From: Lewinella sp. LCG006 | GTDB taxonomy: Bacteria; Bacteroidota; Bacteroidia; Chitinophagales; Saprospiraceae | DNA: 64,000 nucleotides | Assembly: GCF_040784935.1 (NCBI RefSeq) | Contig: NZ_CP160680.1 | Location: forward strand, 5,871,802 to 5,935,801 | Reading direction: 5' to 3' | Shown here: in pieces, positions 1 to 64,000 of the stretch | How positions within the stretch are numbered: position 1 is the first letter of the stretch | Layout: every line of letters begins with the position of its first letter | The notes under the pieces: model-generated | Told to the model about the DNA's origin: nothing | The model's database searches: none | Seen by the model: only the letters and a program-made list of their open reading frames with translations | Made by a program: the position numbers and the translations under genes

Positions 1-230
1 CTATCGGCACGGAGGTATTTGCCTAGTTGAGGTAGGTAAAAGGGGTGATTATTGGTAGCGGTGATGGTGTCTCCACCCGCTACAATCCGCACCATTTTTT
101 GCCAACTTTTTGCGAAGGTATTCGTCACGCGAGACAAGATAGTGTCTTTTTGGGGTTTTGGGGTGGGTGGTGAGGGTGTTGGTATTTGCTTTCGGAATTC
201 TATAACGATGTGTTCGTATGAAATACGTAT
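1..230 (-). CDS. Polymorphic-toxin HINT domain fragment (partial, runs off the left edge)
   Basis: An open minus-strand frame runs from the stop at 231-233 to base 1 without interruption. Its last 40 or so residues contain VTNTFAK, then a stretch ending GGDTITATNNHPFYLP and GKYLRAD. This is the pattern of pretoxin HINT (hedgehog/intein-like) domains, which self-cleave to release a C-terminal toxin: a hydrophobic strand, G-[DE]-T-I, T-x-N-HPFY. The N-terminal cysteine part of the domain is absent. Before VTNTF there is a Pro/Thr-rich linker and no good ATG; the only ATG is at 93-95, inside the domain. It is therefore probably a displaced cassette or broken gene whose toxin part lies left of the window. 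The family call comes from motif reading; the truncated state is seen directly. Confidence 0.55.
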   Translation of the reverse strand, partial: MRISYEHIVIEFRKQIPTPSPPTPKPQKDTILSRVTNTFAKSWQKMVRIVAGGDTITATNNHPFYLPQLGKYLRAD

Positions 231-910
231 TTATCTATTGCCGCACGCTGGCTACTATCCAAATTGGATAAATCAACTTCATTGAGCATTACAGGGCGCA
301 TCATAACGCTGAAGCCCTTTTGCGGTAAAAGATGATCACAATAGGGTTCGTCAGGTGCAGGAAAAACACTATGAAACCCTGCTTGATAAATTTCGGATAA
401 AGCTTGTTGTAACCTGGGGGCATTTAGTTCCGCCATTTCTAATTGTAGTTGGTCATTTCGATCAATAGGTATCCAGCAATCGCTGTAGGTAGTGATGTGT
501 AAATCTTGTACACTAAAATCAATCATAACCTTAATTATCCCATCTAAGAACTTATTCTCATTATCTGAAAAAATAAGCGTGCTTCCTTGCAATATTATCG
601 GAGGTATAAATCCATTTCCTGTCCATTTGTCTAGATGTGTGTCAAGTATACTTTCAACAGCTGTGAAATTAGTATCATTGATGGAAATTACTTTATATAA
701 TGCATCTTCTTTATCGTAGTTGTAGCAATGTATTGTTCTGACAACTAGTAATTTATCCTGATTAAGGATTTCTAATGATTTTTTTGCTGTAGATAGAAAG
801 TGAAGCACACGTGATTTTTTGTCTTCAGCACTAAGTGAAGATGTTTCTACTCCATCATGATTAAAGTCAAATACCCATTGAGCAATTTCGTCAAAAATAG
901 TAACGGTCAT
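200..910 (-). CDS. Hypothetical protein, possible immunity-like protein of a toxin locus
   Basis: This 236-residue soluble protein has no signal peptide or membrane segment. It is acidic, with a conserved-looking C-terminal half: D144-x-W-x-P-x-D, then N163-A-P-R-L and a G-F-x-S-V-F-P-A-P-D stretch near 178-187. A D-x-W-x-P/N-A-P-R-L pattern resembles small proteins I remember beside polymorphic toxins, but I cannot name the family. Its stop lies inside the open frame of the HINT fragment, so the two overlap on the same strand. In toxin arrays the usual order is toxin, immunity, then a spare HINT-toxin cassette, which fits this arrangement. The immunity role is inference from context only; no toxin gene is visible on its 5' side. 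Confidence 0.55.
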   Translation of the reverse strand: MTVTIFDEIAQWVFDFNHDGVETSSLSAEDKKSRVLHFLSTAKKSLEILNQDKLLVVRTIHCYNYDKEDALYKVISINDTNFTAVESILDTHLDKWTGNGFIPPIILQGSTLIFSDNENKFLDGIIKVMIDFSVQDLHITTYSDCWIPIDRNDQLQLEMAELNAPRLQQALSEIYQAGFHSVFPAPDEPYCDHLLPQKGFSVMMRPVMLNEVDLSNLDSSQRAAIDKYVFHTNTSL

Positions 911-1227
911 TTGTTAATAATTTCTTGATTCTTCAGAAGGCAACCTCAGAAGTATTTTAAGTGCACTAGGAGGATGCTTTTACATTGGTCCATACCAAAA
1001 TAGGCATAGATGCTCTCAAAAAATGATATTTCGAAAAAAAACTCCCTTCCGGTAACATTCCTTACTCACCCGGTATAAAAAATTGTTAACCATTAGATCC
1101 AGTTGACCCGTTTTCAACGTAAGTCATGGGAATAATTTGATGCAAGGTCATAGTAAAATCAACCTTTACACTTTTACACTTTTACACTTTTTTTATACGC
1201 ATACACTATAAAACAACCAAGCTTATC
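911..1227. other. Intergenic stretch without a recognisable gene
   Basis: These 317 bases separate the divergent genes at 910 (minus) and 1228 (plus). I see no credible coding frame. The only structured part is a short tandem repeat of TTTTACAC at 1165-1187, followed by a T-run. Confidence 0.5.
1165..1187 (+). repeat. Three tandem copies of TTTTACAC
   Basis: The first unit lacks one T; the next two are exact 8-bp copies, followed by seven Ts. The repeat lies about 40 bp upstream of the acyl-carrier-like gene, where a length change could alter promoter spacing. Confidence 0.7.
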
Positions 1228-1500
1228 ATGTTCACAACAACAATTGCCGACACCACAAGTCTGGTTCGTCTTCTCCGTCAGGCACTCCGTCAAATTAAGC
1301 CCTGCTTGCCAGAAAATTTTGATGCGGAGGATGATTTTAAGGAAGATTGGGGTATAGATTCCCAGGATTTGGTAAAATATGTTGCTCATATTGAACAGCA
1401 TTTTATGATTACTGTTCCTGATGAAGACCTGAAGCAAATAGTCAGTATCCAGGCTGTGCTCAATTACTTGTTCAGTAAAACTGAAGGAGCGGACGCGTAA
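1228..1500 (+). CDS. Stand-alone acyl-carrier-protein-like protein
   Basis: At 90 residues this matches the usual ACP size. It shows the carrier-protein pattern F-x-E-D-W-G-I-D-S-x-D-L at 37-48, with Ser45 as the expected 4'-phosphopantetheine attachment site. The helix III/IV region reads F-x-I-x-V-P-D-E-D around 59-67. It would carry acyl or aminoacyl groups as a thioester in the cytoplasm. No fatty-acid, polyketide or other synthase gene is adjacent: a sensor kinase follows and the toxin-locus edge precedes. It is thus an orphan carrier protein rather than the housekeeping acpP, which normally sits next to fabF. A 13-bp inverted repeat separates it from the kinase. Confidence 0.8.
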   Translation: MFTTTIADTTSLVRLLRQALRQIKPCLPENFDAEDDFKEDWGIDSQDLVKYVAHIEQHFMITVPDEDLKQIVSIQAVLNYLFSKTEGADA

Positions 1501-1513
1501 AAGATTTAGTTGT

Positions 1514-1563
1514 TTTCCCAAATACTTGTTACTTTAGGGATGAAGTAGCTAGTATTTGGGAAA
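1514..1563 (+). terminator. Hairpin between the ACP-like gene and the sensor kinase
   Basis: TTTCCCAAATACT at 1514-1526 is perfectly inverted at 1551-1563 with a 24-nt loop. It begins 14 nt after the ACP-like stop and ends 8 nt before the kinase ATG. There is no T-run, so it could be a weak terminator, an attenuator or an operator. Confidence 0.5.
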
Positions 1564-1571
1564 GTCAGACT

Positions 1572-3626
1572 ATGAAAAAACGCATTTCTTTTATTCTCTT
1601 CTTATTAGGTGTTGGCTTTTTACCCAATGCTAACACCCAGACTTTCCAGGAAAGCATTGATAGTATGCTCTCTGCAGTCAGTTTGACTACTGATAAAAAA
1701 GAGCAAATTAATCTGTTAAATGAAGTCGCTTATGCGTACCGAAGACTCTCACCAGACAGTGTCTTGTCGTATGCGGATAAAGCAATTGCCCTGGCTCGGG
1801 AAATCGACGATAAGGAAGGTTTATCATTTGCATACAAAAATAAAGGCATTGGCTTTTACAAGCTGGGTGTTTCGCCTGATACGGTAATTTATTACTACCA
1901 GGAAGCTATCAATTATGCGGAAGAGGTAAATGATTATTATACGCAAGCTGCTTGCTACAACAATATTGGATTGGTGGGGATCGGGGAACTGACCTACAAC
2001 GAAGCGATCCAATACTTCCTGAAAGGGATAAAAATTTTTGACGACCACATTCCTGAAGAAAGTCGATTAAAGGCATTAATGCTGGGCAATGTAGGCACCG
2101 CCTACCACCGTGATGGAGATAACAAACGTGGCATCCGTTACTACGAAGAATCATTGGCTATGGCTGGCAGGATTGGCGACAAATCCATTCCTTCCATCTT
2201 TGTCGACGAGCTGGCCAGGGCACGAATGGAGGAAGGAGATATCCAGGGAGCACTTCGGGACATCACCGAACTGATGCCTCTTCACGATGAAATCGGTGAT
2301 TTTGAATCAAAAGCAGAAACGCTGTTAACGCTGGCGGAGGTAAAAATGAAAATGGGCCTTTTTCAGGAAGGTATTCAGCACGGAGAAGAAGCTTATGCGA
2401 TTGCTATCGAACGGGGTTTTACCAGGATTAAATCGCGTGCTTTAATTTGGGTAGCTACCGGGCTAAAAGAAACTGGAGCATATACCGAGGCGATAGATAA
2501 GGCCAAGCAATCACTTGAGATTTCTCGACAGGGGTTCTCTTTGGAGCTTCAGTCAAGAGCTGTAAATATCCTGGCGGAGACTTACGCAAAAACAGGAGAT
2601 TATGAACAAGCGTATGATTATGCCAATTTTTACAATCAATTAGTCCGGCAAGTTCAAGACGATGAGAAGCAAAGAATTACGGATGAATTGGAGGCCAAAT
2701 ACCAAAATGAAAAACAGCTACAGGAAATAAGTGAGCTGAGAGAAGAAAAGGAGGAGCAAGAGAAGCGCCTGTTTGGCTTAATTGCCCTGGTCTTTTTGGG
2801 TGCTTTTGTCTTAGCGATCATGATTTATACCACTCGCCAAAAGAACAAAGCTACAAAAGCCCTGAATGAGAAAAATCTCGCACTTCAAGAGGTAGAGCAA
2901 AGCCTTTTCGATAAAAACCAGGAACTGGAACGCTATATCGAATCCAACTTGCAGCTGGAAAATTTTGCCCACCTGGCTTCGCACGATCTACGAGAACCGA
3001 TGCGGAATATTGTCAGTTTTTCTCAATTGCTAGAGAAAAGTACGAAAGGAAAGTTGACGGAACGAGAATTGGAGTACCTCGGTTTTATTCGCAAAGGAAC
3101 CAGGCGTATTGAGGGCTTGGTGAAAGACCTTCTTGATTATTCCACCGTCACCAATACGCCATTGGAAATCACGCATGTCTTTATGGTTCAGCTAGTGGAA
3201 GAAGTGAAGGTGGATATTCATCAGTTGTTGCAAGAAAAAAGCGGGAAGATCACGATTCAGCAACTTCCTGAACCTATTTTTGCCGACCATTCGCGTATTT
3301 ATCAATTGCTGCAAAATCTATTGACCAATGCCCTGAGATATAGCCGAGAGGGCGTGCCTCCGGAAATAGTGATTAGTGGAGAAGAGAGGGCCCGTGATTA
3401 TCTCTTTGAGGTGAAGGACAATGGCATCGGTATTGAAGCGGAGTTTTTTGATCAGATTTTTCTCTTGTTTAAAACGCTGAAAAACAAAACGATCAGCAAC
3501 AGTTCCGGCATAGGCCTGGCTACGTGCAAAAAAGTAGTGGAAGACCACCAGGGGAAGATTTGGTTGGAATCACAGGTAGGGGAGGGAACTACCTTCTATT
3601 TTACCATCTCAAAAAACTTAGCTTAA
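1572..3626 (+). CDS. Membrane sensor histidine kinase with TPR sensor region
   Basis: This 684-residue protein begins with a signal peptide (1-22). Next comes a long run of tetratricopeptide-like helical repeats (about 45-355), a charged coiled coil (360-400), one membrane segment (400-420) and a second coiled coil. The HisKA box FAHLASHDLREP has His471 as the autophosphorylation site. The HATPase domain carries an N-box (NLLTNALRYS), a G1 box (DNGIGI) and a G2 box (SSGIGLA). The TPR part should lie outside the inner membrane and sense a protein or peptide partner. No response regulator is adjacent, so its partner is unknown. It converges on the SDR gene and the two overlap by 4 bp at the stop codons. 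Confidence 0.88.
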   Translation: MKKRISFILFLLGVGFLPNANTQTFQESIDSMLSAVSLTTDKKEQINLLNEVAYAYRRLSPDSVLSYADKAIALAREIDDKEGLSFAYKNKGIGFYKLGVSPDTVIYYYQEAINYAEEVNDYYTQAACYNNIGLVGIGELTYNEAIQYFLKGIKIFDDHIPEESRLKALMLGNVGTAYHRDGDNKRGIRYYEESLAMAGRIGDKSIPSIFVDELARARMEEGDIQGALRDITELMPLHDEIGDFESKAETLLTLAEVKMKMGLFQEGIQHGEEAYAIAIERGFTRIKSRALIWVATGLKETGAYTEAIDKAKQSLEISRQGFSLELQSRAVNILAETYAKTGDYEQAYDYANFYNQLVRQVQDDEKQRITDELEAKYQNEKQLQEISELREEKEEQEKRLFGLIALVFLGAFVLAIMIYTTRQKNKATKALNEKNLALQEVEQSLFDKNQELERYIESNLQLENFAHLASHDLREPMRNIVSFSQLLEKSTKGKLTERELEYLGFIRKGTRRIEGLVKDLLDYSTVTNTPLEITHVFMVQLVEEVKVDIHQLLQEKSGKITIQQLPEPIFADHSRIYQLLQNLLTNALRYSREGVPPEIVISGEERARDYLFEVKDNGIGIEAEFFDQIFLLFKTLKNKTISNSSGIGLATCKKVVEDHQGKIWLESQVGEGTTFYFTISKNLA

Positions 3627-4387
3627 GTTCTTAGGTAAGATGCACCATTGATATCCAGGATGCAACCCGTGGTAAATGCCGCTTCCGGACTGGCGAGATA
3701 AAGGATGGCCTGCGCTACATCCATAACGGTAGCAACCCTATTGAGTGGGCTTTGTCGTTTCACGGCCTCTCCTGCTTCGCCTTGAAGATGGGGGCGGGCC
3801 ATCGCGGTTTCTACAAATCCAGGTGCTACATTGTGCACGGTGATACCATGAGGCCCCAAGGCCTGGGCCAGGCTTTGTCCCATGGCGTGTAGTGCAGCTT
3901 TGCTGGCGCCATATCCTGGTTGTCCAGCTTCTCCCCGAAATGCTCCCCGGCTACCGACATTGATGATTTTACCACTCCCTTGTGCCTTCATAAATTCAGC
4001 GGCCGTGTATGCGGCCACGGCTGCTCCGGTTAGGTTGGTATTAATGGTGCGCTGCCAGGTCGACAGCCATTCTTCGTAAGGTGTAGATTCAAAAGGGTGG
4101 GGGAGGAATATCCCTGCGTTATTTACCAGTATGTCAAGCCCTTGTAGCCGTTCGTGGGCATTTTGTACCAATTGACGAACAGAAGACGCTTCTGCCAGGT
4201 CTGCCTGTAATACATGATGGCCTGCTCCACTCAGTGAAGCCAAAGCCTCGCGGGCGGCATCTTCGTTCTGGTGGTAATGAATGACGACCTGGGCACCCGC
4301 CTTGGCAAAGCCTTGAGCGGTAGCTCTTCCTATACCCCGAGAGCTGCCAGTGATGAGTACTTTCTTATCCTGGTAATTGTGTATCAT
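3623..4387 (-). CDS. SDR-family NAD(P)-dependent oxidoreductase (FabG-like)
   Basis: This 254-residue protein is of classical short-chain dehydrogenase length. The nucleotide motif TGSSRGIG lies near 14-21, NNAG near 88-91, a catalytic serine in NVGSRG, and the Y-x-x-x-K pair in YGASK. The segment VAPGFVETAM matches the usual PG motif. It should reduce a carbonyl or oxidise an alcohol with NAD(P)H; the substrate cannot be read from sequence. It is closest in style to 3-oxoacyl-ACP reductases. It starts 13 bp after the stop of the YciO/Sua5 family gene, so the two probably form an operon. Confidence 0.85.
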   Translation of the reverse strand: MIHNYQDKKVLITGSSRGIGRATAQGFAKAGAQVVIHYHQNEDAAREALASLSGAGHHVLQADLAEASSVRQLVQNAHERLQGLDILVNNAGIFLPHPFESTPYEEWLSTWQRTINTNLTGAAVAAYTAAEFMKAQGSGKIINVGSRGAFRGEAGQPGYGASKAALHAMGQSLAQALGPHGITVHNVAPGFVETAMARPHLQGEAGEAVKRQSPLNRVATVMDVAQAILYLASPEAAFTTGCILDINGASYLRT

Positions 4388-4400
4388 GTGTTACTTAAAG

Positions 4401-5021
4401 TTAAAGATCAATGGGGCCTATTCCTTGTCTGATTAACTCAGGAGGGCTGGTGGTACAGTCGATCACGGTCGAGCCGTCATTTCTTCCAGCGCCGCCATCG
4501 ATAATAAGGTCTACCAATTTGCCAAAGCGATCGTCGATATCGCGAGCATCGGTAAGGTATTCCAGGATGTCCTCTTCTTGATCCGTCTTTAAGGACGCAG
4601 TGATAATGGGGCGGCCAAGCATGCGGACAATCTCCAGTGGAATATTATTGTCGGGAACCCTCACACCAATGCTTGCTCTTCGGCCCTGGATGATTTTAGG
4701 CACCTGATGGCTGGCTTTCAAGATGAAGGTATAGGGCCCGGGAAGGAGCTGCTTCATCAAGCGAAAAATTTCATTATCAATTTGTGCTGCGTATTCCGAA
4801 AGTTGGCTGAAATTTTCGCAGATAAAAGAAAATCTTGCCTTGCTGGGGTTGATGCCCCTGATCCGGGCAATTCTTTCCAATCCTTTTTTACTTAAAAGGT
4901 CGCAACCCAAGGCATAAACAGTGTCAGTAGGGTAAATAATTACCCCATCCTTTTCTAATAGGTCGACCACCTGGCGTATTTTGCGTTCCGAGGGATTATC
5001 AGGATGAATTTCAAGCAGCAT
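4401..5021 (-). CDS. YrdC/Sua5/YciO family protein (threonylcarbamoyl-AMP synthase-like)
   Basis: From Met at 5021 it has 206 residues and the fold-typical segments IIYPTDTVYALGCD, LLPGPYTFILKA, IGVRVP and a late DGSTVIDCT. The family makes or binds threonylcarbamoyl-AMP for the t6A37 modification of tRNA. The segment after RIRG reads KARFSFIC rather than the K-R/KPL pattern of TsaC/Sua5, which points to the YciO branch, whose role is less certain. An in-frame ATG 33 bp upstream (5054) exists, but it would overlap the divergent nitrilase gene further. I chose 5021 because MLLEIHPDNPS is the usual family beginning. Its start lies 3 bp from the nitrilase start. Confidence 0.8.
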   Translation of the reverse strand: MLLEIHPDNPSERKIRQVVDLLEKDGVIIYPTDTVYALGCDLLSKKGLERIARIRGINPSKARFSFICENFSQLSEYAAQIDNEIFRLMKQLLPGPYTFILKASHQVPKIIQGRRASIGVRVPDNNIPLEIVRMLGRPIITASLKTDQEEDILEYLTDARDIDDRFGKLVDLIIDGGAGRNDGSTVIDCTTSPPELIRQGIGPIDL

Positions 5022-5024
5022 AAT

Positions 5025-5939
5025 ATGAAGCGATTTAAAGTAGGAGTGGTGCAAAGTACGCCCGTTTTTTTTGATTTAGTAGCGACACTCGAAAAAACTG
5101 AAACAATCGTAGCAGAGCAGGCCGCTCAGGGCGTCCAACTTTTGCTGTTTCCAGAATCTTACCTTCCGGGTTATCCCCGAGGTTTTGATTTCGGAGCAGT
5201 GGTGGGCCGTCGGACAATCGAGGGGCGCAAAACCTGGCAAGCTTACTGGGACAATAGTGTGGCAGTGGGGGATCAGCACTGTGATCGATTGGCGGCCATG
5301 GCCCGTAAATACCAGTTGTTTATCGTGATGGGCGTAACCGAACGCGACGAACAGACAAGCACACTTTATTGCAGCCTGCTTTACTTCTCACCTACGGAGG
5401 GCTTGCTAGGTTGCCATCGCAAGTTGAAACCCACAGGGAGTGAACGATTAATTTGGGGAGAAGGTGGCCCTAATGACCTGGAAGTATACCCGACGGTGTT
5501 AGGAAAAATAGGAGGACTGATTTGTTGGGAAAACCTGATGCCCCTGGCCAGGATGGCTCTCTATCAGCAAGGCATTCAGGTTTACCTGGCCCCAACGGCT
5601 GATGCGCGTGCTACCTGGTTGCCCATCTTGCAGCATATTGCTCAGGAGAGTAGGTGTTTCGTGCTTGGCGCTAACCAGTACTTCAGAAAATCCGATTATC
5701 CTGAGCAGTGGCGAACCTTGGCACAGGTAGAAGAGGATTGCTGTCGCGGAGGCAGTGTTATCGTTTCACCTTTGGGGGAAGTAGTAGCAGGCCCACTTTG
5801 GGATCAGGAGGGCGTATTGACTGCTTTTGTAGACCTGGACGAAGTCATGCAGAGTCGATACGATTTTAGTGCAGCAGGACATTATCAGCGGCCGGATATT
5901 TTTGAGTTTAAGATCAGGAAGGCCAGTAACTTAGGCTGA
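5025..5939 (+). CDS. Nitrilase-superfamily carbon-nitrogen hydrolase
   Basis: A 304-residue protein with the complete nitrilase triad: Glu44 in FPESYLPGYPRG, Lys133 in HRKLKPT and Cys167 in GGLICWENLMP. The PESYLPGYP and CWENLMPLAR wording is that of branch 1 nitrilases and cyanide-degrading enzymes rather than amidases. It probably hydrolyses an organic nitrile to acid and ammonia in the cytoplasm; the substrate is not predictable. Starting at 5025 gives the usual family N-terminus (KVGVVQSTPV). The ATG at 5004 would add seven residues. It is divergent from the YciO/Sua5 family gene with only three bases between start codons, so its promoter must lie inside that gene. Confidence 0.85.
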   Translation: MKRFKVGVVQSTPVFFDLVATLEKTETIVAEQAAQGVQLLLFPESYLPGYPRGFDFGAVVGRRTIEGRKTWQAYWDNSVAVGDQHCDRLAAMARKYQLFIVMGVTERDEQTSTLYCSLLYFSPTEGLLGCHRKLKPTGSERLIWGEGGPNDLEVYPTVLGKIGGLICWENLMPLARMALYQQGIQVYLAPTADARATWLPILQHIAQESRCFVLGANQYFRKSDYPEQWRTLAQVEEDCCRGGSVIVSPLGEVVAGPLWDQEGVLTAFVDLDEVMQSRYDFSAAGHYQRPDIFEFKIRKASNLG

Positions 5940-5975
5940 AGCCTAATAGCATAAAGCCTCCAGCTTCAGTCCAGC

Positions 5976-6890
5976 CTAGAATATCCTCTGATAAGAAAGC
6001 AAAGGTAAGAGCGGAAAACTGGAATCAGGAATTGCGAGCACACCAAATTCCAGTACACTTTTTCTGCGCCGGTTAGAAAAATTAAAGGAGGGGAGCATAA
6101 GGTTTTGATAGGTCTGAAAGACGGCAGCACCTTCTATGAAAAACCGCCAGTCTTCTGTAAATGCAAATGATCCACCCAGGGTCACCATGGGGTATCGTTC
6201 AATACCCGTGCGATATCCGAAGCGATCCATCCAATACCCCATAGTGAAGTTGAGGTACTTGTCTCGCTGTCCGAGGGTGACCATGGCGTACGGGTGGGTG
6301 GATGATTGTTCATCCCAAAGAACAACATATTGCTGCACAGCCAGGCCGATGTGCAGCATATCCGACGCTGACAGATGAGCTTGGACTCTACCCATGAGTA
6401 AAGCAGGGATCAAAGCGCCACCACTGACGCCAAAATTATTCCTGATTCTTATATCTATCTGGTTCGCCAGCACCATTGTGTTCCGATAAGTGCCTTTGCT
6501 GGCATAAGGGATGGCCGTAGCTGAGTACAGCAATTGGTTCAGTGGCATTGGGTAGGTTTCCCTGATCCATTCTTCCTCTTCCTTGGGCTTCATTGGTGCT
6601 ATGTCCTTGGTTTGTTGGAAAGATTCGCTGGCAAGCCCAAGGAAATTAATGTCTTTCAATGCAAAACGATTCACGGTAGGTACGTTTCTGACTTTAAATC
6701 CCAGTGTGTCATCGTGAATAAATTGGGTGAGTCCGAACAGTTGACGGCCATCGGTGGTGAAAAGTACATGCTGCTGGGTGGTGTCGGCAATGGTGAGTTG
6801 CTGACTGATAATGGTTTGTCCTTTGAGAGCCGTAGAGAGAAGGATCATCCACAAAAAGTAAAACGCGTGTTTTTTGGACATGGTGACCAA
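5976..6890 (-). CDS. Exported hypothetical protein, probable outer-membrane beta-barrel
   Basis: The protein has 304 residues, or 301 from the second Met at 6881. A signal peptide (about 1-28, ending before QTIISQQ) is followed by a short soluble stretch with a charged region (KPKEEEEW). The C-terminal 180 residues consist of alternating hydrophobic strands with many Gly, Tyr and Phe (for example YLNFTMGYWMDRFGYRTG). It ends in Phe, as many outer-membrane barrels do. I do not recognise a family and the barrel call is structural inference. It converges on the nitrilase gene. Confidence 0.6.
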   Translation of the reverse strand: MVTMSKKHAFYFLWMILLSTALKGQTIISQQLTIADTTQQHVLFTTDGRQLFGLTQFIHDDTLGFKVRNVPTVNRFALKDINFLGLASESFQQTKDIAPMKPKEEEEWIRETYPMPLNQLLYSATAIPYASKGTYRNTMVLANQIDIRIRNNFGVSGGALIPALLMGRVQAHLSASDMLHIGLAVQQYVVLWDEQSSTHPYAMVTLGQRDKYLNFTMGYWMDRFGYRTGIERYPMVTLGGSFAFTEDWRFFIEGAAVFQTYQNLMLPSFNFSNRRRKSVLEFGVLAIPDSSFPLLPLLSYQRIF

Positions 6891-7081
6891 ATTTTGGAGC
6901 TTTAAAAAACCAAACTGCTAGCCAATCGAGCTGAACAGACTGATCAACAAGTGTTTAGCGCAGAGAAAACAGGAATAAAAATTTCCGTTCGTAGGCTGAG
7001 TATAAACTTTGTGAGCAAAATACTATTTTACGAGAGCTTGAACATCAAGTTTGCGCAAGAATCCATAATAATTCCTTATTC

Positions 7082-7915
7082 ATGACAACGGAAGATCAAA
7101 CCTTAAACGATCCAGGGGTAGAACATGCCAATGTTGCAGCCCATCGGCCTACTTTGCTTTTCATCATTTTGGCGGGCTTTTTTGTGGCCAATACGCTGGT
7201 GGCAGAATTTATCGGGGTTAAGATTTTTGCCTTCGAAGATACCTTTGGTTGGGAACCTTTTAATTTCAACCTTTTTGGGCAGGCGGGAGCCTTGCAGTTT
7301 TCGGCGGGAGTGCTGCTGTGGCCAGTGGTCTTCATCATGACGGATATCATCAATGAATACTACGGGAAAAGAGGGATCAGGTTATTGACCTTGCTTACGG
7401 CGGGGCTGATTACCTATGCTTTTTTTATGGTTTTTGCGGCCATTTGGTTGGCACCAGCTGATTGGTGGCAAACGCAATATGTGAGTGCGGGTGTGCCCGA
7501 TATGCAAAGTGCTTTCAAGGCCGTCTTTGGTCAGGGCTTGCTGATTATTGTCGCCTCCTTATCGGCCTTTCTATTAGCGCAGCTAACCGATGTGGTGAGC
7601 TTTCATCGCATTAAGGAAGTGACAGGAGAAGATAAAATATGGCTGCGAGCAACAGGATCTACCGTTATCTCCCAATTGGTAGACACCTTTGTCATCTTAA
7701 TCATCGCTTTCAAATGGGGCCCTGCTATCACCGGGCAATTTGAACCTTGGAGCTGGGGCCAACTTTTGGCAGTGGCCACTGTACAATATACCTACAAATT
7801 CACCATGGCCGTGGTGCTGACACCTGTTTTGTATTGGGCACACCATGGCATTGATCGTTTTTTAGGGCCTGAACTGGCTGAGCGAATGAAAGATCAGGCT
7901 ACGCGCTGGAATTAA
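7082..7915 (+). CDS. Queuosine precursor transporter (YhhQ/DUF165 family)
   Basis: This 277-residue integral membrane protein has about six hydrophobic segments starting at residue 25. It carries the family hallmarks FFVANTLVAEFIGVKIF near the start and WPVVFIMTDIINEYYGKRG around 80-98. The C-terminal half contains the STVISQLVDTFVI segment typical of the family. It imports queuosine precursors (preQ0/preQ1) across the inner membrane for tRNA wobble modification. No queuosine synthesis gene is nearby. I saw no preQ1 riboswitch in the 190 bases upstream. A palindromic element begins directly after the stop codon. Confidence 0.88.
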   Translation: MTTEDQTLNDPGVEHANVAAHRPTLLFIILAGFFVANTLVAEFIGVKIFAFEDTFGWEPFNFNLFGQAGALQFSAGVLLWPVVFIMTDIINEYYGKRGIRLLTLLTAGLITYAFFMVFAAIWLAPADWWQTQYVSAGVPDMQSAFKAVFGQGLLIIVASLSAFLLAQLTDVVSFHRIKEVTGEDKIWLRATGSTVISQLVDTFVILIIAFKWGPAITGQFEPWSWGQLLAVATVQYTYKFTMAVVLTPVLYWAHHGIDRFLGPELAERMKDQATRWN

Positions 7916-8078
7916 CAGACTTGTTCAACCGAGCCTGAATGAGCGAAAGCGTAGCAAATTTTATTTTGAACGAGGCAAAAAACGTAGGCGATGCCTGAGC
8001 ATCGACGAGGCTTTTTAACGAAGTGCAAGATGAAATTTGCCGCTTGTAGCCATTTGAGGCTCCGGTTGAACAAGTCTG
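7916..8078. repeat. Palindromic dispersed element, copy A
   Basis: A 163-bp element is bounded by CAGACTTGTTCAACC at 7916-7930 and its inverse at 8063-8078, the inverted arms extending to about 21 bp with one gap. The middle (7971-8020) is itself a hairpin. Read on the minus strand it starts CGTTAAAAAGCCTCG and ends CGCCTACGTTTTTTGCCT. The same core occurs at 45862-45910. It starts at the first base after the stop codon of the queuosine transporter. It encodes nothing recognisable, so it is a REP- or MITE-like non-coding repeat. Confidence 0.75.
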
Positions 8079-8164
8079 AAACGAAACCACATCAATAAAG
8101 AAGCTTTGTACAGCATCTTGCGTGATAGCTAAACCAAAAAGTAGTCTCGTGTGTCTTTTAATTG

Positions 8165-8172
8165 TACTTTTG
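8165..8172 (+). promoter_or_regulatory. Candidate -7 promoter element TACTTTTG
   Basis: An exact match to the Bacteroidota -7 consensus TAnnTTTG, 31 bp upstream of the M16 protease ATG. No clear -33 TTG at the usual spacing. Confidence 0.45.
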
Positions 8173-8203
8173 GAAACAATTGTTTAACCAAGTTATATAC
8201 ACA

Positions 8204-10963
8204 ATGAATGTGATTTCCCGACTAGGGGCACTCCTATTAATTGCCCTGGTTTGTAACCTGTCCTCCTCTCTTTTTGCCCAGAATGGTGGAATGCCTGATG
8301 GTGTAACCAAATTAGCCTCTGTTGAAGGCATTACGGAATACAAAATAGAGGCCAACGGTTTACGAATTTTGCTCTTTCCTGACAACTCAAAACCGACGGT
8401 TACCGTGAATGTAACCTACCTGGTAGGTTCTCGCCACGAAGCTTACGGTGAAACCGGAATGGCTCACTTGCTTGAGCATTTGGTATTCAAAGGGACACCT
8501 AACCATGAGGATATCCCCAAGGAACTCAATGAGCGCGGTGCTCGATTTAACGGCACCACCTGGTACGATCGTACCAACTACTTTGAAACCGTCAGTGCCA
8601 ACGATGAAAACCTCCGTTGGGCACTAGAGATGGAATCTGATCGAATGGTCAACTCTTACATTTCTGGCGATGACCTCAAAAGTGAGATGACCGTTGTACG
8701 CAACGAATTCGAAATGGGCGAAAACAGCCCGACGGGCATCCTGATGGAGCGCGTATTGTCTACGGCCTACCTTTGGCACAATTACGGAAAATCAACCATC
8801 GGTGCTCGTGCCGATTTAGAGAATGTGCCGATTGAACGCTTGCAAGGCTTTTACCGCAAGTACTACCAGCCTGATAATGCTTACTTAATCATCGCTGGTA
8901 AATTTGACCCCGCAAAGACCATGACCATGATCATGGAAACTTTTGGAAAAATTCCTGCGCCAGATAGAGAGCTGATCCCCACCTACACCCGTGAGCCTAT
9001 TCAGGACGGTGAGCGTTATGCTGACCTCAAGCGGGTAGGGGACATTCAGGCGGTAAGTGCTGCCTATCACATTCCTCCTGGCAGCCACCAGGATTATCCA
9101 GCAGTAGATGTGTTGGTGGAACTTTTGACAAGTGAGCCCAGTGGTCGTCTGTACAAAGCATTGGTGGAAAGCGGAAAAGCTTCTTCCCAGTGGGGTTGGG
9201 CTGCAGAACTTGCCGAGCCTGGTTTCGCTTATTTCAATGCGGATGTATTGAAAGACAAAGACCTGGAAGCAGCGAAAATGGCCATGCTTACTACCCTTGA
9301 TGCGGTAAAAGACAACCCACCATCAGCGGAAGAAGTAGAGCGTGCCAAGAATAAATTGCTTAAAGACTTCAACCTGCGGATGCGTGAAAGTGCACGTGTT
9401 GGCACGCTCATCAGTGAGTACATCGCTCAGGGTGATTGGCGTCTTGGTTTCATTTACCGCGACCGTCTGGAGCAAGTATCAGCGGAGCAAGTAGCAGAGG
9501 TTTCGGCTAAGTACTTATTACCAAGCAACCGGACAGTAGGTCGATTTATTCCTACCGAAAAGCCTGAACGTGCCGAGATTCCTGATGTGCCCAATATCAG
9601 CGCAATGGTAGACGGCTACGAAGGCCGCGAAATGGCTTCTGAAGGAGAAGTTTTTGAAGCTACTTACGAAAATATTGACGCCAGAACCAAAACGGGTGAA
9701 TTCAAAAATTCTTTGGAATACGCCTTCTTGTCAAAAGAAACCCGCGCTGACGCAGTACAGGCACGTTTGTCTTTGCGTTACGGTTCTCCAGCCAGCCTTA
9801 AGAATAAGCGCATGGCTGCTACTTTTGCCGGCATGATGCTGAACAAAGGTACCAAGTCGATGACGCGCCAGGAGTTGGAAGATAAACTGGTAGAACTTAA
9901 AGCATCGGTACGAATTGGTGGTGGTGCCGAAGGTGCTTACGCCATCATCGAAACGGAGCGCGACCAATTGCCCGCAGTGATTGCACTGGTGAGCGAAATG
10001 ATGCAGGAGCCTAGCTTCCCTGCTGAAGAGTTTGAGACCCTCAAGCAAGAGGAGTTAGCTTCCCTGGAGCAAAATCGCTCGGAGCCACAGGCGATAGCGA
10101 TCACCGAGTTGAATCGGAGAATGTCTAATTACGATAAATCAGATCCTCGCTACACCATGACTTTTGACGAAGAAGTGGCTGCCATCAATGCCCTGACTTT
10201 AGACGAAGTGAAAGCTTTCTACAAAGAGTTCTACGGTGCTACTGACGCAACGATTGCTGTCGTGGGCGATTTTGAGGAAGAGGCCATCGCACAAGCCTTG
10301 GAAGAAAACTTCGCCAATTGGGAAAGCCCTGCTCGCTATGAGCGCTTGAAGGATGATTTCTTTCAGCCCGAAAAGCAGAATGTAGAGTTTGAGACCCCAG
10401 ACAAAGCGAATGCTTGGTTCCTGGCAGGACAAACCATGCCCATCAGCACTTCACACCCTGATTACCCTGCGGTACTGATGGGGAATTACATGCTGGGAGG
10501 TGGTGCTTTGAAATCACGCCTCGCCGATCGTATCCGTCAGCAAGATGGTCTTAGCTACGGGGTAGGATCTTTCTTCAACGCCGATGATCAGGACCAAACA
10601 GCTACCCTTGGTGGGTACGCTTTCTTCGCTCCTGAAAATGTAGCTGCGGTAGAGAAAGCCTTCTTCGAAGAAATCGAAAAAGTACTGGCCAGTGGCTACA
10701 CCGACGAAGAGTTGGTAGCTGCCAAGAGCGGCTGGATGCAAAAGCAGCAAGTAACCCGCGCTCAGGATGGTTCTTTAGCCGGTGCGCTGAATCAAAACCT
10801 CTTCCTTGACCGTACCATGGAATGGGACGCCGATTTGGAAGCAAAAGTGATGGCACTCAGCATTGAGGAAATCAACGCAGCCATGCAGAAATACCTTGAT
10901 CCCGAGAAAATGGTCGTGATCAAAGTAGGTGACTTCGCTAAATCAAGAGCGGTGAAGCCGTAA
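8204..10963 (+). CDS. M16-family zinc metalloprotease, two-lobed, exported
   Basis: From the Met at 8204 it is 919 residues, the size of full-length two-lobed M16 proteases (PqqL/pitrilysin type). A signal peptide ends at SLFAQ (about residue 26). The inverted zinc motif HLLEH spans 88-92, and a downstream VVRNEFE supplies the expected third ligand Glu. The C-terminal lobe (about 500-919) lacks HxxEH, as is normal for the partner domain. It should degrade peptides in the periplasm or at the outer membrane. An ATG at 8162 would add 14 residues before the signal peptide and was rejected. A TAnnTTTG element lies 31 bp upstream. Confidence 0.9.
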   Translation: MNVISRLGALLLIALVCNLSSSLFAQNGGMPDGVTKLASVEGITEYKIEANGLRILLFPDNSKPTVTVNVTYLVGSRHEAYGETGMAHLLEHLVFKGTPNHEDIPKELNERGARFNGTTWYDRTNYFETVSANDENLRWALEMESDRMVNSYISGDDLKSEMTVVRNEFEMGENSPTGILMERVLSTAYLWHNYGKSTIGARADLENVPIERLQGFYRKYYQPDNAYLIIAGKFDPAKTMTMIMETFGKIPAPDRELIPTYTREPIQDGERYADLKRVGDIQAVSAAYHIPPGSHQDYPAVDVLVELLTSEPSGRLYKALVESGKASSQWGWAAELAEPGFAYFNADVLKDKDLEAAKMAMLTTLDAVKDNPPSAEEVERAKNKLLKDFNLRMRESARVGTLISEYIAQGDWRLGFIYRDRLEQVSAEQVAEVSAKYLLPSNRTVGRFIPTEKPERAEIPDVPNISAMVDGYEGREMASEGEVFEATYENIDARTKTGEFKNSLEYAFLSKETRADAVQARLSLRYGSPASLKNKRMAATFAGMMLNKGTKSMTRQELEDKLVELKASVRIGGGAEGAYAIIETERDQLPAVIALVSEMMQEPSFPAEEFETLKQEELASLEQNRSEPQAIAITELNRRMSNYDKSDPRYTMTFDEEVAAINALTLDEVKAFYKEFYGATDATIAVVGDFEEEAIAQALEENFANWESPARYERLKDDFFQPEKQNVEFETPDKANAWFLAGQTMPISTSHPDYPAVLMGNYMLGGGALKSRLADRIRQQDGLSYGVGSFFNADDQDQTATLGGYAFFAPENVAAVEKAFFEEIEKVLASGYTDEELVAAKSGWMQKQQVTRAQDGSLAGALNQNLFLDRTMEWDADLEAKVMALSIEEINAAMQKYLDPEKMVVIKVGDFAKSRAVKP

Positions 10964-10965
10964 GA

Positions 10966-10987
10966 GAGTACGAGGTACTTGGTAGAG
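10966..10987 (+). repeat. Short heptad-word array after the M16 protease stop
   Basis: Three consecutive degenerate 7-bp words (GAGTACG, AGGTACT, then TGGTAGA) begin 3 bp after the stop codon. The words match those at 17576-17674, 20784-20820 and 22355-22388. A short inverse, ACCAAGT, lies at 11045-11051. Confidence 0.5.
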
Positions 10988-11058
10988 CCCGCCTGGCCAA
11001 GCGGACAGGGGTATAGGGACTTTGAGCGTCCTACATCGAGATTGACCAAGTGTTCTAG

Positions 11059-11098
11059 AAAAAATACCGTAATCAAGCAATTGGTTACGGTATTTTTT
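11059..11098 (+). terminator. Strong intrinsic terminator
   Basis: AAAAAATACCGTAA at 11059-11072 is perfectly inverted at 11085-11098, with a 12-nt loop and a T-run in the 3' arm. It lies 96 bp after the M16 protease. The symmetric A/T arms would let it work from both sides. Confidence 0.8.
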
Positions 11099-11106
11099 AT
11101 TCCTCC

Positions 11107-11158
11107 GCTCCGTGCTCCGTAGGATCGGGTTTCAAACCCGATCTACCGAGCACGGAGC
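11107..11158. repeat. Long palindrome directly after the terminator
   Basis: GCTCCGTGCTCCG and GGATCGGGTTT form one arm. The other arm begins AAACCCGATC and ends GAGCACGGAGC. Together they make about 25 bp of inverted repeat with almost no loop and one small slip. It is GC-rich, unlike the neighbouring terminator, and looks like a REP-type palindromic unit. Confidence 0.65.
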
Positions 11159-11248
11159 AGAGCGGCTCAATCCTTGTCTTTGGTTGAGATGTGTCTCACA
11201 ACGTAGGGTAGCTGGTGTTAAGAGGGAGCTCCTTTGAATCCATGTACC

Positions 11249-11300
11249 GTGAGGTTGGTGGAATAATCAGATAATACAGTAATTGCCTCCCCAACCTCAC
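11249..11300 (-). terminator. Hairpin after the WG-repeat gene
   Basis: GTGAGGTTGG at 11249-11258 is inverted at 11291-11300, immediately 3' of the minus-strand WG-repeat gene. There is no strong T-run, so it is a moderate terminator candidate. Confidence 0.45.
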
Positions 11301-11301
11301 C

Positions 11302-14300
11302 TTACTTATTCAACTCCCACACCCATTTTCCTTCACTGTCGAAGTAGCCGATTTTGTCTCCTTGCTCTACCCGAAAGAGGCCTTCGCCGGCGTAGGAGAT
11401 AAACTCATAATTGGGTTGTACGATCAGGTCGCCGTTGAGGTTGCTGAGGCCGTTGTAACCTTCGATTTTTACTTTAGCGTAACCACCTTCAAAGGAGTCG
11501 ATGTGGTCGTATTTTGGAGGGATAATCTCAATGCCTTTTTGGTTGATGATGCCCCATTTTCCATCAATTTGCACGACTGCTACGCCGTGACGGAAAGCAC
11601 TGGCACGTTCGTAATAGCCATCATAGAGATTGGTTTGTTCGGTAATGTAGTAAAAGCGGTATTTCTCGTCGCGCATCAGCCCGCGGCCTTCCTGGAATTC
11701 CAGGAGGCGATCCAGACTGGGGGCCACAATGAGCTGACCATCGAGGTCAATGATGCCTGCATTTTTTATGCCCTGGTAGACAACGGCTCGGCCACCATTG
11801 AAATCCTGGCACCGTGAGTAGGCACAGGGGATAATGAGTTCGCCCAATTGGTTGATATAGCCGCACTTGTTATTGCGCTGTACCATGGCCCGCCCTTCAT
11901 AAAAGTCACCAACTTTGCTGTATTCTGGGGTGATGACAATCTTTCCCGTGGTGTCAATAAAGCCATAGCCCTGACGTGTTTTTACTTGTGCCAAGGTTTC
12001 CCTAAAGGGGGCAATCATCTTAAAATCTGTATTGGTGATCACTTGCCCTTCTAGATTCAATAGGCCATAACTGGACTGGTCTTTCCCGTGTTTAATAATC
12101 GCTAACCCATGCTCATTGAAAGCACTTACTTCTGCAAAACGAGGTCTTACCAAAAAGCGACCGGTTTGGTCAATCAATCCATACTTTTGGTCGAGCATCA
12201 CCCTGGCAACGCCCTGTTGGAAATCGTAGGCCTGGTCAAATCCCGGAGGAATGACGAATGCTTCGGTTTCGTCAATATAGCCCACCAGTTTATCTTTCTT
12301 TACCCAGGCCAGTCCGGTTCGGAAATTACCCGCCTGGTTGTATTGAAAAGGAATGACGGTGTCGCCATCAATATCGATGAAGCCCCAGGTGTTGCCAATG
12401 CGTACGGCGGCTTTGCCTTCGCTAAAATCCTGTACTTCCTGGAAGCGACAAGGAATGACCTCTCTTCCGTTGCGATCAACAAAACCCCAGCGGTTGTCTT
12501 TCTTTACCGCTAAGCGGCCATCTGAAAAGGAGCCAATTTCTTCGTAAATAGCACTTACCGTGAGTTGCCCCAGGGTGTCAATCAGTCCGTACTTAGGCTG
12601 TTGCAAGTACACCCGTACCATGCGGTTGCCAGTACTTTCGAGAAACTCGATCTTATCGTACTGACAAGCAATCAATTCTTGCCCCTCGGTATTGACCATT
12701 CCCCATTTTCCTGCACAATTGACCAAGCCGGCTCCGTTGAGCATCTTTTCAACAAAGGTATATTCCGGCTTGATTTTTACTTGGCCGAGCGTATCGATGT
12801 AGCCCCATTCACAATCTTCACAGGTGAGTGCTGCATTTTGCTGAAACAGCTGGTCGTATTGGGTGTAATCCAGCATGTAGTTGGGCGAAAGAATGCTGTT
12901 GAGGTAACTGCGCAGTGATCCCAAAGAATAAGTGGGCGTACGACTGCCGGATAGCCGACCACTAAAGCTGACCCTGGCAAGGCCGTTCTCAAACTCACCG
13001 ATGTAGGTGATGTCTTTTCTAACCACTCTACCAATACGATCAATCAGCCCATGTCGGCCATTAGAAAACACTACGCGGGCCATGGGGTAGCCTTCGCTGA
13101 AGTCCTCTAGGCGTAGGTCAAGAAAATCGACTTCTGTGACCAAAATACCCAGGTCATTGAGCACCAGGCCAAAGATCATATCAAAACGAAAACTGCTGCG
13201 TTCGAATTCGTAATCATTGGACTTCCAGATGCCTACAATGGTATAGCCCAATTCCTTGTCGACTTTGATGAAATCGAAGGTAGGCTCGATTTGTACCTCT
13301 CCACTAAAAATATTGCGCAGGCCCCAGCGATCTGTTGCTGGTTCGTAAAACCATTCAAAGGTTTTCAATTGATGATCGGCAGTGCTTTCGCCTTTGGTAG
13401 AGGTATTTTGATCGGCACCAGTAATTTTGATCCTAATGTGCTGATTAAACTGATCGTTATCAAGTAATTTTCCCGACTCGCTGAAGGTAAAAACGGATAA
13501 ATCTTCTTGCCCAGAGGGCGTGTTTCGATAGGCTTTGGCTTCGCGGTTGTTTAATTCGATTCGGTGAAAAGCAATAGGAACCAAGGTTTCACCCGATGAA
13601 TTGAGTAGGCCAAAGAAATCTTGTTGCTTAACAATACAAACATTCTCCTGCATAGGAGAAATATACTGGTAGGCGAGGGGAATAATGGGTTTGTTACTTG
13701 AATTGACGACGCCCCAGCTGTTGTCAAATTTGACCCTGAATCGGCCACTGCCATAAGCCTGGATTTCCTGGTAAAGAGCTGGTAATATCTGCTGGCCGCA
13801 AGCATCCAACAAACCGAGCCTTTGTCCTTGTTTAGCAACTACATAATCTGCGGAAAAGGCGTAAAAATCGTTGTACTGATTTGGCTTGACGAGAGCGGCG
13901 CAAGTGCGGGAATAAAAATGTTTTTGTTCTCCAGCGAATAGTTTTATGAAATCTTCACTCAGGATTTGATAGGAATCGTAGACAGGAGGAATTTCCTCAA
14001 TTCCGGCCTCATTAACGGCACCCCAAAAGCGACCTTTGCGATAAAAAACCAAGCCTATTTCGCTTATTTTGATGTCGGTTGCCAGATCGCGTACGAGCAC
14101 CGTGCCCCGACTGTTGACCAAACCAAGCTGATCGCCTTTTTGGGTTAGAAAATACTGTTCGTCTTGTACCTCAATTTTATCGTAATCAGGGGCAATGACC
14201 TGGTCTCCGTTGTCCTTGATTAAGCCCCATTTTCCTTTGGTCTGGTATTTCAGGTAACCAGGAAGGAGAATTTGTACCCTTTGATAGCCTTTGTCGAGTA

Positions 14301-14637
14301 CGGTTTCACCGTTGTGATTGATGACGCGCCATTCGGCGTTTTGCATGACTGCTACTAACCGATCGTCCAGTACTTTAATATCGTCGTATTGAGCAGGCAG
14401 GCTCTCGCGACCATTAGGGCCCAACAGGCCAACGAGGCCATTTTTTTGCATAACGGCGTAACCAAAATGCTTAAATTCTCCGATGGCATCATAAATAGCA
14501 GGCTGTACCAGTTGGCCAGAAGTATTGATCAACCCCCATTGTTTATTGAGCTTAACAGGGAAAAACTGTTGCGCCAGCAGGGGGAACCAACTGAGCAAGG
14601 TGCAAAGCAAGAATAAGTAGATTCTATTAAGCCGCAT
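11302..14637 (-). CDS. Large exported WG-repeat protein
   Basis: This 1111-residue protein has a signal peptide (1-22, ending FPLLAQ). The rest is built of WG (KWG) repeats of about 40-50 residues, each resembling K-x-W-G-x-[IV]-[DN]-x-x-G followed by I-P-x-x-[YF]-[DQ]. Examples are KQWGLINTSGQ, GKWGLIKDNGD and NRWGFVDRNGR. I count at least 18 units, interrupted near 470-580 by a region with weaker repeats. Such repeats form surface beta structures with unknown ligands, often in Bacteroidota secreted proteins. No T9SS tail is visible and it ends KWVWELNK, so it may stay periplasmic. A motif shared with the 20127 gene lies 21 bp upstream of its ATG. Confidence 0.85.
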   Translation of the reverse strand: MRLNRIYLFLLCTLLSWFPLLAQQFFPVKLNKQWGLINTSGQLVQPAIYDAIGEFKHFGYAVMQKNGLVGLLGPNGRESLPAQYDDIKVLDDRLVAVMQNAEWRVINHNGETVLDKGYQRVQILLPGYLKYQTKGKWGLIKDNGDQVIAPDYDKIEVQDEQYFLTQKGDQLGLVNSRGTVLVRDLATDIKISEIGLVFYRKGRFWGAVNEAGIEEIPPVYDSYQILSEDFIKLFAGEQKHFYSRTCAALVKPNQYNDFYAFSADYVVAKQGQRLGLLDACGQQILPALYQEIQAYGSGRFRVKFDNSWGVVNSSNKPIIPLAYQYISPMQENVCIVKQQDFFGLLNSSGETLVPIAFHRIELNNREAKAYRNTPSGQEDLSVFTFSESGKLLDNDQFNQHIRIKITGADQNTSTKGESTADHQLKTFEWFYEPATDRWGLRNIFSGEVQIEPTFDFIKVDKELGYTIVGIWKSNDYEFERSSFRFDMIFGLVLNDLGILVTEVDFLDLRLEDFSEGYPMARVVFSNGRHGLIDRIGRVVRKDITYIGEFENGLARVSFSGRLSGSRTPTYSLGSLRSYLNSILSPNYMLDYTQYDQLFQQNAALTCEDCEWGYIDTLGQVKIKPEYTFVEKMLNGAGLVNCAGKWGMVNTEGQELIACQYDKIEFLESTGNRMVRVYLQQPKYGLIDTLGQLTVSAIYEEIGSFSDGRLAVKKDNRWGFVDRNGREVIPCRFQEVQDFSEGKAAVRIGNTWGFIDIDGDTVIPFQYNQAGNFRTGLAWVKKDKLVGYIDETEAFVIPPGFDQAYDFQQGVARVMLDQKYGLIDQTGRFLVRPRFAEVSAFNEHGLAIIKHGKDQSSYGLLNLEGQVITNTDFKMIAPFRETLAQVKTRQGYGFIDTTGKIVITPEYSKVGDFYEGRAMVQRNNKCGYINQLGELIIPCAYSRCQDFNGGRAVVYQGIKNAGIIDLDGQLIVAPSLDRLLEFQEGRGLMRDEKYRFYYITEQTNLYDGYYERASAFRHGVAVVQIDGKWGIINQKGIEIIPPKYDHIDSFEGGYAKVKIEGYNGLSNLNGDLIVQPNYEFISYAGEGLFRVEQGDKIGYFDSEGKWVWELNK

Positions 14638-14657
14638 ATGTGGGTTTAGCAGTCTTT

Positions 14658-14671
14658 AAAATGTCTAAACA
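14658..14671 (-). promoter_or_regulatory. Shared 14-bp motif upstream of the WG-repeat gene
   Basis: On the minus strand this reads TGTTTAGACATTTT, 21 bp before the ATG. An identical 14-mer occurs at 20183-20196 upstream of another minus-strand exported-protein gene. Next to it lies the small palindrome TGTCTAAACAGACA. It is a candidate operator. Confidence 0.4.
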
Positions 14672-14799
14672 GACAGTTTTGGACAGCATATTAACGTAAA
14701 CGAATGGCCTAAATTATCTAAATTTTAGCTTACCACTGTTAAAAAAGAACGCCCATTTACGGAAGGGACGTTTTAAGGGTGAATTGGAACGGAATCTTC

Positions 14800-16131
14800 T
14801 TAATCCCGACTAAAGGTCAGCCGCTGTCCCCACTTCGACTCATCAAACTTACCTTCGTGATAAGCCAAATGACCGCTAACGATGGTGGTGTTTACTTTGC
14901 CCTTAAAAGTGTAATCTTCAAAAGGAGACCAGCCGCATTTGTAGAGGATATTCTCTGGAGTTACTGTCCAAGTAGCTTGCTCATCGACCAGAACGATATC
15001 GGCCCATTGGCCTTCTTCCAGGTAGCCTCGGTCTGCTAGTTCGTAGCAGACGGCGGGAGCGTGACACATTTTCTCGACGATTTTCTCGATGCTGATCTTG
15101 CCTTTGTGGTAAAAGTCCAACATGACATTGAGGGCGTGCTGTACGAGAGGCCCACCCGACGGACAGTTGAAGTAGCTGTTGGCCTTTTCGCTGGGCAGGT
15201 GAGGGGCGTGGTCGGTGGCAATTACATCGAGCTTGTCATTGAGCAAGGCGGGCAACAAAGCCTCCTGATGGACGCGCCCTTTGACGGCAGGATTCCATTT
15301 GATTTTCACGCCTTTCGTCGCGTAATCCTCACTGTTGAAGAAGAGGTGGTGGACACAAACCTCGGCGGTTATGCGCTTTTCTTCCAATGGAATATCGTTG
15401 CGAAACAAAGCCAATTCATCCTTGGTCGAAATATGCAGGATGTGTAGGCGGGTATTGTGCTTTTTCGCCAATGACACTGCCATGCTTGAGGATTTATAGC
15501 AACCCTCTACGGAACGGATGACAGGATGCAACTCAATGGGCACATCTTCGCCATAACTGGCTTTTGCTTTGGCGATGTTGGCCTGGATGGTTCTTTCGTC
15601 CTCGCAGTGGGTGGCGATCAGCATCGGTACCTGAGAGAACAAGTTTGACAGGGTCTTCTCGTTGTCGACGAGCATATTGCCGGTACTGGAACCCATGAAT
15701 ATTTTCACCCCACAAACGGTCTTAGGGTCGGTCTTGAGTACCTCTTCCAGGTTGTCATTGGAAGCCCCCATGTAGAAGGAATAATTGGCCAGAGAGCATT
15801 GCTCAGCTCTTTGGTATTTTGCCTCCAACAATTCCTGCGAAAGGGTAGGGGGATTAACGTTGGGCATCTCCATGAAGCTGGTGATCCCTCCGGCAACGGC
15901 GGCCTTTGCTTCGGTGTAGATTTCTCCTTTATGGGTAAGTCCGGGTTCACGAAAATGAACCTGATCATCAATGATGCCAGGAATAGCAAGCTGACCTTTG
16001 GCGTCAATAACTTTTGCTTCGGGAGCCGAGATGTCGCGAGCGATTTTTACAATTCGTCCGTCCTTAATGAGGATGTCTCCTTCCTTGATGGTGCCCCGAT
16101 TGACGATGCGGGCTTGCTTGATCAGCATCAT
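14800..16131 (-). CDS. pyrC: Dihydroorotase
   Basis: From the first of two ATGs at 16131 it has 443 residues. It catalyses the third step of pyrimidine synthesis, carbamoyl-aspartate to dihydroorotate. Metal-site segments are visible: DDQVHFREPG at 55-64, GVKIFMGSSTG (candidate carboxylated lysine), ATHCEDE, ILHISTKDE and ATDHAPH. The first His of the usual D-x-H-x-H is Gln57 here; I recall the DDQVHFR wording from other Bacteroidota PyrC proteins, so this is probably lineage-typical rather than a loss. The long frame extends upstream to 16203, but that would overlap the sigma-54 activator; 16131 leaves 13 bp after its stop, which suggests an operon. Confidence 0.9.
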   Translation of the reverse strand: MMLIKQARIVNRGTIKEGDILIKDGRIVKIARDISAPEAKVIDAKGQLAIPGIIDDQVHFREPGLTHKGEIYTEAKAAVAGGITSFMEMPNVNPPTLSQELLEAKYQRAEQCSLANYSFYMGASNDNLEEVLKTDPKTVCGVKIFMGSSTGNMLVDNEKTLSNLFSQVPMLIATHCEDERTIQANIAKAKASYGEDVPIELHPVIRSVEGCYKSSSMAVSLAKKHNTRLHILHISTKDELALFRNDIPLEEKRITAEVCVHHLFFNSEDYATKGVKIKWNPAVKGRVHQEALLPALLNDKLDVIATDHAPHLPSEKANSYFNCPSGGPLVQHALNVMLDFYHKGKISIEKIVEKMCHAPAVCYELADRGYLEEGQWADIVLVDEQATWTVTPENILYKCGWSPFEDYTFKGKVNTTIVSGHLAYHEGKFDESKWGQRLTFSRD

Positions 16132-16144
16132 GGTTTTACTGTTT

Positions 16145-17452
16145 TTACAGACCGTATTTTTCGATTTTGCGATAGAGCGTTCTTTCCGATATGCCCAGGT
16201 CAAGGGCTGCCTCGCGGCGATGGCCCTGGTGTTTTTCGAGCGCTTTGCTGATGAGCTGACGTTCGTTGTCTTCGAGACTTAAGTTCTCCTCCACAATTTC
16301 ACTTTCGTCGTATTGACGACGCTGGTTTTCACTGAGAATGATTGGCTCGTAAGGGCTTTCTGTTTCGGTGAATTCTCTTGCCGGGAAGCTTGGTGCTGCT
16401 GCTGGTGGTGGTGCTGATGGCGCAGGAAATTCTTCCTCAATTCGCTGAATAACGCTAGACGAACTGCTACCATCGGGTAAACGTAGACTTCTTACCTGCT
16501 GCGCATCGGGCATCTCCAAGTCATTGGTGGAAATCAGCTCGAAAACAAGGGATTTGAGGTCGTTGAGATCCTTCTTCATATCGAACAGGACCTTGTAGAG
16601 AATATCTCTCTCCTGAAAACCATCGTTGCCATTTTGCCCCGTAATACTAGGCAGGTGCCGTTGGTTCAGTTGCGGCATTTTTTCTTGAAGGGTAAGACCA
16701 TCAATGTTCCTTTCCTCGGAGAGGATGCTCAGTTGATCTGCGACGTTCTTGAGTTCCCGTATATTTCCTGGCCAACTGTAGCCCTCGAGAATACGGCGGG
16801 CATCGGCCGTAAGTTCCAGGGGTTCCAGACGGTATTTTTCGGCAAAATCGAGGGCAAACCGACGGAATAGCAGGTAGATATCTTCGCGCCGTTCCCGCAG
16901 CGGAGGCAATTGAATGGGAACGGTATTTAGGCGAAAATAGAGGTCTTCTCTGAATTTGCCTTTCTGCACGTTTTCACGCAGATTGACATTCGTCGCGGCG
17001 ATGATGCGCACATTGGTGTGCTGTACTTTATTGCTACCTACCCGTACAAACTCCCCAGATTCCAGGATCCTTAAGAGAAAGGTTTGGGTATTAAGTGGCA
17101 TTTCTCCAATTTCATCGAGAAAGATAGTACCACCGTCATAGGTCTCAAAATAGCCCTTGCGTTCTCCGGCAGCTCCAGTGAAGGCGCCCTTTTCGTGACC
17201 AAATAGCTCAGAGTTGATGGTTCCTTCGGGAATGGCTCCGCAGTTGATGGCTATGAAACCTTCGTGCTTGCGAGGGCTATTGTCGTGGATGACGCGGGAG
17301 AAGATTTCTTTACCCACACCACTTTCCCCTGTAATGAGTACGCTCAAGTCTGTACTGGCAACGCGTAATGCAGTGTCAAGTGCACGATCCAGGGCCTCTG
17401 TGCGACCAATTATTCCGTACCGTTGTTTAATCCGCTGAATTTGATCAGCCAT
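16145..17452 (-). CDS. Sigma-54-dependent transcriptional activator, no receiver domain
   Basis: From Met at 17452 it has 435 residues. The AAA+ domain starts at once: Walker A GESGVGKE, the sigma-54 contact loop GAFTGA, Walker B GGTIFLDEIGEM and the R-finger segment FREDLYFRL. A Pro/Ala/Ser-rich linker follows, then a C-terminal Fis-type helix-turn-helix with RREAALDLGISERTLYRKI. There is no N-terminal sensory or receiver domain, so it is either always active or controlled by a partner. I recall this MiaB-activator gene order from other Bacteroidota. The ATG at 17509 would add 19 residues that I judge non-conserved. Confidence 0.88.
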   Translation of the reverse strand: MADQIQRIKQRYGIIGRTEALDRALDTALRVASTDLSVLITGESGVGKEIFSRVIHDNSPRKHEGFIAINCGAIPEGTINSELFGHEKGAFTGAAGERKGYFETYDGGTIFLDEIGEMPLNTQTFLLRILESGEFVRVGSNKVQHTNVRIIAATNVNLRENVQKGKFREDLYFRLNTVPIQLPPLRERREDIYLLFRRFALDFAEKYRLEPLELTADARRILEGYSWPGNIRELKNVADQLSILSEERNIDGLTLQEKMPQLNQRHLPSITGQNGNDGFQERDILYKVLFDMKKDLNDLKSLVFELISTNDLEMPDAQQVRSLRLPDGSSSSSVIQRIEEEFPAPSAPPPAAAPSFPAREFTETESPYEPIILSENQRRQYDESEIVEENLSLEDNERQLISKALEKHQGHRREAALDLGISERTLYRKIEKYGL

Positions 17453-17575
17453 ATTGCTTTTTTCTTCTTTGAACGCTTCTAAAATGTCAGCGATTTTAAA
17501 TTTCGCCACGGAGGCACGCAGACACGGAGGTTTTAGTTAGAAAACCGTGTCATTTACCTCAGTGTACTAATAGAT

Positions 17576-17674
17576 GGTACTTGGTATAGCATTCATTTTA
17601 GGACTTCAAAACTCCGAGGAGGAACGACGATCAGCGAAGCTAATCCCTATACCCTATACTAAGTACCTAGTACT
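17576..17674. repeat. Inverted pair of heptad-word arrays between miaB and the sigma-54 activator
   Basis: The left arm at 17576-17589 reads GGTACTT, GGTATAG. The right arm at 17643-17674, read on the minus strand, has the same words in a 7-bp period (AGTACTA, GGTACTT, AGTATAG, GGTATAG). The arms point at each other and could form a hairpin. The words match the arrays around IS copy 1 and after the M16 protease. Confidence 0.6.
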
Positions 17675-17729
17675 GTGAGATTTGCCTGACGACTTCTTGT
17701 TTTTAGGAACACAAAAAGGCAAATCTCAC
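17675..17729 (-). terminator. Hairpin after miaB
   Basis: GTGAGATTTGCCT at 17675-17687 is perfectly inverted at 17717-17729, 5 bp after the miaB stop codon. The loop is 29 nt and holds a short A/T run. It is likely an RNA hairpin ending or protecting the miaB message. Confidence 0.6.
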
Positions 17730-17734
17730 ATTAC

Positions 17735-19171
17735 TTAAGCATCCGGCCCAGCCACCATATCACCCATGAGTGTAGCACTGGTGGCTTCATTGATTTTCAC
17801 ATACACGTAATCACCTGCCTGGTGGTTACCCTGCTTGGCGAACACGACCATCTTGTTCTGGGAGTTACGCCCTTTCCAATCGGCATCAGAACGCTTGGAT
17901 TCGCCTTCGATCAATACCTTGAAGGTTTTACCAATGTCCTTTTGATTGTGACGGAAACTCATGGGTGTTTGCAGGTCAATGATCTCCTGCAAGCGACGCT
18001 TCTTGACTTCCAGTGGAATATCATCTTCAAATTTCCGGGCAGCCACCGTTCCTGGCCGTTCGGAATAATAGAACATGTAGGACATGCTGTAATTGGCAAA
18101 CTCCATGATGCTCAGGGTCTCCTGGTGTTCTTCCTCCGTCTCGGTACAAAAACCGGCAATCACATCGGAGCTGATCGCGCAGTCTGGCATGATTTCATAA
18201 ATCCGGCGAACCTTGTCCATGTACCACTCACGGGTATAGGTACGGTTCATGAGTTCCAGAATCCTACTATTGCCCGATTGCACGGGAAGATGGATGTATT
18301 TGCAAATGTTTTCGTACTTGGCCATGGTGTGCAATACATCGTCAGTAATGTCTTTTGGGTGACTGGTACTGAAACGAATACGCAGATCAGGATGAACTTG
18401 CGCCACCATTTCTAGCAGATCCGCGAAATTGACCAAGGTGCTGCTTTCGGGATTTTCCCATTTGTAGCTGTCTACATTCTGACCCAGGAGCGTCACTTCG
18501 CGGAACCCGCGTTCGTACAAATCGGTCGCTTCGGCAACAATACTGAAGGCACTGCGGCTACGTTCGCGACCCCGGGTGAAGGGTACCACACAGAAGGAAC
18601 ACATATTGTCGCAGCCTCGCATAATGGAAATGAACGCCGTGACGCCATTGCTGTTGAGGCGCAACGGACTGATATCGGCGTAGGTTTCTTCCCTGCTCAA
18701 AAAGACATTCACGCCCTTTTCGCCTTCTTCGGCCCCAGCAACCAAGTTGGGGAGATCGCGGTAAGCATCCGGTCCAACGACCAGATCCACCAGCCGTTCC
18801 TCCTCAAGAAATTTACTCTTCAAGCGTTCTGCCATACAACCCAATACCCCCACCATGGTGCCGGGGCGTTGGCGCTTTATTTTATCGAAAATACGCAAGC
18901 GTTTGCGTACCGTATCCTCCGCCTTTTCCCGGATGGAACAGGTGTTGATCAGAATAAGATCAGCGATTTCCAGGTTACGGGTAGGTTCGTAACCTGCTTC
19001 TCCCAGAATGGATGCGACAATCTCGCTATCGCTGAAATTCATTTGGCAACCGTAGCTTTCTATGTAGAAATGCTTGTCGCCTGCTTTACCCTCCTTGAAA
19101 AATACTTCTCCCTGCTTGGTTTCATCCACATGCTTGGTGATGCCCTCCAGGGTAGGATTGTCATTGTACAT
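17735..19171 (-). CDS. miaB: tRNA-2-methylthio-N6-dimethylallyladenosine synthase MiaB
   Basis: This 478-residue protein has the full three-domain layout. The UPF0004 domain has Cys42 (YGCQMN), Cys78 (NTCSIRE) and Cys112 (LGCMAE) for the auxiliary 4Fe-4S cluster. The radical-SAM CxxxCxxC motif is Cys187-Cys191-Cys194 in [26 protein letters not shown]-binding domain occupies roughly 405-470. It adds the methylthio group to i6A37 in tRNAs reading UNN codons. The first 30 residues are a non-conserved extension. A TAnnTTTG promoter element lies just upstream. The message probably continues into the sigma-54 activator and pyrC unless stopped by the hairpin at 17675-17729. Confidence 0.95.
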
Positions 19172-19191
19172 ACTTCCTCATTTTGCGGCGG

Positions 19192-19199
19192 CAAAGATA
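19192..19199 (-). promoter_or_regulatory. Candidate -7 promoter element TATCTTTG for miaB
   Basis: An exact TAnnTTTG match on the minus strand, 20 bp before the miaB ATG. A TTG lies 14 bp further upstream, shorter than the usual spacing. It implies a short leader of about a dozen bases. Confidence 0.55.
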
Positions 19200-19557
19200 A
19201 GGCTTTTACCTGACAACTTGTCATTAGCTGTGGGGGAATTGACGAGTAGAGGGGAAGAAGCTGATAATTAGGGGTACTCTCTGAGATTATGCTATTCAAT
19301 ATTTACTTTATCGATACTTAATATTACTCATTTAAAAATTTCTTCCTATTTAGTTTTTATCAAAAATATTAAAGCCACTATTTCTCAAAAAAATCATGTA
19401 TGCTACTGATGTTCTAATGTAGATATCTTGGATGATAGCTTAGTTGGTGGTAACGCTATTACTTTTGCACCTCCGGGGGAATAAATTGAAAGTGAAGCGC
19501 GATGACCAATGGCCGTCGCGCTTCACTTTAGTTATTCATTGAAAAGGATTCACCTTT
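19200..19557. other. AT-rich intergenic region with possible small transcript
   Basis: No coding frame is supported in these 358 bases. At 19460-19467 TACTTTTG matches the -7 promoter consensus on the plus strand. About 20 bp later a strong hairpin (19489-19529) follows, so a very short plus-strand RNA is conceivable. The rest is A/T-rich and unremarkable. Confidence 0.35.
19489..19529 (-). terminator. Hairpin terminator after the 19558-20127 gene
   Basis: AAAGTGAAGCGCGA at 19489-19502 is perfectly inverted at 19516-19529 with a 13-nt loop. On the minus strand it follows the exported-protein gene by 28 bp and is trailed by TTTCAATTTATT-like sequence. It may serve both strands. Confidence 0.7.
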
Positions 19558-20127
19558 CTAGTTTTTGATTTGTAATTTTCGATGATCATTTAGGTAGCCA
19601 TTGCCCTGAAGACCTTCCATATATACTTCTACAATGGGCTGGCCTGGTTCGACGGTGATTCCTTTACTGTAATAATTATCAAGTTCGATTTTTAGTAACC
19701 AGGCACTTGCGTCGCGGAAATTATGCTGCCCAGGAGCCAGGATATCGGGGGCTTGAATCTTTTCGGTTACGCCATTCTGTGGATTACGTAAAAAGACGTG
19801 CAACTGGCTAAAAGCAATTCCGTTTTGAGGCTTTATCAAGATGGCAAATTTTGGAGAAACGCTGGTTGTTTGTTGCATCGTTACGATTTTCAGGTCACCA
19901 TCTGCACAATAGCTTTGCGATGTATTGCAGCTATAAATCTGCGTATTAAAAGGAGATACATTGAGGGTGCCGAAAGAAGTAGAACCCGTGGTCGGCTGAT
20001 TGAAAACAGGCGGTTGGTTGGGTTGAACAATCTGGCTCGTTCCTGAAACGGAGAAAAAGAGACACAATAGGCAAATGAGCAATCCTTGCTGGAGTGATTG
20101 GCTACGGAAAAAAATAATTGGTTTCAT
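19558..20127 (-). CDS. Exported hypothetical protein
   Basis: The 189-residue protein has a long signal peptide with a hydrophobic core at about 15-28, ending near SGTSQ. A Pro/Thr-rich spacer (PNQPPVFNQPTTGST) follows. The two cysteines near 68 and 74 (YSCNTSQSYCADG) may form a disulfide. The C-terminal part is strand-like and ends with NDHRKLQIKN. I do not recognise a family. The upstream region carries a nested palindromic element and the motif TGTTTAGACATTTT shared with the WG-repeat gene, so the two may be co-regulated. Confidence 0.6.
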   Translation of the reverse strand: MKPIIFFRSQSLQQGLLICLLCLFFSVSGTSQIVQPNQPPVFNQPTTGSTSFGTLNVSPFNTQIYSCNTSQSYCADGDLKIVTMQQTTSVSPKFAILIKPQNGIAFSQLHVFLRNPQNGVTEKIQAPDILAPGQHNFRDASAWLLKIELDNYYSKGITVEPGQPIVEVYMEGLQGNGYLNDHRKLQIKN

Positions 20128-20143
20128 AAGCGATGGGTTTTAA

Positions 20144-20296
20144 CAGACCTGCTCATTAAGCAAGCCTAGTTTCTTCTAGATGAAAATGTCTAAACAAAGG
20201 TGCAGGAAAGAGCTGTGTCTAAATTGCTTGTTTTAGACATTTTCGCGCTCCTTTTTGCACTGTTCGGCTTAGGCTGAGCTTACTTTCTTAGGTCTG
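20144..20296. repeat. Palindromic element upstream of the exported-protein gene
   Basis: The ends CAGACCT (20144-20150) and AGGTCTG (20290-20296) are inverted, with further weak matching inward. Inside is a perfect 12-bp inverted repeat AAAATGTCTAAA at 20183-20194 / 20232-20243, and a third GTCTAAA at 20218-20224. The outer ends resemble those of the 7916-8078 element, but the core is different. Confidence 0.5.
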
Positions 20297-20323
20297 CAAA
20301 ACTTCATTTTGCGAAGTTTGGAT

Positions 20324-20363
20324 AGCCAACGCCGAACGGTGATTTTGAAATAGTGCTGTCCTT
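20324..20363. repeat. Short dispersed repeat, copy 1 (GTTCGGCGTTGGCT type)
   Basis: On the minus strand this contains AAGGACAGCAC, then TTTCAAAA and GTTCGGCGTTGGCT. The same ordered blocks occur on the plus strand at 30429-30487. No coding sense is visible. Confidence 0.5.
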
Positions 20364-20437
20364 GTTATAAGGCTGGAGAAGGCAAAACGCTTGATATAAA
20401 TGCGTTAATGTATTTATACGAATGGGGTAGCGCGCAC

Positions 20438-20719
20438 CTAAATAATCGCCGGAAAATCATCGTCTTCCGCTTCGGGGAAGTTGCGCTGAAAGCTGACCTC
20501 GAAGTTTTGCTCCATTTGCTGAAACAGGGTCATTACTTGGTTGACAAAGGTTTCATCGACCAGTTTTTGGAGTTCTTTGAGGCTGTTGGTCTGCTCGGTG
20601 GGGCGAAACTTGTAAGTCTGCTCGAAATTGCTGTTTTCAAACTTGATCGACAGGCGGGTGTCGGTTTTGAAAACGGTGATTTTTAGGATGGGATGATCGA
20701 GGTAACCGAGGATTCGCAT
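20438..20719 (-). CDS. Small conserved hypothetical protein
   Basis: From the Met at 20719 it has 93 residues, beginning MRILGYLDHP and containing KITVFK, KFENSNFEQTYKFR and an acidic tail EDDDFPA. I recall similar small proteins (M-x-[IV]-L-G, hydrophobic strand, EQT-[FY]-KFR) in many Bacteroidota, with no known function. It has no signal peptide. A longer frame to 20755 would include residues encoded by the hairpin at 20736-20782 and is unlikely. The same strand carries IS copy 1 and alanine dehydrogenase upstream. Confidence 0.7.
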   Translation of the reverse strand: MRILGYLDHPILKITVFKTDTRLSIKFENSNFEQTYKFRPTEQTNSLKELQKLVDETFVNQVMTLFQQMEQNFEVSFQRNFPEAEDDDFPAII

Positions 20720-20735
20720 AGAGGAGGGGAGAAGG

Positions 20736-20782
20736 AGCCACTCGCTCCCGGCCAATATATTTGGAGGTGGGAGCGAGTGGCT
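20736..20782 (-). promoter_or_regulatory. GC-rich hairpin just upstream of the small conserved gene
   Basis: AGCCACTCGCTCCC at 20736-20749 is perfectly inverted at 20769-20782 with a 19-nt loop. It ends 16 bp before the ATG at 20719, so it would be in the 5' leader or promoter of that gene. It could also be a terminator for transcription coming out of the IS. Confidence 0.55.
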
Positions 20783-20783
20783 G

Positions 20784-20820
20784 GTTATAAAGTATAAGGT
20801 ATAAAGTACTTGGTAGGTGT
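20784..20820 (+). repeat. Heptad-word array, left arm at IS copy 1
   Basis: Degenerate 7-bp words (AGTATAA, GGTATAA, AGTACTT, GGTAGGT) run up to the IS end. The last three bases TGT are the target duplication. The opposite arm lies at 22355-22388 beyond the IS. Confidence 0.65.
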
Positions 20821-20864
20821 TGACCTTCCCTAAATAACGTTGACAGGTTTATCAATCATTCTAC

Positions 20865-21887
20865 TTAAAAGCTAAGTGCTAGTTGTCCATCTTCTTTTGG
20901 CAAACCAAGCTTAACAAATGCGGGCAGAATCTGACTTGTCCCATCAAAAGCTCCGCTACTGGGATAAGTCAGATTCTGAGCCGCCATTGGCTGGTATTCC
21001 AACTCTTTTGCTTCGCCGTCTCGTATCAACAACGATGGTGGTCTTTGCCCCTTACTCTCCTCAAGATAACATTCAAATCCCAAAGGTGCAATTCGCAGCG
21101 GTAACTGACTATGGTGACGCACTTTGTTGTAGTTCTCTACAGCCCTCTTCACGTACCTTCTCAGTGCTCTATAATCTCTGATTGGCCAGTGCTCAAGGTA
21201 TTCATTCTTGATCACATCATTGAGCTTCTCTGCGTACGCATTGTCCAATGCTGTAATGCACATGCTAGAACTGATTCCTCGTGACCTCAATACTTCTATA
21301 AAGTCATTGCTGCGATACTGGGAGCCCCCGTCACTGTGGAAGATCAGTTCACTCAAATCCATACCACGACGCAAACGAAAGGCCATTTTCAGAGCCTCTA
21401 TGTTTGCTCTAGCTCGGAGGTTATCACTTACGCTATAGCCCACTATAAGCCGGGAATACACATCTATGATAAACGTCAGATAGTAATACTTGTCCTCTAG
21501 GCGATAGTAAGTCGTATCCGATTGCCAAACTCGGTTTAAACCTATGATAGTAAGCAACTTAACTAAATTAGGATACCGTAAACCACCACTCTTCGTAGTT
21601 CTAACATAGCTCCTTTTTCGTTCCAGCGAATGACCCAATAGAGTCATCTCTCGAATAAATGCATCGCGACCTAGTCCTTCTGGCTGGATCATATAGTAGG
21701 CCTTTTCAAGACCCAAACCTCCGTGATCTGCACGGTGTGTCAACAGCATTGCTTCCGCTGAATACACCCCGTCCTGATAATCCGCTCGCCGACGTAAATA
21801 TTGCGACAGCGATTGACGCGAAGTACCTAGTGCAGCATATACTTGTTCATTACTTGGACTCTTCATTTCTGATCTGTATTTCGACAA
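20865..21887 (-). CDS. IS3-family transposase OrfB (DDE integrase domain), IS copy 1
   Basis: 340 residues with the retroviral-integrase core: first Asp in WQSDTTY, second in FHSDGGSQY, and Glu in DNAYAEKLNDVIKNEYL. An N-terminal HTH_21-like region precedes it. The apparent start is a TTG at 21887. In practice it is expected to be made as an OrfAB fusion by -1 frameshifting on nine A residues (T9 on the plus strand, 21916-21924). After the slip the frame reads through KKKWFYDSLVRLLSKYRSEM with no stop. It performs the cut and strand-transfer reactions at the IS ends. Confidence 0.9.
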   Translation of the reverse strand: MSKYRSEMKSPSNEQVYAALGTSRQSLSQYLRRRADYQDGVYSAEAMLLTHRADHGGLGLEKAYYMIQPEGLGRDAFIREMTLLGHSLERKRSYVRTTKSGGLRYPNLVKLLTIIGLNRVWQSDTTYYRLEDKYYYLTFIIDVYSRLIVGYSVSDNLRARANIEALKMAFRLRRGMDLSELIFHSDGGSQYRSNDFIEVLRSRGISSSMCITALDNAYAEKLNDVIKNEYLEHWPIRDYRALRRYVKRAVENYNKVRHHSQLPLRIAPLGFECYLEESKGQRPPSLLIRDGEAKELEYQPMAAQNLTYPSSGAFDGTSQILPAFVKLGLPKEDGQLALSF

Positions 21888-22270
21888 GAGCCGGACAAGG
21901 GAGTCGTAAAACCACTTTTTTTTTCAACATCTATTCCTGCTTCACGAAGCTCCTCTATAAAGCTCTCATAGTAGTCCAATTTAATTTGTTTTTGACCTAG
22001 AGAACGTTCTAGTTCAGCCACCCGCTTTTCCAGCAATTTAACCTTCTCCGTCTGGGAATTTGGTACTTCCACTATTATCGCTTTTTGTTGATCGTACGAG
22101 CTGTACTTACTTATCCAGCGGTACAGAATATTTACATGGATGCTGTATAAACGACCTATCTGGGCCACGCTAAAGGTACCTTCTTCATAGTCCTTAACTC
22201 GCGCTTTTTTAAAGGTTTCACTGTAATTACGACGCATTTTGGGCCGATTAACCTTATTCGTTGACTTCAT
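21863..22270 (-). CDS. IS3-family transposase OrfA (HTH and leucine zipper), IS copy 1
   Basis: 135 residues. The basic N-terminus (NRPKMRRNYSETFKKARVKDYEEG) leads into a helix-turn-helix with SVAQIGRLYSIHVNILYRWI. A coiled coil of leucines follows (KVKLLEKRVAELERSLGQKQ). It binds the terminal repeats and acts as the DNA-binding part of the OrfAB transposase, or alone as inhibitor. It begins 41 bp inside the right end. Its end overlaps OrfB by 25 bp, and the A9-G slippery run lies 29-37 bp before the TTG of OrfB. Confidence 0.88.
   Translation of the reverse strand: MKSTNKVNRPKMRRNYSETFKKARVKDYEEGTFSVAQIGRLYSIHVNILYRWISKYSSYDQQKAIIVEVPNSQTEKVKLLEKRVAELERSLGQKQIKLDYYESFIEELREAGIDVEKKSGFTTPLSGSCRNTDQK
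21916..21924 (-). promoter_or_regulatory. Programmed -1 frameshift site (A9-G), IS copy 1
   Basis: Nine A residues followed by G on the minus strand, at the end of the shared part of orfA and orfB. The OrfB frame is -1 relative to OrfA and is open directly after the run. This matches the A-rich slippery sites known for the IS3 family. Confidence 0.75.
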
Positions 22271-22354
22271 TTTTAACTAAATTTGTTGTCAACGTATTTC
22301 AGGGATAGTCATGTATCACCTAGTGGGTAGATCAGGCGCTGAGGACTGAAAGGG

Positions 22355-22388
22355 AGTCCTAGTACCTAGTACTCCGTACCTAATACCT
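22355..22388 (-). repeat. Heptad-word array, right arm, directly after alanine dehydrogenase
   Basis: On the minus strand the words AGGTATT, AGGTACG, GAGTACT and AGGTACT follow the ald stop codon without a gap. They are the inverse partner of the array at 20784-20820. Confidence 0.65.
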
Positions 22389-23501
22389 TTAAAGTACGTC
22401 TTCCAATGGCGTATAATCAAGGCCGAATGCATCTGCTACAGCTTTGTATACGACTTTACCATCTACTACATTCAGGCCGAGGGCCAGTGGATGGTTTTCG
22501 CGGCAAGCTTGCTGCCAGCCTTTATCGGCCAATTGGATGGCGTAAGGTAGCGTAGCATTGGTCAGGGCCAAGGTAGAGGTGTAAGGCACTGCGCCGGGCA
22601 TATTGGCCACACAGTAGTGTACCACGTCATCGATGACGAACGTAGGATCAGCGTGGGTCGTTGGCTTACAAGTTTCGATACATCCACCTTGGTCTACCGC
22701 TACGTCTACGAGTACGGTACCCGGACGCATATCCTTCAGCATCTCGCGGGTGATGAGGTTAGGAGCCTTTGCACCAGGAATCAATACTGCACCGATGATG
22801 AGGTCGGCCGTTTTGATGAGTTCGCGGATATTGTATTCGTTGGAATAGAGGGTCTTAACGTTGGCTGGCATCGTGTCGCTGAGGTAGCGCAGGCGAGGCA
22901 AGCTAATATCCAGGATCGTAACGTCGGCACCGAATCCGGCAGCCATCTTTGCGGCTTCAGTACCTACTACACCACCTCCAAGAACGATGACTTTACCTGG
23001 CAATACACCTGCTACTCCGCCGAGCAATACGCCGCGGCCACCCATAGGTTTTTCGAGGTACTTGGCACCTTCCTGGATGCTCATCCGGCCAGCTACTTCA
23101 CTCATTGGCACGAGTAGTGGAAGGCTGCGATTGGGCAACTCTACCGTCTCGTAAGCCAGACAAGTAGCGCCACTAGCGATCATGGCATTGGTGAGGGGTT
23201 CGTAAGAAGCAAAGTGGAAATAGGTGAAGAGGAGTTGGTCCTTTTTGATAAGCTTGTACTCCTGCTCAATCGGCTCTTTTACCTTGATGATCATTTCCGC
23301 TATGGCGTAAACTTCCTCAATGGTAGGAAGAAGTGTAGCGCCAGCTTTGGTATAATCTTCGTTGGCAAACCCACTCCCTTCGCCGGCAGTAGCTTGAACG
23401 TAAACCTCGTGACCGCGTTTCTTGAGTTCCATGACTCCTGCAGGGGTAAGGGCTACGCGATTTTCGTTGTTCTTGATTTCCTTTGGAACACCAATGATCA
23501 T
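22389..23501 (-). CDS. ald: Alanine dehydrogenase
   Basis: 370 residues, the usual length. It oxidises L-alanine to pyruvate and ammonia with NAD+, or runs in reverse. The N-terminal MIIGVPKEIKNNENRVALTP is diagnostic. Lys75 (in IIKVKEP) and His96 (in FTYFHFAS) fall exactly at the catalytic positions of known enzymes. The NAD motif is VLGGGVVGTEAAKMA. A TAnnTTTG element lies about 100 bp upstream, giving a leader of around 90 bases. The 3' end is joined to a heptad array, and IS copy 1 follows. Confidence 0.96.
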   Translation of the reverse strand: MIIGVPKEIKNNENRVALTPAGVMELKKRGHEVYVQATAGEGSGFANEDYTKAGATLLPTIEEVYAIAEMIIKVKEPIEQEYKLIKKDQLLFTYFHFASYEPLTNAMIASGATCLAYETVELPNRSLPLLVPMSEVAGRMSIQEGAKYLEKPMGGRGVLLGGVAGVLPGKVIVLGGGVVGTEAAKMAAGFGADVTILDISLPRLRYLSDTMPANVKTLYSNEYNIRELIKTADLIIGAVLIPGAKAPNLITREMLKDMRPGTVLVDVAVDQGGCIETCKPTTHADPTFVIDDVVHYCVANMPGAVPYTSTLALTNATLPYAIQLADKGWQQACRENHPLALGLNVVDGKVVYKAVADAFGLDYTPLEDVL

Positions 23502-23602
23502 GTGGTGGTAAATTTAGTGCAGGAGCATTAGCGCTCCTATTGGTGAAGGCATTAATTGAGATACGCATGCACCGCTTTGGTGTGAATCTCAAAATTTCGC
23601 CG

Positions 23603-23610
23603 CAAAGATA
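23603..23610 (-). promoter_or_regulatory. Candidate -7 promoter element TATCTTTG for ald
   Basis: An exact TAnnTTTG match on the minus strand followed by CGGCG, a context common in Bacteroidota promoters. It lies 101 bp before the ald ATG. No -33 TTG at usual spacing. Confidence 0.5.
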
Positions 23611-23647
23611 GAAAGAAGGAAATAAAGGAATATGAAATCTTGTAAAT

Positions 23648-23681
23648 AAAAAAAGGCACGTTAACGAAACGAGCCTTTTTT
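23648..23681. terminator. Terminator-like hairpin between divergent genes
   Basis: AAAAAAGGC at 23648-23656 or so pairs with GCCTTTTTT at 23673-23681. It has the A/T arms of a bidirectional intrinsic terminator but lies between two divergent genes, where no gene ends. Confidence 0.55.
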
Positions 23682-23776
23682 CTACATAACCTTTTTAACA
23701 AATTGTAATCTTACTGTTTTCAAAACAAGAAGCGTGCCAAAAAATGATTTTCAAATATTAACTATCTTGCGCCCTT

Positions 23777-24616
23777 ATGAAAATTTGCCCTAATTGTCAG
23801 ACGAGTTTGCCGCCTGAGGCCCGGTTTTGTCACCAGTGTGGTGCGCTGCAACTGCCGTCGCTCGAACGGGCTGCTGCACCAGGGTGGGACTGGCAAGCTC
23901 CGCTGGTGCCACAAGCTTTTAGCCGGTTTCAGGAGCGGTTGGGCGAAAGAGTAGTTTGTGAGCAAAACGAAGCGCAACTGCCTCAGTACCAAGAGAGACT
24001 TTACGAAAGCAACTACCGTGAAACCGTACAACGCCGTTTACAACAGTGGGAAAAGAGCATTGCTATCCCTTTGGATAAAAGCGATCAGCACCGTGTCTTG
24101 CATGAACTCCGCCACCTGAGTGATGACCTGCTCGATTTCTTTTTCATCATGCATTGCTCAGATCTCAACCGAGTCGTGCTGCCTGAGCTCTTGCTTCGCT
24201 ACCAGCAGTTGCCGCTAGAGGAGATCAACCTCGGGGAGATGGCAATGACTTTTCTGGATTTTGAACATGAAGAGGAACGCGTCTATACCGATTTCGTGAA
24301 AATGCCCGTCAATAAGATCCGCAACGCTGGCAAAGCTTTCCTTTTTCCGGAAAAGGCGGAAAAAATTTGGTTCATCTGTGACCAGAGCCTTCTGGGAAAT
24401 GCTAAGAAAGGTTTCGCTATGACGGAGAAGGCGCTTTACTGGAAATCAGGGCTGCAGCCCGCGCAGCGTGTTTACTACCATAAGTTATTTGCACTCACCA
24501 AAGAGAAAGAATGGCTCCTGATCAACGAGCTTTACTTCAATGCTTCTCCCAGCCTTAATACCAAAATGATCTGGCTGTTAAGGCGTTTGGCTCGACTGCT
24601 TAGCGCAGAATTGTAG
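23777..24616 (+). CDS. Zinc-ribbon protein of unknown function
   Basis: 279 residues. The N-terminus is a four-cysteine zinc ribbon, C-P-N-C at 4-7 and C-H-Q-C at 18-21, of the zinc_ribbon_2 type often seen before unrelated domains. The remaining 250 residues are predicted soluble and helical, with acidic and aromatic patches and a late segment KKGFAMTEKALYWK. That phrase resembles PH-like domains in which a stored protein is tested for display. I do not recognise the rest. No signal peptide or membrane segment. The divergent neighbour is ald. Confidence 0.65.
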   Translation: MKICPNCQTSLPPEARFCHQCGALQLPSLERAAAPGWDWQAPLVPQAFSRFQERLGERVVCEQNEAQLPQYQERLYESNYRETVQRRLQQWEKSIAIPLDKSDQHRVLHELRHLSDDLLDFFFIMHCSDLNRVVLPELLLRYQQLPLEEINLGEMAMTFLDFEHEEERVYTDFVKMPVNKIRNAGKAFLFPEKAEKIWFICDQSLLGNAKKGFAMTEKALYWKSGLQPAQRVYYHKLFALTKEKEWLLINELYFNASPSLNTKMIWLLRRLARLLSAEL

Positions 24617-24669
24617 CCTTGCTTACCAAAGATTATTTCGTAGAAAAAACTATTCGCCAGCAGGCCCGT

Positions 24670-24677
24670 TATCTTTG
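24670..24677 (+). promoter_or_regulatory. Candidate -7 promoter element TATCTTTG for the VCBS protein gene
   Basis: An exact TAnnTTTG match 54 bp upstream of the chosen ATG at 24732. The heptad array at 24696-24731 would lie in the leader of this transcript. Confidence 0.5.
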
Positions 24678-24695
24678 AATATAGCGATGGCTAGA

Positions 24696-24731
24696 CCATC
24701 AACCATCAACAAACAACCATCAACCAACCCC
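24696..24731 (-). repeat. Heptad-word array of the GGTTGAT type in a 5' leader
   Basis: Read on the minus strand the words GGTTGAT, GGTTGTT, TGTTGAT and GGTTGAT repeat every 7 bp. The same word occurs around IS copy 2. Here it precedes a start codon rather than following a stop, and I see no inverse partner close by. Confidence 0.6.
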
Positions 24732-26999
24732 ATGACTACTCCCTTTCACTATCTTCTTTTCGTGTCTATCCTGTTGTTCTTATTGCCCAACATGGATGCC
24801 CAAAACATCAACTTTGAGCGTAGTTTTCCGACGGTAACCCAAAACGGAAATGCTTCGTCTCTGGGCTTTGTTGGAGGTTTGAATAGCCCGCAGTTTTCGA
24901 TGGTGGATTTCAATAATGACGGACAAAAGGACCTCTTCGTTTTTGATCGGGTAGGCAATGTAGCGATGGCCTTCGCCAAAGACGGCAACAACAAATGGCG
25001 CTTGCGCCCGGAATTCCTGGTTAATTTTCCCGATTTTGATTCTTGGGTTTTGCTACGAGATTACAACAATGATGGGATCGAAGATATCTTCACCTACAAC
25101 CGCAACATGGCCTCCGGAGTGAAAGTATTCACCGGCAGTTATTCACCGGAAGGCATCATTGATTTTGAGCGGTTTACGTTCCCTAATGCGCTGGACATCA
25201 TCTTTATACCCACCAGCGGTGGTGCGGAAACCCAATTGTATATTAGCAACATTGATTACCCGGATGTAGAAGATGTGGATTGTGATGGGGATCTGGACAT
25301 CTTGACCTTCAACATCAGTGGTGGTTTTCTGGAGCTTTATACCAACTTGTCGGTAGAGAACGGTTACGGAGCAGATAGTCTGATTTTTATTTTGGGAGAC
25401 AATTGTTACGGAGGAATTTACGAGAGCGGTCTTTCCCCCGAGCTTGATTTGGCGGCCAGCGCCAACGAATGTGCGAGCGGCATTAACACCGGAGAGGTAG
25501 AAAACCGCCATGTAGGTTCTACCGTCCTTACGCTTGATGAGGATGGGGACGGTGATAAGGACTTGATTTTGGGTGACCTCTCTTTCTCTTCCCTCACCAT
25601 GGCCACCAATGGCAATAATTGTGATGATGCCTGGATGACGGCACAGGATATCAACTTCCCCAGCTACGATGTATCGGCTTACCTGCCCCTGTTTCCTGCC
25701 GCTTTTTACCAGGATATAGATGGCGATAACAAACGAGATTTAGTAGTGGCGAGCAATGAAGACAATATAGGGATAGACCATAAGAACGTTTGGTACTACA
25801 AGAACATAGGAACGGATGATAACCCTAATTTTGACTTCCGCCAGGATGATTTGCTGGTGGGCGAAATGATTGACTTGGGTACCCGCTCTCACCCGGCATT
25901 AATTGATTACAATGCTGATGGTCTGCAAGATCTTGTCGTAGGAAACTTCTCTTTTTATGCCGAGTTGGGTTTTAAAAACAGCCGCCTTTACCTCTATGAA
26001 AACACAGGCACTGCCACCGCTCCGGCCTTCACGCTGGTGGATGATGATTACTTGGGAATGTTTCAGTACAATGGTACGGTTCCCGGTACGGGCACTTATT
26101 CTTTTTCTCCCACCTTCGGCGATCTGGATGGCGACGGTGATGCCGACGCCCTGGTTGGAGATATCGAGGGCAAGTTGTTTTATTTTGAAAATACCGCTGG
26201 CCCAGGCCAAGTGGCGACGTTTGGTCCTGCAACTTACGGGTACATGGGGATCGACATAGGACAAGCAGCAGTACCCCAAATTGTCGACCTGAATCGTGAT
26301 GGATTAAGCGATATTGTCATTGGTGAAAAAACGGGTAATCTCAATTATTTTCAGAATGTAGGAGCCATAGGATCACCCATGTTTGGCGATGATGAGGAAG
26401 TAGCGCCCAATGTCCGTCAATTAGGGCAAGTAGACACCCGAGTCATCGGCTCTTCCGTAGGATATGCTACTCCTTTTTTTGTAGACCTCAACGGTGAGTA
26501 CCACCTTTTGGTCGGTTCTCAATCCGGTGCTTTGGAGCATTATCGCGACATTGAAGGACATCTGGATGGCACTGCTTTCACGCAGGTGAGCGAAAACCTA
26601 CTCGACCGTAGTGAAGGCATCTATACCCACCCTGTTTTGTGGGACTGGAACGAAAATGACTTCTACGACCTGGTACTGGGCAACGAGCGCGGGGGCGTCA
26701 GCTTCTTCGCCACCAATCTTCTGCCGGATGGTACGGTAGACGCTGAAACAATTGCCGAGCGATCCATCCTCTGGGAAGTTTACCCCAATCCGGTAAAAGA
26801 CCAGTTGTTTCTGAATACTCAAGGCATTGGAGAAGGCACCCTGCAGCTGTTCGATCAGCAGGGGCGCGTATTGTGGGAGGCCGCATCTTCTGCTCCCTTA
26901 CCTACTCAGTTGGACTTGAGCAGGTACCCTTCAGGCTTGTATTTCTTGAAGTTACGTACGGCTGCGGGGAGTTCTGTAAAGAAAATAGTAGTGGAGTAA
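24732..26999 (+). CDS. Secreted VCBS/FG-GAP repeat protein with type A T9SS sorting domain
   Basis: 755 residues from the Met at 24732. The signal peptide ends near NMDAQ. About nine calcium-binding-like repeats of the D-x-[DN]-x-D-G-x-x-D-[LI] type follow, including FNNDGQKDL, DCDGDLDI, DEDGDGDKDL, DGDGDADAL and NRDGLSDI. They probably fold as a seven-bladed propeller or two. The last 80 residues are a type A T9SS sorting domain (VYPNPVKDQLFL, GRVLWE, LDLSRYPSGLYFLKL, KKIVVE). It is expected to be exported by the type IX system and either anchored or released at the surface. The earlier in-frame ATG at 24675 would place array-coded residues before the signal peptide and was rejected. Confidence 0.9.
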   Translation: MTTPFHYLLFVSILLFLLPNMDAQNINFERSFPTVTQNGNASSLGFVGGLNSPQFSMVDFNNDGQKDLFVFDRVGNVAMAFAKDGNNKWRLRPEFLVNFPDFDSWVLLRDYNNDGIEDIFTYNRNMASGVKVFTGSYSPEGIIDFERFTFPNALDIIFIPTSGGAETQLYISNIDYPDVEDVDCDGDLDILTFNISGGFLELYTNLSVENGYGADSLIFILGDNCYGGIYESGLSPELDLAASANECASGINTGEVENRHVGSTVLTLDEDGDGDKDLILGDLSFSSLTMATNGNNCDDAWMTAQDINFPSYDVSAYLPLFPAAFYQDIDGDNKRDLVVASNEDNIGIDHKNVWYYKNIGTDDNPNFDFRQDDLLVGEMIDLGTRSHPALIDYNADGLQDLVVGNFSFYAELGFKNSRLYLYENTGTATAPAFTLVDDDYLGMFQYNGTVPGTGTYSFSPTFGDLDGDGDADALVGDIEGKLFYFENTAGPGQVATFGPATYGYMGIDIGQAAVPQIVDLNRDGLSDIVIGEKTGNLNYFQNVGAIGSPMFGDDEEVAPNVRQLGQVDTRVIGSSVGYATPFFVDLNGEYHLLVGSQSGALEHYRDIEGHLDGTAFTQVSENLLDRSEGIYTHPVLWDWNENDFYDLVLGNERGGVSFFATNLLPDGTVDAETIAERSILWEVYPNPVKDQLFLNTQGIGEGTLQLFDQQGRVLWEAASSAPLPTQLDLSRYPSGLYFLKLRTAAGSSVKKIVVE

Positions 27000-27092
27000 G
27001 TGGGCGTTTAGCGTGTATTATAGTGCCTTCTTGGTAAAAAAACTTTCGTGTAATTCTGTGTCCTTTGTGCTTTAGTGGCTAAAAAAACTAGC

Positions 27093-27854
27093 CTATTTCT
27101 TGATCGTAAAGTAGAAGGTACTCCCTTGTCCCAGCTCACTTTCTACCCAAATCTTGCCGCCGTGGCTCTCCACAATCCGCTTGCAAAGGGCTAATCCAAT
27201 GCCTGTACCCTTGTCGTCTACCTCGCGAGGAACCAGGCGAGTAAAGAGTTCAAAGATTTTTTGGTGATTCTCCGGCGCAATACCTATGCCTTGATCCGTG
27301 ATGGAAAATTGCCAGTAATCTTTTTGGTCTTTAGCCTCAACGTGGATATGGTTTGGAACATCTTCTTTACTAAAATTGATGGCATTGGCCAATAGGTTTT
27401 GGAAGAGTTGGGTAATCCCCATCCGGTGCCCCTGGAATTCTTCTGGCAAGCCACTAGTCGTCACGGTAGCATCTGTTTTCTCCAGGTTGTGCCGCAAATT
27501 GTACTTTACAATCTCCAACATAGGAAGGGTCATCACACGTTGGCGTTCCACCATTCGACCTGCGCGCGAGTATTCCAGTAAATCTTTAATAAGCTGTTGC
27601 AACCGCTTGACACCAAAGGTGACGTGCTGAAAATATTCTTCAATATCAGAAGATATATTTTCTTTATCGAGCTCTTGTCGGATAATACCTAGGTACCCTT
27701 CTACGGTACGAAGAGGTGCTTGTAAATCATGGCTGGCAACGTAAGCAAAATGTTCTAAATCCTGATTGCTCTGTTGAAGGTCTTTGATTTGTTGCTGCAA
27801 TTCCGCGATCAATAGATCTTTTTCAGCCCCTGCTTGAAGTTGGTCGTCGGGCAT
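27093..27854 (-). CDS. Cytoplasmic sensor histidine kinase without input domain
   Basis: 253 residues. A short coiled coil (12-34) leads into HisKA with FAYVASHDLQAPLR, phosphorylated His42. The HATPase domain follows with NLLANAINFS, DQGIGIA and KGTGIGLALCKRIVESHGGKI. It has no membrane segment or PAS/GAF domain. Such short kinases of the phytochrome-like branch act with a separate sensor protein. No response regulator is adjacent. The downstream 94 bases contain a sequence of CACAAAGGACACAG-type words, another short-period intergenic pattern. Confidence 0.85.
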   Translation of the reverse strand: MPDDQLQAGAEKDLLIAELQQQIKDLQQSNQDLEHFAYVASHDLQAPLRTVEGYLGIIRQELDKENISSDIEEYFQHVTFGVKRLQQLIKDLLEYSRAGRMVERQRVMTLPMLEIVKYNLRHNLEKTDATVTTSGLPEEFQGHRMGITQLFQNLLANAINFSKEDVPNHIHVEAKDQKDYWQFSITDQGIGIAPENHQKIFELFTRLVPREVDDKGTGIGLALCKRIVESHGGKIWVESELGQGSTFYFTIKK

Positions 27855-27876
27855 TTTTTTCGTGCTTGTTCTAATG

Positions 27877-27884
27877 CAAATGTA
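27877..27884 (-). promoter_or_regulatory. Candidate -7 promoter element TACATTTG for the histidine kinase
   Basis: An exact TAnnTTTG match on the minus strand, 22 bp before the ATG at 27854. No -33 TTG at the expected place. Confidence 0.5.
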
Positions 27885-27939
27885 AGGAAGGTGTAAGGGT
27901 TTTTTAGGTGGAAGTGGGAAAAAAGCTTACACATTTTAA

Positions 27940-28095
27940 AAGTCGGAAGTGGGAAATCGGAAGTCGGAAGTATTTTGCCTTAGTAGCTGTCATTCCTACA
28001 ACTAAGAGCTTGTTAGGAGATAACGTTTAAAACCCACCTTGAAAGGCCTACGCGTATCACGTTAATTCCGACTTCCCACTTCCGATTTCCGACTT
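27940..28095. repeat. Inverted pair of heptad-word arrays (GTCGGAA type)
   Basis: The left arm at 27940-27970 repeats words of the form RTSGGAA four times with a strict 7-bp period. The right arm at 28066-28095 carries the same words on the minus strand but in a permuted order. The right arm begins 4 bp after the prolyl oligopeptidase stop. Between them are 95 bases without a gene. Confidence 0.75.
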
Positions 28096-28099
28096 AACC

Positions 28100-30253
<2,154 letters not shown>

Positions 30254-30376
30254 ATTTTTTTATTTGGTTGAGTTAAAAATACACAATTCTCTGACGGCTG
30301 CCCCCACTAGTTCAGCGAATCAACGGAATAAGGAAGTGAAAAGGGGAGGAGGCGTATTCGGGGTTCCATCTTCCGG

Positions 30377-30398
30377 CTCCTTCCTCGCGAGGAAGGAG
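30377..30398. repeat. Perfect 22-bp palindrome
   Basis: CTCCTTCCTCG followed directly by its inverse CGAGGAAGGAG. It could be an operator for a dimeric regulator or a remnant of a repeat. Confidence 0.6.
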
Positions 30399-30428
30399 TG
30401 ACGTGTAGGTGATGTGTTCCGCAATTCT

Positions 30429-30487
30429 AAGGACGAGCACAACGGAGAGGAAAACTGGTTTCAAAAGCTCGCTGTTCGGCGTTGGCT
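30429..30487. repeat. Short dispersed repeat, copy 2 (GTTCGGCGTTGGCT type)
   Basis: Contains AAGGACGAGCAC, TTTCAAAA and GTTCGGCGTTGGCT in the same order as the minus strand of 20324-20363. TTTGCCTACGTAGG directly after it recalls the TCGCCTACGT of the larger palindromic family. Confidence 0.5.
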
Positions 30488-30666
30488 TTGCCTACGTAGG
30501 AGTGCAAACAAAAATCCATTTTGCGTCTTTCACGTCGCTGGAAGGAATCTTGCAGATACCTTCCAACTTGATTAGATTAGCTCCATTTGCCTGGATTTAG
30601 AGAATACGCACTACCTAATCCCTCTATCTTTCCTTACCTTACCCAGCAAATCAACGACACACAACT

Positions 30667-33600
30667 ATGCTGAAAATTTGGAGCACCCTCTTTTTTGCCC
30701 TGGCTACTTTTGCCCTCTTCGCCCAATCGGGTAAAGCCGATAAGTGGGACGTCAATAACCCGCCCGGGGAGTGGGATTGGAAGGACGTCAAATTCACCAC
30801 TGACGAAGGTACCTGGATGAACATGGATGTGAGCCCCGATGGCAAGACCATCGTCTTCGATCTGCTAGGAGATTTGTACCAAATGCCTATCACTGGCGGA
30901 AAAGCCAAAGCTCTGCGTACCGGCCTGGCCTGGGAGGTACAGCCTCGCTTCAGCCCCGACGGCAAGCAAATTCTCTTTACCAGCGATGCCGGTGGTGGAG
31001 ACAACATCTGGGTGATGAAGGCCGACGGTAGCGCTGCCCAACAGATCACCAAAGAAGATTTTCGACTCCTCAATAATGCGGCCTGGACGCCCGATGGGCA
31101 GTACTTGGTAGCCCGCAAGCACTTCACTTCTGAGCGCTCGCTGGGAGCGGGAGAAATGTGGATGTACCATATCTCAGGGGGCAGCGGCATTCAATTGACC
31201 GAACGAAAAAACGATCAGCAGGATGTGAATGAGCCGGTGGTTTCTCCCGATGGCCGCTACGTGTATTTCAGTGAAGACATGTATCCTGGTGGTTACTTTC
31301 AGTACAACAAAGACCCGAACAGCCAAATCTACGTGATCAAGCGCTACGATCGGCAGGAAGACAAGGTAGAAACCGTGGTGAGTGGACCCGGTGGTGCTTG
31401 CCGCCCACAGCTTTCCAACGACGGTAAAAAACTGGCCTTTGTCCGGCGGGTGCGGACCCAATCGGTTCTCATGGTGCATTACCTGGAAACCGGCGAAACC
31501 TTCCCCCTCTACGATGAACTGAGCAAAGACCAGCAGGAAGCCTGGGCTGTTTTCGGCACCTATCCTGGCTTCGACTGGACGCCAGACGATCAGCAGATCA
31601 TCATCTGGGCTGGTGGTAAGATCCAGCAAGTACCCGCTGATCCTCAAGCCAAAGCCCTGCCACGTACCATTCCATTTACGGTAGAAGTCAATACCCAAGT
31701 GGCGGCTACCCGCACCCAGCAAAACCAGGTGTACGACGATAAATTTGAGGTGAATGTGATTCGGCATCTCGTCACTTCTCCCGATGAGAAAACGGTTGTT
31801 TTCAGTGCCGCTGGTTATCTCTGGAGCATGTCGCTTTCGGACAAAAAAGCTGCACGGCTGAGCAAAGCCACCGACTTTGAGTTTGAACCTGCCTTCTCAC
31901 CAGATGGCCAACAAATTGCTTACGTCAGCTGGAACGACGAGTCGATGGGACAGTTGCACCTGCGCAATCTAAGCACAGGTAGCGACAAAGTCCTAACTAC
32001 AGCCCCCGGTATCTATCGCACCCCCGCTTTTTCACCTGATGGTGCAAACATCGTTTTCCGCAAGGATGATGGCAACGGACACCAGGGCTACACCCACTGT
32101 ACGGAGCCTGGCCTTTACATAATAGCCACCACTGGCGGCGAACCTACCTTGGTCACCCCTCGTGGCGAATACCCCGTGTACAGCGCCGACGGTGAGCGGA
32201 TATTCTTCCAAACCGGCGGCTTCCTCTTCGGAAGTTTGACCAAGAGCTTCAACAGCATCAAAACCAACGGCAGCGACGAAAAGAAGCACTTCGATGGCAA
32301 ATACGCCCAGCGCTTCAGCATCAGTCCGGACAATGAGTGGATTGCCTGGTCGGAGCTCTTCAAAGTATATATAGCACCGTTCCCGAAAACGGGTAAAACC
32401 ATCGGAATCAGTGCTAGTACCAAGGCGGTCCCCGTGACCCAGGTAGCGCTTGATGCGGGCATCAATATCCATTGGTCAGCCGACAGCAAGCGCCTGTTCT
32501 GGACCTTAGGCAACGAATACTTCTCGGACGAACTGACCGAGCGTTTCTCCTTCCTCGAAGGTGCCGCCGATAGCCTGCCGCCCATGGACAGCGTAGGGAT
32601 AAAGCTGCCGCTGGAACTCGCGATGGACAAGCCCAGTGGGGTGGTGGCCTTTACCAATGCCCGCCTCATCACCATGGAAGGTGACCTGGTGTTAGAACAC
32701 GGCAACCTGGTCGTGGAGGACAACAAGATCCTCAGTATGGGCGAAGCTGGAAAAGTACGTATTCCCAAAGACGCCAAAGTGATTGACTGCACAGGCAAAA
32801 CTATCATGCCGGGCATCGTAGATGTGCATGGCCACCTGGGGGATTTTCGTTATGGACTCAGCCCGCAGAAAAGCTGGTACTATTACGCCAACCTCGCCTA
32901 CGGCGTCACCACGGCCCATGATCCCAGCTCCAACTCGGAGATGATCTTTAGCCACAGCGAAATGATCAAGGCGGGGAATATGGTCGGCCCACGCCTTTAT
33001 AGTACGGGCACCATCATCTACGGTGCCGATGGCGATTTTAAAGCCGTGATCAACAACCTGGAAGATGCGCGCTCGGCCCTGCGCCGGACCAAAGCCTACG
33101 GGGCGTTCAGCGTCAAAAGCTACAACCAGCCTCGTCGCGAACAACGTCAAATGGTGATGAAAGCCGCCAGCGAACTCGGCCTACTTGTAGTACCCGAAGG
33201 CGGCTCCTTTTTCTACCACAACATGAGCATGTTGGCGGATGGCCACACGGGCGTAGAGCACAACATCCCCGTAGCGCCCCTCTTCAAAGATGTGACCACC
33301 TTCTGGTCCAATACGGATGCACACAATACGCCAACCTTGATCGTCAACTACGGTGGGGTAAACGGCGAATACTATTGGTACCAAAACACCAATGTGTGGG
33401 AAAAAGAGCGCCTGCTTAATTTCACGCCGCGGCCCGTCATCGATAGCCGTGCCCGCCACCGCACCATGATCCCCGACGAGGAATACCAGAATGGCCACAT
33501 CCTCACCAGCCAATCCCTCAAGAAACTGACGGACGCTGGTGTAAGCATCAATCTTGGTGCACACGGACAACTACAGGGCCTCGGTGCCCACTGGGAACTC

Positions 33601-33951
33601 TGGATGCTACAGCAAGGCGGCATGACCAACCAGGAAGCTCTGGCTTGTGCTACCATCAACGGCGCACGCTACCTGGGGATGGATAAAGAAATCGGTAGCC
33701 TGAAAGTCGGCAAACTCGCTGACCTCATTGTTATCGACGGCAACCCATTGGAAAACATCCAGGATTCTGAAAAAGTAACCATGACCATGGTCAACGGTCG
33801 CCTATACGATGCTGCTACCATGAACGAGATTGGCAACTACGATGTGCCCCGGAGCAAGTTCTACTTCGAGCTTCCCGGCAGCGGCAACGCCTGGCCTCTC
33901 ATGACGGAGACGGGTACGTTTATGCCTACGCAGTGTGCTTGTCAGCGGTAG
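30667..33951 (+). CDS. Exported PD40 beta-propeller / amidohydrolase fusion
   Basis: 1094 residues. A signal peptide (1-20, ending FALFAQ) is followed by TolB-like PD40 repeats over about 40-650. Each repeat has the S-P-D-G-[KR/Q] turn (for example MDVSPDGKTIVF, RFSPDGKQILF, AFSPDGQQIAY). The C-terminal metal-dependent hydrolase domain begins near 660. Its HxH pair is His721/His723 in GIVDVHGHLGDF and it ends with IGSLKVGKLADLIVIDGNPL. It is probably periplasmic and acts on a peptide-like or cyclic amide substrate, perhaps selected by the propeller. The layout is known in Bacteroidota, but the substrate is not. A terminator follows at 33992-34031. Confidence 0.88.
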   Translation: MLKIWSTLFFALATFALFAQSGKADKWDVNNPPGEWDWKDVKFTTDEGTWMNMDVSPDGKTIVFDLLGDLYQMPITGGKAKALRTGLAWEVQPRFSPDGKQILFTSDAGGGDNIWVMKADGSAAQQITKEDFRLLNNAAWTPDGQYLVARKHFTSERSLGAGEMWMYHISGGSGIQLTERKNDQQDVNEPVVSPDGRYVYFSEDMYPGGYFQYNKDPNSQIYVIKRYDRQEDKVETVVSGPGGACRPQLSNDGKKLAFVRRVRTQSVLMVHYLETGETFPLYDELSKDQQEAWAVFGTYPGFDWTPDDQQIIIWAGGKIQQVPADPQAKALPRTIPFTVEVNTQVAATRTQQNQVYDDKFEVNVIRHLVTSPDEKTVVFSAAGYLWSMSLSDKKAARLSKATDFEFEPAFSPDGQQIAYVSWNDESMGQLHLRNLSTGSDKVLTTAPGIYRTPAFSPDGANIVFRKDDGNGHQGYTHCTEPGLYIIATTGGEPTLVTPRGEYPVYSADGERIFFQTGGFLFGSLTKSFNSIKTNGSDEKKHFDGKYAQRFSISPDNEWIAWSELFKVYIAPFPKTGKTIGISASTKAVPVTQVALDAGINIHWSADSKRLFWTLGNEYFSDELTERFSFLEGAADSLPPMDSVGIKLPLELAMDKPSGVVAFTNARLITMEGDLVLEHGNLVVEDNKILSMGEAGKVRIPKDAKVIDCTGKTIMPGIVDVHGHLGDFRYGLSPQKSWYYYANLAYGVTTAHDPSSNSEMIFSHSEMIKAGNMVGPRLYSTGTIIYGADGDFKAVINNLEDARSALRRTKAYGAFSVKSYNQPRREQRQMVMKAASELGLLVVPEGGSFFYHNMSMLADGHTGVEHNIPVAPLFKDVTTFWSNTDAHNTPTLIVNYGGVNGEYYWYQNTNVWEKERLLNFTPRPVIDSRARHRTMIPDEEYQNGHILTSQSLKKLTDAGVSINLGAHGQLQGLGAHWELWMLQQGGMTNQEALACATINGARYLGMDKEIGSLKVGKLADLIVIDGNPLENIQDSEKVTMTMVNGRLYDAATMNEIGNYDVPRSKFYFELPGSGNAWPLMTETGTFMPTQCACQR

Positions 33952-33991
33952 GGTTTGATTATAAGGTCATTTAAGCATTTTTTATTTGAAC

Positions 33992-34031
33992 CACCAAAGG
34001 CACCTGAGTTTGTGATTAGGTGCCTTTGGTA
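33992..34031 (+). terminator. Intrinsic terminator after the PD40-amidohydrolase
   Basis: CACCAAAGGCACCT at 33992-34005 pairs with AGGTGCCTTTGGTA around 34018-34031, followed by TTTAATTT. Nearly the same stem occurs at 43499-43544. Confidence 0.7.
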
Positions 34032-34518
34032 GTTTAATTTATAGCTACTAAGAGGAAGAAACAGCCAGAAAAGAGCTTGCACACCAAGATTATTCATGTT
34101 TCTTTTAATTTTCTACCAGCTCCCGATTAACCTATGTTGAGAAAAAGTAAAATCCATGAGCGTTTGTTTTTCTATTGGTACAAAAAAGTGTTAGAAATAA
34201 AAATTCATAATAGATTGATTTATAGTTCATTGGGTGATAAAAGATAATAGGGCTTATTACAAGTTTGTGACTCCCTCTCGTATTTAGACAAAGAAAACCA
34301 GCTATTCTTGAGCTTTTCAACCGCTAAAAACAAGCCCATCTTTGTAGCGTAAGGTGATCGAAAAGGTTTTGGATCCAAAAGTAATTACGGCTTACTCGGT
34401 CTCTTACAGCACCAAAATTTATTATTACCCACACTGCTGCTGATGACTGGAAATCCAAGAGGAATTGACCCTCCTGGAAATACTGAACTATTGCAGCAGT
34501 ACCAAAAACTTGTTTATC
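34032..34518. other. Intergenic region without a recognisable gene
   Basis: 487 A/T-rich bases. A 62-codon minus-strand frame (34132-34320) has no family resemblance and no support. CATCTTTG at about 34337-34344 is one base off the -7 promoter consensus, on the strand of the downstream lipoprotein gene. Confidence 0.4.
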
Positions 34519-35760
34519 ATGAAACTCAATTTTTTCAATCCACGCTTAACTTATTTGACCATTGGGGTCGTATGCATGCTTAGCTTAATCGCGCTGAGCA
34601 GTTGTGAAAAAGATACACTTGAAACAAGCACTGAAACGGAGCAAACCAATGGCAACGTAAACTTCCGCAATACCGGCGATGGTGAGATTGATTACGCAGT
34701 GGCCGAATCTATCTTAAGTGGAATCAATTATGACGCCATCAGTATCAATGATGAGCTTGAAACGCTACAGTTTGCAACAGACGAAGACCTACAGCAAACG
34801 CTGGAATTACTAGAGCAAGCCGATCTAGCCCTTGAGGCAGAAATTATTGCTAGTATCGAAGGTCTTCCAGAAGATGAAGTAGATCAAATGGAAATATTGG
34901 ATGATTTCGCTTTTGAAACTTTCGAAAGCAACTTTCCTGGATTTACGTCTTTCCGCAGTTATGCATCGGCACAAATCGAAGCCTTCTTTGCCCATGAAGA
35001 ATTGAACGATGAAGAAGACCCCACTGATGAGCTTAGTGTAATTCCTGATATGTTGGGAGCTGTACTGAATGTTCACGGAGAAGTTGTCTCTAGTGATGGC
35101 TCTGAGTTCGAGCAGCAAGTACATATTTTGCACCTGGATGGTGGCAACTATACGGTACTTGATGGTAACATTGCAACCGTCATGAATATTCGTAGAGATA
35201 TGGAACACGATGTCATCGCGGAATTACCCAACGTGCAAGTTGTTGACGAGCCAGAATTTTCAAGAGGATGCTGTCGCGCCAACAAGACCAGATCTCAGTA
35301 CAAGTACATCTACCAGTCTGGTAGCAAGAAGTACCGTGCTCATATCTCTGTACAGATTCGTAATATCTCTTTCTTGTGGATAAACATCCACCGTGCAACC
35401 TCTCAGCTGAAGTCTCGCAAGAAGTCTGGCTGGTGGTGGAAGAAGCATTACACAACCATTGGCATCAGCCAGCAGGGTAATGTGTATCCTTCTACCTATT
35501 ACACCGTTCCTTGTACCAAGTACCGCTGGAATGAGGAGACGCAAGAGTGGGAACCCTACGAAACGATCTGTACTTATGAAATCCAGTGTGACGGCAACGC
35601 TATGAGTGCTGCAGCATCAGGTTCAGGCTGGGCATGGGATTATTCAAGAGTAAGAAACTACTCCTTGAAAGTAAGTGCAAGCGATCAGGATGGTTATGCG
35701 GGAACACTCCGCGGGCATTTTACCTGGAAAGGCCAAAGCTATACCCTGACGATCTGTTAA
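34519..35760 (+). CDS. Lipoprotein of unknown function with acidic N-half and basic C-half
   Basis: 413 residues from the Met at 34519. The lipoprotein signal ends LIALSSC. Residues 30-170 are acidic and helical (ELETLQFATDEDLQQTLELL and similar). From about residue 250 the protein turns basic and aromatic: CCRANKTRSQYKYIYQ, KSRKKSGWWWKKHY. The C-terminal domain has paired cysteines (VPCTKY, ETICTYEIQC) and ends TLTIC. I do not recognise a family. The charge split suggests two domains that may interact. An upstream in-frame ATG (34465) would precede the signal peptide and was rejected. Confidence 0.65.
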   Translation: MKLNFFNPRLTYLTIGVVCMLSLIALSSCEKDTLETSTETEQTNGNVNFRNTGDGEIDYAVAESILSGINYDAISINDELETLQFATDEDLQQTLELLEQADLALEAEIIASIEGLPEDEVDQMEILDDFAFETFESNFPGFTSFRSYASAQIEAFFAHEELNDEEDPTDELSVIPDMLGAVLNVHGEVVSSDGSEFEQQVHILHLDGGNYTVLDGNIATVMNIRRDMEHDVIAELPNVQVVDEPEFSRGCCRANKTRSQYKYIYQSGSKKYRAHISVQIRNISFLWINIHRATSQLKSRKKSGWWWKKHYTTIGISQQGNVYPSTYYTVPCTKYRWNEETQEWEPYETICTYEIQCDGNAMSAAASGSGWAWDYSRVRNYSLKVSASDQDGYAGTLRGHFTWKGQSYTLTIC

Positions 35761-35795
35761 ATCAGGATGGATTAGGTATAGATTTTTAAAAAGAA

Positions 35796-35832
35796 GCAAC
35801 GGCTCCGTCACCATGAGGTACGGAGCCGTTGC
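35796..35832. terminator. Bidirectional terminator between convergent genes
   Basis: GCAACGGCTCCGT at 35796-35808 is perfectly inverted at 35820-35832 with an 11-nt loop. An A-run precedes it and T-rich sequence follows. It serves the lipoprotein gene and the 35836-37281 gene. Confidence 0.75.
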
Positions 35833-35835
35833 CGT

Positions 35836-37281
35836 TTACACCATTATACCCCGCAACCATTCTCGTTGAATCAGCGGCATATCACTATTGATTTTTTCGG
35901 TAAGTTCTTGCAGTTTTCCGCTGTCTTTTAGCCATTTGTATTTTTGTACCTGGCGCGTAATCGAAATAAAATGCAGGTAGGATTTCTTGTCAAATTCCGA
36001 CATGCCTGTCCGGCGAACTTTTAGTTCCATTGCGCGCAAGCGGCTCTCCAGTAGATCGTCATCGGTAGCGACATAAATTTTTATCAACAGAATATCACAG
36101 CTGAGGCTGAAATTGATGTCTTCAAACAATCGGTAAATAATCATTTTTTCAGCCGCTTCATATTCTCCTTTCGTAAACAACAACTCGGCCACACAAAGAC
36201 TGTGTATTTCTTCGGGGTATTTAGTGCCAAGGATTTTACTTGGAGGAACTTGCTCCAGCAGTTGTTCTACCCAGTTTAGTTCGCGTTGCTTGAGGCCGAA
36301 ATTAATGAGCAGTTTTAGGGTGTTGATAAACATTTTGTCACCAGTAAAGAAAAAGTAGCCACGCGCCAAATGCTCTTTGTACAAAGCAACCAGTTTGGCA
36401 GACAGGCTCGTATTACCGGAAAGTTTGTAATGCCTGCCATAAAAATAGCGGTAGAAGGTCTGGATATTATTGATTTCCTTCTCGGGGATAAAAGCCTCTT
36501 TTTCTTGAATCATGCGTTCAAAAGTAGAGAACAATTGTTCATCTTCTGGATGATGAAACACCTGAAGAGCGAGGTAGTAGATATCGGCTGTTGTTGTTTG
36601 TGCCGACTGGTACTTGGGGTAGGTTTGTTCGATGTATTCGGAGAATTGGTTGGCATAATGATCGTCACTATGCTGGTAGAGCCTTGAATAGGACAAGATG
36701 ATGCCGAGTTCCAGTTTTTTGGTAAAAAAGCCTTGATCTAAAAAGGTATCTACCTCTTGTAAGCTACTTTGCTTAGAGTTGGGATCGTAAGCCGCAGCAA
36801 AAGACACCGCTAATTCTTCGATCTGTGAACGGAGTAAATAGTCATTGCTATCGTGCTGCAACTCGCTTTCCCAATCTTTGCGAAACTTCCGCAAGACCGA
36901 CCAAAAACGAACAGGGTTGCCCATCTTTTCGAAAAAACGTGCAAGGCCATAAGCACTTCGTTTTTCAATTTCTGTTTCTAGTTCTTCCTGGATAATAAAC
37001 TGCTCAACGAGTTTGTTGAGCCTTGAAGCCAAGGCGTCTATTTCATTTTTGATTTTTGCTGAATATGGCGTTTCTGGAAAAAAATGAGCTTGCAGATTTT
37101 CCTTTTGCAAAGCTTGATGACCAGCCGCAGCATCGTGTTTGAGAATAATTTCAAGTAATTCTACCAGCTCTTCTGCATTCGATCGATTGTTGAAATAAGG
37201 AGATTGTACAAATTGTATGAGTTTTCGGCGTTGCTTGCTGTCTAAATAAGCAATCACCTCTAATAATTTACCATTTGGCAT
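35836..37281 (-). CDS. Hypothetical all-helical protein
   Basis: 481 residues, no signal peptide or membrane segment. The sequence is almost entirely amphipathic helix with many Leu, Glu and Phe. It begins MPNGKLLEVIAYLDSKQRRKLIQFVQSPYFN. A TPR- or HEAT-like fold is plausible from the repeated short helices between 180 and 440. I recall similar 450-500 residue proteins in Saprospirales genomes without assigned function. It is transcribed alone, convergent with the preceding lipoprotein gene. Confidence 0.6.
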   Translation of the reverse strand: MPNGKLLEVIAYLDSKQRRKLIQFVQSPYFNNRSNAEELVELLEIILKHDAAAGHQALQKENLQAHFFPETPYSAKIKNEIDALASRLNKLVEQFIIQEELETEIEKRSAYGLARFFEKMGNPVRFWSVLRKFRKDWESELQHDSNDYLLRSQIEELAVSFAAAYDPNSKQSSLQEVDTFLDQGFFTKKLELGIILSYSRLYQHSDDHYANQFSEYIEQTYPKYQSAQTTTADIYYLALQVFHHPEDEQLFSTFERMIQEKEAFIPEKEINNIQTFYRYFYGRHYKLSGNTSLSAKLVALYKEHLARGYFFFTGDKMFINTLKLLINFGLKQRELNWVEQLLEQVPPSKILGTKYPEEIHSLCVAELLFTKGEYEAAEKMIIYRLFEDINFSLSCDILLIKIYVATDDDLLESRLRAMELKVRRTGMSEFDKKSYLHFISITRQVQKYKWLKDSGKLQELTEKINSDMPLIQREWLRGIMV

Positions 37282-37359
37282 TAGATCGTTTTTTCAGGAT
37301 AATATTAAAAACGGGGAAAATGCTAAAAAAGTGAGCTAACAATATTTTCAATAGCCCGC

Positions 37360-37367
37360 TAATTTTG
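37360..37367 (+). promoter_or_regulatory. Candidate -7 promoter element TAATTTTG
   Basis: An exact TAnnTTTG match, 40 bp upstream of the ATG of the T9SS protein at 37408. Confidence 0.45.
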
Positions 37368-37407
37368 GAAAAGTTAATAAATACTGAACTAAAAAACTCA
37401 ATAAACT

Positions 37408-38535
37408 ATGTATTTGTCTATTCAACCAACGCCATACTTGTTTGCAGCTTTCTTTTTTCTTTTTGCTATCCAATTATCTGCACAAGATCACAACTGTACT
37501 TTGTCGCCTCCTGACGAAGTGACCATCTTGGTGTCAAATAGTAGTGATTATGCTTTTAGTTGGGCCACAAATGACGCAGCAGTGGCCTATGAAGTCGTCG
37601 TCTTTGACGCGATGCTAGGAGAGGTACTTCATCAAGAGATTACCCAAGCACCAATCGCTGACATCGCTGTTGCACAATTTTCAGAAAACACCTACATAGG
37701 GATCGCTGCTATCTGCCCTAACCAGATAACCGGGATATTTGGCTACTTCCTCTACGGAGCTTATTCAACGATTATCGTACAGGACATCGTCATGCAAATG
37801 CAGGGGGAGAACGGTCCTCGTACACTGGAATGTGATGTCGAAAAAACGGTGGTCCAGTCTACAAGTTTTTCGGGAGGGATTACGAATAGTTTCTACCTGA
37901 ATCCTCCTTTTAACACGGTGGGCTCATATCAGATTGAAGGTGCAATTATTGATGTGATCCTCTATGACCAATCATCGGGGGGGACTTTTGCGCAGGCAAC
38001 TATGCTTGGATTATCAAACGGCACCGTATTAAACGCAGCTTACCAAACCAATGTGACCTCCATAGGAGCCGTTTACGAATTTATCGCACCAGCTAGTCAG
38101 AATTTCTTTGATTTCGCTTCACCTGTAGCAGGAGAGTTTGAATTTTTCGTCAATACAGTTGTCCCCTCTGGAGAAACCTACCAATTGGTAGTAGAGCAGC
38201 GGAATTGTTATAATGTTAACAAGATTCGTCAGAAAAATCAAGCTCCTTTGGTCTCCAATGAAGGAGAACACACGCTTGCGCAAAGTGTCAATAAAAAAAG
38301 AGCAGCAGCTCCCACCTTGGAGCTCTATCCTAATCCCACAAGCGATTACATTCAATTCAGCCGCGACGCGGAAAGGATCATCATTCGCAATCTTAATGGT
38401 CAAACAGTGTACATGGCCGATCAGGTATTTGCACAACAGCTCATTCCAGTCAGTAGCTTAACCAATGGTATTTACCACTTTGAAGCTACGACCGCAGGAG
38501 GAGTTACCGAGGTGATTCGTTTTGTGAAATTATAA
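37408..38535 (+). CDS. Secreted protein with type A T9SS sorting domain
   Basis: 375 residues. The signal peptide ends at QLSAQ (about 24). A fibronectin-like beta region covers roughly 30-120 (SDYAFSWATNDAAVAYEVVVFD). The middle region (about 140-280) is strand-rich without recognised motifs. The last 75 residues are a sorting domain: LELYPNPTSDYIQF, IIIRNLNGQTVY, LIPVSSLTNGIYHF, VIRFVKL. It should be exported through the type IX pathway. The function of the passenger is unknown. Confidence 0.85.
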   Translation: MYLSIQPTPYLFAAFFFLFAIQLSAQDHNCTLSPPDEVTILVSNSSDYAFSWATNDAAVAYEVVVFDAMLGEVLHQEITQAPIADIAVAQFSENTYIGIAAICPNQITGIFGYFLYGAYSTIIVQDIVMQMQGENGPRTLECDVEKTVVQSTSFSGGITNSFYLNPPFNTVGSYQIEGAIIDVILYDQSSGGTFAQATMLGLSNGTVLNAAYQTNVTSIGAVYEFIAPASQNFFDFASPVAGEFEFFVNTVVPSGETYQLVVEQRNCYNVNKIRQKNQAPLVSNEGEHTLAQSVNKKRAAAPTLELYPNPTSDYIQFSRDAERIIIRNLNGQTVYMADQVFAQQLIPVSSLTNGIYHFEATTAGGVTEVIRFVKL

Positions 38536-38746
38536 CCCCAAAAAACCTCCACCCTAATACTGACTACCGAAACCATGACCAAGCTGCCGATTTGGTCGAT
38601 GTTCAAGAATTTAGTTCAGTATTATTTTGCTCAGCTCTTGCAATATTTATTGTGGGGCTGGGCATTTTTGTTTTGAGCCCCTACCATTACTCAAGGCCAG
38701 CTAGCAAAGTACGCCTGTTGTATAGAAAGCCTATGGATAATCTTTT

Positions 38747-38754
38747 TACATTTG
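38747..38754 (+). promoter_or_regulatory. Candidate -7 promoter element TACATTTG for the amidohydrolase operon
   Basis: An exact TAnnTTTG match 22 bp upstream of the 38777 ATG. A TTG lies 26 bp further upstream, slightly beyond the usual spacing. Confidence 0.5.
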
Positions 38755-38776
38755 CTTCAACCAAATTCCTGTACTC

Positions 38777-40366
38777 ATGCGTAGCCTTTACCTAAGTTTT
38801 GTCCTTCTTTTTGCTTTCAGCTGGCTCTCGGCCCAGGTAGATCCTGCCCCCGATCGTGCTCCTGGAGAAGGAGCTGGCCCTCATAGCCAACTAATCATTC
38901 GCGGTGTTACGCTTATCAATGGTAACGGCGCTCCTCCGCGCGGGCCGATTGATATAGTGGTAGAAAACGACAGAATTGTCAAAATTGACGTAGTAGGAAA
39001 CCCCAATGTGCCGATTGATGCCAATGACAGACCTAAACTGAAGCCGGGAGGTTACGAACTAGATGCGGAAGGTATGTACCTAATGCCCGGTTTTGTGGAC
39101 ATGCACGGACATATTGGTGGTCGTGCGCAGGGTGCTGACGCCGAATATGTGTTTAAGCTGTGGCTAGGACACGGTATTACGACCATCCGTGACCCATCGT
39201 GTGGTAATGGTCTAGACTGGGTGTTAGACCAAAAAGCACGCAGTGAACGCAATGAGATCGCTGCACCACGGATTGAAGCCTATACGGTTTTTGGTCAAGG
39301 GAATTACGACCAAATCAATACTGCTGAGGGTGCCCGCCAGTGGGTACGTGACAATGCGGCCAAAGGCGCGGATGGGATCAAATTTTTCGGAGCCAACCCC
39401 GATATTATGGCAGCAGCATTGGCGGAGAATAAAAAGCTGGGTCTCCGCTCCGCTTGCCACCATGCCCAGATGGATGTTGGCCGCTGGAATGTCGTCAACA
39501 GTGCTCAGGCAGGCCTCACCTCAATGGAACATTGGTACGGACTTCCTGAAGCCCTCTTCACGGATCGCACCGTGCAGAACTACCCGGTAGATTACAATTA
39601 CCAAAACGAACAGGATCGCTTCCAGGAAGCGGGTCGTCTTTGGCAACAAGCAGCAGCTCCGTACAGTGACCATTGGAACAAGGTCATGAACGAGTTGATC
39701 GCGCTAGATTTTACCATTGACCCTACCTTCAATATCTACGAAGCCAACCGCGACTTGATGAGAGCTCGCCGGGCAGAATGGCACGAAGAATATACCCTGC
39801 CTAGTTTGTGGCAATTTTACCAACCAAGCCGTATTAGTCACGGTTCTTACTGGCACGCCTGGGGTACGGAGCAAGAAGTAGCTTGGCGCGAAAACTACCG
39901 ATTGTGGATGACTTTTGTTAATGAGTACAAAAACCGCGGCGGCAGAGTAACCACAGGGTCAGATTCCGGGTTTATTTTCCAATTGTACGGTTTTGCCTAC
40001 ATTCGCGAGCTGGAACTGCTGCGGGAAGCAGGTTTTCACCCTCTGGAAGTTATCCGCTCCGCCACCCTCAATGGTGCGGAAGCCTTGGGGCTGGAAAAGG
40101 AGATCGGAACGGTAGAAGTAGGTAAGAAAGCCGACTTTGTGATCGTTAAGGAAAATCCACTAGCCGACTTCAAAGTGCTGTACGGCACTGGCGCGATCCG
40201 CTTGGATGATAACAATGAAGTTGTCCGTACGGAAGGCGTAAAATACACCGTTAAAGGCGGTGTCGTCTACGACGCGCAGCAGTTGTTGGAAGATGTGAAG
40301 GCGATGGTTCGAGACGCGAAGTCTTCCGAAGGAGTAGAGATTCGCCAACCAGGCATCAAGGAGTAG
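38777..40366 (+). CDS. Exported amidohydrolase
   Basis: 529 residues. The signal peptide ends at SWLSAQ (about 20). The metal-dependent hydrolase fold is marked by His110/His112 in FVDMHGHIGG, CHHAQMD near 233, GSDSGF near 396, and the closing phrase GTVEVGKKADFVIVKENPL. It probably hydrolyses an amide or imide substrate in the periplasm. It is the first gene of a likely four-gene operon, with gaps of 27, 37 and 34 bp to the lipoprotein, GH13 and DUF3124-like genes. The link between amide and glucan hydrolysis is not obvious. Confidence 0.85.
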   Translation: MRSLYLSFVLLFAFSWLSAQVDPAPDRAPGEGAGPHSQLIIRGVTLINGNGAPPRGPIDIVVENDRIVKIDVVGNPNVPIDANDRPKLKPGGYELDAEGMYLMPGFVDMHGHIGGRAQGADAEYVFKLWLGHGITTIRDPSCGNGLDWVLDQKARSERNEIAAPRIEAYTVFGQGNYDQINTAEGARQWVRDNAAKGADGIKFFGANPDIMAAALAENKKLGLRSACHHAQMDVGRWNVVNSAQAGLTSMEHWYGLPEALFTDRTVQNYPVDYNYQNEQDRFQEAGRLWQQAAAPYSDHWNKVMNELIALDFTIDPTFNIYEANRDLMRARRAEWHEEYTLPSLWQFYQPSRISHGSYWHAWGTEQEVAWRENYRLWMTFVNEYKNRGGRVTTGSDSGFIFQLYGFAYIRELELLREAGFHPLEVIRSATLNGAEALGLEKEIGTVEVGKKADFVIVKENPLADFKVLYGTGAIRLDDNNEVVRTEGVKYTVKGGVVYDAQQLLEDVKAMVRDAKSSEGVEIRQPGIKE

Positions 40367-40393
40367 AAAGTCATTAAAAACAATTATATACCT

Positions 40394-40933
40394 ATGCAAC
40401 ATTTTAAGTACGTTTTCGGCCTCTTTTTGGCCATTTCCTTGCTGACCGCTTGTAAAAAAGATGGTTCTAATGACAGCAGTACTACTGCTGGAAATACGCC
40501 AGTAGAGGCTGCTGCCCAAGGGAGTTATGCAACCCCAGTACTTCCCAATCCCAGCAAACCCAAAGTGCAGTTGTTGCTGCGTTCTCCCTACTGGGTAGCA
40601 GAATATTGGGTAAATCACGCCGACAATAGCCAAAACGAAGCAAATAAAGGCCGCTGGTGGGCGCTAAAAGACGATGGTACTTTTACTACCGGGCAATGGG
40701 AAAACACCTATTCTTCAGGCAGCTGGGTCGTGTACAATGATGGTCCCAAAGACCTGCTCCACCTCGATGCCGCCGATGATCGCTTGGACATGGAGTTTGA
40801 GCTGCAAGCAGTTTCTTCCATGGAGGATTACATGTCTTGGTCGGGTACCAAAACCTATGGGATGAGCCGCATTGCAGTAAAGGCCATTGCCTTACTGAGT
40901 ATGCCAACCAAGGTTCAATTTGGTGTTCAGTAA
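40394..40933 (+). CDS. Small lipoprotein of unknown function
   Basis: 179 residues with a lipoprotein signal ending SLLTAC (Cys20). A Ser/Thr-rich spacer is followed by a compact domain with YWVAEYWVNHADN, GRWWALKDDGTFTTGQWE and SGSWVVYNDG. This W/G-rich strand pattern resembles lipocalin-like domains that report on small hydrophobic ligands. The family is not recognised. Its position in the amidohydrolase-amylase operon suggests an envelope role. Confidence 0.6.
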   Translation: MQHFKYVFGLFLAISLLTACKKDGSNDSSTTAGNTPVEAAAQGSYATPVLPNPSKPKVQLLLRSPYWVAEYWVNHADNSQNEANKGRWWALKDDGTFTTGQWENTYSSGSWVVYNDGPKDLLHLDAADDRLDMEFELQAVSSMEDYMSWSGTKTYGMSRIAVKAIALLSMPTKVQFGVQ

Positions 40934-40970
40934 TAGAATCGTTTACCGGGGTTTTTGCGTAATGTTATGT

Positions 40971-42944
40971 ATGATGAATAACCAGAATAGGGTTCTAGCA
41001 AGCCTCAAGCATTTTGTTTTTTGTGGACTACTGGGACTCTCTTTTTCAGGGTCGATAATTGCTCAGCATGGGATCTACGACGGAGATCCCATGCAAAAAA
41101 TCCCCTTAGGTACAGAGGAGAGTGAGTACCATTATCGCGAAGCTTCGGGGGAATCGTTCTCCAATGCGCGCGTAGAACCGCCCTACTGGTGGGTAGGCAT
41201 GGCCGAGCGTCAACTGGAAATTTTGATCTATGACCGCAATGTCCGTGATTGGGAACCTTCCATTGATTATCCGGGCATTACTTTGGTGAAAACCACCCGG
41301 CTAGAGAATCCTAATTACCTCTTTCTGTTGTTGGAGGTTGAGCCTACTACGCAGGTGGGCACTTTTCTCATTGAGTTAAAAGCGCCTGATGGTAAGGGAG
41401 ATAAGACTTATCCTTATGAATTAAAAGCACGCGACAATCGCCCCAAAGCCCAAGGAGTGACGTCCGCGGATTTCATTTACCTGATTATGCCGGATCGCTT
41501 TGCCAATGGCGATAAGGGAAATGACAAAGGCAAGGGGATGCTTCAGCAAGGAATCAATCGCGATAAGGTTTTCTTTCGCCACGGTGGTGACCTTATCGGG
41601 GTCATGGAACATCTTGATTACCTGGAAGAACTGGGTGCTACGGCCCTCTGGCTCAATCCTGTTCTCGAAAACGATCAACCTTACGAAAGTTACCACGGTT
41701 ATGCTGTCACGGATCATTACGCGATTGATTCCCGTTTAGGAACCAACCAACAATACCAACAATTGGTGAACCTGGCACATGCTCGTGGACAGAAGGTAAT
41801 CATGGATGTTATCTTTAATCATACGGGCGATGAACATTGGTTCATCAAAGATTTACCTGCTACGGATTGGATTCACCAATGGCAAGATGGTTACAAGGAT
41901 ATCTCTTACCGAGCCCCTGTACACCTGGACCCTTACGCAGCGAAAAGTGATTTTGTACAAGTGACAGAAAGCTGGTTTGACAAACACATGCCCGACCTCA
42001 ATCAGCAGCATCCCCAATTGGCTAACTACCTGATTCAGAACAGTATTTGGTGGACAGAATACAGCGGTCAGGACGGCTTTCGCATTGATACCTATGCTTA
42101 TTGTGACCAAGGATTCATGAGTGAATGGAATCGGCGTATGCTGAAGGAATATCCTGATTTGGGCATATTTGCAGAGACGTGGGTGCACGGTACGGGTGTT
42201 CAGTCTTGGTTTGCCGAAGGTGAAAGATCGAACAGCCACGACAGTCATCTGCCGGGTGTTACGGATTTTCAAATGTACTATGCTCTCCAGGAAGCACTGA
42301 CTCAAACCCAGGGTTGGACCAGTGGGGTAGCAAGAATTTATTACACCCTGGCACAGGATTATCTTTACAAAGACCCTTACCGCAATGTACTCTTTCTTGA
42401 TAATCACGACCTGGGGCGCATCTATGGTGTGATAGGAGAGGATTTGGAAAAATTCAAATCAGCGATTAGCCTATTGCTCACACTGAGGGGAATTCCAATG
42501 ATTTACTATGGAACTGAAATTTTGATGACTGGAACGGGCGGCGCTTTTGGCGAAGGCGGGCGTCGTGATTTCCCGGGAGGTTTTCCCCGAGATAAAGAAG
42601 ATAAGTTCAAAGCCAGTGACCGTACTGCTGATGAGCAAGCGGCTTTTGATTGTATCAAAACACTGGCCAATTACCGTAAAGAAAACCCCGTCTTGCAATC
42701 GGGCCAACTGACGCAGTATATTCCGGCCAATGGCATCTACGTCTTCTTCCGTTACGATGAAGAAAAAACGGTGATGATCGCTTTCAATTCCAATGAAACC
42801 GCAGCCACATTGTCAACTGATCGCTTTGCGGAACAAATAAAGGAGGCCGTTTCAGGGACCAATCTGGTAACGGGGGAGCGCATTGAAGAAATAGCTACTA
42901 TTTCGCTTCGGGCTTTTGAGACCTTGGTACTGGAGTTGGAATAG
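40971..42944 (+). CDS. GH13 alpha-amylase family enzyme, SusA/neopullulanase-like
   Basis: 657 residues from the ATG at 40971. The signal peptide ends near SIIAQ, so it is periplasmic. An N-terminal beta domain of the cyclomaltodextrinase type covers about 40-160. The GH13 barrel shows DVIFNHTGDEH (region I), DGFRIDTY with nucleophile Asp373, GIFAETWVHG with acid Glu402, and FLDNHDLGR with Asp480. It hydrolyses alpha-1,4 (and perhaps pullulan) linkages of imported maltooligosaccharides. No susC/susD pair is present here, so it is not in a standard starch-utilisation locus. Earlier ATGs up to 40920 overlap the lipoprotein gene and are less likely. Confidence 0.9.
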   Translation: MMNNQNRVLASLKHFVFCGLLGLSFSGSIIAQHGIYDGDPMQKIPLGTEESEYHYREASGESFSNARVEPPYWWVGMAERQLEILIYDRNVRDWEPSIDYPGITLVKTTRLENPNYLFLLLEVEPTTQVGTFLIELKAPDGKGDKTYPYELKARDNRPKAQGVTSADFIYLIMPDRFANGDKGNDKGKGMLQQGINRDKVFFRHGGDLIGVMEHLDYLEELGATALWLNPVLENDQPYESYHGYAVTDHYAIDSRLGTNQQYQQLVNLAHARGQKVIMDVIFNHTGDEHWFIKDLPATDWIHQWQDGYKDISYRAPVHLDPYAAKSDFVQVTESWFDKHMPDLNQQHPQLANYLIQNSIWWTEYSGQDGFRIDTYAYCDQGFMSEWNRRMLKEYPDLGIFAETWVHGTGVQSWFAEGERSNSHDSHLPGVTDFQMYYALQEALTQTQGWTSGVARIYYTLAQDYLYKDPYRNVLFLDNHDLGRIYGVIGEDLEKFKSAISLLLTLRGIPMIYYGTEILMTGTGGAFGEGGRRDFPGGFPRDKEDKFKASDRTADEQAAFDCIKTLANYRKENPVLQSGQLTQYIPANGIYVFFRYDEEKTVMIAFNSNETAATLSTDRFAEQIKEAVSGTNLVTGERIEEIATISLRAFETLVLELE

Positions 42945-42978
42945 TCGCGCGCTTGGAATCATAAAACTAGTATAAATA

Positions 42979-43485
42979 ATGAATAGATTACTCGTCCTCG
43001 TCCTCTTTGTCTTCTGCTTGTCCTGCGAAGACCAACCTCAAATTAGCTCTATTTCACCAGTGAATTGGGAGATGAGAAAAGCGGAATCTGTTGTACTTGA
43101 TTCGCTGGAAAAGGGGAGCACTTACCTGTCCGTCTATTCCCAGATTTATAGCCAAACAGAGCACATCAAACACGATCTTACGGCCACAGTAAGCATGAGG
43201 AATACGAGCCGAAAAGATACGATCTACGTTAGTAAAGCCGCTTATTTCGATACTCACGGGGTTTTCCTACGCGGTTATTTCGAAAATGCCATTTTTATCG
43301 CTCCGATGGAAACGGTAGAAATTGTCATCGACGAAATTGATCAAGATGGGGGCACGGGAGGTAACTTTGTTTTTGATTGGCATCTGCCTTTATCCGCACC
43401 CGAGCCCATTTTTGAAGCCGTCATGATTTCCACCTCCGGGCAGCAAGGCTTATCCTTTTCTACGCAGGGTAAAAGGATTGAGTAA
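42979..43485 (+). CDS. DUF3124-like lipoprotein
   Basis: 168 residues. The lipoprotein signal ends FCLSC (Cys16). The body follows the pattern I recall for DUF3124: G-S-T-Y-L-S-V-Y-S-Q-I-Y, L-T-A-T-V-S-M-R-N-T, a Y-F-D-T-H-G turn, G-G-T-G-G-N-F-V-F-D-W, and E-A-V-M-I-S-T-S-G-Q-Q-G-L-S-F near the end. Function unknown; an envelope beta-sandwich is likely. It is the last gene of the amidohydrolase-GH13 operon. Confidence 0.7.
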   Translation: MNRLLVLVLFVFCLSCEDQPQISSISPVNWEMRKAESVVLDSLEKGSTYLSVYSQIYSQTEHIKHDLTATVSMRNTSRKDTIYVSKAAYFDTHGVFLRGYFENAIFIAPMETVEIVIDEIDQDGGTGGNFVFDWHLPLSAPEPIFEAVMISTSGQQGLSFSTQGKRIE

Positions 43486-43498
43486 CCATCCCTGAACG

Positions 43499-43544
43499 AC
43501 CAAAGGCACCCAAGAAAATAAAAAACTTAGGTGCCTTAGGTGGT
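43499..43544. terminator. Hairpin after the amidohydrolase-GH13 operon
   Basis: ACCAAAGGCACCCAAG at 43499-43514 pairs with CTTAGGTGCCTTAGGTGGT at 43526-43544. The stem is nearly that of the terminator at 33992-34031 although the genes are unrelated. It lies between convergent genes. Confidence 0.65.
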
Positions 43545-43576
43545 TCAAAAAAAACTGCTCGCTTGGGTCCAGTCGT

Positions 43577-44665
43577 TTATCGCTTACGCGTCACTTTCAT
43601 CTCACCTCCCAAAGCCATGATGTCTGAACGTCGCTGAAACTCCTTTTCGGCGGTAGCACCGTGATCGGCCCGGTAGGCATCCCAGCTTTTGTAGTCGTTT
43701 TCCAGTGCTATTACCTCCTGTAGTACCGACCAGAATAGGCGAGGGTTGTCATAAGTTTTGCTTTCTCCTTTACGGAAAGAAAGGGCTTCACTCTGGCCCT
43801 CTGACACCTCCGCTTTGGTAATTGGAGCAGGGGTATTGACGCTACTTGGCAGACCGTATTTTTTTCTCACCTCCGGCCGATCGGCATAATCGTTGTAGGC
43901 TTCTGCCAGGTTTCTTTTGCGAACATCATCATTGGAAACCAAAGCGGAAGGGTCTCCGGAGTATTCGGGTTGCTCAATTTTTCTTTCTACGTGCCTGCTG
44001 TACATCGCTTTATCGTAGACAGCGAGCCCCTTGCGGTCAAAGATGCTGGCGATTTGCACGCCGTCAAAACCGGCAAGGCTCAGTCCTTCAAACCACTCTT
44101 CACTATTGGCGATATACTTCATGTGTGATTTGGCCGCTGCGCCTGCATTGTCTCTTACTTCGGCAAGATAGGCCGCCACATCGGCTGCACTCATGCTCAG
44201 GTCTCCTTGTCCTTGCTGGAGGAAATAGATACCTGTAGCAAGAATTACCCCAGGTGAAATGGTTTCTTTTTCCGCTTCAAGAAAGGTCTGTGCGACGCTC
44301 ATGTCTATCCAGCTATTGATATCACTACTGCTGACTACATTGCGATTGTTTACGGGGGCAATATCAGTATGCGCTACTGTTCTGATATTGCTACTGCTCC
44401 GCGGTGCGTCGCGGAAAGTAGGTAGTTCTGAACGGTCTGAAAAGCCACCCCTTGGGCTACTGCTTTCGCCGCGAAGGTCTTCACGTGCTTTGCCCAGGCC
44501 CAGGGTGGCATACTCCTGTGTGGGTGCTAATTCATCCTCGCTGAACGCCTGAGAAGTCTGGGTGCTCAAAAGGGAAGAAAGATCGGATTTAGATACAAAC
44601 CCGATACAAAGAACGATGGCCGCAAATGCGCCAGCGTATTTAAAGAGTTGTAAAAAGAAATTCAT
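43577..44665 (-). CDS. Membrane-anchored protein, degenerate partner of the glucosaminidase
   Basis: 362 residues. One N-terminal membrane segment (about 8-24) is followed by a long Ser/Arg-rich linker (45-110) and a helical domain. The segment ISPGVILATGIYFLQQG at 136-152 reads like the glucosaminidase core VSASITLAQGILES of the next gene. However, the catalytic Glu position is Phe148. The C-terminal part is charged and unrecognised. It lies 38 bp after the glucosaminidase gene on the same strand. It may be a non-catalytic lysozyme-fold partner; that is inference from one aligned segment. Confidence 0.55.
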   Translation of the reverse strand: MNFFLQLFKYAGAFAAIVLCIGFVSKSDLSSLLSTQTSQAFSEDELAPTQEYATLGLGKAREDLRGESSSPRGGFSDRSELPTFRDAPRSSSNIRTVAHTDIAPVNNRNVVSSSDINSWIDMSVAQTFLEAEKETISPGVILATGIYFLQQGQGDLSMSAADVAAYLAEVRDNAGAAAKSHMKYIANSEEWFEGLSLAGFDGVQIASIFDRKGLAVYDKAMYSRHVERKIEQPEYSGDPSALVSNDDVRKRNLAEAYNDYADRPEVRKKYGLPSSVNTPAPITKAEVSEGQSEALSFRKGESKTYDNPRLFWSVLQEVIALENDYKSWDAYRADHGATAEKEFQRRSDIMALGGEMKVTRKR

Positions 44666-44703
44666 AATTACACGATTTTTGGTATGTTATTAAGGATAAA
44701 AAT

Positions 44704-45711
44704 TTATGCATCAAGGGTATTAACCAGTGCGGCATCCAGTCGCCATAGTTCGTAAGTTTCAATCAGGTAAACCAGTTTTTTGTGGTACCTTTTTGAAGTA
44801 GCGTAACCCGCCATTTTCAGGCCGGCAGCCTGGGCAGCGTAGTAGGGGAGAGTAGTGTTCCCAAAAAAGTCTTCCGGAGCAAAACCTGAAATACTTTGAA
44901 AAACGGTGGCCATTTCACGAATATCAATGCGCTCTTTTTGAACAGGAAACGCTTTCCAAATCCAGGCGTAACAACCTTTGCGGGCGGTGGTACAATCGTT
45001 TTTCAATAAATTACTATGACGACGGTAGCTGTCTTTCACGCTAAGGTAAGTCTCAAACCGATCGTACTTGTGATCGTCATGGTGCTGAGACACACCAACA
45101 GCGGGCTTCTTGTAGGTGAAGTCGTGATCGTAGAGTTGGTGGTAATTGCCGGCTTTGATTTTTTTTCGACCACTGGCATTCGGCAATGCTTTGATGCCAA
45201 AGTGATTATTGGTCATTCTTGCTAGTCTGGAGCGGCCAGCATCGCTTTCCAATATGCCTTGCGCCAGGGTAATACTGGCGGAGACATGGGTGACTTGCAT
45301 ATCAGACAAGGCTTCGCCAAGGTAGGTTTCAATGTAAGCCAGGTAGGCATAACCTGCCTTCAGCTTCCCAGCAGACCATCCTTCTTTAACTAGTTTTTCA
45401 GCCACTTTTTCGGCATCCCAAGTATGGCGGACTTGTATGGGCTGTTCATTGCGCGTGTTGAGTAAGGTGTTGCTACTCACACTATTGTTATTGAGTGTGA
45501 TCAGGTGGGTCGCCATTTGGTCGCCCATAGTTGTAGCTTGCTCCCAACCTACTTGGTAAGTATCGGTGAGTTCCTGAATAATCGGAAGCTTATTGAATTC
45601 ATCCCAGCCTTGTTCGTAAATAAAATAGGCACTACCTCCGACCACGATCAGACCAAAGACCGGCAGGAACCCGTCCATAAAGGCATTGACAATTTGTTGT
45701 AGATAGTTCAT
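44704..45711 (-). CDS. Membrane-anchored glucosaminidase (GH73-like)
   Basis: 335 residues. A membrane segment at about 14-31 anchors it. A linker rich in Asn and Thr follows. The lysozyme-like core (about 135-290) contains ASITLAQGILESDAGRSRLA with catalytic Glu155, NNHFGIK at 168-174, and YDRFETYLSVKDSYRRHSNLL. This is the usual order in bacterial glucosaminidases that cut the glycan chains of peptidoglycan. The last 50 residues form helices (YHKKLVYLIETYELWRLDA). It acts on the cell wall from the inner membrane. It is first in a two-gene operon with the degenerate partner gene. Confidence 0.85.
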   Translation of the reverse strand: MNYLQQIVNAFMDGFLPVFGLIVVGGSAYFIYEQGWDEFNKLPIIQELTDTYQVGWEQATTMGDQMATHLITLNNNSVSSNTLLNTRNEQPIQVRHTWDAEKVAEKLVKEGWSAGKLKAGYAYLAYIETYLGEALSDMQVTHVSASITLAQGILESDAGRSRLARMTNNHFGIKALPNASGRKKIKAGNYHQLYDHDFTYKKPAVGVSQHHDDHKYDRFETYLSVKDSYRRHSNLLKNDCTTARKGCYAWIWKAFPVQKERIDIREMATVFQSISGFAPEDFFGNTTLPYYAAQAAGLKMAGYATSKRYHKKLVYLIETYELWRLDAALVNTLDA

Positions 45712-46163
45712 TCTCGCTCAATAACAAATATTTCTTAACACTACAGCGGACAATCACTGTAAAAACAAACACATTGCATACGCAAAGCGACGCGATGTAG
45801 CGGCTTATACCCGTTACTAAGTGGTCTGGGACATTCTCACTTGTCCTTTTTTGCTCTGACTGCGTTAAAAAGCCTCGCCGAAGTTTAGGCTTCGCCTACG
45901 TTTTTCGCCTTGGCAGAGCAAAAAATGACGTTGCGATAATATTCCCAAACCACTTAGTGCCGGGTATAGCTAAATCAATTATTATTTTCGTGCTGTTTCA
46001 TAGGAATGAATGGGGAATGGGCGTTGATGCACAGCAGACAAACTGCCTTTTTTGAATAGAAACATCAAAAAAGACACGTGTAGATTATTATAGTATGATG
46101 GCACAATACAAAAGTAGCCCTTTACTATGGAAAAGATAGGTGAATTTTTCTTATTTATCTCTA
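45712..46163. other. Intergenic region holding palindromic element B
   Basis: 452 bases with no credible gene. A palindromic repeat occupies 45804-45970. The rest (45971-46163) is A/T-rich and I see nothing specific in it. Confidence 0.4.
45804..45970. repeat. Palindromic dispersed element, copy B
   Basis: The ends GGCTTATACCCG and CGGGTATAGC are inverted, continuing into CTAAGTGGTCTGGGA and its inverse with three mismatches. The core at 45862-45910 starts GCGTTAAAAAGCCTCG and ends TCGCCTACGTTTTTCGCCT. This is the same core as the minus strand of 7971-8020, while the outer arms differ. It is non-coding. Confidence 0.75.
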
Positions 46164-47042
46164 TTAGTAAAAGAGGTATTCTGTTTTGAAGAAAATTCCC
46201 ATTCGGTTCTGATTGCGCTTTCTGATTCTGGTGAAATCTAAACCAAGGTCTAATCCCAAGGAAAACCGCAGCGGAAGACTTTTAAAGGGCGAAACAAACA
46301 TTTGCCCTTTTACCGTAGCGAGCACGTACCATTCAGAGCCCCCTGTGTTCTTTGGAGCTTGGTAGCGGATACTTTCGTGCAAGGTCGCTTCAATGGCTTT
46401 GTATTCATCAAAAGTAAGGTCACCTTCGGCTACATCTCGCACCAGGTGATCGGTCACTAATTGTAAGATGCCCGATTCTTCAATGGTGATCCCAAAGCCA
46501 CTGTCAAATCCTGCTTCTACACCCGTATAAATTGAGGCCATGAGCGACTGTGCACTGGCCGTAGCGGGAATAATCTCCCACATATTGTTTTCTGCCAAAA
46601 GGCTCATTTCGTGTTGCAGCGACATCGAAAATCCGCCATCCCTGAACCGAGAGCCACCAAAAGTGGCCGTAGTGCGTGTATCACGATCGAAGGTCGCATA
46701 TTGCATACCCAAATAGAAGCGCCAGGCATTTTGGGTAAGGGGCCCTCCAATAACCGTGTCGAGATCTATTTCGATTTCTTCCAAACTGTCGATTTCCAGG
46801 ATTTGCGTAGCGTAACCAATCCCCAGGTTAAATAGATTGATCTGGCGTGCTGCGTGATCAAAATCTTTGAGGTTGGCTGCATCGCTGACAATGCTGGTTT
46901 CGTTGCCCAAGCCAACGGTCAGAAAAACGGTAGCACTATTAGGGCTTTGACCTCCATTGATGGAACGACCAAAGAAATCGATCTGTGCACCAAGCACAAA
47001 AGGAACCATGATCAAAAAGCACCAAAATGTAAAAATCTTCAT
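46164..47042 (-). CDS. Exported protein, probable outer-membrane beta-barrel
   Basis: 292 residues with a signal peptide (1-19, ending FVLGAQ). Alternating strands with aromatic ends are seen in FSMSLQHEMSLL, EWYVLATVKGQMFV and LRFSLGLDLGLDFTRI, and the C-terminus is KTEYLFY. The acidic patch LEIDSLEEIEIDLDT near 82-96 may be a loop. No family recognised. It follows the 47077-48216 barrel by 34 bp, so the T9SS type B gene and both barrels probably form one operon. Confidence 0.6.
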   Translation of the reverse strand: MKIFTFWCFLIMVPFVLGAQIDFFGRSINGGQSPNSATVFLTVGLGNETSIVSDAANLKDFDHAARQINLFNLGIGYATQILEIDSLEEIEIDLDTVIGGPLTQNAWRFYLGMQYATFDRDTRTTATFGGSRFRDGGFSMSLQHEMSLLAENNMWEIIPATASAQSLMASIYTGVEAGFDSGFGITIEESGILQLVTDHLVRDVAEGDLTFDEYKAIEATLHESIRYQAPKNTGGSEWYVLATVKGQMFVSPFKSLPLRFSLGLDLGLDFTRIRKRNQNRMGIFFKTEYLFY

Positions 47043-47076
47043 AAGTTTTGATTTCTGCGTAGTAGTTGTAAAAGGG

Positions 47077-48216
47077 CTAATCTTGAAAAAGAGAAGATTC
47101 CGTGTTTCGCTTGTTAAATATCCACTTTACGTTTACCGTAGGGGTTATTCGCCTGATGCGTAATTGTGGGTTAGATGGATGGTCGTTGCTCAATTGTTGG
47201 GCTTGATAGAAAAAACCAATACTGGCATCTCCTGTCCAGGTCTTATTAGTCCACTGGTAGCCTACCTTTCCGGTAAATTCTATGGTCTTTCCCGTTGCGA
47301 TCGGAAGGCCGAAGCCGTAGAGGGGAAGCCTGCTTTCTGCTGCGTCGAGAATCAATTGGCCAGCCTCATCCGTATTGATTAAATTTTCTAATGGATCGGG
47401 TAAGGCATTACGGATTTCTTGCCCCATATCTACTTCGCCCAACAGCTCCCGCCCTTGCTTGAAAGTAAGGTCGGTGGCTTTTACCCAACCAAAAGCAAAA
47501 TCGCCGTTGAGGTAGATGCCACTGGCAGTATTCCATTCCATTTGTCGAAATCCTGTGAGTATGGTCAATGGATGGATGAGCAACTCCAGCGATACTGCGT
47601 TGTTAAGTGCAGAGGTGGCTGCTAGTTCTCGCGCAGCAACGCCTACAAACTCATTGGCATTGAATAGTTTATTGATGTCTAATGGCTGTGGAAACTGGCC
47701 CGGAGAGAGTGCTCCAGACCAATAGCTGGCCCTGGCTGTAAGACCAATCACATTGAGTTCGAAGCGGGCCAGAGAGGTCCAGTTCTTGATTTCTCTACCT
47801 ACTTTTCCGGTCGGCAACTCAATCAGAAGATCCCTCAACGGTCGTTCTACAACACTGGGTAAATCAACGGCATTGAGTAAATCATCGTCGATGGTGATGT
47901 TTCCTCCTAGCACCGTTTCGTCAGCGATGTAGTCCAAGGTACTTTTTTGGTACAAATATCGCACGCCTGGCTTGAGCTGGAAGCTTTCCATGATACGCAG
48001 CGTCACCTTTTTCGACCACCAGGTGAAATAATCCATTCGCTGGGCTTGCCAGGGCCATTTGAAGGCACTGGGAGCTTTTTGGTACCAGGAGTCAGTTACT
48101 GGTTGGTGCAATGCGATGGCCACAGGGAAAGTGCTCCCGCTAGCCTTCTGGCTCGATGCTGGAGAAGTTGTGAGTATCCCAAAAAAAAGAAAAGCCAACC
48201 AGTAAATATGCTTCAT
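47077..48216 (-). CDS. Exported hypothetical protein, barrel-like
   Basis: 379 residues with a signal peptide ending near PASSQ (about 22). The body has long strand-rich stretches (WWSKKVTLRIMESFQLKPGVRYLYQ, ASGIYLNGDFAFGWVKATDLTF, IEFTGKVGYQWTNKTWTGDASIGFFYQ) and a final VNVKWIFNK, with a short tail. This suggests an outer-membrane beta-barrel of 12 or more strands. No PorP/SprF motif is seen. It lies 21 bp after the type B T9SS gene. Confidence 0.55.
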   Translation of the reverse strand: MKHIYWLAFLFFGILTTSPASSQKASGSTFPVAIALHQPVTDSWYQKAPSAFKWPWQAQRMDYFTWWSKKVTLRIMESFQLKPGVRYLYQKSTLDYIADETVLGGNITIDDDLLNAVDLPSVVERPLRDLLIELPTGKVGREIKNWTSLARFELNVIGLTARASYWSGALSPGQFPQPLDINKLFNANEFVGVAARELAATSALNNAVSLELLIHPLTILTGFRQMEWNTASGIYLNGDFAFGWVKATDLTFKQGRELLGEVDMGQEIRNALPDPLENLINTDEAGQLILDAAESRLPLYGFGLPIATGKTIEFTGKVGYQWTNKTWTGDASIGFFYQAQQLSNDHPSNPQLRIRRITPTVNVKWIFNKRNTESSLFQD

Positions 48217-48237
48217 TCATTTGTTTTTTAATGCTGA

Positions 48238-49683
48238 TTATTTCACCAAATTAACCTCTCCAGAAATGTTTATCCATTCTCCTTGGATGGCCCGGTACCA
48301 AAGCTGATAGGCAAAAAGTTGGGGATTGAGTCTTTTGCCACGATAAGTTCCATCCCAACCTTGCCAGATAATTCCTTGTGCCAACTGTTCCGTAGGGCTG
48401 AGGCGTTGGTCAAAAACGGTTCCTCCCGTGCGGGAGAATATTTGCAGCCTCACTTCTTCGACATTTGGAGACGTATAGACACTGAAATAGTCATTGTTAT
48501 TATCACCATTCGGACTAAAAGCGGTAGGTATGTAAACGCCAATTGGCCGTACTTGAATGGTGATCTCAACAAAACTGGCACAGCCTAACTCATCAATTGC
48601 CGCAACGATGAAGTTGGTACTACTGGTGGCTATATAGTTGAAGGTGCTGTCGCCTATTTCAGGCCCCCCATTCCAAATAATGTCGTAAGGAAAAGGGGTC
48701 TCCGTAACAAGTGCTTCCATTTCAATGGCAGAACCCTGCCAAACGGTCAACGGATTTTCCGATAAAAGGAGGTGATCAGCAACCGTGGTGGTCAGTTCCA
48801 GGGAAATATCCGTGAATAACACATTGGCACTCTGAGTGGCCGTACAGCCGTTTTCAGCGGTAAAAGTGACACTGTAGGTCCCTGGCGTTGTCACTTCTAT
48901 TTCGTAACCACTTTCCCCGTTGTCCCATAGGTAAGTGCCTTCCTGCAGCGCGAAAGCTTGCAAAGTGGCTACATCACCGATACAAGCATTGGCATCGTCA
49001 AGAAACAATTCTGGCAGTTCATTGAGATTGGTCGTCGTAATCACGATGCTATCACAACCACTCATGGCTGTAAGGGTATCAACACTGACGCCCACTTCTG
49101 CGGGTAAACAGCTTTCCGCAAAGAGGTAGGTTGTATCAATGATTTCAGCTAAAAAATAATTAACCAAAATACTGTCACAACCACAGCTACTGGGCAAGAG
49201 CTCTTGAAGCGAATCCAGTGCCGAATAAGTCAGACAATCCACGCCTTGTTGCATGGTATCAATGGCAGGTAGCAAGTGATAAACAAGACGCGTATCGCAG
49301 GAAGCTATGCCTGTTCCACTAGGGGTATTGGTGATGCCATCGACATAGATGGGTTCAGGAAAGCACTGGTCAATAACCAAGAAAACCGCTGTAGAATCTT
49401 CTCCCTGTCCATAGCTGAAGTTGACACTTGGGTCGATGGTCCAGGTATTGCACAACTCTTGGGTGGGATTTAGGCGTACTGTATCACCACAACGAACGTA
49501 AACGGTATTCTGGAATTCTACGGGGTTGGCCAGCGTGCAATCTCCTCCTGGGTCAAGGCATTCGTCTTGGGTATACCCCATCAATGGGAGAATAACCAGC
49601 ATCATGATCCTAAAGACATTAACTCCCAGGGACAAGGATCGTTTCACCGCAGAATAATAAAAGATACTTGAGAATTTTAGCAC
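48238..49683 (-). CDS. Secreted protein with type B T9SS (gliding-motility CHU_C) domain
   Basis: 481 residues. A signal peptide-like segment occurs at about 20-38 (VFRIMMLVILPLMGYTQ); the true start may be the Met pair near 27. An Ig-like/PKD region with paired cysteines covers 40-380. The C-terminal domain has the gliding-motility signature VYIPTAFSPNGDNNNDYF, followed by LQIFSRTGGTVFDQ and WDGTYRGKRL and a final SGEVNLVK. Type B passengers are exported by T9SS, often with SprF-like barrel partners encoded nearby. Two barrel-like genes follow here, which may play that role. Confidence 0.85.
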   Translation of the reverse strand: MLKFSSIFYYSAVKRSLSLGVNVFRIMMLVILPLMGYTQDECLDPGGDCTLANPVEFQNTVYVRCGDTVRLNPTQELCNTWTIDPSVNFSYGQGEDSTAVFLVIDQCFPEPIYVDGITNTPSGTGIASCDTRLVYHLLPAIDTMQQGVDCLTYSALDSLQELLPSSCGCDSILVNYFLAEIIDTTYLFAESCLPAEVGVSVDTLTAMSGCDSIVITTTNLNELPELFLDDANACIGDVATLQAFALQEGTYLWDNGESGYEIEVTTPGTYSVTFTAENGCTATQSANVLFTDISLELTTTVADHLLLSENPLTVWQGSAIEMEALVTETPFPYDIIWNGGPEIGDSTFNYIATSSTNFIVAAIDELGCASFVEITIQVRPIGVYIPTAFSPNGDNNNDYFSVYTSPNVEEVRLQIFSRTGGTVFDQRLSPTEQLAQGIIWQGWDGTYRGKRLNPQLFAYQLWYRAIQGEWINISGEVNLVK

Positions 49684-49941
49684 ACTTAATGATTTACTTC
49701 AATAGTCAAATTGCCAGCCTCCAGTGCTGGTGAACTAGGTCTTCAGGAAATGCAAAAAGATAGTGTACTAGAGATTATGAGTAAAGATCAAGCTGCTATA
49801 ATAGCATGTTTGCCGTCATCAAAAAAGGGCAATTTTTTTTGATAAACGCTGGGCAACGGAACAGCAAACATTTGATCTTATACTGGCGGCAAGATACGAA
49901 GATTTTAAAAAATCCAGTGTCTATTTCGTGTCGACGAAGTG

Positions 49942-50895
49942 TTAATCTTGGTCGACTTCAACGAGTTTGGTTTGAAAAACCAATCCTTTAATTTGGTGAT
50001 AATCGGCTAAATCTTCGGCATAATCACGGGCATCGTCCAGGGAAAGGAAAGGTGCTACGATCACCCGGTGCAGTGGCGTGCCATCCGTTGCGGGTTCTTT
50101 GAGCAAGAAGATATTGTTGAAACCTTGCGCCTGAAGCTTGAGTACATGGCGCTCTGCATTGTCATATTTGCTATAAGCCCCTAGCTGAACAGCAAAAGGA
50201 GAGATCGGTACATCGATAATATTGACTTGCCCAGCACTGGTCGTCAGGCCCGCTGCCGGTGTGCTTGGTAGATTCGAGGTAGTGATTTGAGGCGCGGCCT
50301 CTGCAGTACTTGGTTCTACCATGGTTACTGGTGTCCGCGCAGTTATTGCGGGTTCGTTTTTGTAATAGGTATTTGGCGATGGCGTTGTCGCCTGGTAGGT
50401 TTGCTGAGCAGGCTGCTGAATACCACGGCTAGTAAACCGAGGCTCTTGCTCAATACCTGCTGTTGCACCATAAGAAGTAGGGTTAGTGCTACTAGCACCT
50501 ACGACGGTAAGGCTTACCCTGGCCTGTCCGATAATCAGTAGATCTAATTCCTGGGCAGCAGCTTTGCTAAGGTCGATAACACAACCATCGCAATAAGCTC
50601 CACGGTCGTTGATTCGGACGGTTGTGGTGCGCCCATTGTCCAGGCGAGTAACTTTTACAATGGTGCCGAGGGGTAGTTTCTTGTGAGCAGCGGTCTTTTG
50701 TTGTTGGCTGAAAATTTCTCCAAGAGCCGTAGGAGTGCCCTCGTGATAATCGGGGTAAATTTGTGCCGTTCCGGTGTAATCAATAACGGGAGCCGCACCT
50801 TTTTCAGTAAGATCAGTGTCGTCATCCCAGCGAAAAGTCTGTGCTTGCGCGAGGAGACTTAGGCTAAAACAGAGGGTTAGTAAGGGTAATTTCAT
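49942..50895 (-). CDS. rlpA: RlpA-like lytic transglycosylase with SPOR domain
   Basis: 317 residues with a signal peptide (1-19). The double-psi beta-barrel domain covers about 40-132: GTAQIYPDYHEGTPTALGEIF, AAHKKLPLGTIVKVTRLDNGR, VRINDRGAYCDGCVIDLSKAAA. A Thr/Pro-rich spacer (140-220) leads to a SPOR domain (about 230-312) with FAVQLGAYSKYDNAERHVLKL and HRVIVAPFLSLDDARDY. The SPOR part binds denuded septal glycan and RlpA cuts it during cell separation. There is no lipobox, unlike E. coli RlpA. Confidence 0.88.
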   Translation of the reverse strand: MKLPLLTLCFSLSLLAQAQTFRWDDDTDLTEKGAAPVIDYTGTAQIYPDYHEGTPTALGEIFSQQQKTAAHKKLPLGTIVKVTRLDNGRTTTVRINDRGAYCDGCVIDLSKAAAQELDLLIIGQARVSLTVVGASSTNPTSYGATAGIEQEPRFTSRGIQQPAQQTYQATTPSPNTYYKNEPAITARTPVTMVEPSTAEAAPQITTSNLPSTPAAGLTTSAGQVNIIDVPISPFAVQLGAYSKYDNAERHVLKLQAQGFNNIFLLKEPATDGTPLHRVIVAPFLSLDDARDYAEDLADYHQIKGLVFQTKLVEVDQD

Positions 50896-51092
50896 AAAAT
50901 TAAGTTTTTGGTATTATTCAAAAGTTGAAGTTGGCTTTTGGTCGCTTGTTTTTCACTTGTTGAATATTCCCAGTTTCGGTGTTTCCGGCACGAAAACGCA
51001 GCTTAAGGGCGCTTTGTTATAAAGCATCCCTGTTTTTACCAGACTGTGACTTAGATTATGATAGTTACCAGCCTCAAAATTAATGCTTTTTT

Positions 51093-52040
51093 CTAAAAGC
51101 GTTGTACCGATTCTATAATATAAGGGGGGCGTTGTTTCATTTCGGTGTAAATGTTCGAGAGATAAATGGACATGATGTAAAGATTGAGGGTCGTCACCGC
51201 AAAGAAAATGGCAATAAGGATGACTAAAAAAGTCCAACCGGAATCGGCAATAGCAGGGTTTCCTAAGAGATCTGTTTCGGTAAACTTCACTTTTAGAGCA
51301 TTGGCGATGACGCCGATTAAGAACAAAAAAGACCCCAAAAATATAAGCAACATGCTTGATCGAAGAAAAGTAGTATAAGAAGTAATGGCTACCAGGGAGG
51401 TACGAAAACGCTCTCGGAAATCCTCATCATTGGGTAACGCCTGGCTGGTGCTGATACTGGTGGTACGAAAACCGATGATCGAGTAGATCGCCTTCATGTA
51501 GCGCAAATTTTCTCTCAGCCGCAGCAAAGAATTCAAAGCCCGGCGAGAAATCAAGCGTGTATTATGAGCTTTCTCATCTACCTTGAGTTGAGAATACTTT
51601 TTGAGAATGAAATAGAAAATTTGGTAGAGCCACTTCATTCCTTGCGAGCTTTCCCGTTCGTTGGCTTGCAAGTAAACAACATCGTATTGCTCCTGACTCT
51701 TGGCAAAAAGTGCCAGAATAACCTCGGGCTGTTTGGCAAAAATCGTTTCAAAAATGATGGTGTAATCGCCATTTGCACGATCCAAACCGGCCAGGATAGC
51801 ATGGTTTTTATTGGTACGAGAGGAGAGCTGAATCAAGTAAATCTGCTGCTTGAGGGCTGGCGGGAGAGGGGCTATACGATCATCGATACGCCACTCAGGG
51901 ACGTTATTGACCAAGATGATTTCGTAATCACTAAAGTTGGCGGCCAATACAGGAAACAAACCCTCTAGGTAGGTAGAGAGTTGATCCAGATCTGACTTCT
52001 GATGGATGACCCCAATGATGGAAATGAAAGTATTATTCAT
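51093..52040 (-). CDS. Degenerate GT2-type glycosyltransferase with two membrane segments
   Basis: 315 residues in the layout of DPM1/GtrB-type polyprenyl-phosphate glycosyltransferases: an N-terminal GT-A domain, an R-L-[MI]-x-R-R-A region (NTRLISRRALNSLL) and two C-terminal membrane segments (about 220-245 and 268-295). Two usual active-site features are missing. The D-A-D-L-Q-D-P-P-E stretch reads FETIFAKQPEV, and the Asp before RLI is Asn. It may be inactive or use a different chemistry. It is divergent from the C39 ABC exporter; a TACTTTG element lies 9-15 bp before its start. Confidence 0.65.
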   Translation of the reverse strand: MNNTFISIIGVIHQKSDLDQLSTYLEGLFPVLAANFSDYEIILVNNVPEWRIDDRIAPLPPALKQQIYLIQLSSRTNKNHAILAGLDRANGDYTIIFETIFAKQPEVILALFAKSQEQYDVVYLQANERESSQGMKWLYQIFYFILKKYSQLKVDEKAHNTRLISRRALNSLLRLRENLRYMKAIYSIIGFRTTSISTSQALPNDEDFRERFRTSLVAITSYTTFLRSSMLLIFLGSFLFLIGVIANALKVKFTETDLLGNPAIADSGWTFLVILIAIFFAVTTLNLYIMSIYLSNIYTEMKQRPPYIIESVQRF

Positions 52041-52084
52041 AGCTCTGCAAAGTAAAGAGGTTTTTCCCGAATTAGGATAAGTTG

Positions 52085-52115
52085 TTGGGAAATATCACCA
52101 AAAAGGTTAATTTTG
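52085..52115 (+). promoter_or_regulatory. Promoter of the ABC exporter genes
   Basis: TTG at 52085-52087 and TAATTTTG at 52108-52115 are separated by 20 bp. This is the full Bacteroidota -33/-7 arrangement, the best promoter in the window. It lies 40 bp upstream of the ATG at 52156. Confidence 0.65.
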
Positions 52116-52155
52116 TTGGATAAGCGTTTTGCATTTTCCTCACGGACAGCAGGGT

Positions 52156-54333
52156 ATGGCCAAACAATTTCCTTTTTTTCAACAGCTTGAACGCATGGAT
52201 TGCGGTGCAACTTGCTTACGCATGATTGCTCGTTACCACAAGCGTTACTATTCGCTGGAGTACCTCCGTGAGCTTACTTACATGGGCAAACAGGGGGTTT
52301 CCCTCCTGGAAATCAGCGATGCTGCCGAGGCCATTGGTATGCAAACGCTGGCCGTAAGGGTCAATTATGATCGCTTGCAGGATGATGTACCGCTGCCTTG
52401 TATTGCCCATCTGGAAGACGAGCATTTTGTGGTTGTTCATCACATCACTGCTACCCATATCTGGATTGCCGATCCGGCAGAAGGAAAATTTAAGATCACC
52501 AGAGAAGAATTTGAAGAAAGTTGGGTCCAGGAGGAAGACGAAGGCGTAATTCTCGTACTGGAGCCCACGCCCGAATTTTATGATCGCGACAACGAAGGCG
52601 TTGATCATTCCCAGTGGAGTTATGTTTGGGCTTATTTCAAGCAAGAATCCAGTCTGTTGATACAATTGGGCGTTGGGGTTTTAGTGGCAGGCTTGCTGCA
52701 AATAGCGATGCCCTTTCTGTTAAAATCTCTCGTAGATATTGGCATCGGGCACCTTGAGCCTAGTTTTATCACCATGATGATCGTAGGTTTACTCTTGTTG
52801 TTCCTTGCACAAACGGTGGTCGAAGTCTTCCGTCGCTGGATACTGATTCATGTAGGGGTGCGGGTCAACGTGAAAATTCTATCCGACTTTTTACAAAAAC
52901 TGACCCGCTTGCCATTGAGGTACTTTGATAACCGACTCACCGGTGATCTGCTCCAACGTATTGCCGATCACGAGCGTATCCAGCGGTTTCTCACTTCAAC
53001 GACCTTGGTGTCAGTCTTGTCCCTGTTCAATTTTATTGCCTTTTCGTTGTTGTTGTACTTTTGGAGCGGTTGGGTATTAATGGTGTTTTTTCTGGGTACC
53101 CTGTTCAATTTGGCCTGGGTGTATCTCTTTCAGCAGAATCAGCGAGAAATTGATTATAAAAGTTTCGATCAATATGCCGACAACCAGGGCAAGTTGATTG
53201 AATTGGTGGAAGGCATGCAGGACATCAAACTCCACAATGCCGAAAAATCAAAGCGTTGGTCATGGGAGCGTAGCCAGGCAGCACTTATCCGCACCGAAAT
53301 GGGTGCTGCTGTTTACAACCAAATTCAGCGCACCGGAGGAGATTTCATCAACGAAGGCAAAAACCTGATCATTCTATTTTTCGTAGCCAATTCCGTGCTG
53401 GAAGGCACCATGACCTTGGGAATGTTGGTCGCCATCATGTACGTAGTTGCACAGTTGAATTCTCCGATCCGGCAATTCGTAGAATTCATTCGTTCCCTGG
53501 AGGAAGCTAAAATCAGTCTGGAACGGATGAATGAAATCCATACCAAGGCCAACGAGGAAGAAGCACGTGGGAAGATCAGCATGCTCCCTGAAACGGGAGA
53601 TCTGAGCCTCGAAAAAGTTGACTTTCAATACAATGGCCCCAATTCACCGCTGGTGTTGAAAAACGTCAGCCTGGATATCAGAAAAGGGGAGACTACCGTG
53701 ATTGTTGGAACGAGCGGAAGTGGAAAAAGTACTTTGCTCAAGCTCTTGCTCAATGTCTATCAGCCTGTAAGCGGTGCCGTGCGTTTGGGAGAAGTGAAAC
53801 TGGATAATTTGCAGCACCGTTTTTGGCGGGAGAAATGCGGAGCGGTATTGCAGGATGCTTACGTTTTCAACGATACCATTGCTAAAAATATCGCTTTGGG
53901 CGACGAGATCATTGATAAACGCCGACTCTTAAGGGCTGTTAAGGTTGCCAATATTCAGACCTTTATCGAAGGCTTACCGTTGGGGTATAGTACCAAGGTA
54001 GGAAAAGAAGGTTTGGGGCTTAGCCTGGGCGAAAAGCAGCGCCTCTTGATTGCACGAGCTGCTTACAAAGATCCTGATTACTTCTTTTTTGACGAAGCCA
54101 CCTCTGCGCTCGATGCTTTCCACGAGATGCTCATCATGGAAAATTTTGCTGAAGCTTTTCCCGATCGGACCATGATCATTGTAGCGCACCGTTTGAACAC
54201 CGTACGCCTGGCAGATCGGATCATCGTGATGGAATCTGGCGAACTGGTAGAACAGGGTACCCACGAAGAACTTTATTACGCTAGAGGTGCTTACTACCAA
54301 CTCGTGCGTAACCAAATAGAACTCGGAGCATAA
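52156..54333 (+). CDS. Peptidase-containing ABC exporter (C39 family)
   Basis: 725 residues from Met at 52156. The N-terminal C39 peptidase has Gln10, Cys16 (in RMDCGATC), His90 (EDEHFVVVHH) and Asp106 (WIADPAEG), a complete papain-like set for cutting GG-type leaders. The six-helix membrane domain spans about 160-430. The ATPase domain shows Walker A GTSGSGKST (near 517), the signature LSLGEKQR (near 622; the usual form is LSGGQ) and Walker B FFFDEATSALD. It exports and trims small peptides or proteins through the inner membrane together with the HlyD-type adaptor that follows. No leader peptide gene was recognised nearby. Confidence 0.93.
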   Translation: MAKQFPFFQQLERMDCGATCLRMIARYHKRYYSLEYLRELTYMGKQGVSLLEISDAAEAIGMQTLAVRVNYDRLQDDVPLPCIAHLEDEHFVVVHHITATHIWIADPAEGKFKITREEFEESWVQEEDEGVILVLEPTPEFYDRDNEGVDHSQWSYVWAYFKQESSLLIQLGVGVLVAGLLQIAMPFLLKSLVDIGIGHLEPSFITMMIVGLLLLFLAQTVVEVFRRWILIHVGVRVNVKILSDFLQKLTRLPLRYFDNRLTGDLLQRIADHERIQRFLTSTTLVSVLSLFNFIAFSLLLYFWSGWVLMVFFLGTLFNLAWVYLFQQNQREIDYKSFDQYADNQGKLIELVEGMQDIKLHNAEKSKRWSWERSQAALIRTEMGAAVYNQIQRTGGDFINEGKNLIILFFVANSVLEGTMTLGMLVAIMYVVAQLNSPIRQFVEFIRSLEEAKISLERMNEIHTKANEEEARGKISMLPETGDLSLEKVDFQYNGPNSPLVLKNVSLDIRKGETTVIVGTSGSGKSTLLKLLLNVYQPVSGAVRLGEVKLDNLQHRFWREKCGAVLQDAYVFNDTIAKNIALGDEIIDKRRLLRAVKVANIQTFIEGLPLGYSTKVGKEGLGLSLGEKQRLLIARAAYKDPDYFFFDEATSALDAFHEMLIMENFAEAFPDRTMIIVAHRLNTVRLADRIIVMESGELVEQGTHEELYYARGAYYQLVRNQIELGA

Positions 54334-54442
54334 GGCCTTTGGACGGTATGCTCCCTCTCAATATTTCCAACAATTTGCAACACACTACTTTTATCGAAGA
54401 GATCTGCCTCCTTCTCTATTTGAATGATAATTAGATTAATTT

Positions 54443-55708
54443 ATGACCGACGATATTGATATCAGAAGTGAAGAAGTACAGGAACTCCTCGGAACCCCGC
54501 CGCACTGGCTGGTGCGTTGGGGCTTGTTGTTTGCGCTGGTGCTCATCATCATCACGGTGTGGTTGCTGTACTGGATCACTTTTCCAGAAACGGTAACTTC
54601 TGTCATTCGCATCAAGCGCGAGGATCCTGAAATAGAATTGATCACGCCACGTTCGGGGCACATCAGCAATATTTTGGTGCGTTCAGAAGACACTGTAGTG
54701 GCCGGGCAAACCCTCATTGTACTCAAATCACCCGCGGATTTTAACGACATTCATGACCTGGATGATAAGCTTGGTTGGGTAAATGTAGACAATGACTCTA
54801 GTTTGGTGAATTTAGACTTGCTCTCAGACTTGGATATCGGTCTTGTAAAAGAACAGTTGTACGCCTTCAAGGCAAAGCAAGTGGAGGTTAGAAATCTGCA
54901 AGAAGGACGATTAAGCCAGATGTCGATTGACGATATTAAAAGGGAGATCCGACAAGAAGAGCGAGAAATCAGTGATGAACGCTTGCGCAAAGAGCTCCTT
55001 ACGAATGAATTGATCACACTGACGGATGCCTACAACCGAGAACTGAACCTCTTTAAAAGCGGTCGTATCGGTGACTATAACCGGGTGAGGGAAAAAGAAG
55101 CCAGCAAGCTTCAATACGAGCGCTATGTGCTCGAAGCAGAATCCAGTATCAAAGCCAGTGAAGCAAACATCAACCTCTTGCGGCGACAGTTGGCCACCAC
55201 GGCTACCATATCAGAGGCCAGCAAGCAAAAAGCAATGGATGATTTGCGCACGGAGTTTGAAAACCTCAGGGCAGCTGTTGACGACTGGCGGCGCCGAAAT
55301 CTCGTTGTTTCTACCATTGATGGGGTAGTGATTCTGGATGATGTCCAGGAAACCAATTACGTAGAATCAGAAGACCGACTGGCGGTCGTCATCCCGGCTT
55401 CTCCATCCAGCCTGATTGGCAAAACGGAACTAAAACTGAACGAATCAGGGCAGGTCGCCGAAGGGCAAAAAGTGATTGTTGATTTTTACAGTTTTCCCGC
55501 ACAGCAATATGGTGCCGTCGAAGGCGTCGTTACGGTGAAAAGTAAAATCCCCACAAAAGATGATACCTTACCCATCGAAATCCGCTTCCCCAAAGGCCTG
55601 GTAACCAACACCGGGCGCAGTTTGGAAGTCGGCCAAGACATGGCTGGAGATATGACCATTATCATCGAAGAAAAACGGCTGATCAGCTGGTTGTTGCAAC
55701 GACTGTAA
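54443..55708 (+). CDS. HlyD-family membrane-fusion protein of the ABC exporter
   Basis: 421 residues. One membrane segment at about 26-46 follows a short cytoplasmic start. A lipoyl-like half (ITPRSGHISNILVRSEDTVVAGQTLIVLKSP) precedes a long coiled coil (about 130-285) and the second half (NLVVSTIDGVVILDDVQE). The beta-barrel part is around 320-400. It bridges the inner-membrane C39 exporter to an outer-membrane channel, which is not encoded here. The gap to the exporter gene is 109 bp and holds a 28-codon frame (54348-54434) that lacks a GG leader. Confidence 0.88.
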   Translation: MTDDIDIRSEEVQELLGTPPHWLVRWGLLFALVLIIITVWLLYWITFPETVTSVIRIKREDPEIELITPRSGHISNILVRSEDTVVAGQTLIVLKSPADFNDIHDLDDKLGWVNVDNDSSLVNLDLLSDLDIGLVKEQLYAFKAKQVEVRNLQEGRLSQMSIDDIKREIRQEEREISDERLRKELLTNELITLTDAYNRELNLFKSGRIGDYNRVREKEASKLQYERYVLEAESSIKASEANINLLRRQLATTATISEASKQKAMDDLRTEFENLRAAVDDWRRRNLVVSTIDGVVILDDVQETNYVESEDRLAVVIPASPSSLIGKTELKLNESGQVAEGQKVIVDFYSFPAQQYGAVEGVVTVKSKIPTKDDTLPIEIRFPKGLVTNTGRSLEVGQDMAGDMTIIIEEKRLISWLLQRL

Positions 55709-55738
55709 ATCCATGCTTTCTCGTTAAAATATTTCTTT

Positions 55739-55746
55739 TACTTTTG
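55739..55746 (+). promoter_or_regulatory. Candidate -7 promoter element TACTTTTG directly before ribF
   Basis: An exact TAnnTTTG match ending 7 bp before the ATG at 55754. If used, transcription would start at or next to the start codon, giving a leaderless mRNA. Confidence 0.45.
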
Positions 55747-55753
55747 CAGCGCA

Positions 55754-57766
55754 ATGAGAGTATTCTATCAGCTGGAAGACCTCCCTCTATTTAAGCGGGC
55801 GGTACTGACCATCGGCTCTTTCGACGGAGTTCACAGCGGCCATCAACAGTTGCTTGCCCGTATTAACCGCCTGGCGCACCAGAGCGGGGGCGAGAGCATT
55901 GTTATTACCTTCCATCCCCATCCCCGCCAGGTTATTTATCCCAAGGATGATTCTTTACAGTTGCTTTCCACAATTGAAGAGAAGGTTGCCTTGTTTGAGC
56001 GTTACGGCGTCGACAATGTCATTGTCGTTCCTTTTACCGTTGCTTTTTCGCAACTTAGTGCAGATGAATATATCCAGCGCTTCCTGGTCGATAAGTTTCA
56101 CCCGGCAACCATCGTCATTGGTTATGATCACAAGTTTGGTCTTAACCGACAAGGAGATATAGAATACCTCAAGTGGCACAGCAAGGATGCAGGCTTTAAG
56201 GTGGTAGAAATTGAACAGCAGGAAGTGGACGATATTGCCGTTAGTTCTACCAAGATTCGCAACGCCCTGCTGTCGGGCAAAGTACAAGAAGCTTGCCGCT
56301 GGCTGAACCATGAATATTCCCTTACGGGTAAAGTTGTTCACGGACAGAAGCTTGGTACGAAATTAGGTTTCCCAACGGCCAACATTCAGCCTTCCAATAA
56401 GCATAAACTCGTACCTGCGGATGGTATCTACGCCGTAAAAGTACACCACCAGGACGAAGAATACGGAGGCATGCTCTACATCGGCAGTCGGCCGAGTATC
56501 GCTGGCATTGACGAGCGCGTCATTGAAGTCAATATTTTTGATTTTGATCAAAACGTTTACGGTCAGGAGCTGACCATCACCTTGGTGGAATTCATTCGCG
56601 GAGACCAGCATTTTTCCGACCTGGAAGGTCTGAAGGCCCAGCTGGCGGAAGATCGTACGACTAGCCTGGAACTGCTGGAACAGGGTAGGGGCAAAGCTCA
56701 TTTTGTTACTGGCAACCCCGAAGTAGCGGTGGTGATTCTCAATTACAATGGCGCAAAATATTTGCAGGAATTTCTTCCTTCCGTGCTGGAATCTTTGGCC
56801 CAAACGGAATATCGCCTGATTGTTGCCGATAATGCCTCTACGGATGATTCCCTGGATATCTTGCACCATGAATTTCCTCAAGTAGAGGTACTGCGGTTGG
56901 AAAAAAACCACGGCTTTGCCGGAGGCTATAACGCTGCTTTGACCCAAGTGGAAGCCGATTATTTCGTGCTGCTAAACTCTGATGTCAAAGTAACAAAAGA
57001 CTGGCTCCAACCTTGTATAGCTCAAATGGAGGCTGATCCTGAACTGGCGGCTTGTCAGCCTAAAATAAAGTCCTTTGCTAGACCCAAGTATTTTGAATAC
57101 GCCGGAGCAGCTGGCGGTTGGATCGATGTGTTAGGTTATCCTTTCTGTCGGGGGCGGATTTTTGCTACGGTAGAAAAAGACAAGCAACAATACGAACAGG
57201 AACAGGAAATTTTCTGGGCTTCCGGAGCCGCTATGTTTGTCCGGGCCGACCTTTTTCGCTCTTTTGGCGGATTTGATGCGGACTACTTTGCCCACGCAGA
57301 AGAGATCGACCTTTGTTGGCGTTTTAAGCGCGCGGGTTTTAGCATCAAAGCCATTCCTTCTTCTGTGGTTTACCACTTGGGTGGAGGAACACTGGCGTAC
57401 CAGTCCGTTAGGAAAACCTACCTGAATTTTCACAATACGCTGGTGACCAGCTTCAAAAACGAATCCCGCAAAAAACTACTTTGGTGGCTGCCCCTGAGGC
57501 TATTCATGGATGCACTGGCGGGAGGGCTGTTTCTCCTCCAAGGGAAATGGCAGCATATTGGTGCTATCGTACGTGCCCACTGGCATTTTTTTCCTCGGAT
57601 CGGTTACTGGATAGAGCGACGTAAAAGCTACAATGCACTGATAAAGTCACTGGCAATTGGACCGGAAAATAAAGAAGGCATCTACCGTGGCAGCATCGTT
57701 TGGGCTTATTATGGTCGTCGAACCAGGTCTTTTAGAAAATTACCAAAGCAACGCTTAAATGGCTAA
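55754..57766 (+). CDS. ribF: RibF (riboflavin kinase/FAD synthetase) fused to a GT2 glycosyltransferase
   Basis: 670 residues in one frame. Residues 1-310 are a complete RibF: the nucleotidyltransferase motif GSFDGVHSGHQQLL (21-34), SSTKIRNALLSG near 170, and the kinase motif KLGFPTANI near 206. They turn riboflavin into FMN and FAD. From about 323 a GT2 domain begins (VAVVILNYNGAKYL), with VADNASTDDS, FAGGYNAAL, FVLLNSDV (the N-S-D metal motif), ASGAAMFVRADLF and HAEEIDLCWR. A hydrophobic segment (about 585-597) is near the end. RibF normally stops near 310 residues, so this is an in-frame fusion or a read-through pair. It overlaps the next gene by 8 bp. Confidence 0.88.
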   Translation: MRVFYQLEDLPLFKRAVLTIGSFDGVHSGHQQLLARINRLAHQSGGESIVITFHPHPRQVIYPKDDSLQLLSTIEEKVALFERYGVDNVIVVPFTVAFSQLSADEYIQRFLVDKFHPATIVIGYDHKFGLNRQGDIEYLKWHSKDAGFKVVEIEQQEVDDIAVSSTKIRNALLSGKVQEACRWLNHEYSLTGKVVHGQKLGTKLGFPTANIQPSNKHKLVPADGIYAVKVHHQDEEYGGMLYIGSRPSIAGIDERVIEVNIFDFDQNVYGQELTITLVEFIRGDQHFSDLEGLKAQLAEDRTTSLELLEQGRGKAHFVTGNPEVAVVILNYNGAKYLQEFLPSVLESLAQTEYRLIVADNASTDDSLDILHHEFPQVEVLRLEKNHGFAGGYNAALTQVEADYFVLLNSDVKVTKDWLQPCIAQMEADPELAACQPKIKSFARPKYFEYAGAAGGWIDVLGYPFCRGRIFATVEKDKQQYEQEQEIFWASGAAMFVRADLFRSFGGFDADYFAHAEEIDLCWRFKRAGFSIKAIPSSVVYHLGGGTLAYQSVRKTYLNFHNTLVTSFKNESRKKLLWWLPLRLFMDALAGGLFLLQGKWQHIGAIVRAHWHFFPRIGYWIERRKSYNALIKSLAIGPENKEGIYRGSIVWAYYGRRTRSFRKLPKQRLNG

Positions 57767-58487
57767 ACAAAAATTGGAGATTTTACACGAAGAAGAAGCG
57801 TTTTTGGTAATCGACAAACCCAGCGGGATCTTGAGTGTCCCCGATCGTTATGATCAGGATTTGCCCAATGCCAAACACCTCTTGCAGGAGATGTATGGCG
57901 ATATCTTCACCGTTCACCGTATTGATAAAGACACCAGCGGCTTGCTTTGTTTTGCCCGTACGCCCGAAGCACATCGACACCTTTCGCAGCAGTTTGCCGC
58001 CCACACGCCTCATAAGGTTTACCTGGCCTTGGTTGAAGGCATTCCTATGCAAGAGGAGGGCATTATAGAGACCCCACTCATCGAAGATCCTCGTAAGCCA
58101 GGTCGTATGACTACCGCTGCCAAGGGATTGAGTGCTTACACTACTTATAAAATTGCAGAGACCTTCGTCAATTTTAGTTTGCTCGAAGTAGGTATCAAAA
58201 CTGGCCGAACGCATCAGATCAGGGTTCACCTTCAATCGATTGGGCATCCAGTGGTCGCCGATCCTTTTTATGGCCGTCGTCAACAGTTACTTTTGTCTTC
58301 CCTCAAGGGAAAAAAATACCGTTTAGCCAAAGGCAAAGAAGAGCGGCCGCTGATGGATCGTACGGCTTTGCAAGCTCATCAGCTAGCATTTGAACATCCT
58401 GTCAGTGGAGCACAGGTAACGTTTACCACCGAGCTCCCCAAGGATTTCCGAGCGACCTTGAATCAATTGAGTCGCTGGGATAAATAA
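57759..58487 (+). CDS. RluA-family pseudouridine synthase
   Basis: 242 residues. The catalytic Asp56 lies in HRIDKDTSGLLCFAR, the family hallmark, followed by KVYLALVEG and TGRTHQIRVHLQSIGHPVVADPFYG. It converts uridine to pseudouridine in rRNA or tRNA; the target site is not readable. There is no S4 domain, so it is closer to RluA/TruC than RluD. Its ATG overlaps the end of the ribF-GT2 gene (ATGGCTAA), typical of translational coupling. The hydrolase gene starts 2 bp after its stop. Confidence 0.88.
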   Translation: MAKQKLEILHEEEAFLVIDKPSGILSVPDRYDQDLPNAKHLLQEMYGDIFTVHRIDKDTSGLLCFARTPEAHRHLSQQFAAHTPHKVYLALVEGIPMQEEGIIETPLIEDPRKPGRMTTAAKGLSAYTTYKIAETFVNFSLLEVGIKTGRTHQIRVHLQSIGHPVVADPFYGRRQQLLLSSLKGKKYRLAKGKEERPLMDRTALQAHQLAFEHPVSGAQVTFTTELPKDFRATLNQLSRWDK

Positions 58488-58489
58488 TC

Positions 58490-59344
58490 ATGTTCATGTT
58501 TCGAGGAACCCTCTTACACGAACTGCTCCATTTGCCAAACTACTGGAAGGTCGTAAGGGCTTCTCCTGATCTACCTTACCCTGTACAAAAAATAGCTTTT
58601 GGTGATCACTATCGTCAATATTTCCTGATCGTTGAACCCGCTGAGCCTCCGTTGGGATGGATCATATACTGGCACGGCGGCGGTTGGCAGTTTGGTAGCC
58701 CGGAACAGTTTCAAAAAACGGCTCACCCCTTTCTGGATGCGGGATACGGCGTTATCATTCCCAGTTACCGCCGGTTGCCCTGGAACGATTTTCGAACGAT
58801 TCGCCAGGATACGATAATGGCCTTGGCTGCTTGCCGCAATTTCTGGCAAAGCAAGGGTAATCCTCACCCGCACGTTGTACTTTTAGGAATGTCGGCTGGT
58901 GGGCACCTGGCTTCCATTGCCGGTTTAGATAAAAGCATCCTTCAAGAAGCAGGTTGGGACCTTGCCCAAATCAAAGGAGTCGTTGCCTGCGGAGGAGTAC
59001 TTGATTTTTCTTTGATGAAAAACAATCCTATCATTCGCCTTCTGGCAGGTCACCCCGAAAGAGCTACTTATAGCTTAGCGAATCCGGTCGCGCAAATAGC
59101 TAAACAAACCGCTAAGCTTCCCCCTTTTTTACTCATTCACGGTACTAAAGACGGCATGGTACCTTACGAGGCCGTGGTGAGTTTCCAAAAATGCTACCGC
59201 GAGCATTCTTCTGCCTCTACTTGCGACTTAATAACCATGCAGCGAGGCACTCACCTCGATGCCGCCCGCTGGATGTTTAAGGATACGCTATTGCGTCAAA
59301 ACATCATGGCAAAAGTAGGAAGATGGTTGATGGTTGATCGTTGA
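58490..59344 (+). CDS. Alpha/beta-hydrolase (esterase/lipase-like)
   Basis: 284 residues. The oxyanion motif HGGGW is at 62-66, nucleophile Ser135 in GMSAGG, Asp221 in HGTKDGMVP and His255 in RGTHLDAAR. This is the HSL/BD-FAE-type esterase pattern. It probably cleaves a carboxylester in the cytoplasm. It starts 2 bp after the pseudouridine synthase stop, so it belongs to the ribF operon. The last residues (RWLMVDR, stop) are encoded by the first words of a GGTTGAT heptad array, so the gene end seems to have been taken from the repeat. Confidence 0.85.
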   Translation: MFMFRGTLLHELLHLPNYWKVVRASPDLPYPVQKIAFGDHYRQYFLIVEPAEPPLGWIIYWHGGGWQFGSPEQFQKTAHPFLDAGYGVIIPSYRRLPWNDFRTIRQDTIMALAACRNFWQSKGNPHPHVVLLGMSAGGHLASIAGLDKSILQEAGWDLAQIKGVVACGGVLDFSLMKNNPIIRLLAGHPERATYSLANPVAQIAKQTAKLPPFLLIHGTKDGMVPYEAVVSFQKCYREHSSASTCDLITMQRGTHLDAARWMFKDTLLRQNIMAKVGRWLMVDR

Positions 59345-59362
59345 TAGTTGTAGGTTGACCAT
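59322..59362 (+). repeat. Heptad-word array (GGTTGAT type), left arm at IS copy 2
   Basis: Words GGTTGAT, GGTTGAT, CGTTGAT, AGTTGTA and GGTTGAC follow a strict 7-bp period and run up to the IS. They overlap the stop codon of the hydrolase gene. The last three bases CAT are the target duplication. The opposite arm is at 60854-60900. Confidence 0.75.
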
Positions 59363-59406
59363 TGACCTTCCCTAAATAACGTTGACAGGTTTATCAATCA
59401 TTCTAC

Positions 59407-60429
59407 TTAAAAGCTGAGTGCTAGTTGTCCATCTTCTTTTGGCAAACCAAGCTTAACAAATGCGGGCAGAATCTGACTTGTCCCATCAAAAGCTCCGCTA
59501 CTGGGATAAGTCAGATTCTGAGCCGCCATTGGCTGGTATTCCAACTCTTTTGCTTCGCCGTCTCGTATCAACAACGATGGTGGTCTTTGCCCCTTACTCT
59601 CCTCAAGATAACATTCAAATCCCAAAGGTGCAATTCGCAGCGGTAACTGACTATGGTGACGCACTTTGTTGTAGTTCTCTACAGCCCTCTTCACGTACCT
59701 TCTCAGTGCTCTATAATCTCTGATTGGCCAGTGCTCAAGGTATTCATTCTTGATCACATCATTGAGCTTCTCTGCGTACGCATTGTCCAATGCTGTAATG
59801 CACATGCTAGAGCTGATTCCTCGTGACCTCAATACTTCTATAAAGTCATTGCTGCGATACTGGGAGCCCCCGTCACTGTGGAAGATCAGTTCACTCAAAT
59901 CCATACCACGACGCAACCGCAAGGCCATTTTCAGTGCCTCTATGTTTGCTCTAGCTCGGAGGTTATCACTTACGCTATAGCCCACTATAAGCCGGGAATA
60001 CACATCTATGATAAACGTCAGATAGTAATACTTGTCCTCTAGGCGATAGTAAGTCGTATCCGATTGCCAAACTCGGTTTAAACCTATGATAGTAAGCAAC
60101 TTAACTAAATTAGGATACCGTAAACCACCACTCTTCGTAGTTCTAACATAGCTCCTTTTTCGTTCCAGCGAATGACCCAATAGAGTCATCTCTCGAATAA
60201 ATGCATCGCGACCTAGTCCTTCTGGCTGGATCATATAGTAGGCCTTTTCAAGACCCAAACCTCCGTGATCTGCACGGTGTGTCAACAGCATTGCTTCCGC
60301 TGAATACACCCCGTCCTGATAATCCGCTCGCCGACGTAAATATTGCGACAGCGATTGACGCGAAGTACCTAGTGCAGCATATACTTGTTCATTACTTGGA
60401 CTCTTCATTTCTGATCTGTATTTCGACAA
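59407..60429 (-). CDS. IS3-family transposase OrfB, IS copy 2
   Basis: 340 residues, differing from the copy 1 OrfB by one visible amino acid (Leu for Phe in KMALRLRRG). The DDE residues (QSDTTY, HSDGGSQY, NAYAEKLNDV) are all present. The TTG start and the -1 relation to OrfA are the same. Confidence 0.9.
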   Translation of the reverse strand: MSKYRSEMKSPSNEQVYAALGTSRQSLSQYLRRRADYQDGVYSAEAMLLTHRADHGGLGLEKAYYMIQPEGLGRDAFIREMTLLGHSLERKRSYVRTTKSGGLRYPNLVKLLTIIGLNRVWQSDTTYYRLEDKYYYLTFIIDVYSRLIVGYSVSDNLRARANIEALKMALRLRRGMDLSELIFHSDGGSQYRSNDFIEVLRSRGISSSMCITALDNAYAEKLNDVIKNEYLEHWPIRDYRALRRYVKRAVENYNKVRHHSQLPLRIAPLGFECYLEESKGQRPPSLLIRDGEAKELEYQPMAAQNLTYPSSGAFDGTSQILPAFVKLGLPKEDGQLALSF

Positions 60430-60812
60430 GAGCCGGACAAGGGAGTCGTAAAACCACTTTTTTTTTCAACATCTATTCCTGCTTCACGAAGCTCCTCTAT
60501 AAAGCTCTCATAGTAGTCCAATTTAATTTGTTTTTGACCTAGAGAACGTTCTAGTTCAGCCACCCGCTTTTCCAGCAATTTAACCTTCTCCGTCTGGGAA
60601 TTTGGTACTTCCACTATTATCGCTTTTTGTTGATCGTACGCGCTGTACTTACTTATCCAGCGGTACAGAATATTTACATGGATACTGTATAAACGACCCA
60701 TCTGGGCCACGCTAAAGGTACCTTCTTCGTAGTCCTTAACTCGCGCTTTTTTAAAGGTTTCACTGTAATTACGACGCCTTTTGGGCCGATTAACCTTATT
60801 CGTTGACTTCAT
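60405..60812 (-). CDS. IS3-family transposase OrfA, IS copy 2
   Basis: 135 residues. It differs from copy 1 at three positions: Arg for Met near 12, Met for Ile in VAQMGRL, and Ala for Ser in KYSAYD. The HTH and leucine zipper are intact. Confidence 0.88.
   Translation of the reverse strand: MKSTNKVNRPKRRRNYSETFKKARVKDYEEGTFSVAQMGRLYSIHVNILYRWISKYSAYDQQKAIIVEVPNSQTEKVKLLEKRVAELERSLGQKQIKLDYYESFIEELREAGIDVEKKSGFTTPLSGSCRNTDQK
60458..60466 (-). promoter_or_regulatory. Programmed -1 frameshift site (A9-G), IS copy 2
   Basis: Nine A residues followed by G on the minus strand, the same length as in copy 1. Conservation of the run in both copies fits a functional slip site. Confidence 0.75.
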
Positions 60813-60853
60813 TTTTAACTAAATTTGTTGTCAACGTATTTCAGGGATAGTCA

Positions 60854-60900
60854 CATCAACCATCAACCTACAACCTACAACCTCACCGCCTCAACCTCAG
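60854..60900 (-). repeat. Heptad-word array (GGTTGAT type), right arm
   Basis: On the minus strand the words GGTTGAG, GCGGTGA, GGTTGTA (twice) and GGTTGAT (twice) repeat every 7 bp. The array begins inside the last codons of the aminopeptidase gene and supplies its stop codon (ttg tag). It pairs with 59322-59362 across the IS. Confidence 0.75.
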
Positions 60901-62263
60901 CGATTCCTTTAGGAATAGCATCGCCAATCAAGCGAGCACCATTTTCAGTAATCAATAAGTTATCCTCGATTCTTATTCCTCCAAAATTGAGGAAGGGAGC
61001 TAAAGCGTCGTAATTGACAAAATCTTTGAATTTGCCCTCCGCTTGCCAGCGTTCAATCAGGGTGGGGATAAAGTAAATGCCGGGTTCTACGGTAAGAGCA
61101 AAACCAGCCTCTAGTTGTTTAGCCAAACGCAGGGACTTTAACCCAAACTGGGTAGAACGCTGGGTGTGTTCATCATAACCGACCCAGTTTTCGTTGAGGT
61201 CTTCCATGTCGTGAACATCTAGCCCGATCATGTGGCCCAGGCCGTGGGGAAAAAACAGAGCATGGGCGCCTTCGGCTACAGCGGCATCAACGTCTCCTTT
61301 CATCAAGCCCAAATCTTTTAGCCCTTGAGTGATGATGCGGGCAGCCTGGAGGTGAGCATCAAGGTAAGCATACCCTGGCCGCAACGCCGCAGAGCAATCG
61401 ACCAAGGCTTTCAACACAATGGCGTAAATGTCTTTTTGCTGATCAGTAAAAGTTTTGCTAACCGGAAAAGTACGAGTGATATCACCAGCGTATTGACTAA
61501 TGGAAGAGGCACCAGCATCGAGGAGGTAGAGCTGCCCGTCTTGTATCACATTACTGTGATGGTGATTGTGTAGAATATGACCGTTGATGGTTCCGATACA
61601 AGGGTAAGCCAGTCGACCACCCCCGCCAATAGCGATACCTTCTACGATACCAGCTACCGTAGATTCTCGCTGGCCCGCGGCTACACTACGCATTGCAGCC
61701 AAGTGCATCGCGCGGGTGATGTTTACCGCCTTATCCATTTCTGCCGCTTCTTCGTTGGTTTTGTATGACCGCAGCTGGATGACCGCACGGCACAATTGCT
61801 CAGAGAAACCTTGGCGAGTAGCTGCTGCTGTTTGTCCTAAGCATTCTGCTAGCAGGCTTACTCTTTCTTCCCGATAAGGCGGAAGATAATGGATGGTTTG
61901 TTTGGCTTTTGCTGCTTTACGAATAGTCTCCAAGCCTTGCTCATAAGTCGCGTGTAGTTCTACACCGATGCGTGCTTGCTTCTCCTCCATGCTGGGCTGG
62001 TTGCCCATCCAGACAATGTGATCGAGGCTGAGGTCGTCTCCGTAAAGGGTCGTTTTTCCATTGGCCAGATCAATGATCAGAAAATGCCCGGTATCTTCGA
62101 GGCCCGCAAAATAGAGGAAATTGGAATCCTGCCGAAAAGGGTAGGTATTGTCCGTATAATTCATCGGGCTCTCTTCGTTGCCAAAGAGGACCAAAAGGCC
62201 ATGGTCGGAAAATTGCTGGGCCAATGCCTGGCGACGGTGGTGGTAGGTGGAAGACGCGAACAT
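60875..62263 (-). CDS. pepP: Aminopeptidase P family (M24B) metallopeptidase
   Basis: 462 residues from Met at 62263. The N-terminal creatinase-like domain (about 5-170) precedes the pita-bread domain. Metal ligands are visible: Asp in LLDAGASS, Asp in GDITRTFP, His in HGLGHMIGLDVHD, Glu in LTVEPGIYF and Glu in GGIRIEDN. It removes an N-terminal residue preceding proline. The frame extends to 62401, but that part overlaps the preceding gene. The final residues AEVEAVRL are encoded by a heptad array. It starts 22 bp after the membrane-protein gene and is probably co-transcribed. Confidence 0.93.
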   Translation of the reverse strand: MFASSTYHHRRQALAQQFSDHGLLVLFGNEESPMNYTDNTYPFRQDSNFLYFAGLEDTGHFLIIDLANGKTTLYGDDLSLDHIVWMGNQPSMEEKQARIGVELHATYEQGLETIRKAAKAKQTIHYLPPYREERVSLLAECLGQTAAATRQGFSEQLCRAVIQLRSYKTNEEAAEMDKAVNITRAMHLAAMRSVAAGQRESTVAGIVEGIAIGGGGRLAYPCIGTINGHILHNHHHSNVIQDGQLYLLDAGASSISQYAGDITRTFPVSKTFTDQQKDIYAIVLKALVDCSAALRPGYAYLDAHLQAARIITQGLKDLGLMKGDVDAAVAEGAHALFFPHGLGHMIGLDVHDMEDLNENWVGYDEHTQRSTQFGLKSLRLAKQLEAGFALTVEPGIYFIPTLIERWQAEGKFKDFVNYDALAPFLNFGGIRIEDNLLITENGARLIGDAIPKGIAEVEAVRL

Positions 62264-62285
62264 AGGTGAGGAGGTTTTGAAGATA

Positions 62286-62807
62286 CTAGAATAAGCTGGT
62301 TGCCTCTTTGCGAATGGCCATTTGAGCAGTAGCGATGGGATCGTAATCGCGTTGTTGTTGATAGGCAAAGAGGGCGTCGCGATAGGCTTTGGCTGGTGCA
62401 TCTTTAGCCACCTTTTCGCTTACCAGGTCTAAGAACTGAATTAGATCGTCACGGGTAGCCTTGATGATTTCCCAAAGTTTTTCGGACACGTAAATTTGCT
62501 GAGAAATATTGTGCTCAAACTCTTGCTGCACCGTCATCATTAGCGCAATTTTCAAGGTGTTGGCCTGCATGCCACTGCTATCGGTACGCATCAGCAGCCC
62601 CGGAATAGAAAGCCGCTCAATGAGCAGGGAAAGCCGCTCGTAAGCTTGCATCCGCAATGGGGTGACCGCGCTTTGACGCTCTTGGCGGATACGTTGCTCT
62701 TGCATTTGTAGTTGCTTGCGCAACATTTCTCGAATGATGAAATAGCTGGTCAGTGCTACTACAATGGCCGGAATGGCGATTTTTATGATCTCTAGAAATA
62801 CCAACAT
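62286..62807 (-). CDS. Membrane-anchored conserved hypothetical protein
   Basis: 173 residues from Met at 62807. One N-terminal membrane segment (about 4-24, LEIIKIAIPAIVVALTSYFII) is followed by a basic coiled coil (QLQMQEQRIRQERQ) and a helical domain with AYERLSLLIERL, MMTVQQEFEHNISQQIYVS and FLDLVSEK. I recall this layout from a widespread Bacteroidota protein without known function. An ATG at 62849 would add 14 residues before the membrane segment and is less likely. A perfect 27-bp inverted repeat lies 42 bp upstream. Confidence 0.7.
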   Translation of the reverse strand: MLVFLEIIKIAIPAIVVALTSYFIIREMLRKQLQMQEQRIRQERQSAVTPLRMQAYERLSLLIERLSIPGLLMRTDSSGMQANTLKIALMMTVQQEFEHNISQQIYVSEKLWEIIKATRDDLIQFLDLVSEKVAKDAPAKAYRDALFAYQQQRDYDPIATAQMAIRKEATSLF

Positions 62808-62849
62808 GGATACTGTTTGTTTTTTTGTGCAGTAATAGTGACGGGGCAA

Positions 62850-62951
62850 AAATAACTGATTCCATTTTTGATTCGCTAAAATTTTCTAAGCAAGCAACTA
62901 AAAGGCGCTTGCGTGAAAATATTCGCGAATCAAAAATGGAATCAGTTATTT
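62850..62951. repeat. 102-bp element with perfect 27-bp inverted repeats
   Basis: The left arm 62850-62876 (starts AAATAACTGATTCC, ends TTGATTCGC) and the right arm 62925-62951 are exact inverses. A small inner stem (AGCAAGC / GCTTGCG) lies in the 48-nt loop. GACGG further extends the pairing after a 5-nt slip. It lies between divergent genes and could be a MITE-like element or an extruding operator. Confidence 0.75.
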
Positions 62952-63123
62952 CCGTCGAATTACTTATGGTCTAATAACGCACCAAAGCCACAAAAGTAAC
63001 TGCTACGTCAAGATTCTCCACTTTTAAGGCCTATTTTTTCATAAATGCCAACCAAGTGGGTACTGTGTATGTTTTGGATTTGTATCTTTACTTTGGAATT
63101 CATCTAAATAAGACATCATCAGT

Positions 63124-63474
63124 ATGAGCACGGTGAAAACGAGCATGCAACCCATTACCCTTACACCAGGCGCCATTGAGCAATTACAGCGTATTCAGAA
63201 AGAACAGTCTGTTCCAGCAGATCACGGACTGCGGGTAGGTGTAAAAGGAGGTGGCTGTTCAGGCTTTTCTTACATCCTGGGATTTGATGTCATCAAAGAA
63301 CAGGACGACGTCTATGAAATCGACGGACTAAAGGTGATGATTCAAAAAGCACACGGTATCTATCTTTTAGGGATGGAGATCGACTGGCTGGACGGACTCA
63401 ATAATCGTGGTTTTACCTTCAACAACCCTAATGCCAAAGAATCCTGCGGCTGTGGTACTTCTTTTTCAGCTTGA
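63124..63474 (+). CDS. Iron-sulfur cluster assembly protein, IscA/SufA/ErpA family
   Basis: 116 residues, the normal A-type carrier length. The three cluster cysteines are Cys45 (GGGCSGFSY), Cys108 and Cys110 (ESCGCGTSF). ITLTPGAIEQL near the start and WLDGLNNRGFTFNNPNA also match. It carries Fe-S clusters to apo-proteins. No suf genes are adjacent, so it is a stand-alone carrier. Upstream TATCTTTA and TACTTTG are near matches to the -7 motif. Confidence 0.92.
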   Translation: MSTVKTSMQPITLTPGAIEQLQRIQKEQSVPADHGLRVGVKGGGCSGFSYILGFDVIKEQDDVYEIDGLKVMIQKAHGIYLLGMEIDWLDGLNNRGFTFNNPNAKESCGCGTSFSA

Positions 63475-63607
63475 TCTTAGCGAACAACCCTGGTAACAAA
63501 ATTGTCTTTAACCTAATTTTTGTCCATTGCTAGCAATTGGGCAAAAATTGCTATTCAATTGTCAGATAAGAGCTAATTATTTCGGTTTTTATCTGAAAAG
63601 AGTAGCC

Positions 63608-63615
63608 TATATTTG
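63608..63615 (+). promoter_or_regulatory. Candidate -7 promoter element TATATTTG
   Basis: An exact TAnnTTTG match 29 bp upstream of the 63645 ATG. No clear -33 TTG. Confidence 0.5.
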
Positions 63616-63644
63616 TCGACTATTATCTACACTTAATTTAAAAC

Positions 63645-64000
63645 ATGCAATTCATGATGCAACGTTTACTAACCTTCGCCTTCCTGGTATTGGCCGCCGG
63701 TGCTTTGACCGCGCAGGACATTATCTGGCAAGAAGATTTCTCCAAAGGCATGGCCGGTTGGACGGTTAATCCTATTTCTTGTGGTGGCAACGTCAATACT
63801 TATGGAAACAACTCAGGACCTGAATATGGTATCTGGTCTTTGACCTCCGGTACGGTTGATGGAGAAGAGATTGATTCGGAAGGAGGAGTTTTCGAATGGA
63901 GTTTCCTCAACGACACAGAGTATACCATTTCTCTTTTTGATGATGATCTCACCATCTATGCTACGGTATATGGTACTTACAGCATAGATGAGAATAATAT
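63645..64000 (+). CDS. Exported protein, N-terminal part only (runs off the right edge)
   Basis: 118 codons are visible before the window ends. Three in-frame ATGs (63645, 63654, 63657) precede a clear signal peptide, MMQRLLTFAFLVLAAGALTAQ. The mature part begins DIIWQEDFSKGMAGWTVNPISCGGN, a phrase common in T9SS cargo with jelly-roll (MAM/CBM-like) domains. The rest is rich in Gly, Asp and Tyr. A T9SS tail cannot be checked because the C-terminus is outside. Confidence 0.75.
   Translation, partial: MQFMMQRLLTFAFLVLAAGALTAQDIIWQEDFSKGMAGWTVNPISCGGNVNTYGNNSGPEYGIWSLTSGTVDGEEIDSEGGVFEWSFLNDTEYTISLFDDDLTIYATVYGTYSIDENN

Follow-up and report, generated by a model that had tools for sequence, protein, structure and literature searches.

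What is an inverted pair of heptamer arrays at the end of a gene, and what in it is kept? The question is raised by positions 27940-28095 of the stretch of DNA analysed here (64,000 nucleotides, hereafter the window), which corresponds to 5,871,802-5,935,801 of the 7.5-Mb single-contig genome G000. An initial annotation, made from the sequence alone, described four RTSGGAA words in each arm, a period of exactly 7 in both arms, a permuted and inverted word order in the right arm, and a distance of 4 bp between that arm and a stop codon. The sequence bears out each of these points, and the stop codon (28100-28102, minus strand) belongs to a prolyl oligopeptidase gene (ORF 28100-30253). Below we follow this pair into the rest of the genome and into related genomes, above all G002, a congeneric species with 85% mean protein identity to G000 over 204 reciprocal best hits.

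Arrays in the window

The arrays of the window belong to four word families (F1 to F4), and two of the array sites are divided by an IS element. By position, the features are as follows.

1165-1191, minus strand: F4 (GTGTAARR, period 8) array.
10966-10987, plus strand: F3 (GTAYNNR) arm of three words, directly after the stop of ORF 8162-10963.
17576-17589, plus strand: F3 G-rich arm of two words.
17645-17674, minus strand: F3 inverted arm of four words.
20784-20818, plus strand: F3 G-rich arm left of the IS; G002 has the same array without the IS.
20821-22311, minus strand: IS3-family copy 1 (orfA 21863-22270, orfB 20865-21887), with a TGT duplication.
22355-22388, minus strand: F3 inverted arm right of the IS.
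24695-24726, minus strand: F2 (GTTGNWD) inverted arm, just ahead of the likely start codon at 24732.
27887-27937, plus strand: outside the F1 arms, octamer-family remnants (GGTGTAAGGG, TTACAC); the orthologous spacer of G002 is full of octamer arms.
27940-27971, plus strand: F1 (RTSGGAA) G-rich arm of four words, GTCGGAA-GTGGGAA-ATCGGAA-GTCGGAA.
27972-28065, plus strand: F1 loop with two inner motifs, TTAGTAGC near the left arm and TACGCGTATCACGTTA adjoining the right arm.
28066-28095, minus strand: F1 inverted arm, whose four words are permuted and run GTCGGAA-ATCGGAA-GTGGGAA-GTCGGAA on the minus strand.
59322-59359, plus strand: F2 G-rich arm left of the IS, overlapping the last codons of ORF 58490-59344.
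59363-60853, minus strand: IS3-family copy 2 (orfA 60405-60812, orfB 59407-60429), with a CAT duplication.
60854-60895, minus strand: F2 inverted arm right of the IS.

Tandem Repeats Finder recovers every place listed in the initial annotation except 10966-10987, with only a two-copy core at 17576-17674. No partner arm for the F3 array at 10966-10987 was seen by eye. With an alternative TTG start at 24675, the F2 arm at 24695-24726 would fall inside the ORF. Searches of the window gave no Rfam match at the gathering threshold and no tRNA or tmRNA. A Por secretion sorting domain (PF18962) is consistent with Bacteroidota.

Several other repeats were observed alongside the arrays. A second hairpin, GTGAGRTTTGCC...GGCAAATCTCAC with variants, recurs near F3 arms in both G000 and G002 (window 17676-17731 and about 11246-11301; L103 4020-4080; G002 spacers). 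A longer inverted repeat, AAATAACTGATTCCATTTTTGATTCGC with its inverse, occurs with different middles at about 62850-62960 of the window and at L073 13160-13551; it resembles another dispersed element and is absent from the orthologous G002 spacer. A stretch that is not of the heptamer kind, AAAAAGCCTCGCC...CTACGTTTTT...GCCTTG, lies at 45713-45999 of the window, and G002 holds a similar one in the spacer orthologous to G000 87909-88081 (joined-region coordinates).

Abundance, period and placement

Self-matches at a fixed lag were surveyed in 40 evenly spaced 20-kb stretches of G000, a total of 800 kb that divides into 140 kb of intergenic and 660 kb of coding sequence. At lag 7, 29 intergenic segments and a single coding segment score 14 or more, which agrees with the excess that the initial annotation had predicted. 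At lag 8 the counts are 11 intergenic and 1 coding, and no other lag between 3 and 13 yields more than one intergenic segment. Lags 14 and 21 give 12 and 7 intergenic segments, with 0 and 2 in coding sequence respectively. Shuffled controls, made for 10 of the 40 stretches, contain no such segment at lag 7, 8, 14 or 21. Additionally, runs of three consecutive RTSGGAA words occur 108 times in the G000 genome, compared with 0 for the reversed control. The period was said to be shared across loci; period 7 does dominate, but it is not universal, and period 8 (GTGTAARR) is also common.

Placement was scored in a wider set of 1.304 Mb, made up of 38 of the 40 stretches and 544 kb around or near the window (two longer regions, of which one contains the window). 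This set holds 93 arrays and 602 spacers of 40-3000 bp, as delimited by our own simple ORF and codon score rather than by a published gene caller. Within 25 bp of a stop codon lie 31 of the 93 arrays, against a mean of 16.6 when arrays are placed at random in the same spacers, and none of 2000 trials was as high. The corresponding count for start codons is 7 of 93, with 9.7 expected. Arrays are found in 65 of the 602 spacers (about 11%): by gene orientation, in 19 of the 104 convergent spacers, 39 of the 362 tandem ones and 7 of the 136 divergent ones. These counts confirm that lag-7 arrays between genes, with a bias to stops, are real and exceed chance. For the places first listed, the description as mostly stop-adjacent agrees with the general bias but not in every case: the array given as 24696-24731 precedes the likely start at 24732, and the one at 59322 overlaps an ORF end.

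A dispersed element with two inverted arms

The RTSGGAA case of the window is one copy of a dispersed element. In aligned copies the unit measures about 110-200 bp and consists of two inverted arms with sharp outer ends, AAGTCGG...CCGACTT. The alignment holds 23 copies, chosen because their arms pair within 260 bp; it omits 9 of 30 paired elements, mostly with other or nested loops, and includes 2 further copies. On the left side, an arm of four words beginning AAGTCGGA is followed by GTATTT and, some 10 nt further, by approximately CTAGTRGC. On the right side, a variable middle leads to a motif near TACGTGTATCNCGTTA and then to the inverted arm that ends in CCGACTT. Outside these ends the 23 copies have no consensus.

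Four-word arms are the rule, on the left in 25 and on the right in 24 of 30 elements. The outer word starts with GTC in 19 of 25 left and 21 of 24 right arms, and the inner word likewise, while the middle two words vary by copy among GTG, ATC, GTC and AGC. Because the middle words vary between copies, the permuted order in the window is one combination among many. The initial annotation had read this order as a sign that the arms arose independently of each other here, a conclusion that is not supported, as the case is one of many dispersed copies.

A sequence model of the F1 right end has at least 151 matches in G000 (among 150 candidates scored) and 59 in G002 among 150 candidates scored, and a model of the left end has at least 155 in G000. 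Among the right-end matches listed, those of G002 are often full length, and those of G003, G004 and G023 cover mainly the arm. A loop with one F1 arm is also seen in tandem, with units of about 104 bp and about 200 bp, at G000 5216108-5216572 and 7144850-7145700 (L013-L015, L090).

Polarity and stacking of word families

The arms have a consistent direction. Taken from the nearer edge of the spacer, the G-rich strand points inward in 73 of 92 arrays (p 1e-8), and this applies to F1 (24/33), F2 (16/17), F3 (8/10), F4 (14/17) and other words (11/14). The outward readers include 9 of the 33 F1 arrays and the only array of a fifth word, CGCACCC (0/1 inward). Inward polarity is found in 45 of 58 arrays at stops and in 28 of 34 at starts; it is alike at both, and therefore transcription does not set it.

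Arms of different families are stacked within one spacer; L083, for example, has F4G-F2C-F4C, and the window site has F4G-F1G-F1C (G, G-rich arm; C, inverted arm). Neighboring arms follow one another as G-C in 28 cases, C-G in 3, G-G in 15 and C-C in 16, and for neighbors of different families the counts are 13, 3, 6 and 9; some of these arms are false, given that the F1-F4 arm expressions match 179 times in 1,094 kb of coding sequence and 171 times in 183 kb of spacer. Palindromes lying side by side would yield many C-G neighbors, and the small number of them therefore points to insertion of the elements inside one another.

An IS3-family element in array sites

The initial annotation listed 20784 with 22355 and 59322 with 60854 as two pairs of arrays. 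The arrays are present, but each pair is a single site, of F3 and F2 respectively, into which an IS3-family element has been inserted. G002 has neither the IS nor an array at the ortholog of 59322/60854. G000 carries 8 full-length, 1,491-bp copies of the element (L031-L038), each with a 3-bp duplication. We assign it to the IS3 family because its two ORFs overlap and carry HTH and rve parts and because it makes a 3-bp duplication. In comparisons with NF033516, orfB reaches 147.5 bits and orfA 31.8, both under the 160-bit whole-protein cut-off, and IS66-accessory models score orfA about equally to NF033516. A scan of the named genomes found no relatives of the transposase.

The landing sites of this element are not a random sample of spacer positions. 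An array lies within 60 bp of 7 of the 8 insertion sites, as compared with 179 of 3000 random intergenic points (6%; binomial P 2e-8), and the eighth copy (L033) has only weak F3-like words nearby. The element, the period-8 family, the inward G-rich polarity, the stacking of families and the word turnover described below had all been missed in the initial annotation.

Array sites in related genomes

Orthologous spacers of G000 and G002 allowed us to ask how array sites persist between close species. Of 189 such spacers, 162 were scored, after exclusion of 25 pairs in which both members fell under 30 bp and of 2 pairs whose G000 spacer exceeded 2,500 bp and held extra genes. Arrays are found in both species in 14 spacers, in G000 only in 11, in G002 only in 8 and in neither in 129 (odds ratio 20.5, p 1e-8), at a score threshold of 9 that lets in low-complexity chance segments (shared sites 7 and 20 look so). 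The association persists at thresholds of 10, 11 and 12 (p 9e-8, 3e-7 and 4e-6) and in the 104 spacer pairs of at least 100 bp in both species (11, 7, 6 and 80 in the same order; odds ratio 21, p 1e-6). Array sites are thus shared far beyond chance, and they are also gained and lost between these two species.

Sharing of a site does not imply sharing of the word. Judged by reading, two of the 14 shared sites look like chance, two overlap in part, seven have the same or close arrays and three have a different dominant family. For G000 and G002 respectively, these three changes are RTSGGAA versus GTGTAARR at the window site, the octamer versus F2, and RTSGGAA versus F2. At each differing site the spacer of one species retains a fragment of the family that dominates in the other: octamer pieces beside the RTSGGAA element of G000 in the first, octamer pieces in G002 in the second and an RTSGGAA piece in G002 in the third. 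The retained fragments therefore favor layers that come and go over replacement of one word by another.

Beyond this pair the presence of the words is patchy. No array was seen by eye at the end of the orthologous oligopeptidase gene in G001 or G003. Among 60 genomes, with G000 counted, RTSGGAA is present in 7 and GTGTAARR in 4; GTTGNWD is present in 23, where the reversed control is uninformative because the reversed pattern is nearly identical, and GTAYNNR in 19, with counts outside the genus uncertain and a reversed control that is also frequent in distant genomes (85 and 129 in G047; 16 and 71 in G015). Genomes of other genera hold these or similar heptamers as long near-perfect runs, unlike the four-word arms of G000; examples are G004 L150-L152 (up to 18 words), G053 (GTATAGA) and G026.

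Comparison with known repeats

The closest published case is that of the four-unit GGGAATC heptamers of Xanthomonas; this comparison and those that follow draw on parts of each source. According to Rehm et al. (2015, PMC4692102), the Xanthomonas GGGAATC and Nostoc GGGGA(C/T)T heptamers have a period of 7, a preference for four units and a mostly intergenic location. In Xcc, 70 convergent inverted pairs are counted among 186 heptamer repeats, which are rare between divergent genes, and the GGGAATC repeats have their G-rich side on the coding strand when they follow a stop and on the non-coding strand when they precede a start; the authors left their function open. The G000 arrays resemble them in period, in the preference for about four units, in convergent pairs, in polarity and in an intergenic location with a stop bias, with the exception that one G000 family has period 8. 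They differ in the words, since the repeats of Rehm et al. have one word per genome with tracts of 3-4 G, whereas G000 has several words with at best two G. Inner motifs, nesting and IS targeting are features of G000 that are not described in the portions of PMC4692102 compared.

A second heptamer, TAACTGA, forms intergenic direct repeats that also occur in five Bacteroidetes, some with other heptamers nearby, and Flexibacter litoralis has a set of seven just past a stop codon (MacGregor 2015, PMC4679880). In the parts of that account used here, TAACTGA forms single direct repeats, mostly just before starts and with one inverted case in the genome studied, whereas the arrays of G000 form inverted pairs.

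Among mobile repeats, REPINs or REP doublets (Bertels and Rainey 2011, PMC3116915) likewise consist of two inverted units and a spacer, and are dispersed, extragenic and non-autonomous with a predicted hairpin; F1 is an inverted doublet of this dispersed and extragenic type. REP units, as presented in sections of that paper, are palindromes near RAYT genes, whereas the G000 arms are, by inspection, direct arrays of words like GTCGGAA with no RAYT-like gene close. G000 has 4 Y1_Tnp genes, and no segment scoring at least 11 at lag 7, 8, 14 or 16 lies within about 1.5 kb of them. We rejected a RAYT/REP system on this ground, as Y1 genes exist without arrays nearby. F1 also has the terminal inverted repeats with sharp outer ends that mark MITEs of DDE transposons. 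BrickBuilt of Porphyromonas gingivalis (PMC4596501) is, like the G000 arrays, an intergenic element of Bacteroidota that combines inverted ends and a tandem repeat; from the parts of its description compared, it carries a 23-bp tandem unit within small inverted ends, whereas in G000 the tandem words are the arms. Finally, REP-targeting IS elements (Tobes and Pareja 2006, PMC1525189) likewise insert preferentially into intergenic palindromic repeats, and the G000 case differs from those portions of that work in its heptamer and octamer array targets, IS3 family and 3-bp duplications. Searches of the open-licence PMC literature returned neither an account of these words nor one of inverted heptamer pairs nested inside each other in this group.

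Possible sources of the arrays

There are several possible explanations for these arrays. The one we favor, at roughly even confidence, is that they are nested foldback repeats of a REPIN- or MITE-like kind, non-autonomous and accumulating at tolerant gene ends, whose arms are arrays of recognized words. New copies would insert at the loop or centre of palindromes already in place, as does the IS, and such insertion would produce the nesting, the uniform polarity and the sites that two species share under different dominant words. Copies would persist, neutrally, where they are least harmful, namely after stop codons. The arms may be arrays of sites recognized by a putative protein at intervals of 7 (or 8) bp; the retention of the word, of the number of words and of the period, without that of a matched stem, would then be explained. 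A benefit to the host at mRNA 3′ ends, if any, would be secondary. There is tension with this proposal, as unrelated word families share one design that single transposon families alone would not explain. In addition, direct repeats of 2-8 bp at the edges of the 30 F1 elements are no more frequent than in mismatched pairs, although target duplications could have decayed in old copies; the outward-reading arrays, CGCACCC and 9 of the 33 F1 arrays, go against the common polarity; arrays are present in only about 11% of spacers; and the runs of up to 18 copies in G004 look more like slippage. No autonomous partner with F1 ends was noticed in the G000 stretches examined.

A fairly unlikely explanation is that selection acts on RNA hairpins at 3′ ends, where the stem of the transcript would end or protect mRNAs and the hairpin would be kept whatever the word. 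The stop bias is consistent with it, as are the order of convergent over tandem over divergent spacers, the sharing of sites between G000 and G002 and the strong fold at the window site, where 166 nt of the minus strand give -62.5 kcal/mol against -38.75 (sd 3.65) in 200 shuffles. The two arms of one F1 element are not specially matched to each other, however: in 30 pairs, pairing within elements is no better than pairing across elements (mean -36.7 versus -37.8; percentile 0.43; permutation p 0.93), which agrees with the earlier suggestion that the word is kept rather than a particular stem. No arm co-evolution, the mark expected of a selected RNA stem, was thus found. Intrinsic terminators are rejected as well, since 0 of 60 arm ends have a T-tract (at least 6 T in 8 nt) after the stem; a terminator pattern scan, which allows loops of 3-8 only, is blind to arrays with such long loops. 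The equal polarity beside starts, the roughly nine in ten spacers without arrays and the absence of any array visible by eye at the orthologous gene of G001 and G003 also argue against 3′-end hairpins. With neither a matched stem nor a T-tract nor a target duplication, a selected stem, an intrinsic terminator and a duplication-making transposon are therefore unsupported for these repeats.

We consider it improbable that the arrays are simple heptanucleotide slippage repeats, with inverted pairs that arose by chance or local inversion. An excess of heptamers in many prokaryotes, without an accepted cause, is told of in parts of PMC4679880 and PMC4692102 and would suit slippage, as would the long runs of G004 and, for GTATAGA, of G053; those of up to 18 words in G004 fit what is expected of a slippage microsatellite, namely a broad spread of unit numbers and no fixed inner sequence. 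The arrays of G000 and G002 do not, given their inner motifs and a sharp four-word peak: 32 of 47 runs of at least three words are four long in the 1.304 Mb of G000, and 10 of 13 in 508 kb of G002. The consistent polarity and nesting across families also speak against slippage.

Slightly more doubtful still is the idea that a host DNA-binding protein, with a role in the nucleoid, in partition or in Chi-like end protection, uses the arrays as its sites and binds the words in register at 7-bp steps. Ribbon-helix-helix proteins such as omega, which bind heptad arrays, offer a precedent. A host protein would suit the fixed word number and period and the retention of the word but not the stem, and the polarity would face a break in the loop; at least four unrelated words in one genome and their patchy presence in relatives count against it. 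G-quadruplexes, with four words giving four G-tracts on the inward-reading strand, are very improbable: G stands at position 4 of RTSGGAA in 223 of 239 words and at position 5 in 235, arms have four words and a quadruplex was proposed for GGGAATC in Xanthomonas (in portions of PMC4692102), but G-tracts of at least 3 are lacking, as F1 has mostly GG, F4 alternates GG with AA (GTGTAAAA/GTGTAAGG) and many F2 and F3 words have no GG.

Implications

The nested foldback repeats that we favor would account for the arrays of G000 and its close relative. A broader and improbable proposal, made less likely by the fragments retained at the three sites of differing word, is that a boundary-directed process writes interchangeable heptad arrays into spacers with the G-rich strand inward, and that the heptamer excess of Xanthomonas, Nostoc and Beggiatoaceae could be a product of this process and not of slippage. 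Such a process could be palindrome-targeted insertion or templated 3′-end extension at breaks. One genome shows the unit of four words, its polarity, stacking and turnover, and the landing of an IS, and mobility, slippage and host function can thereby be tested separately. If the reading is true, these arrays would be a class of small mobile DNA that has so far been scored as simple repeats.
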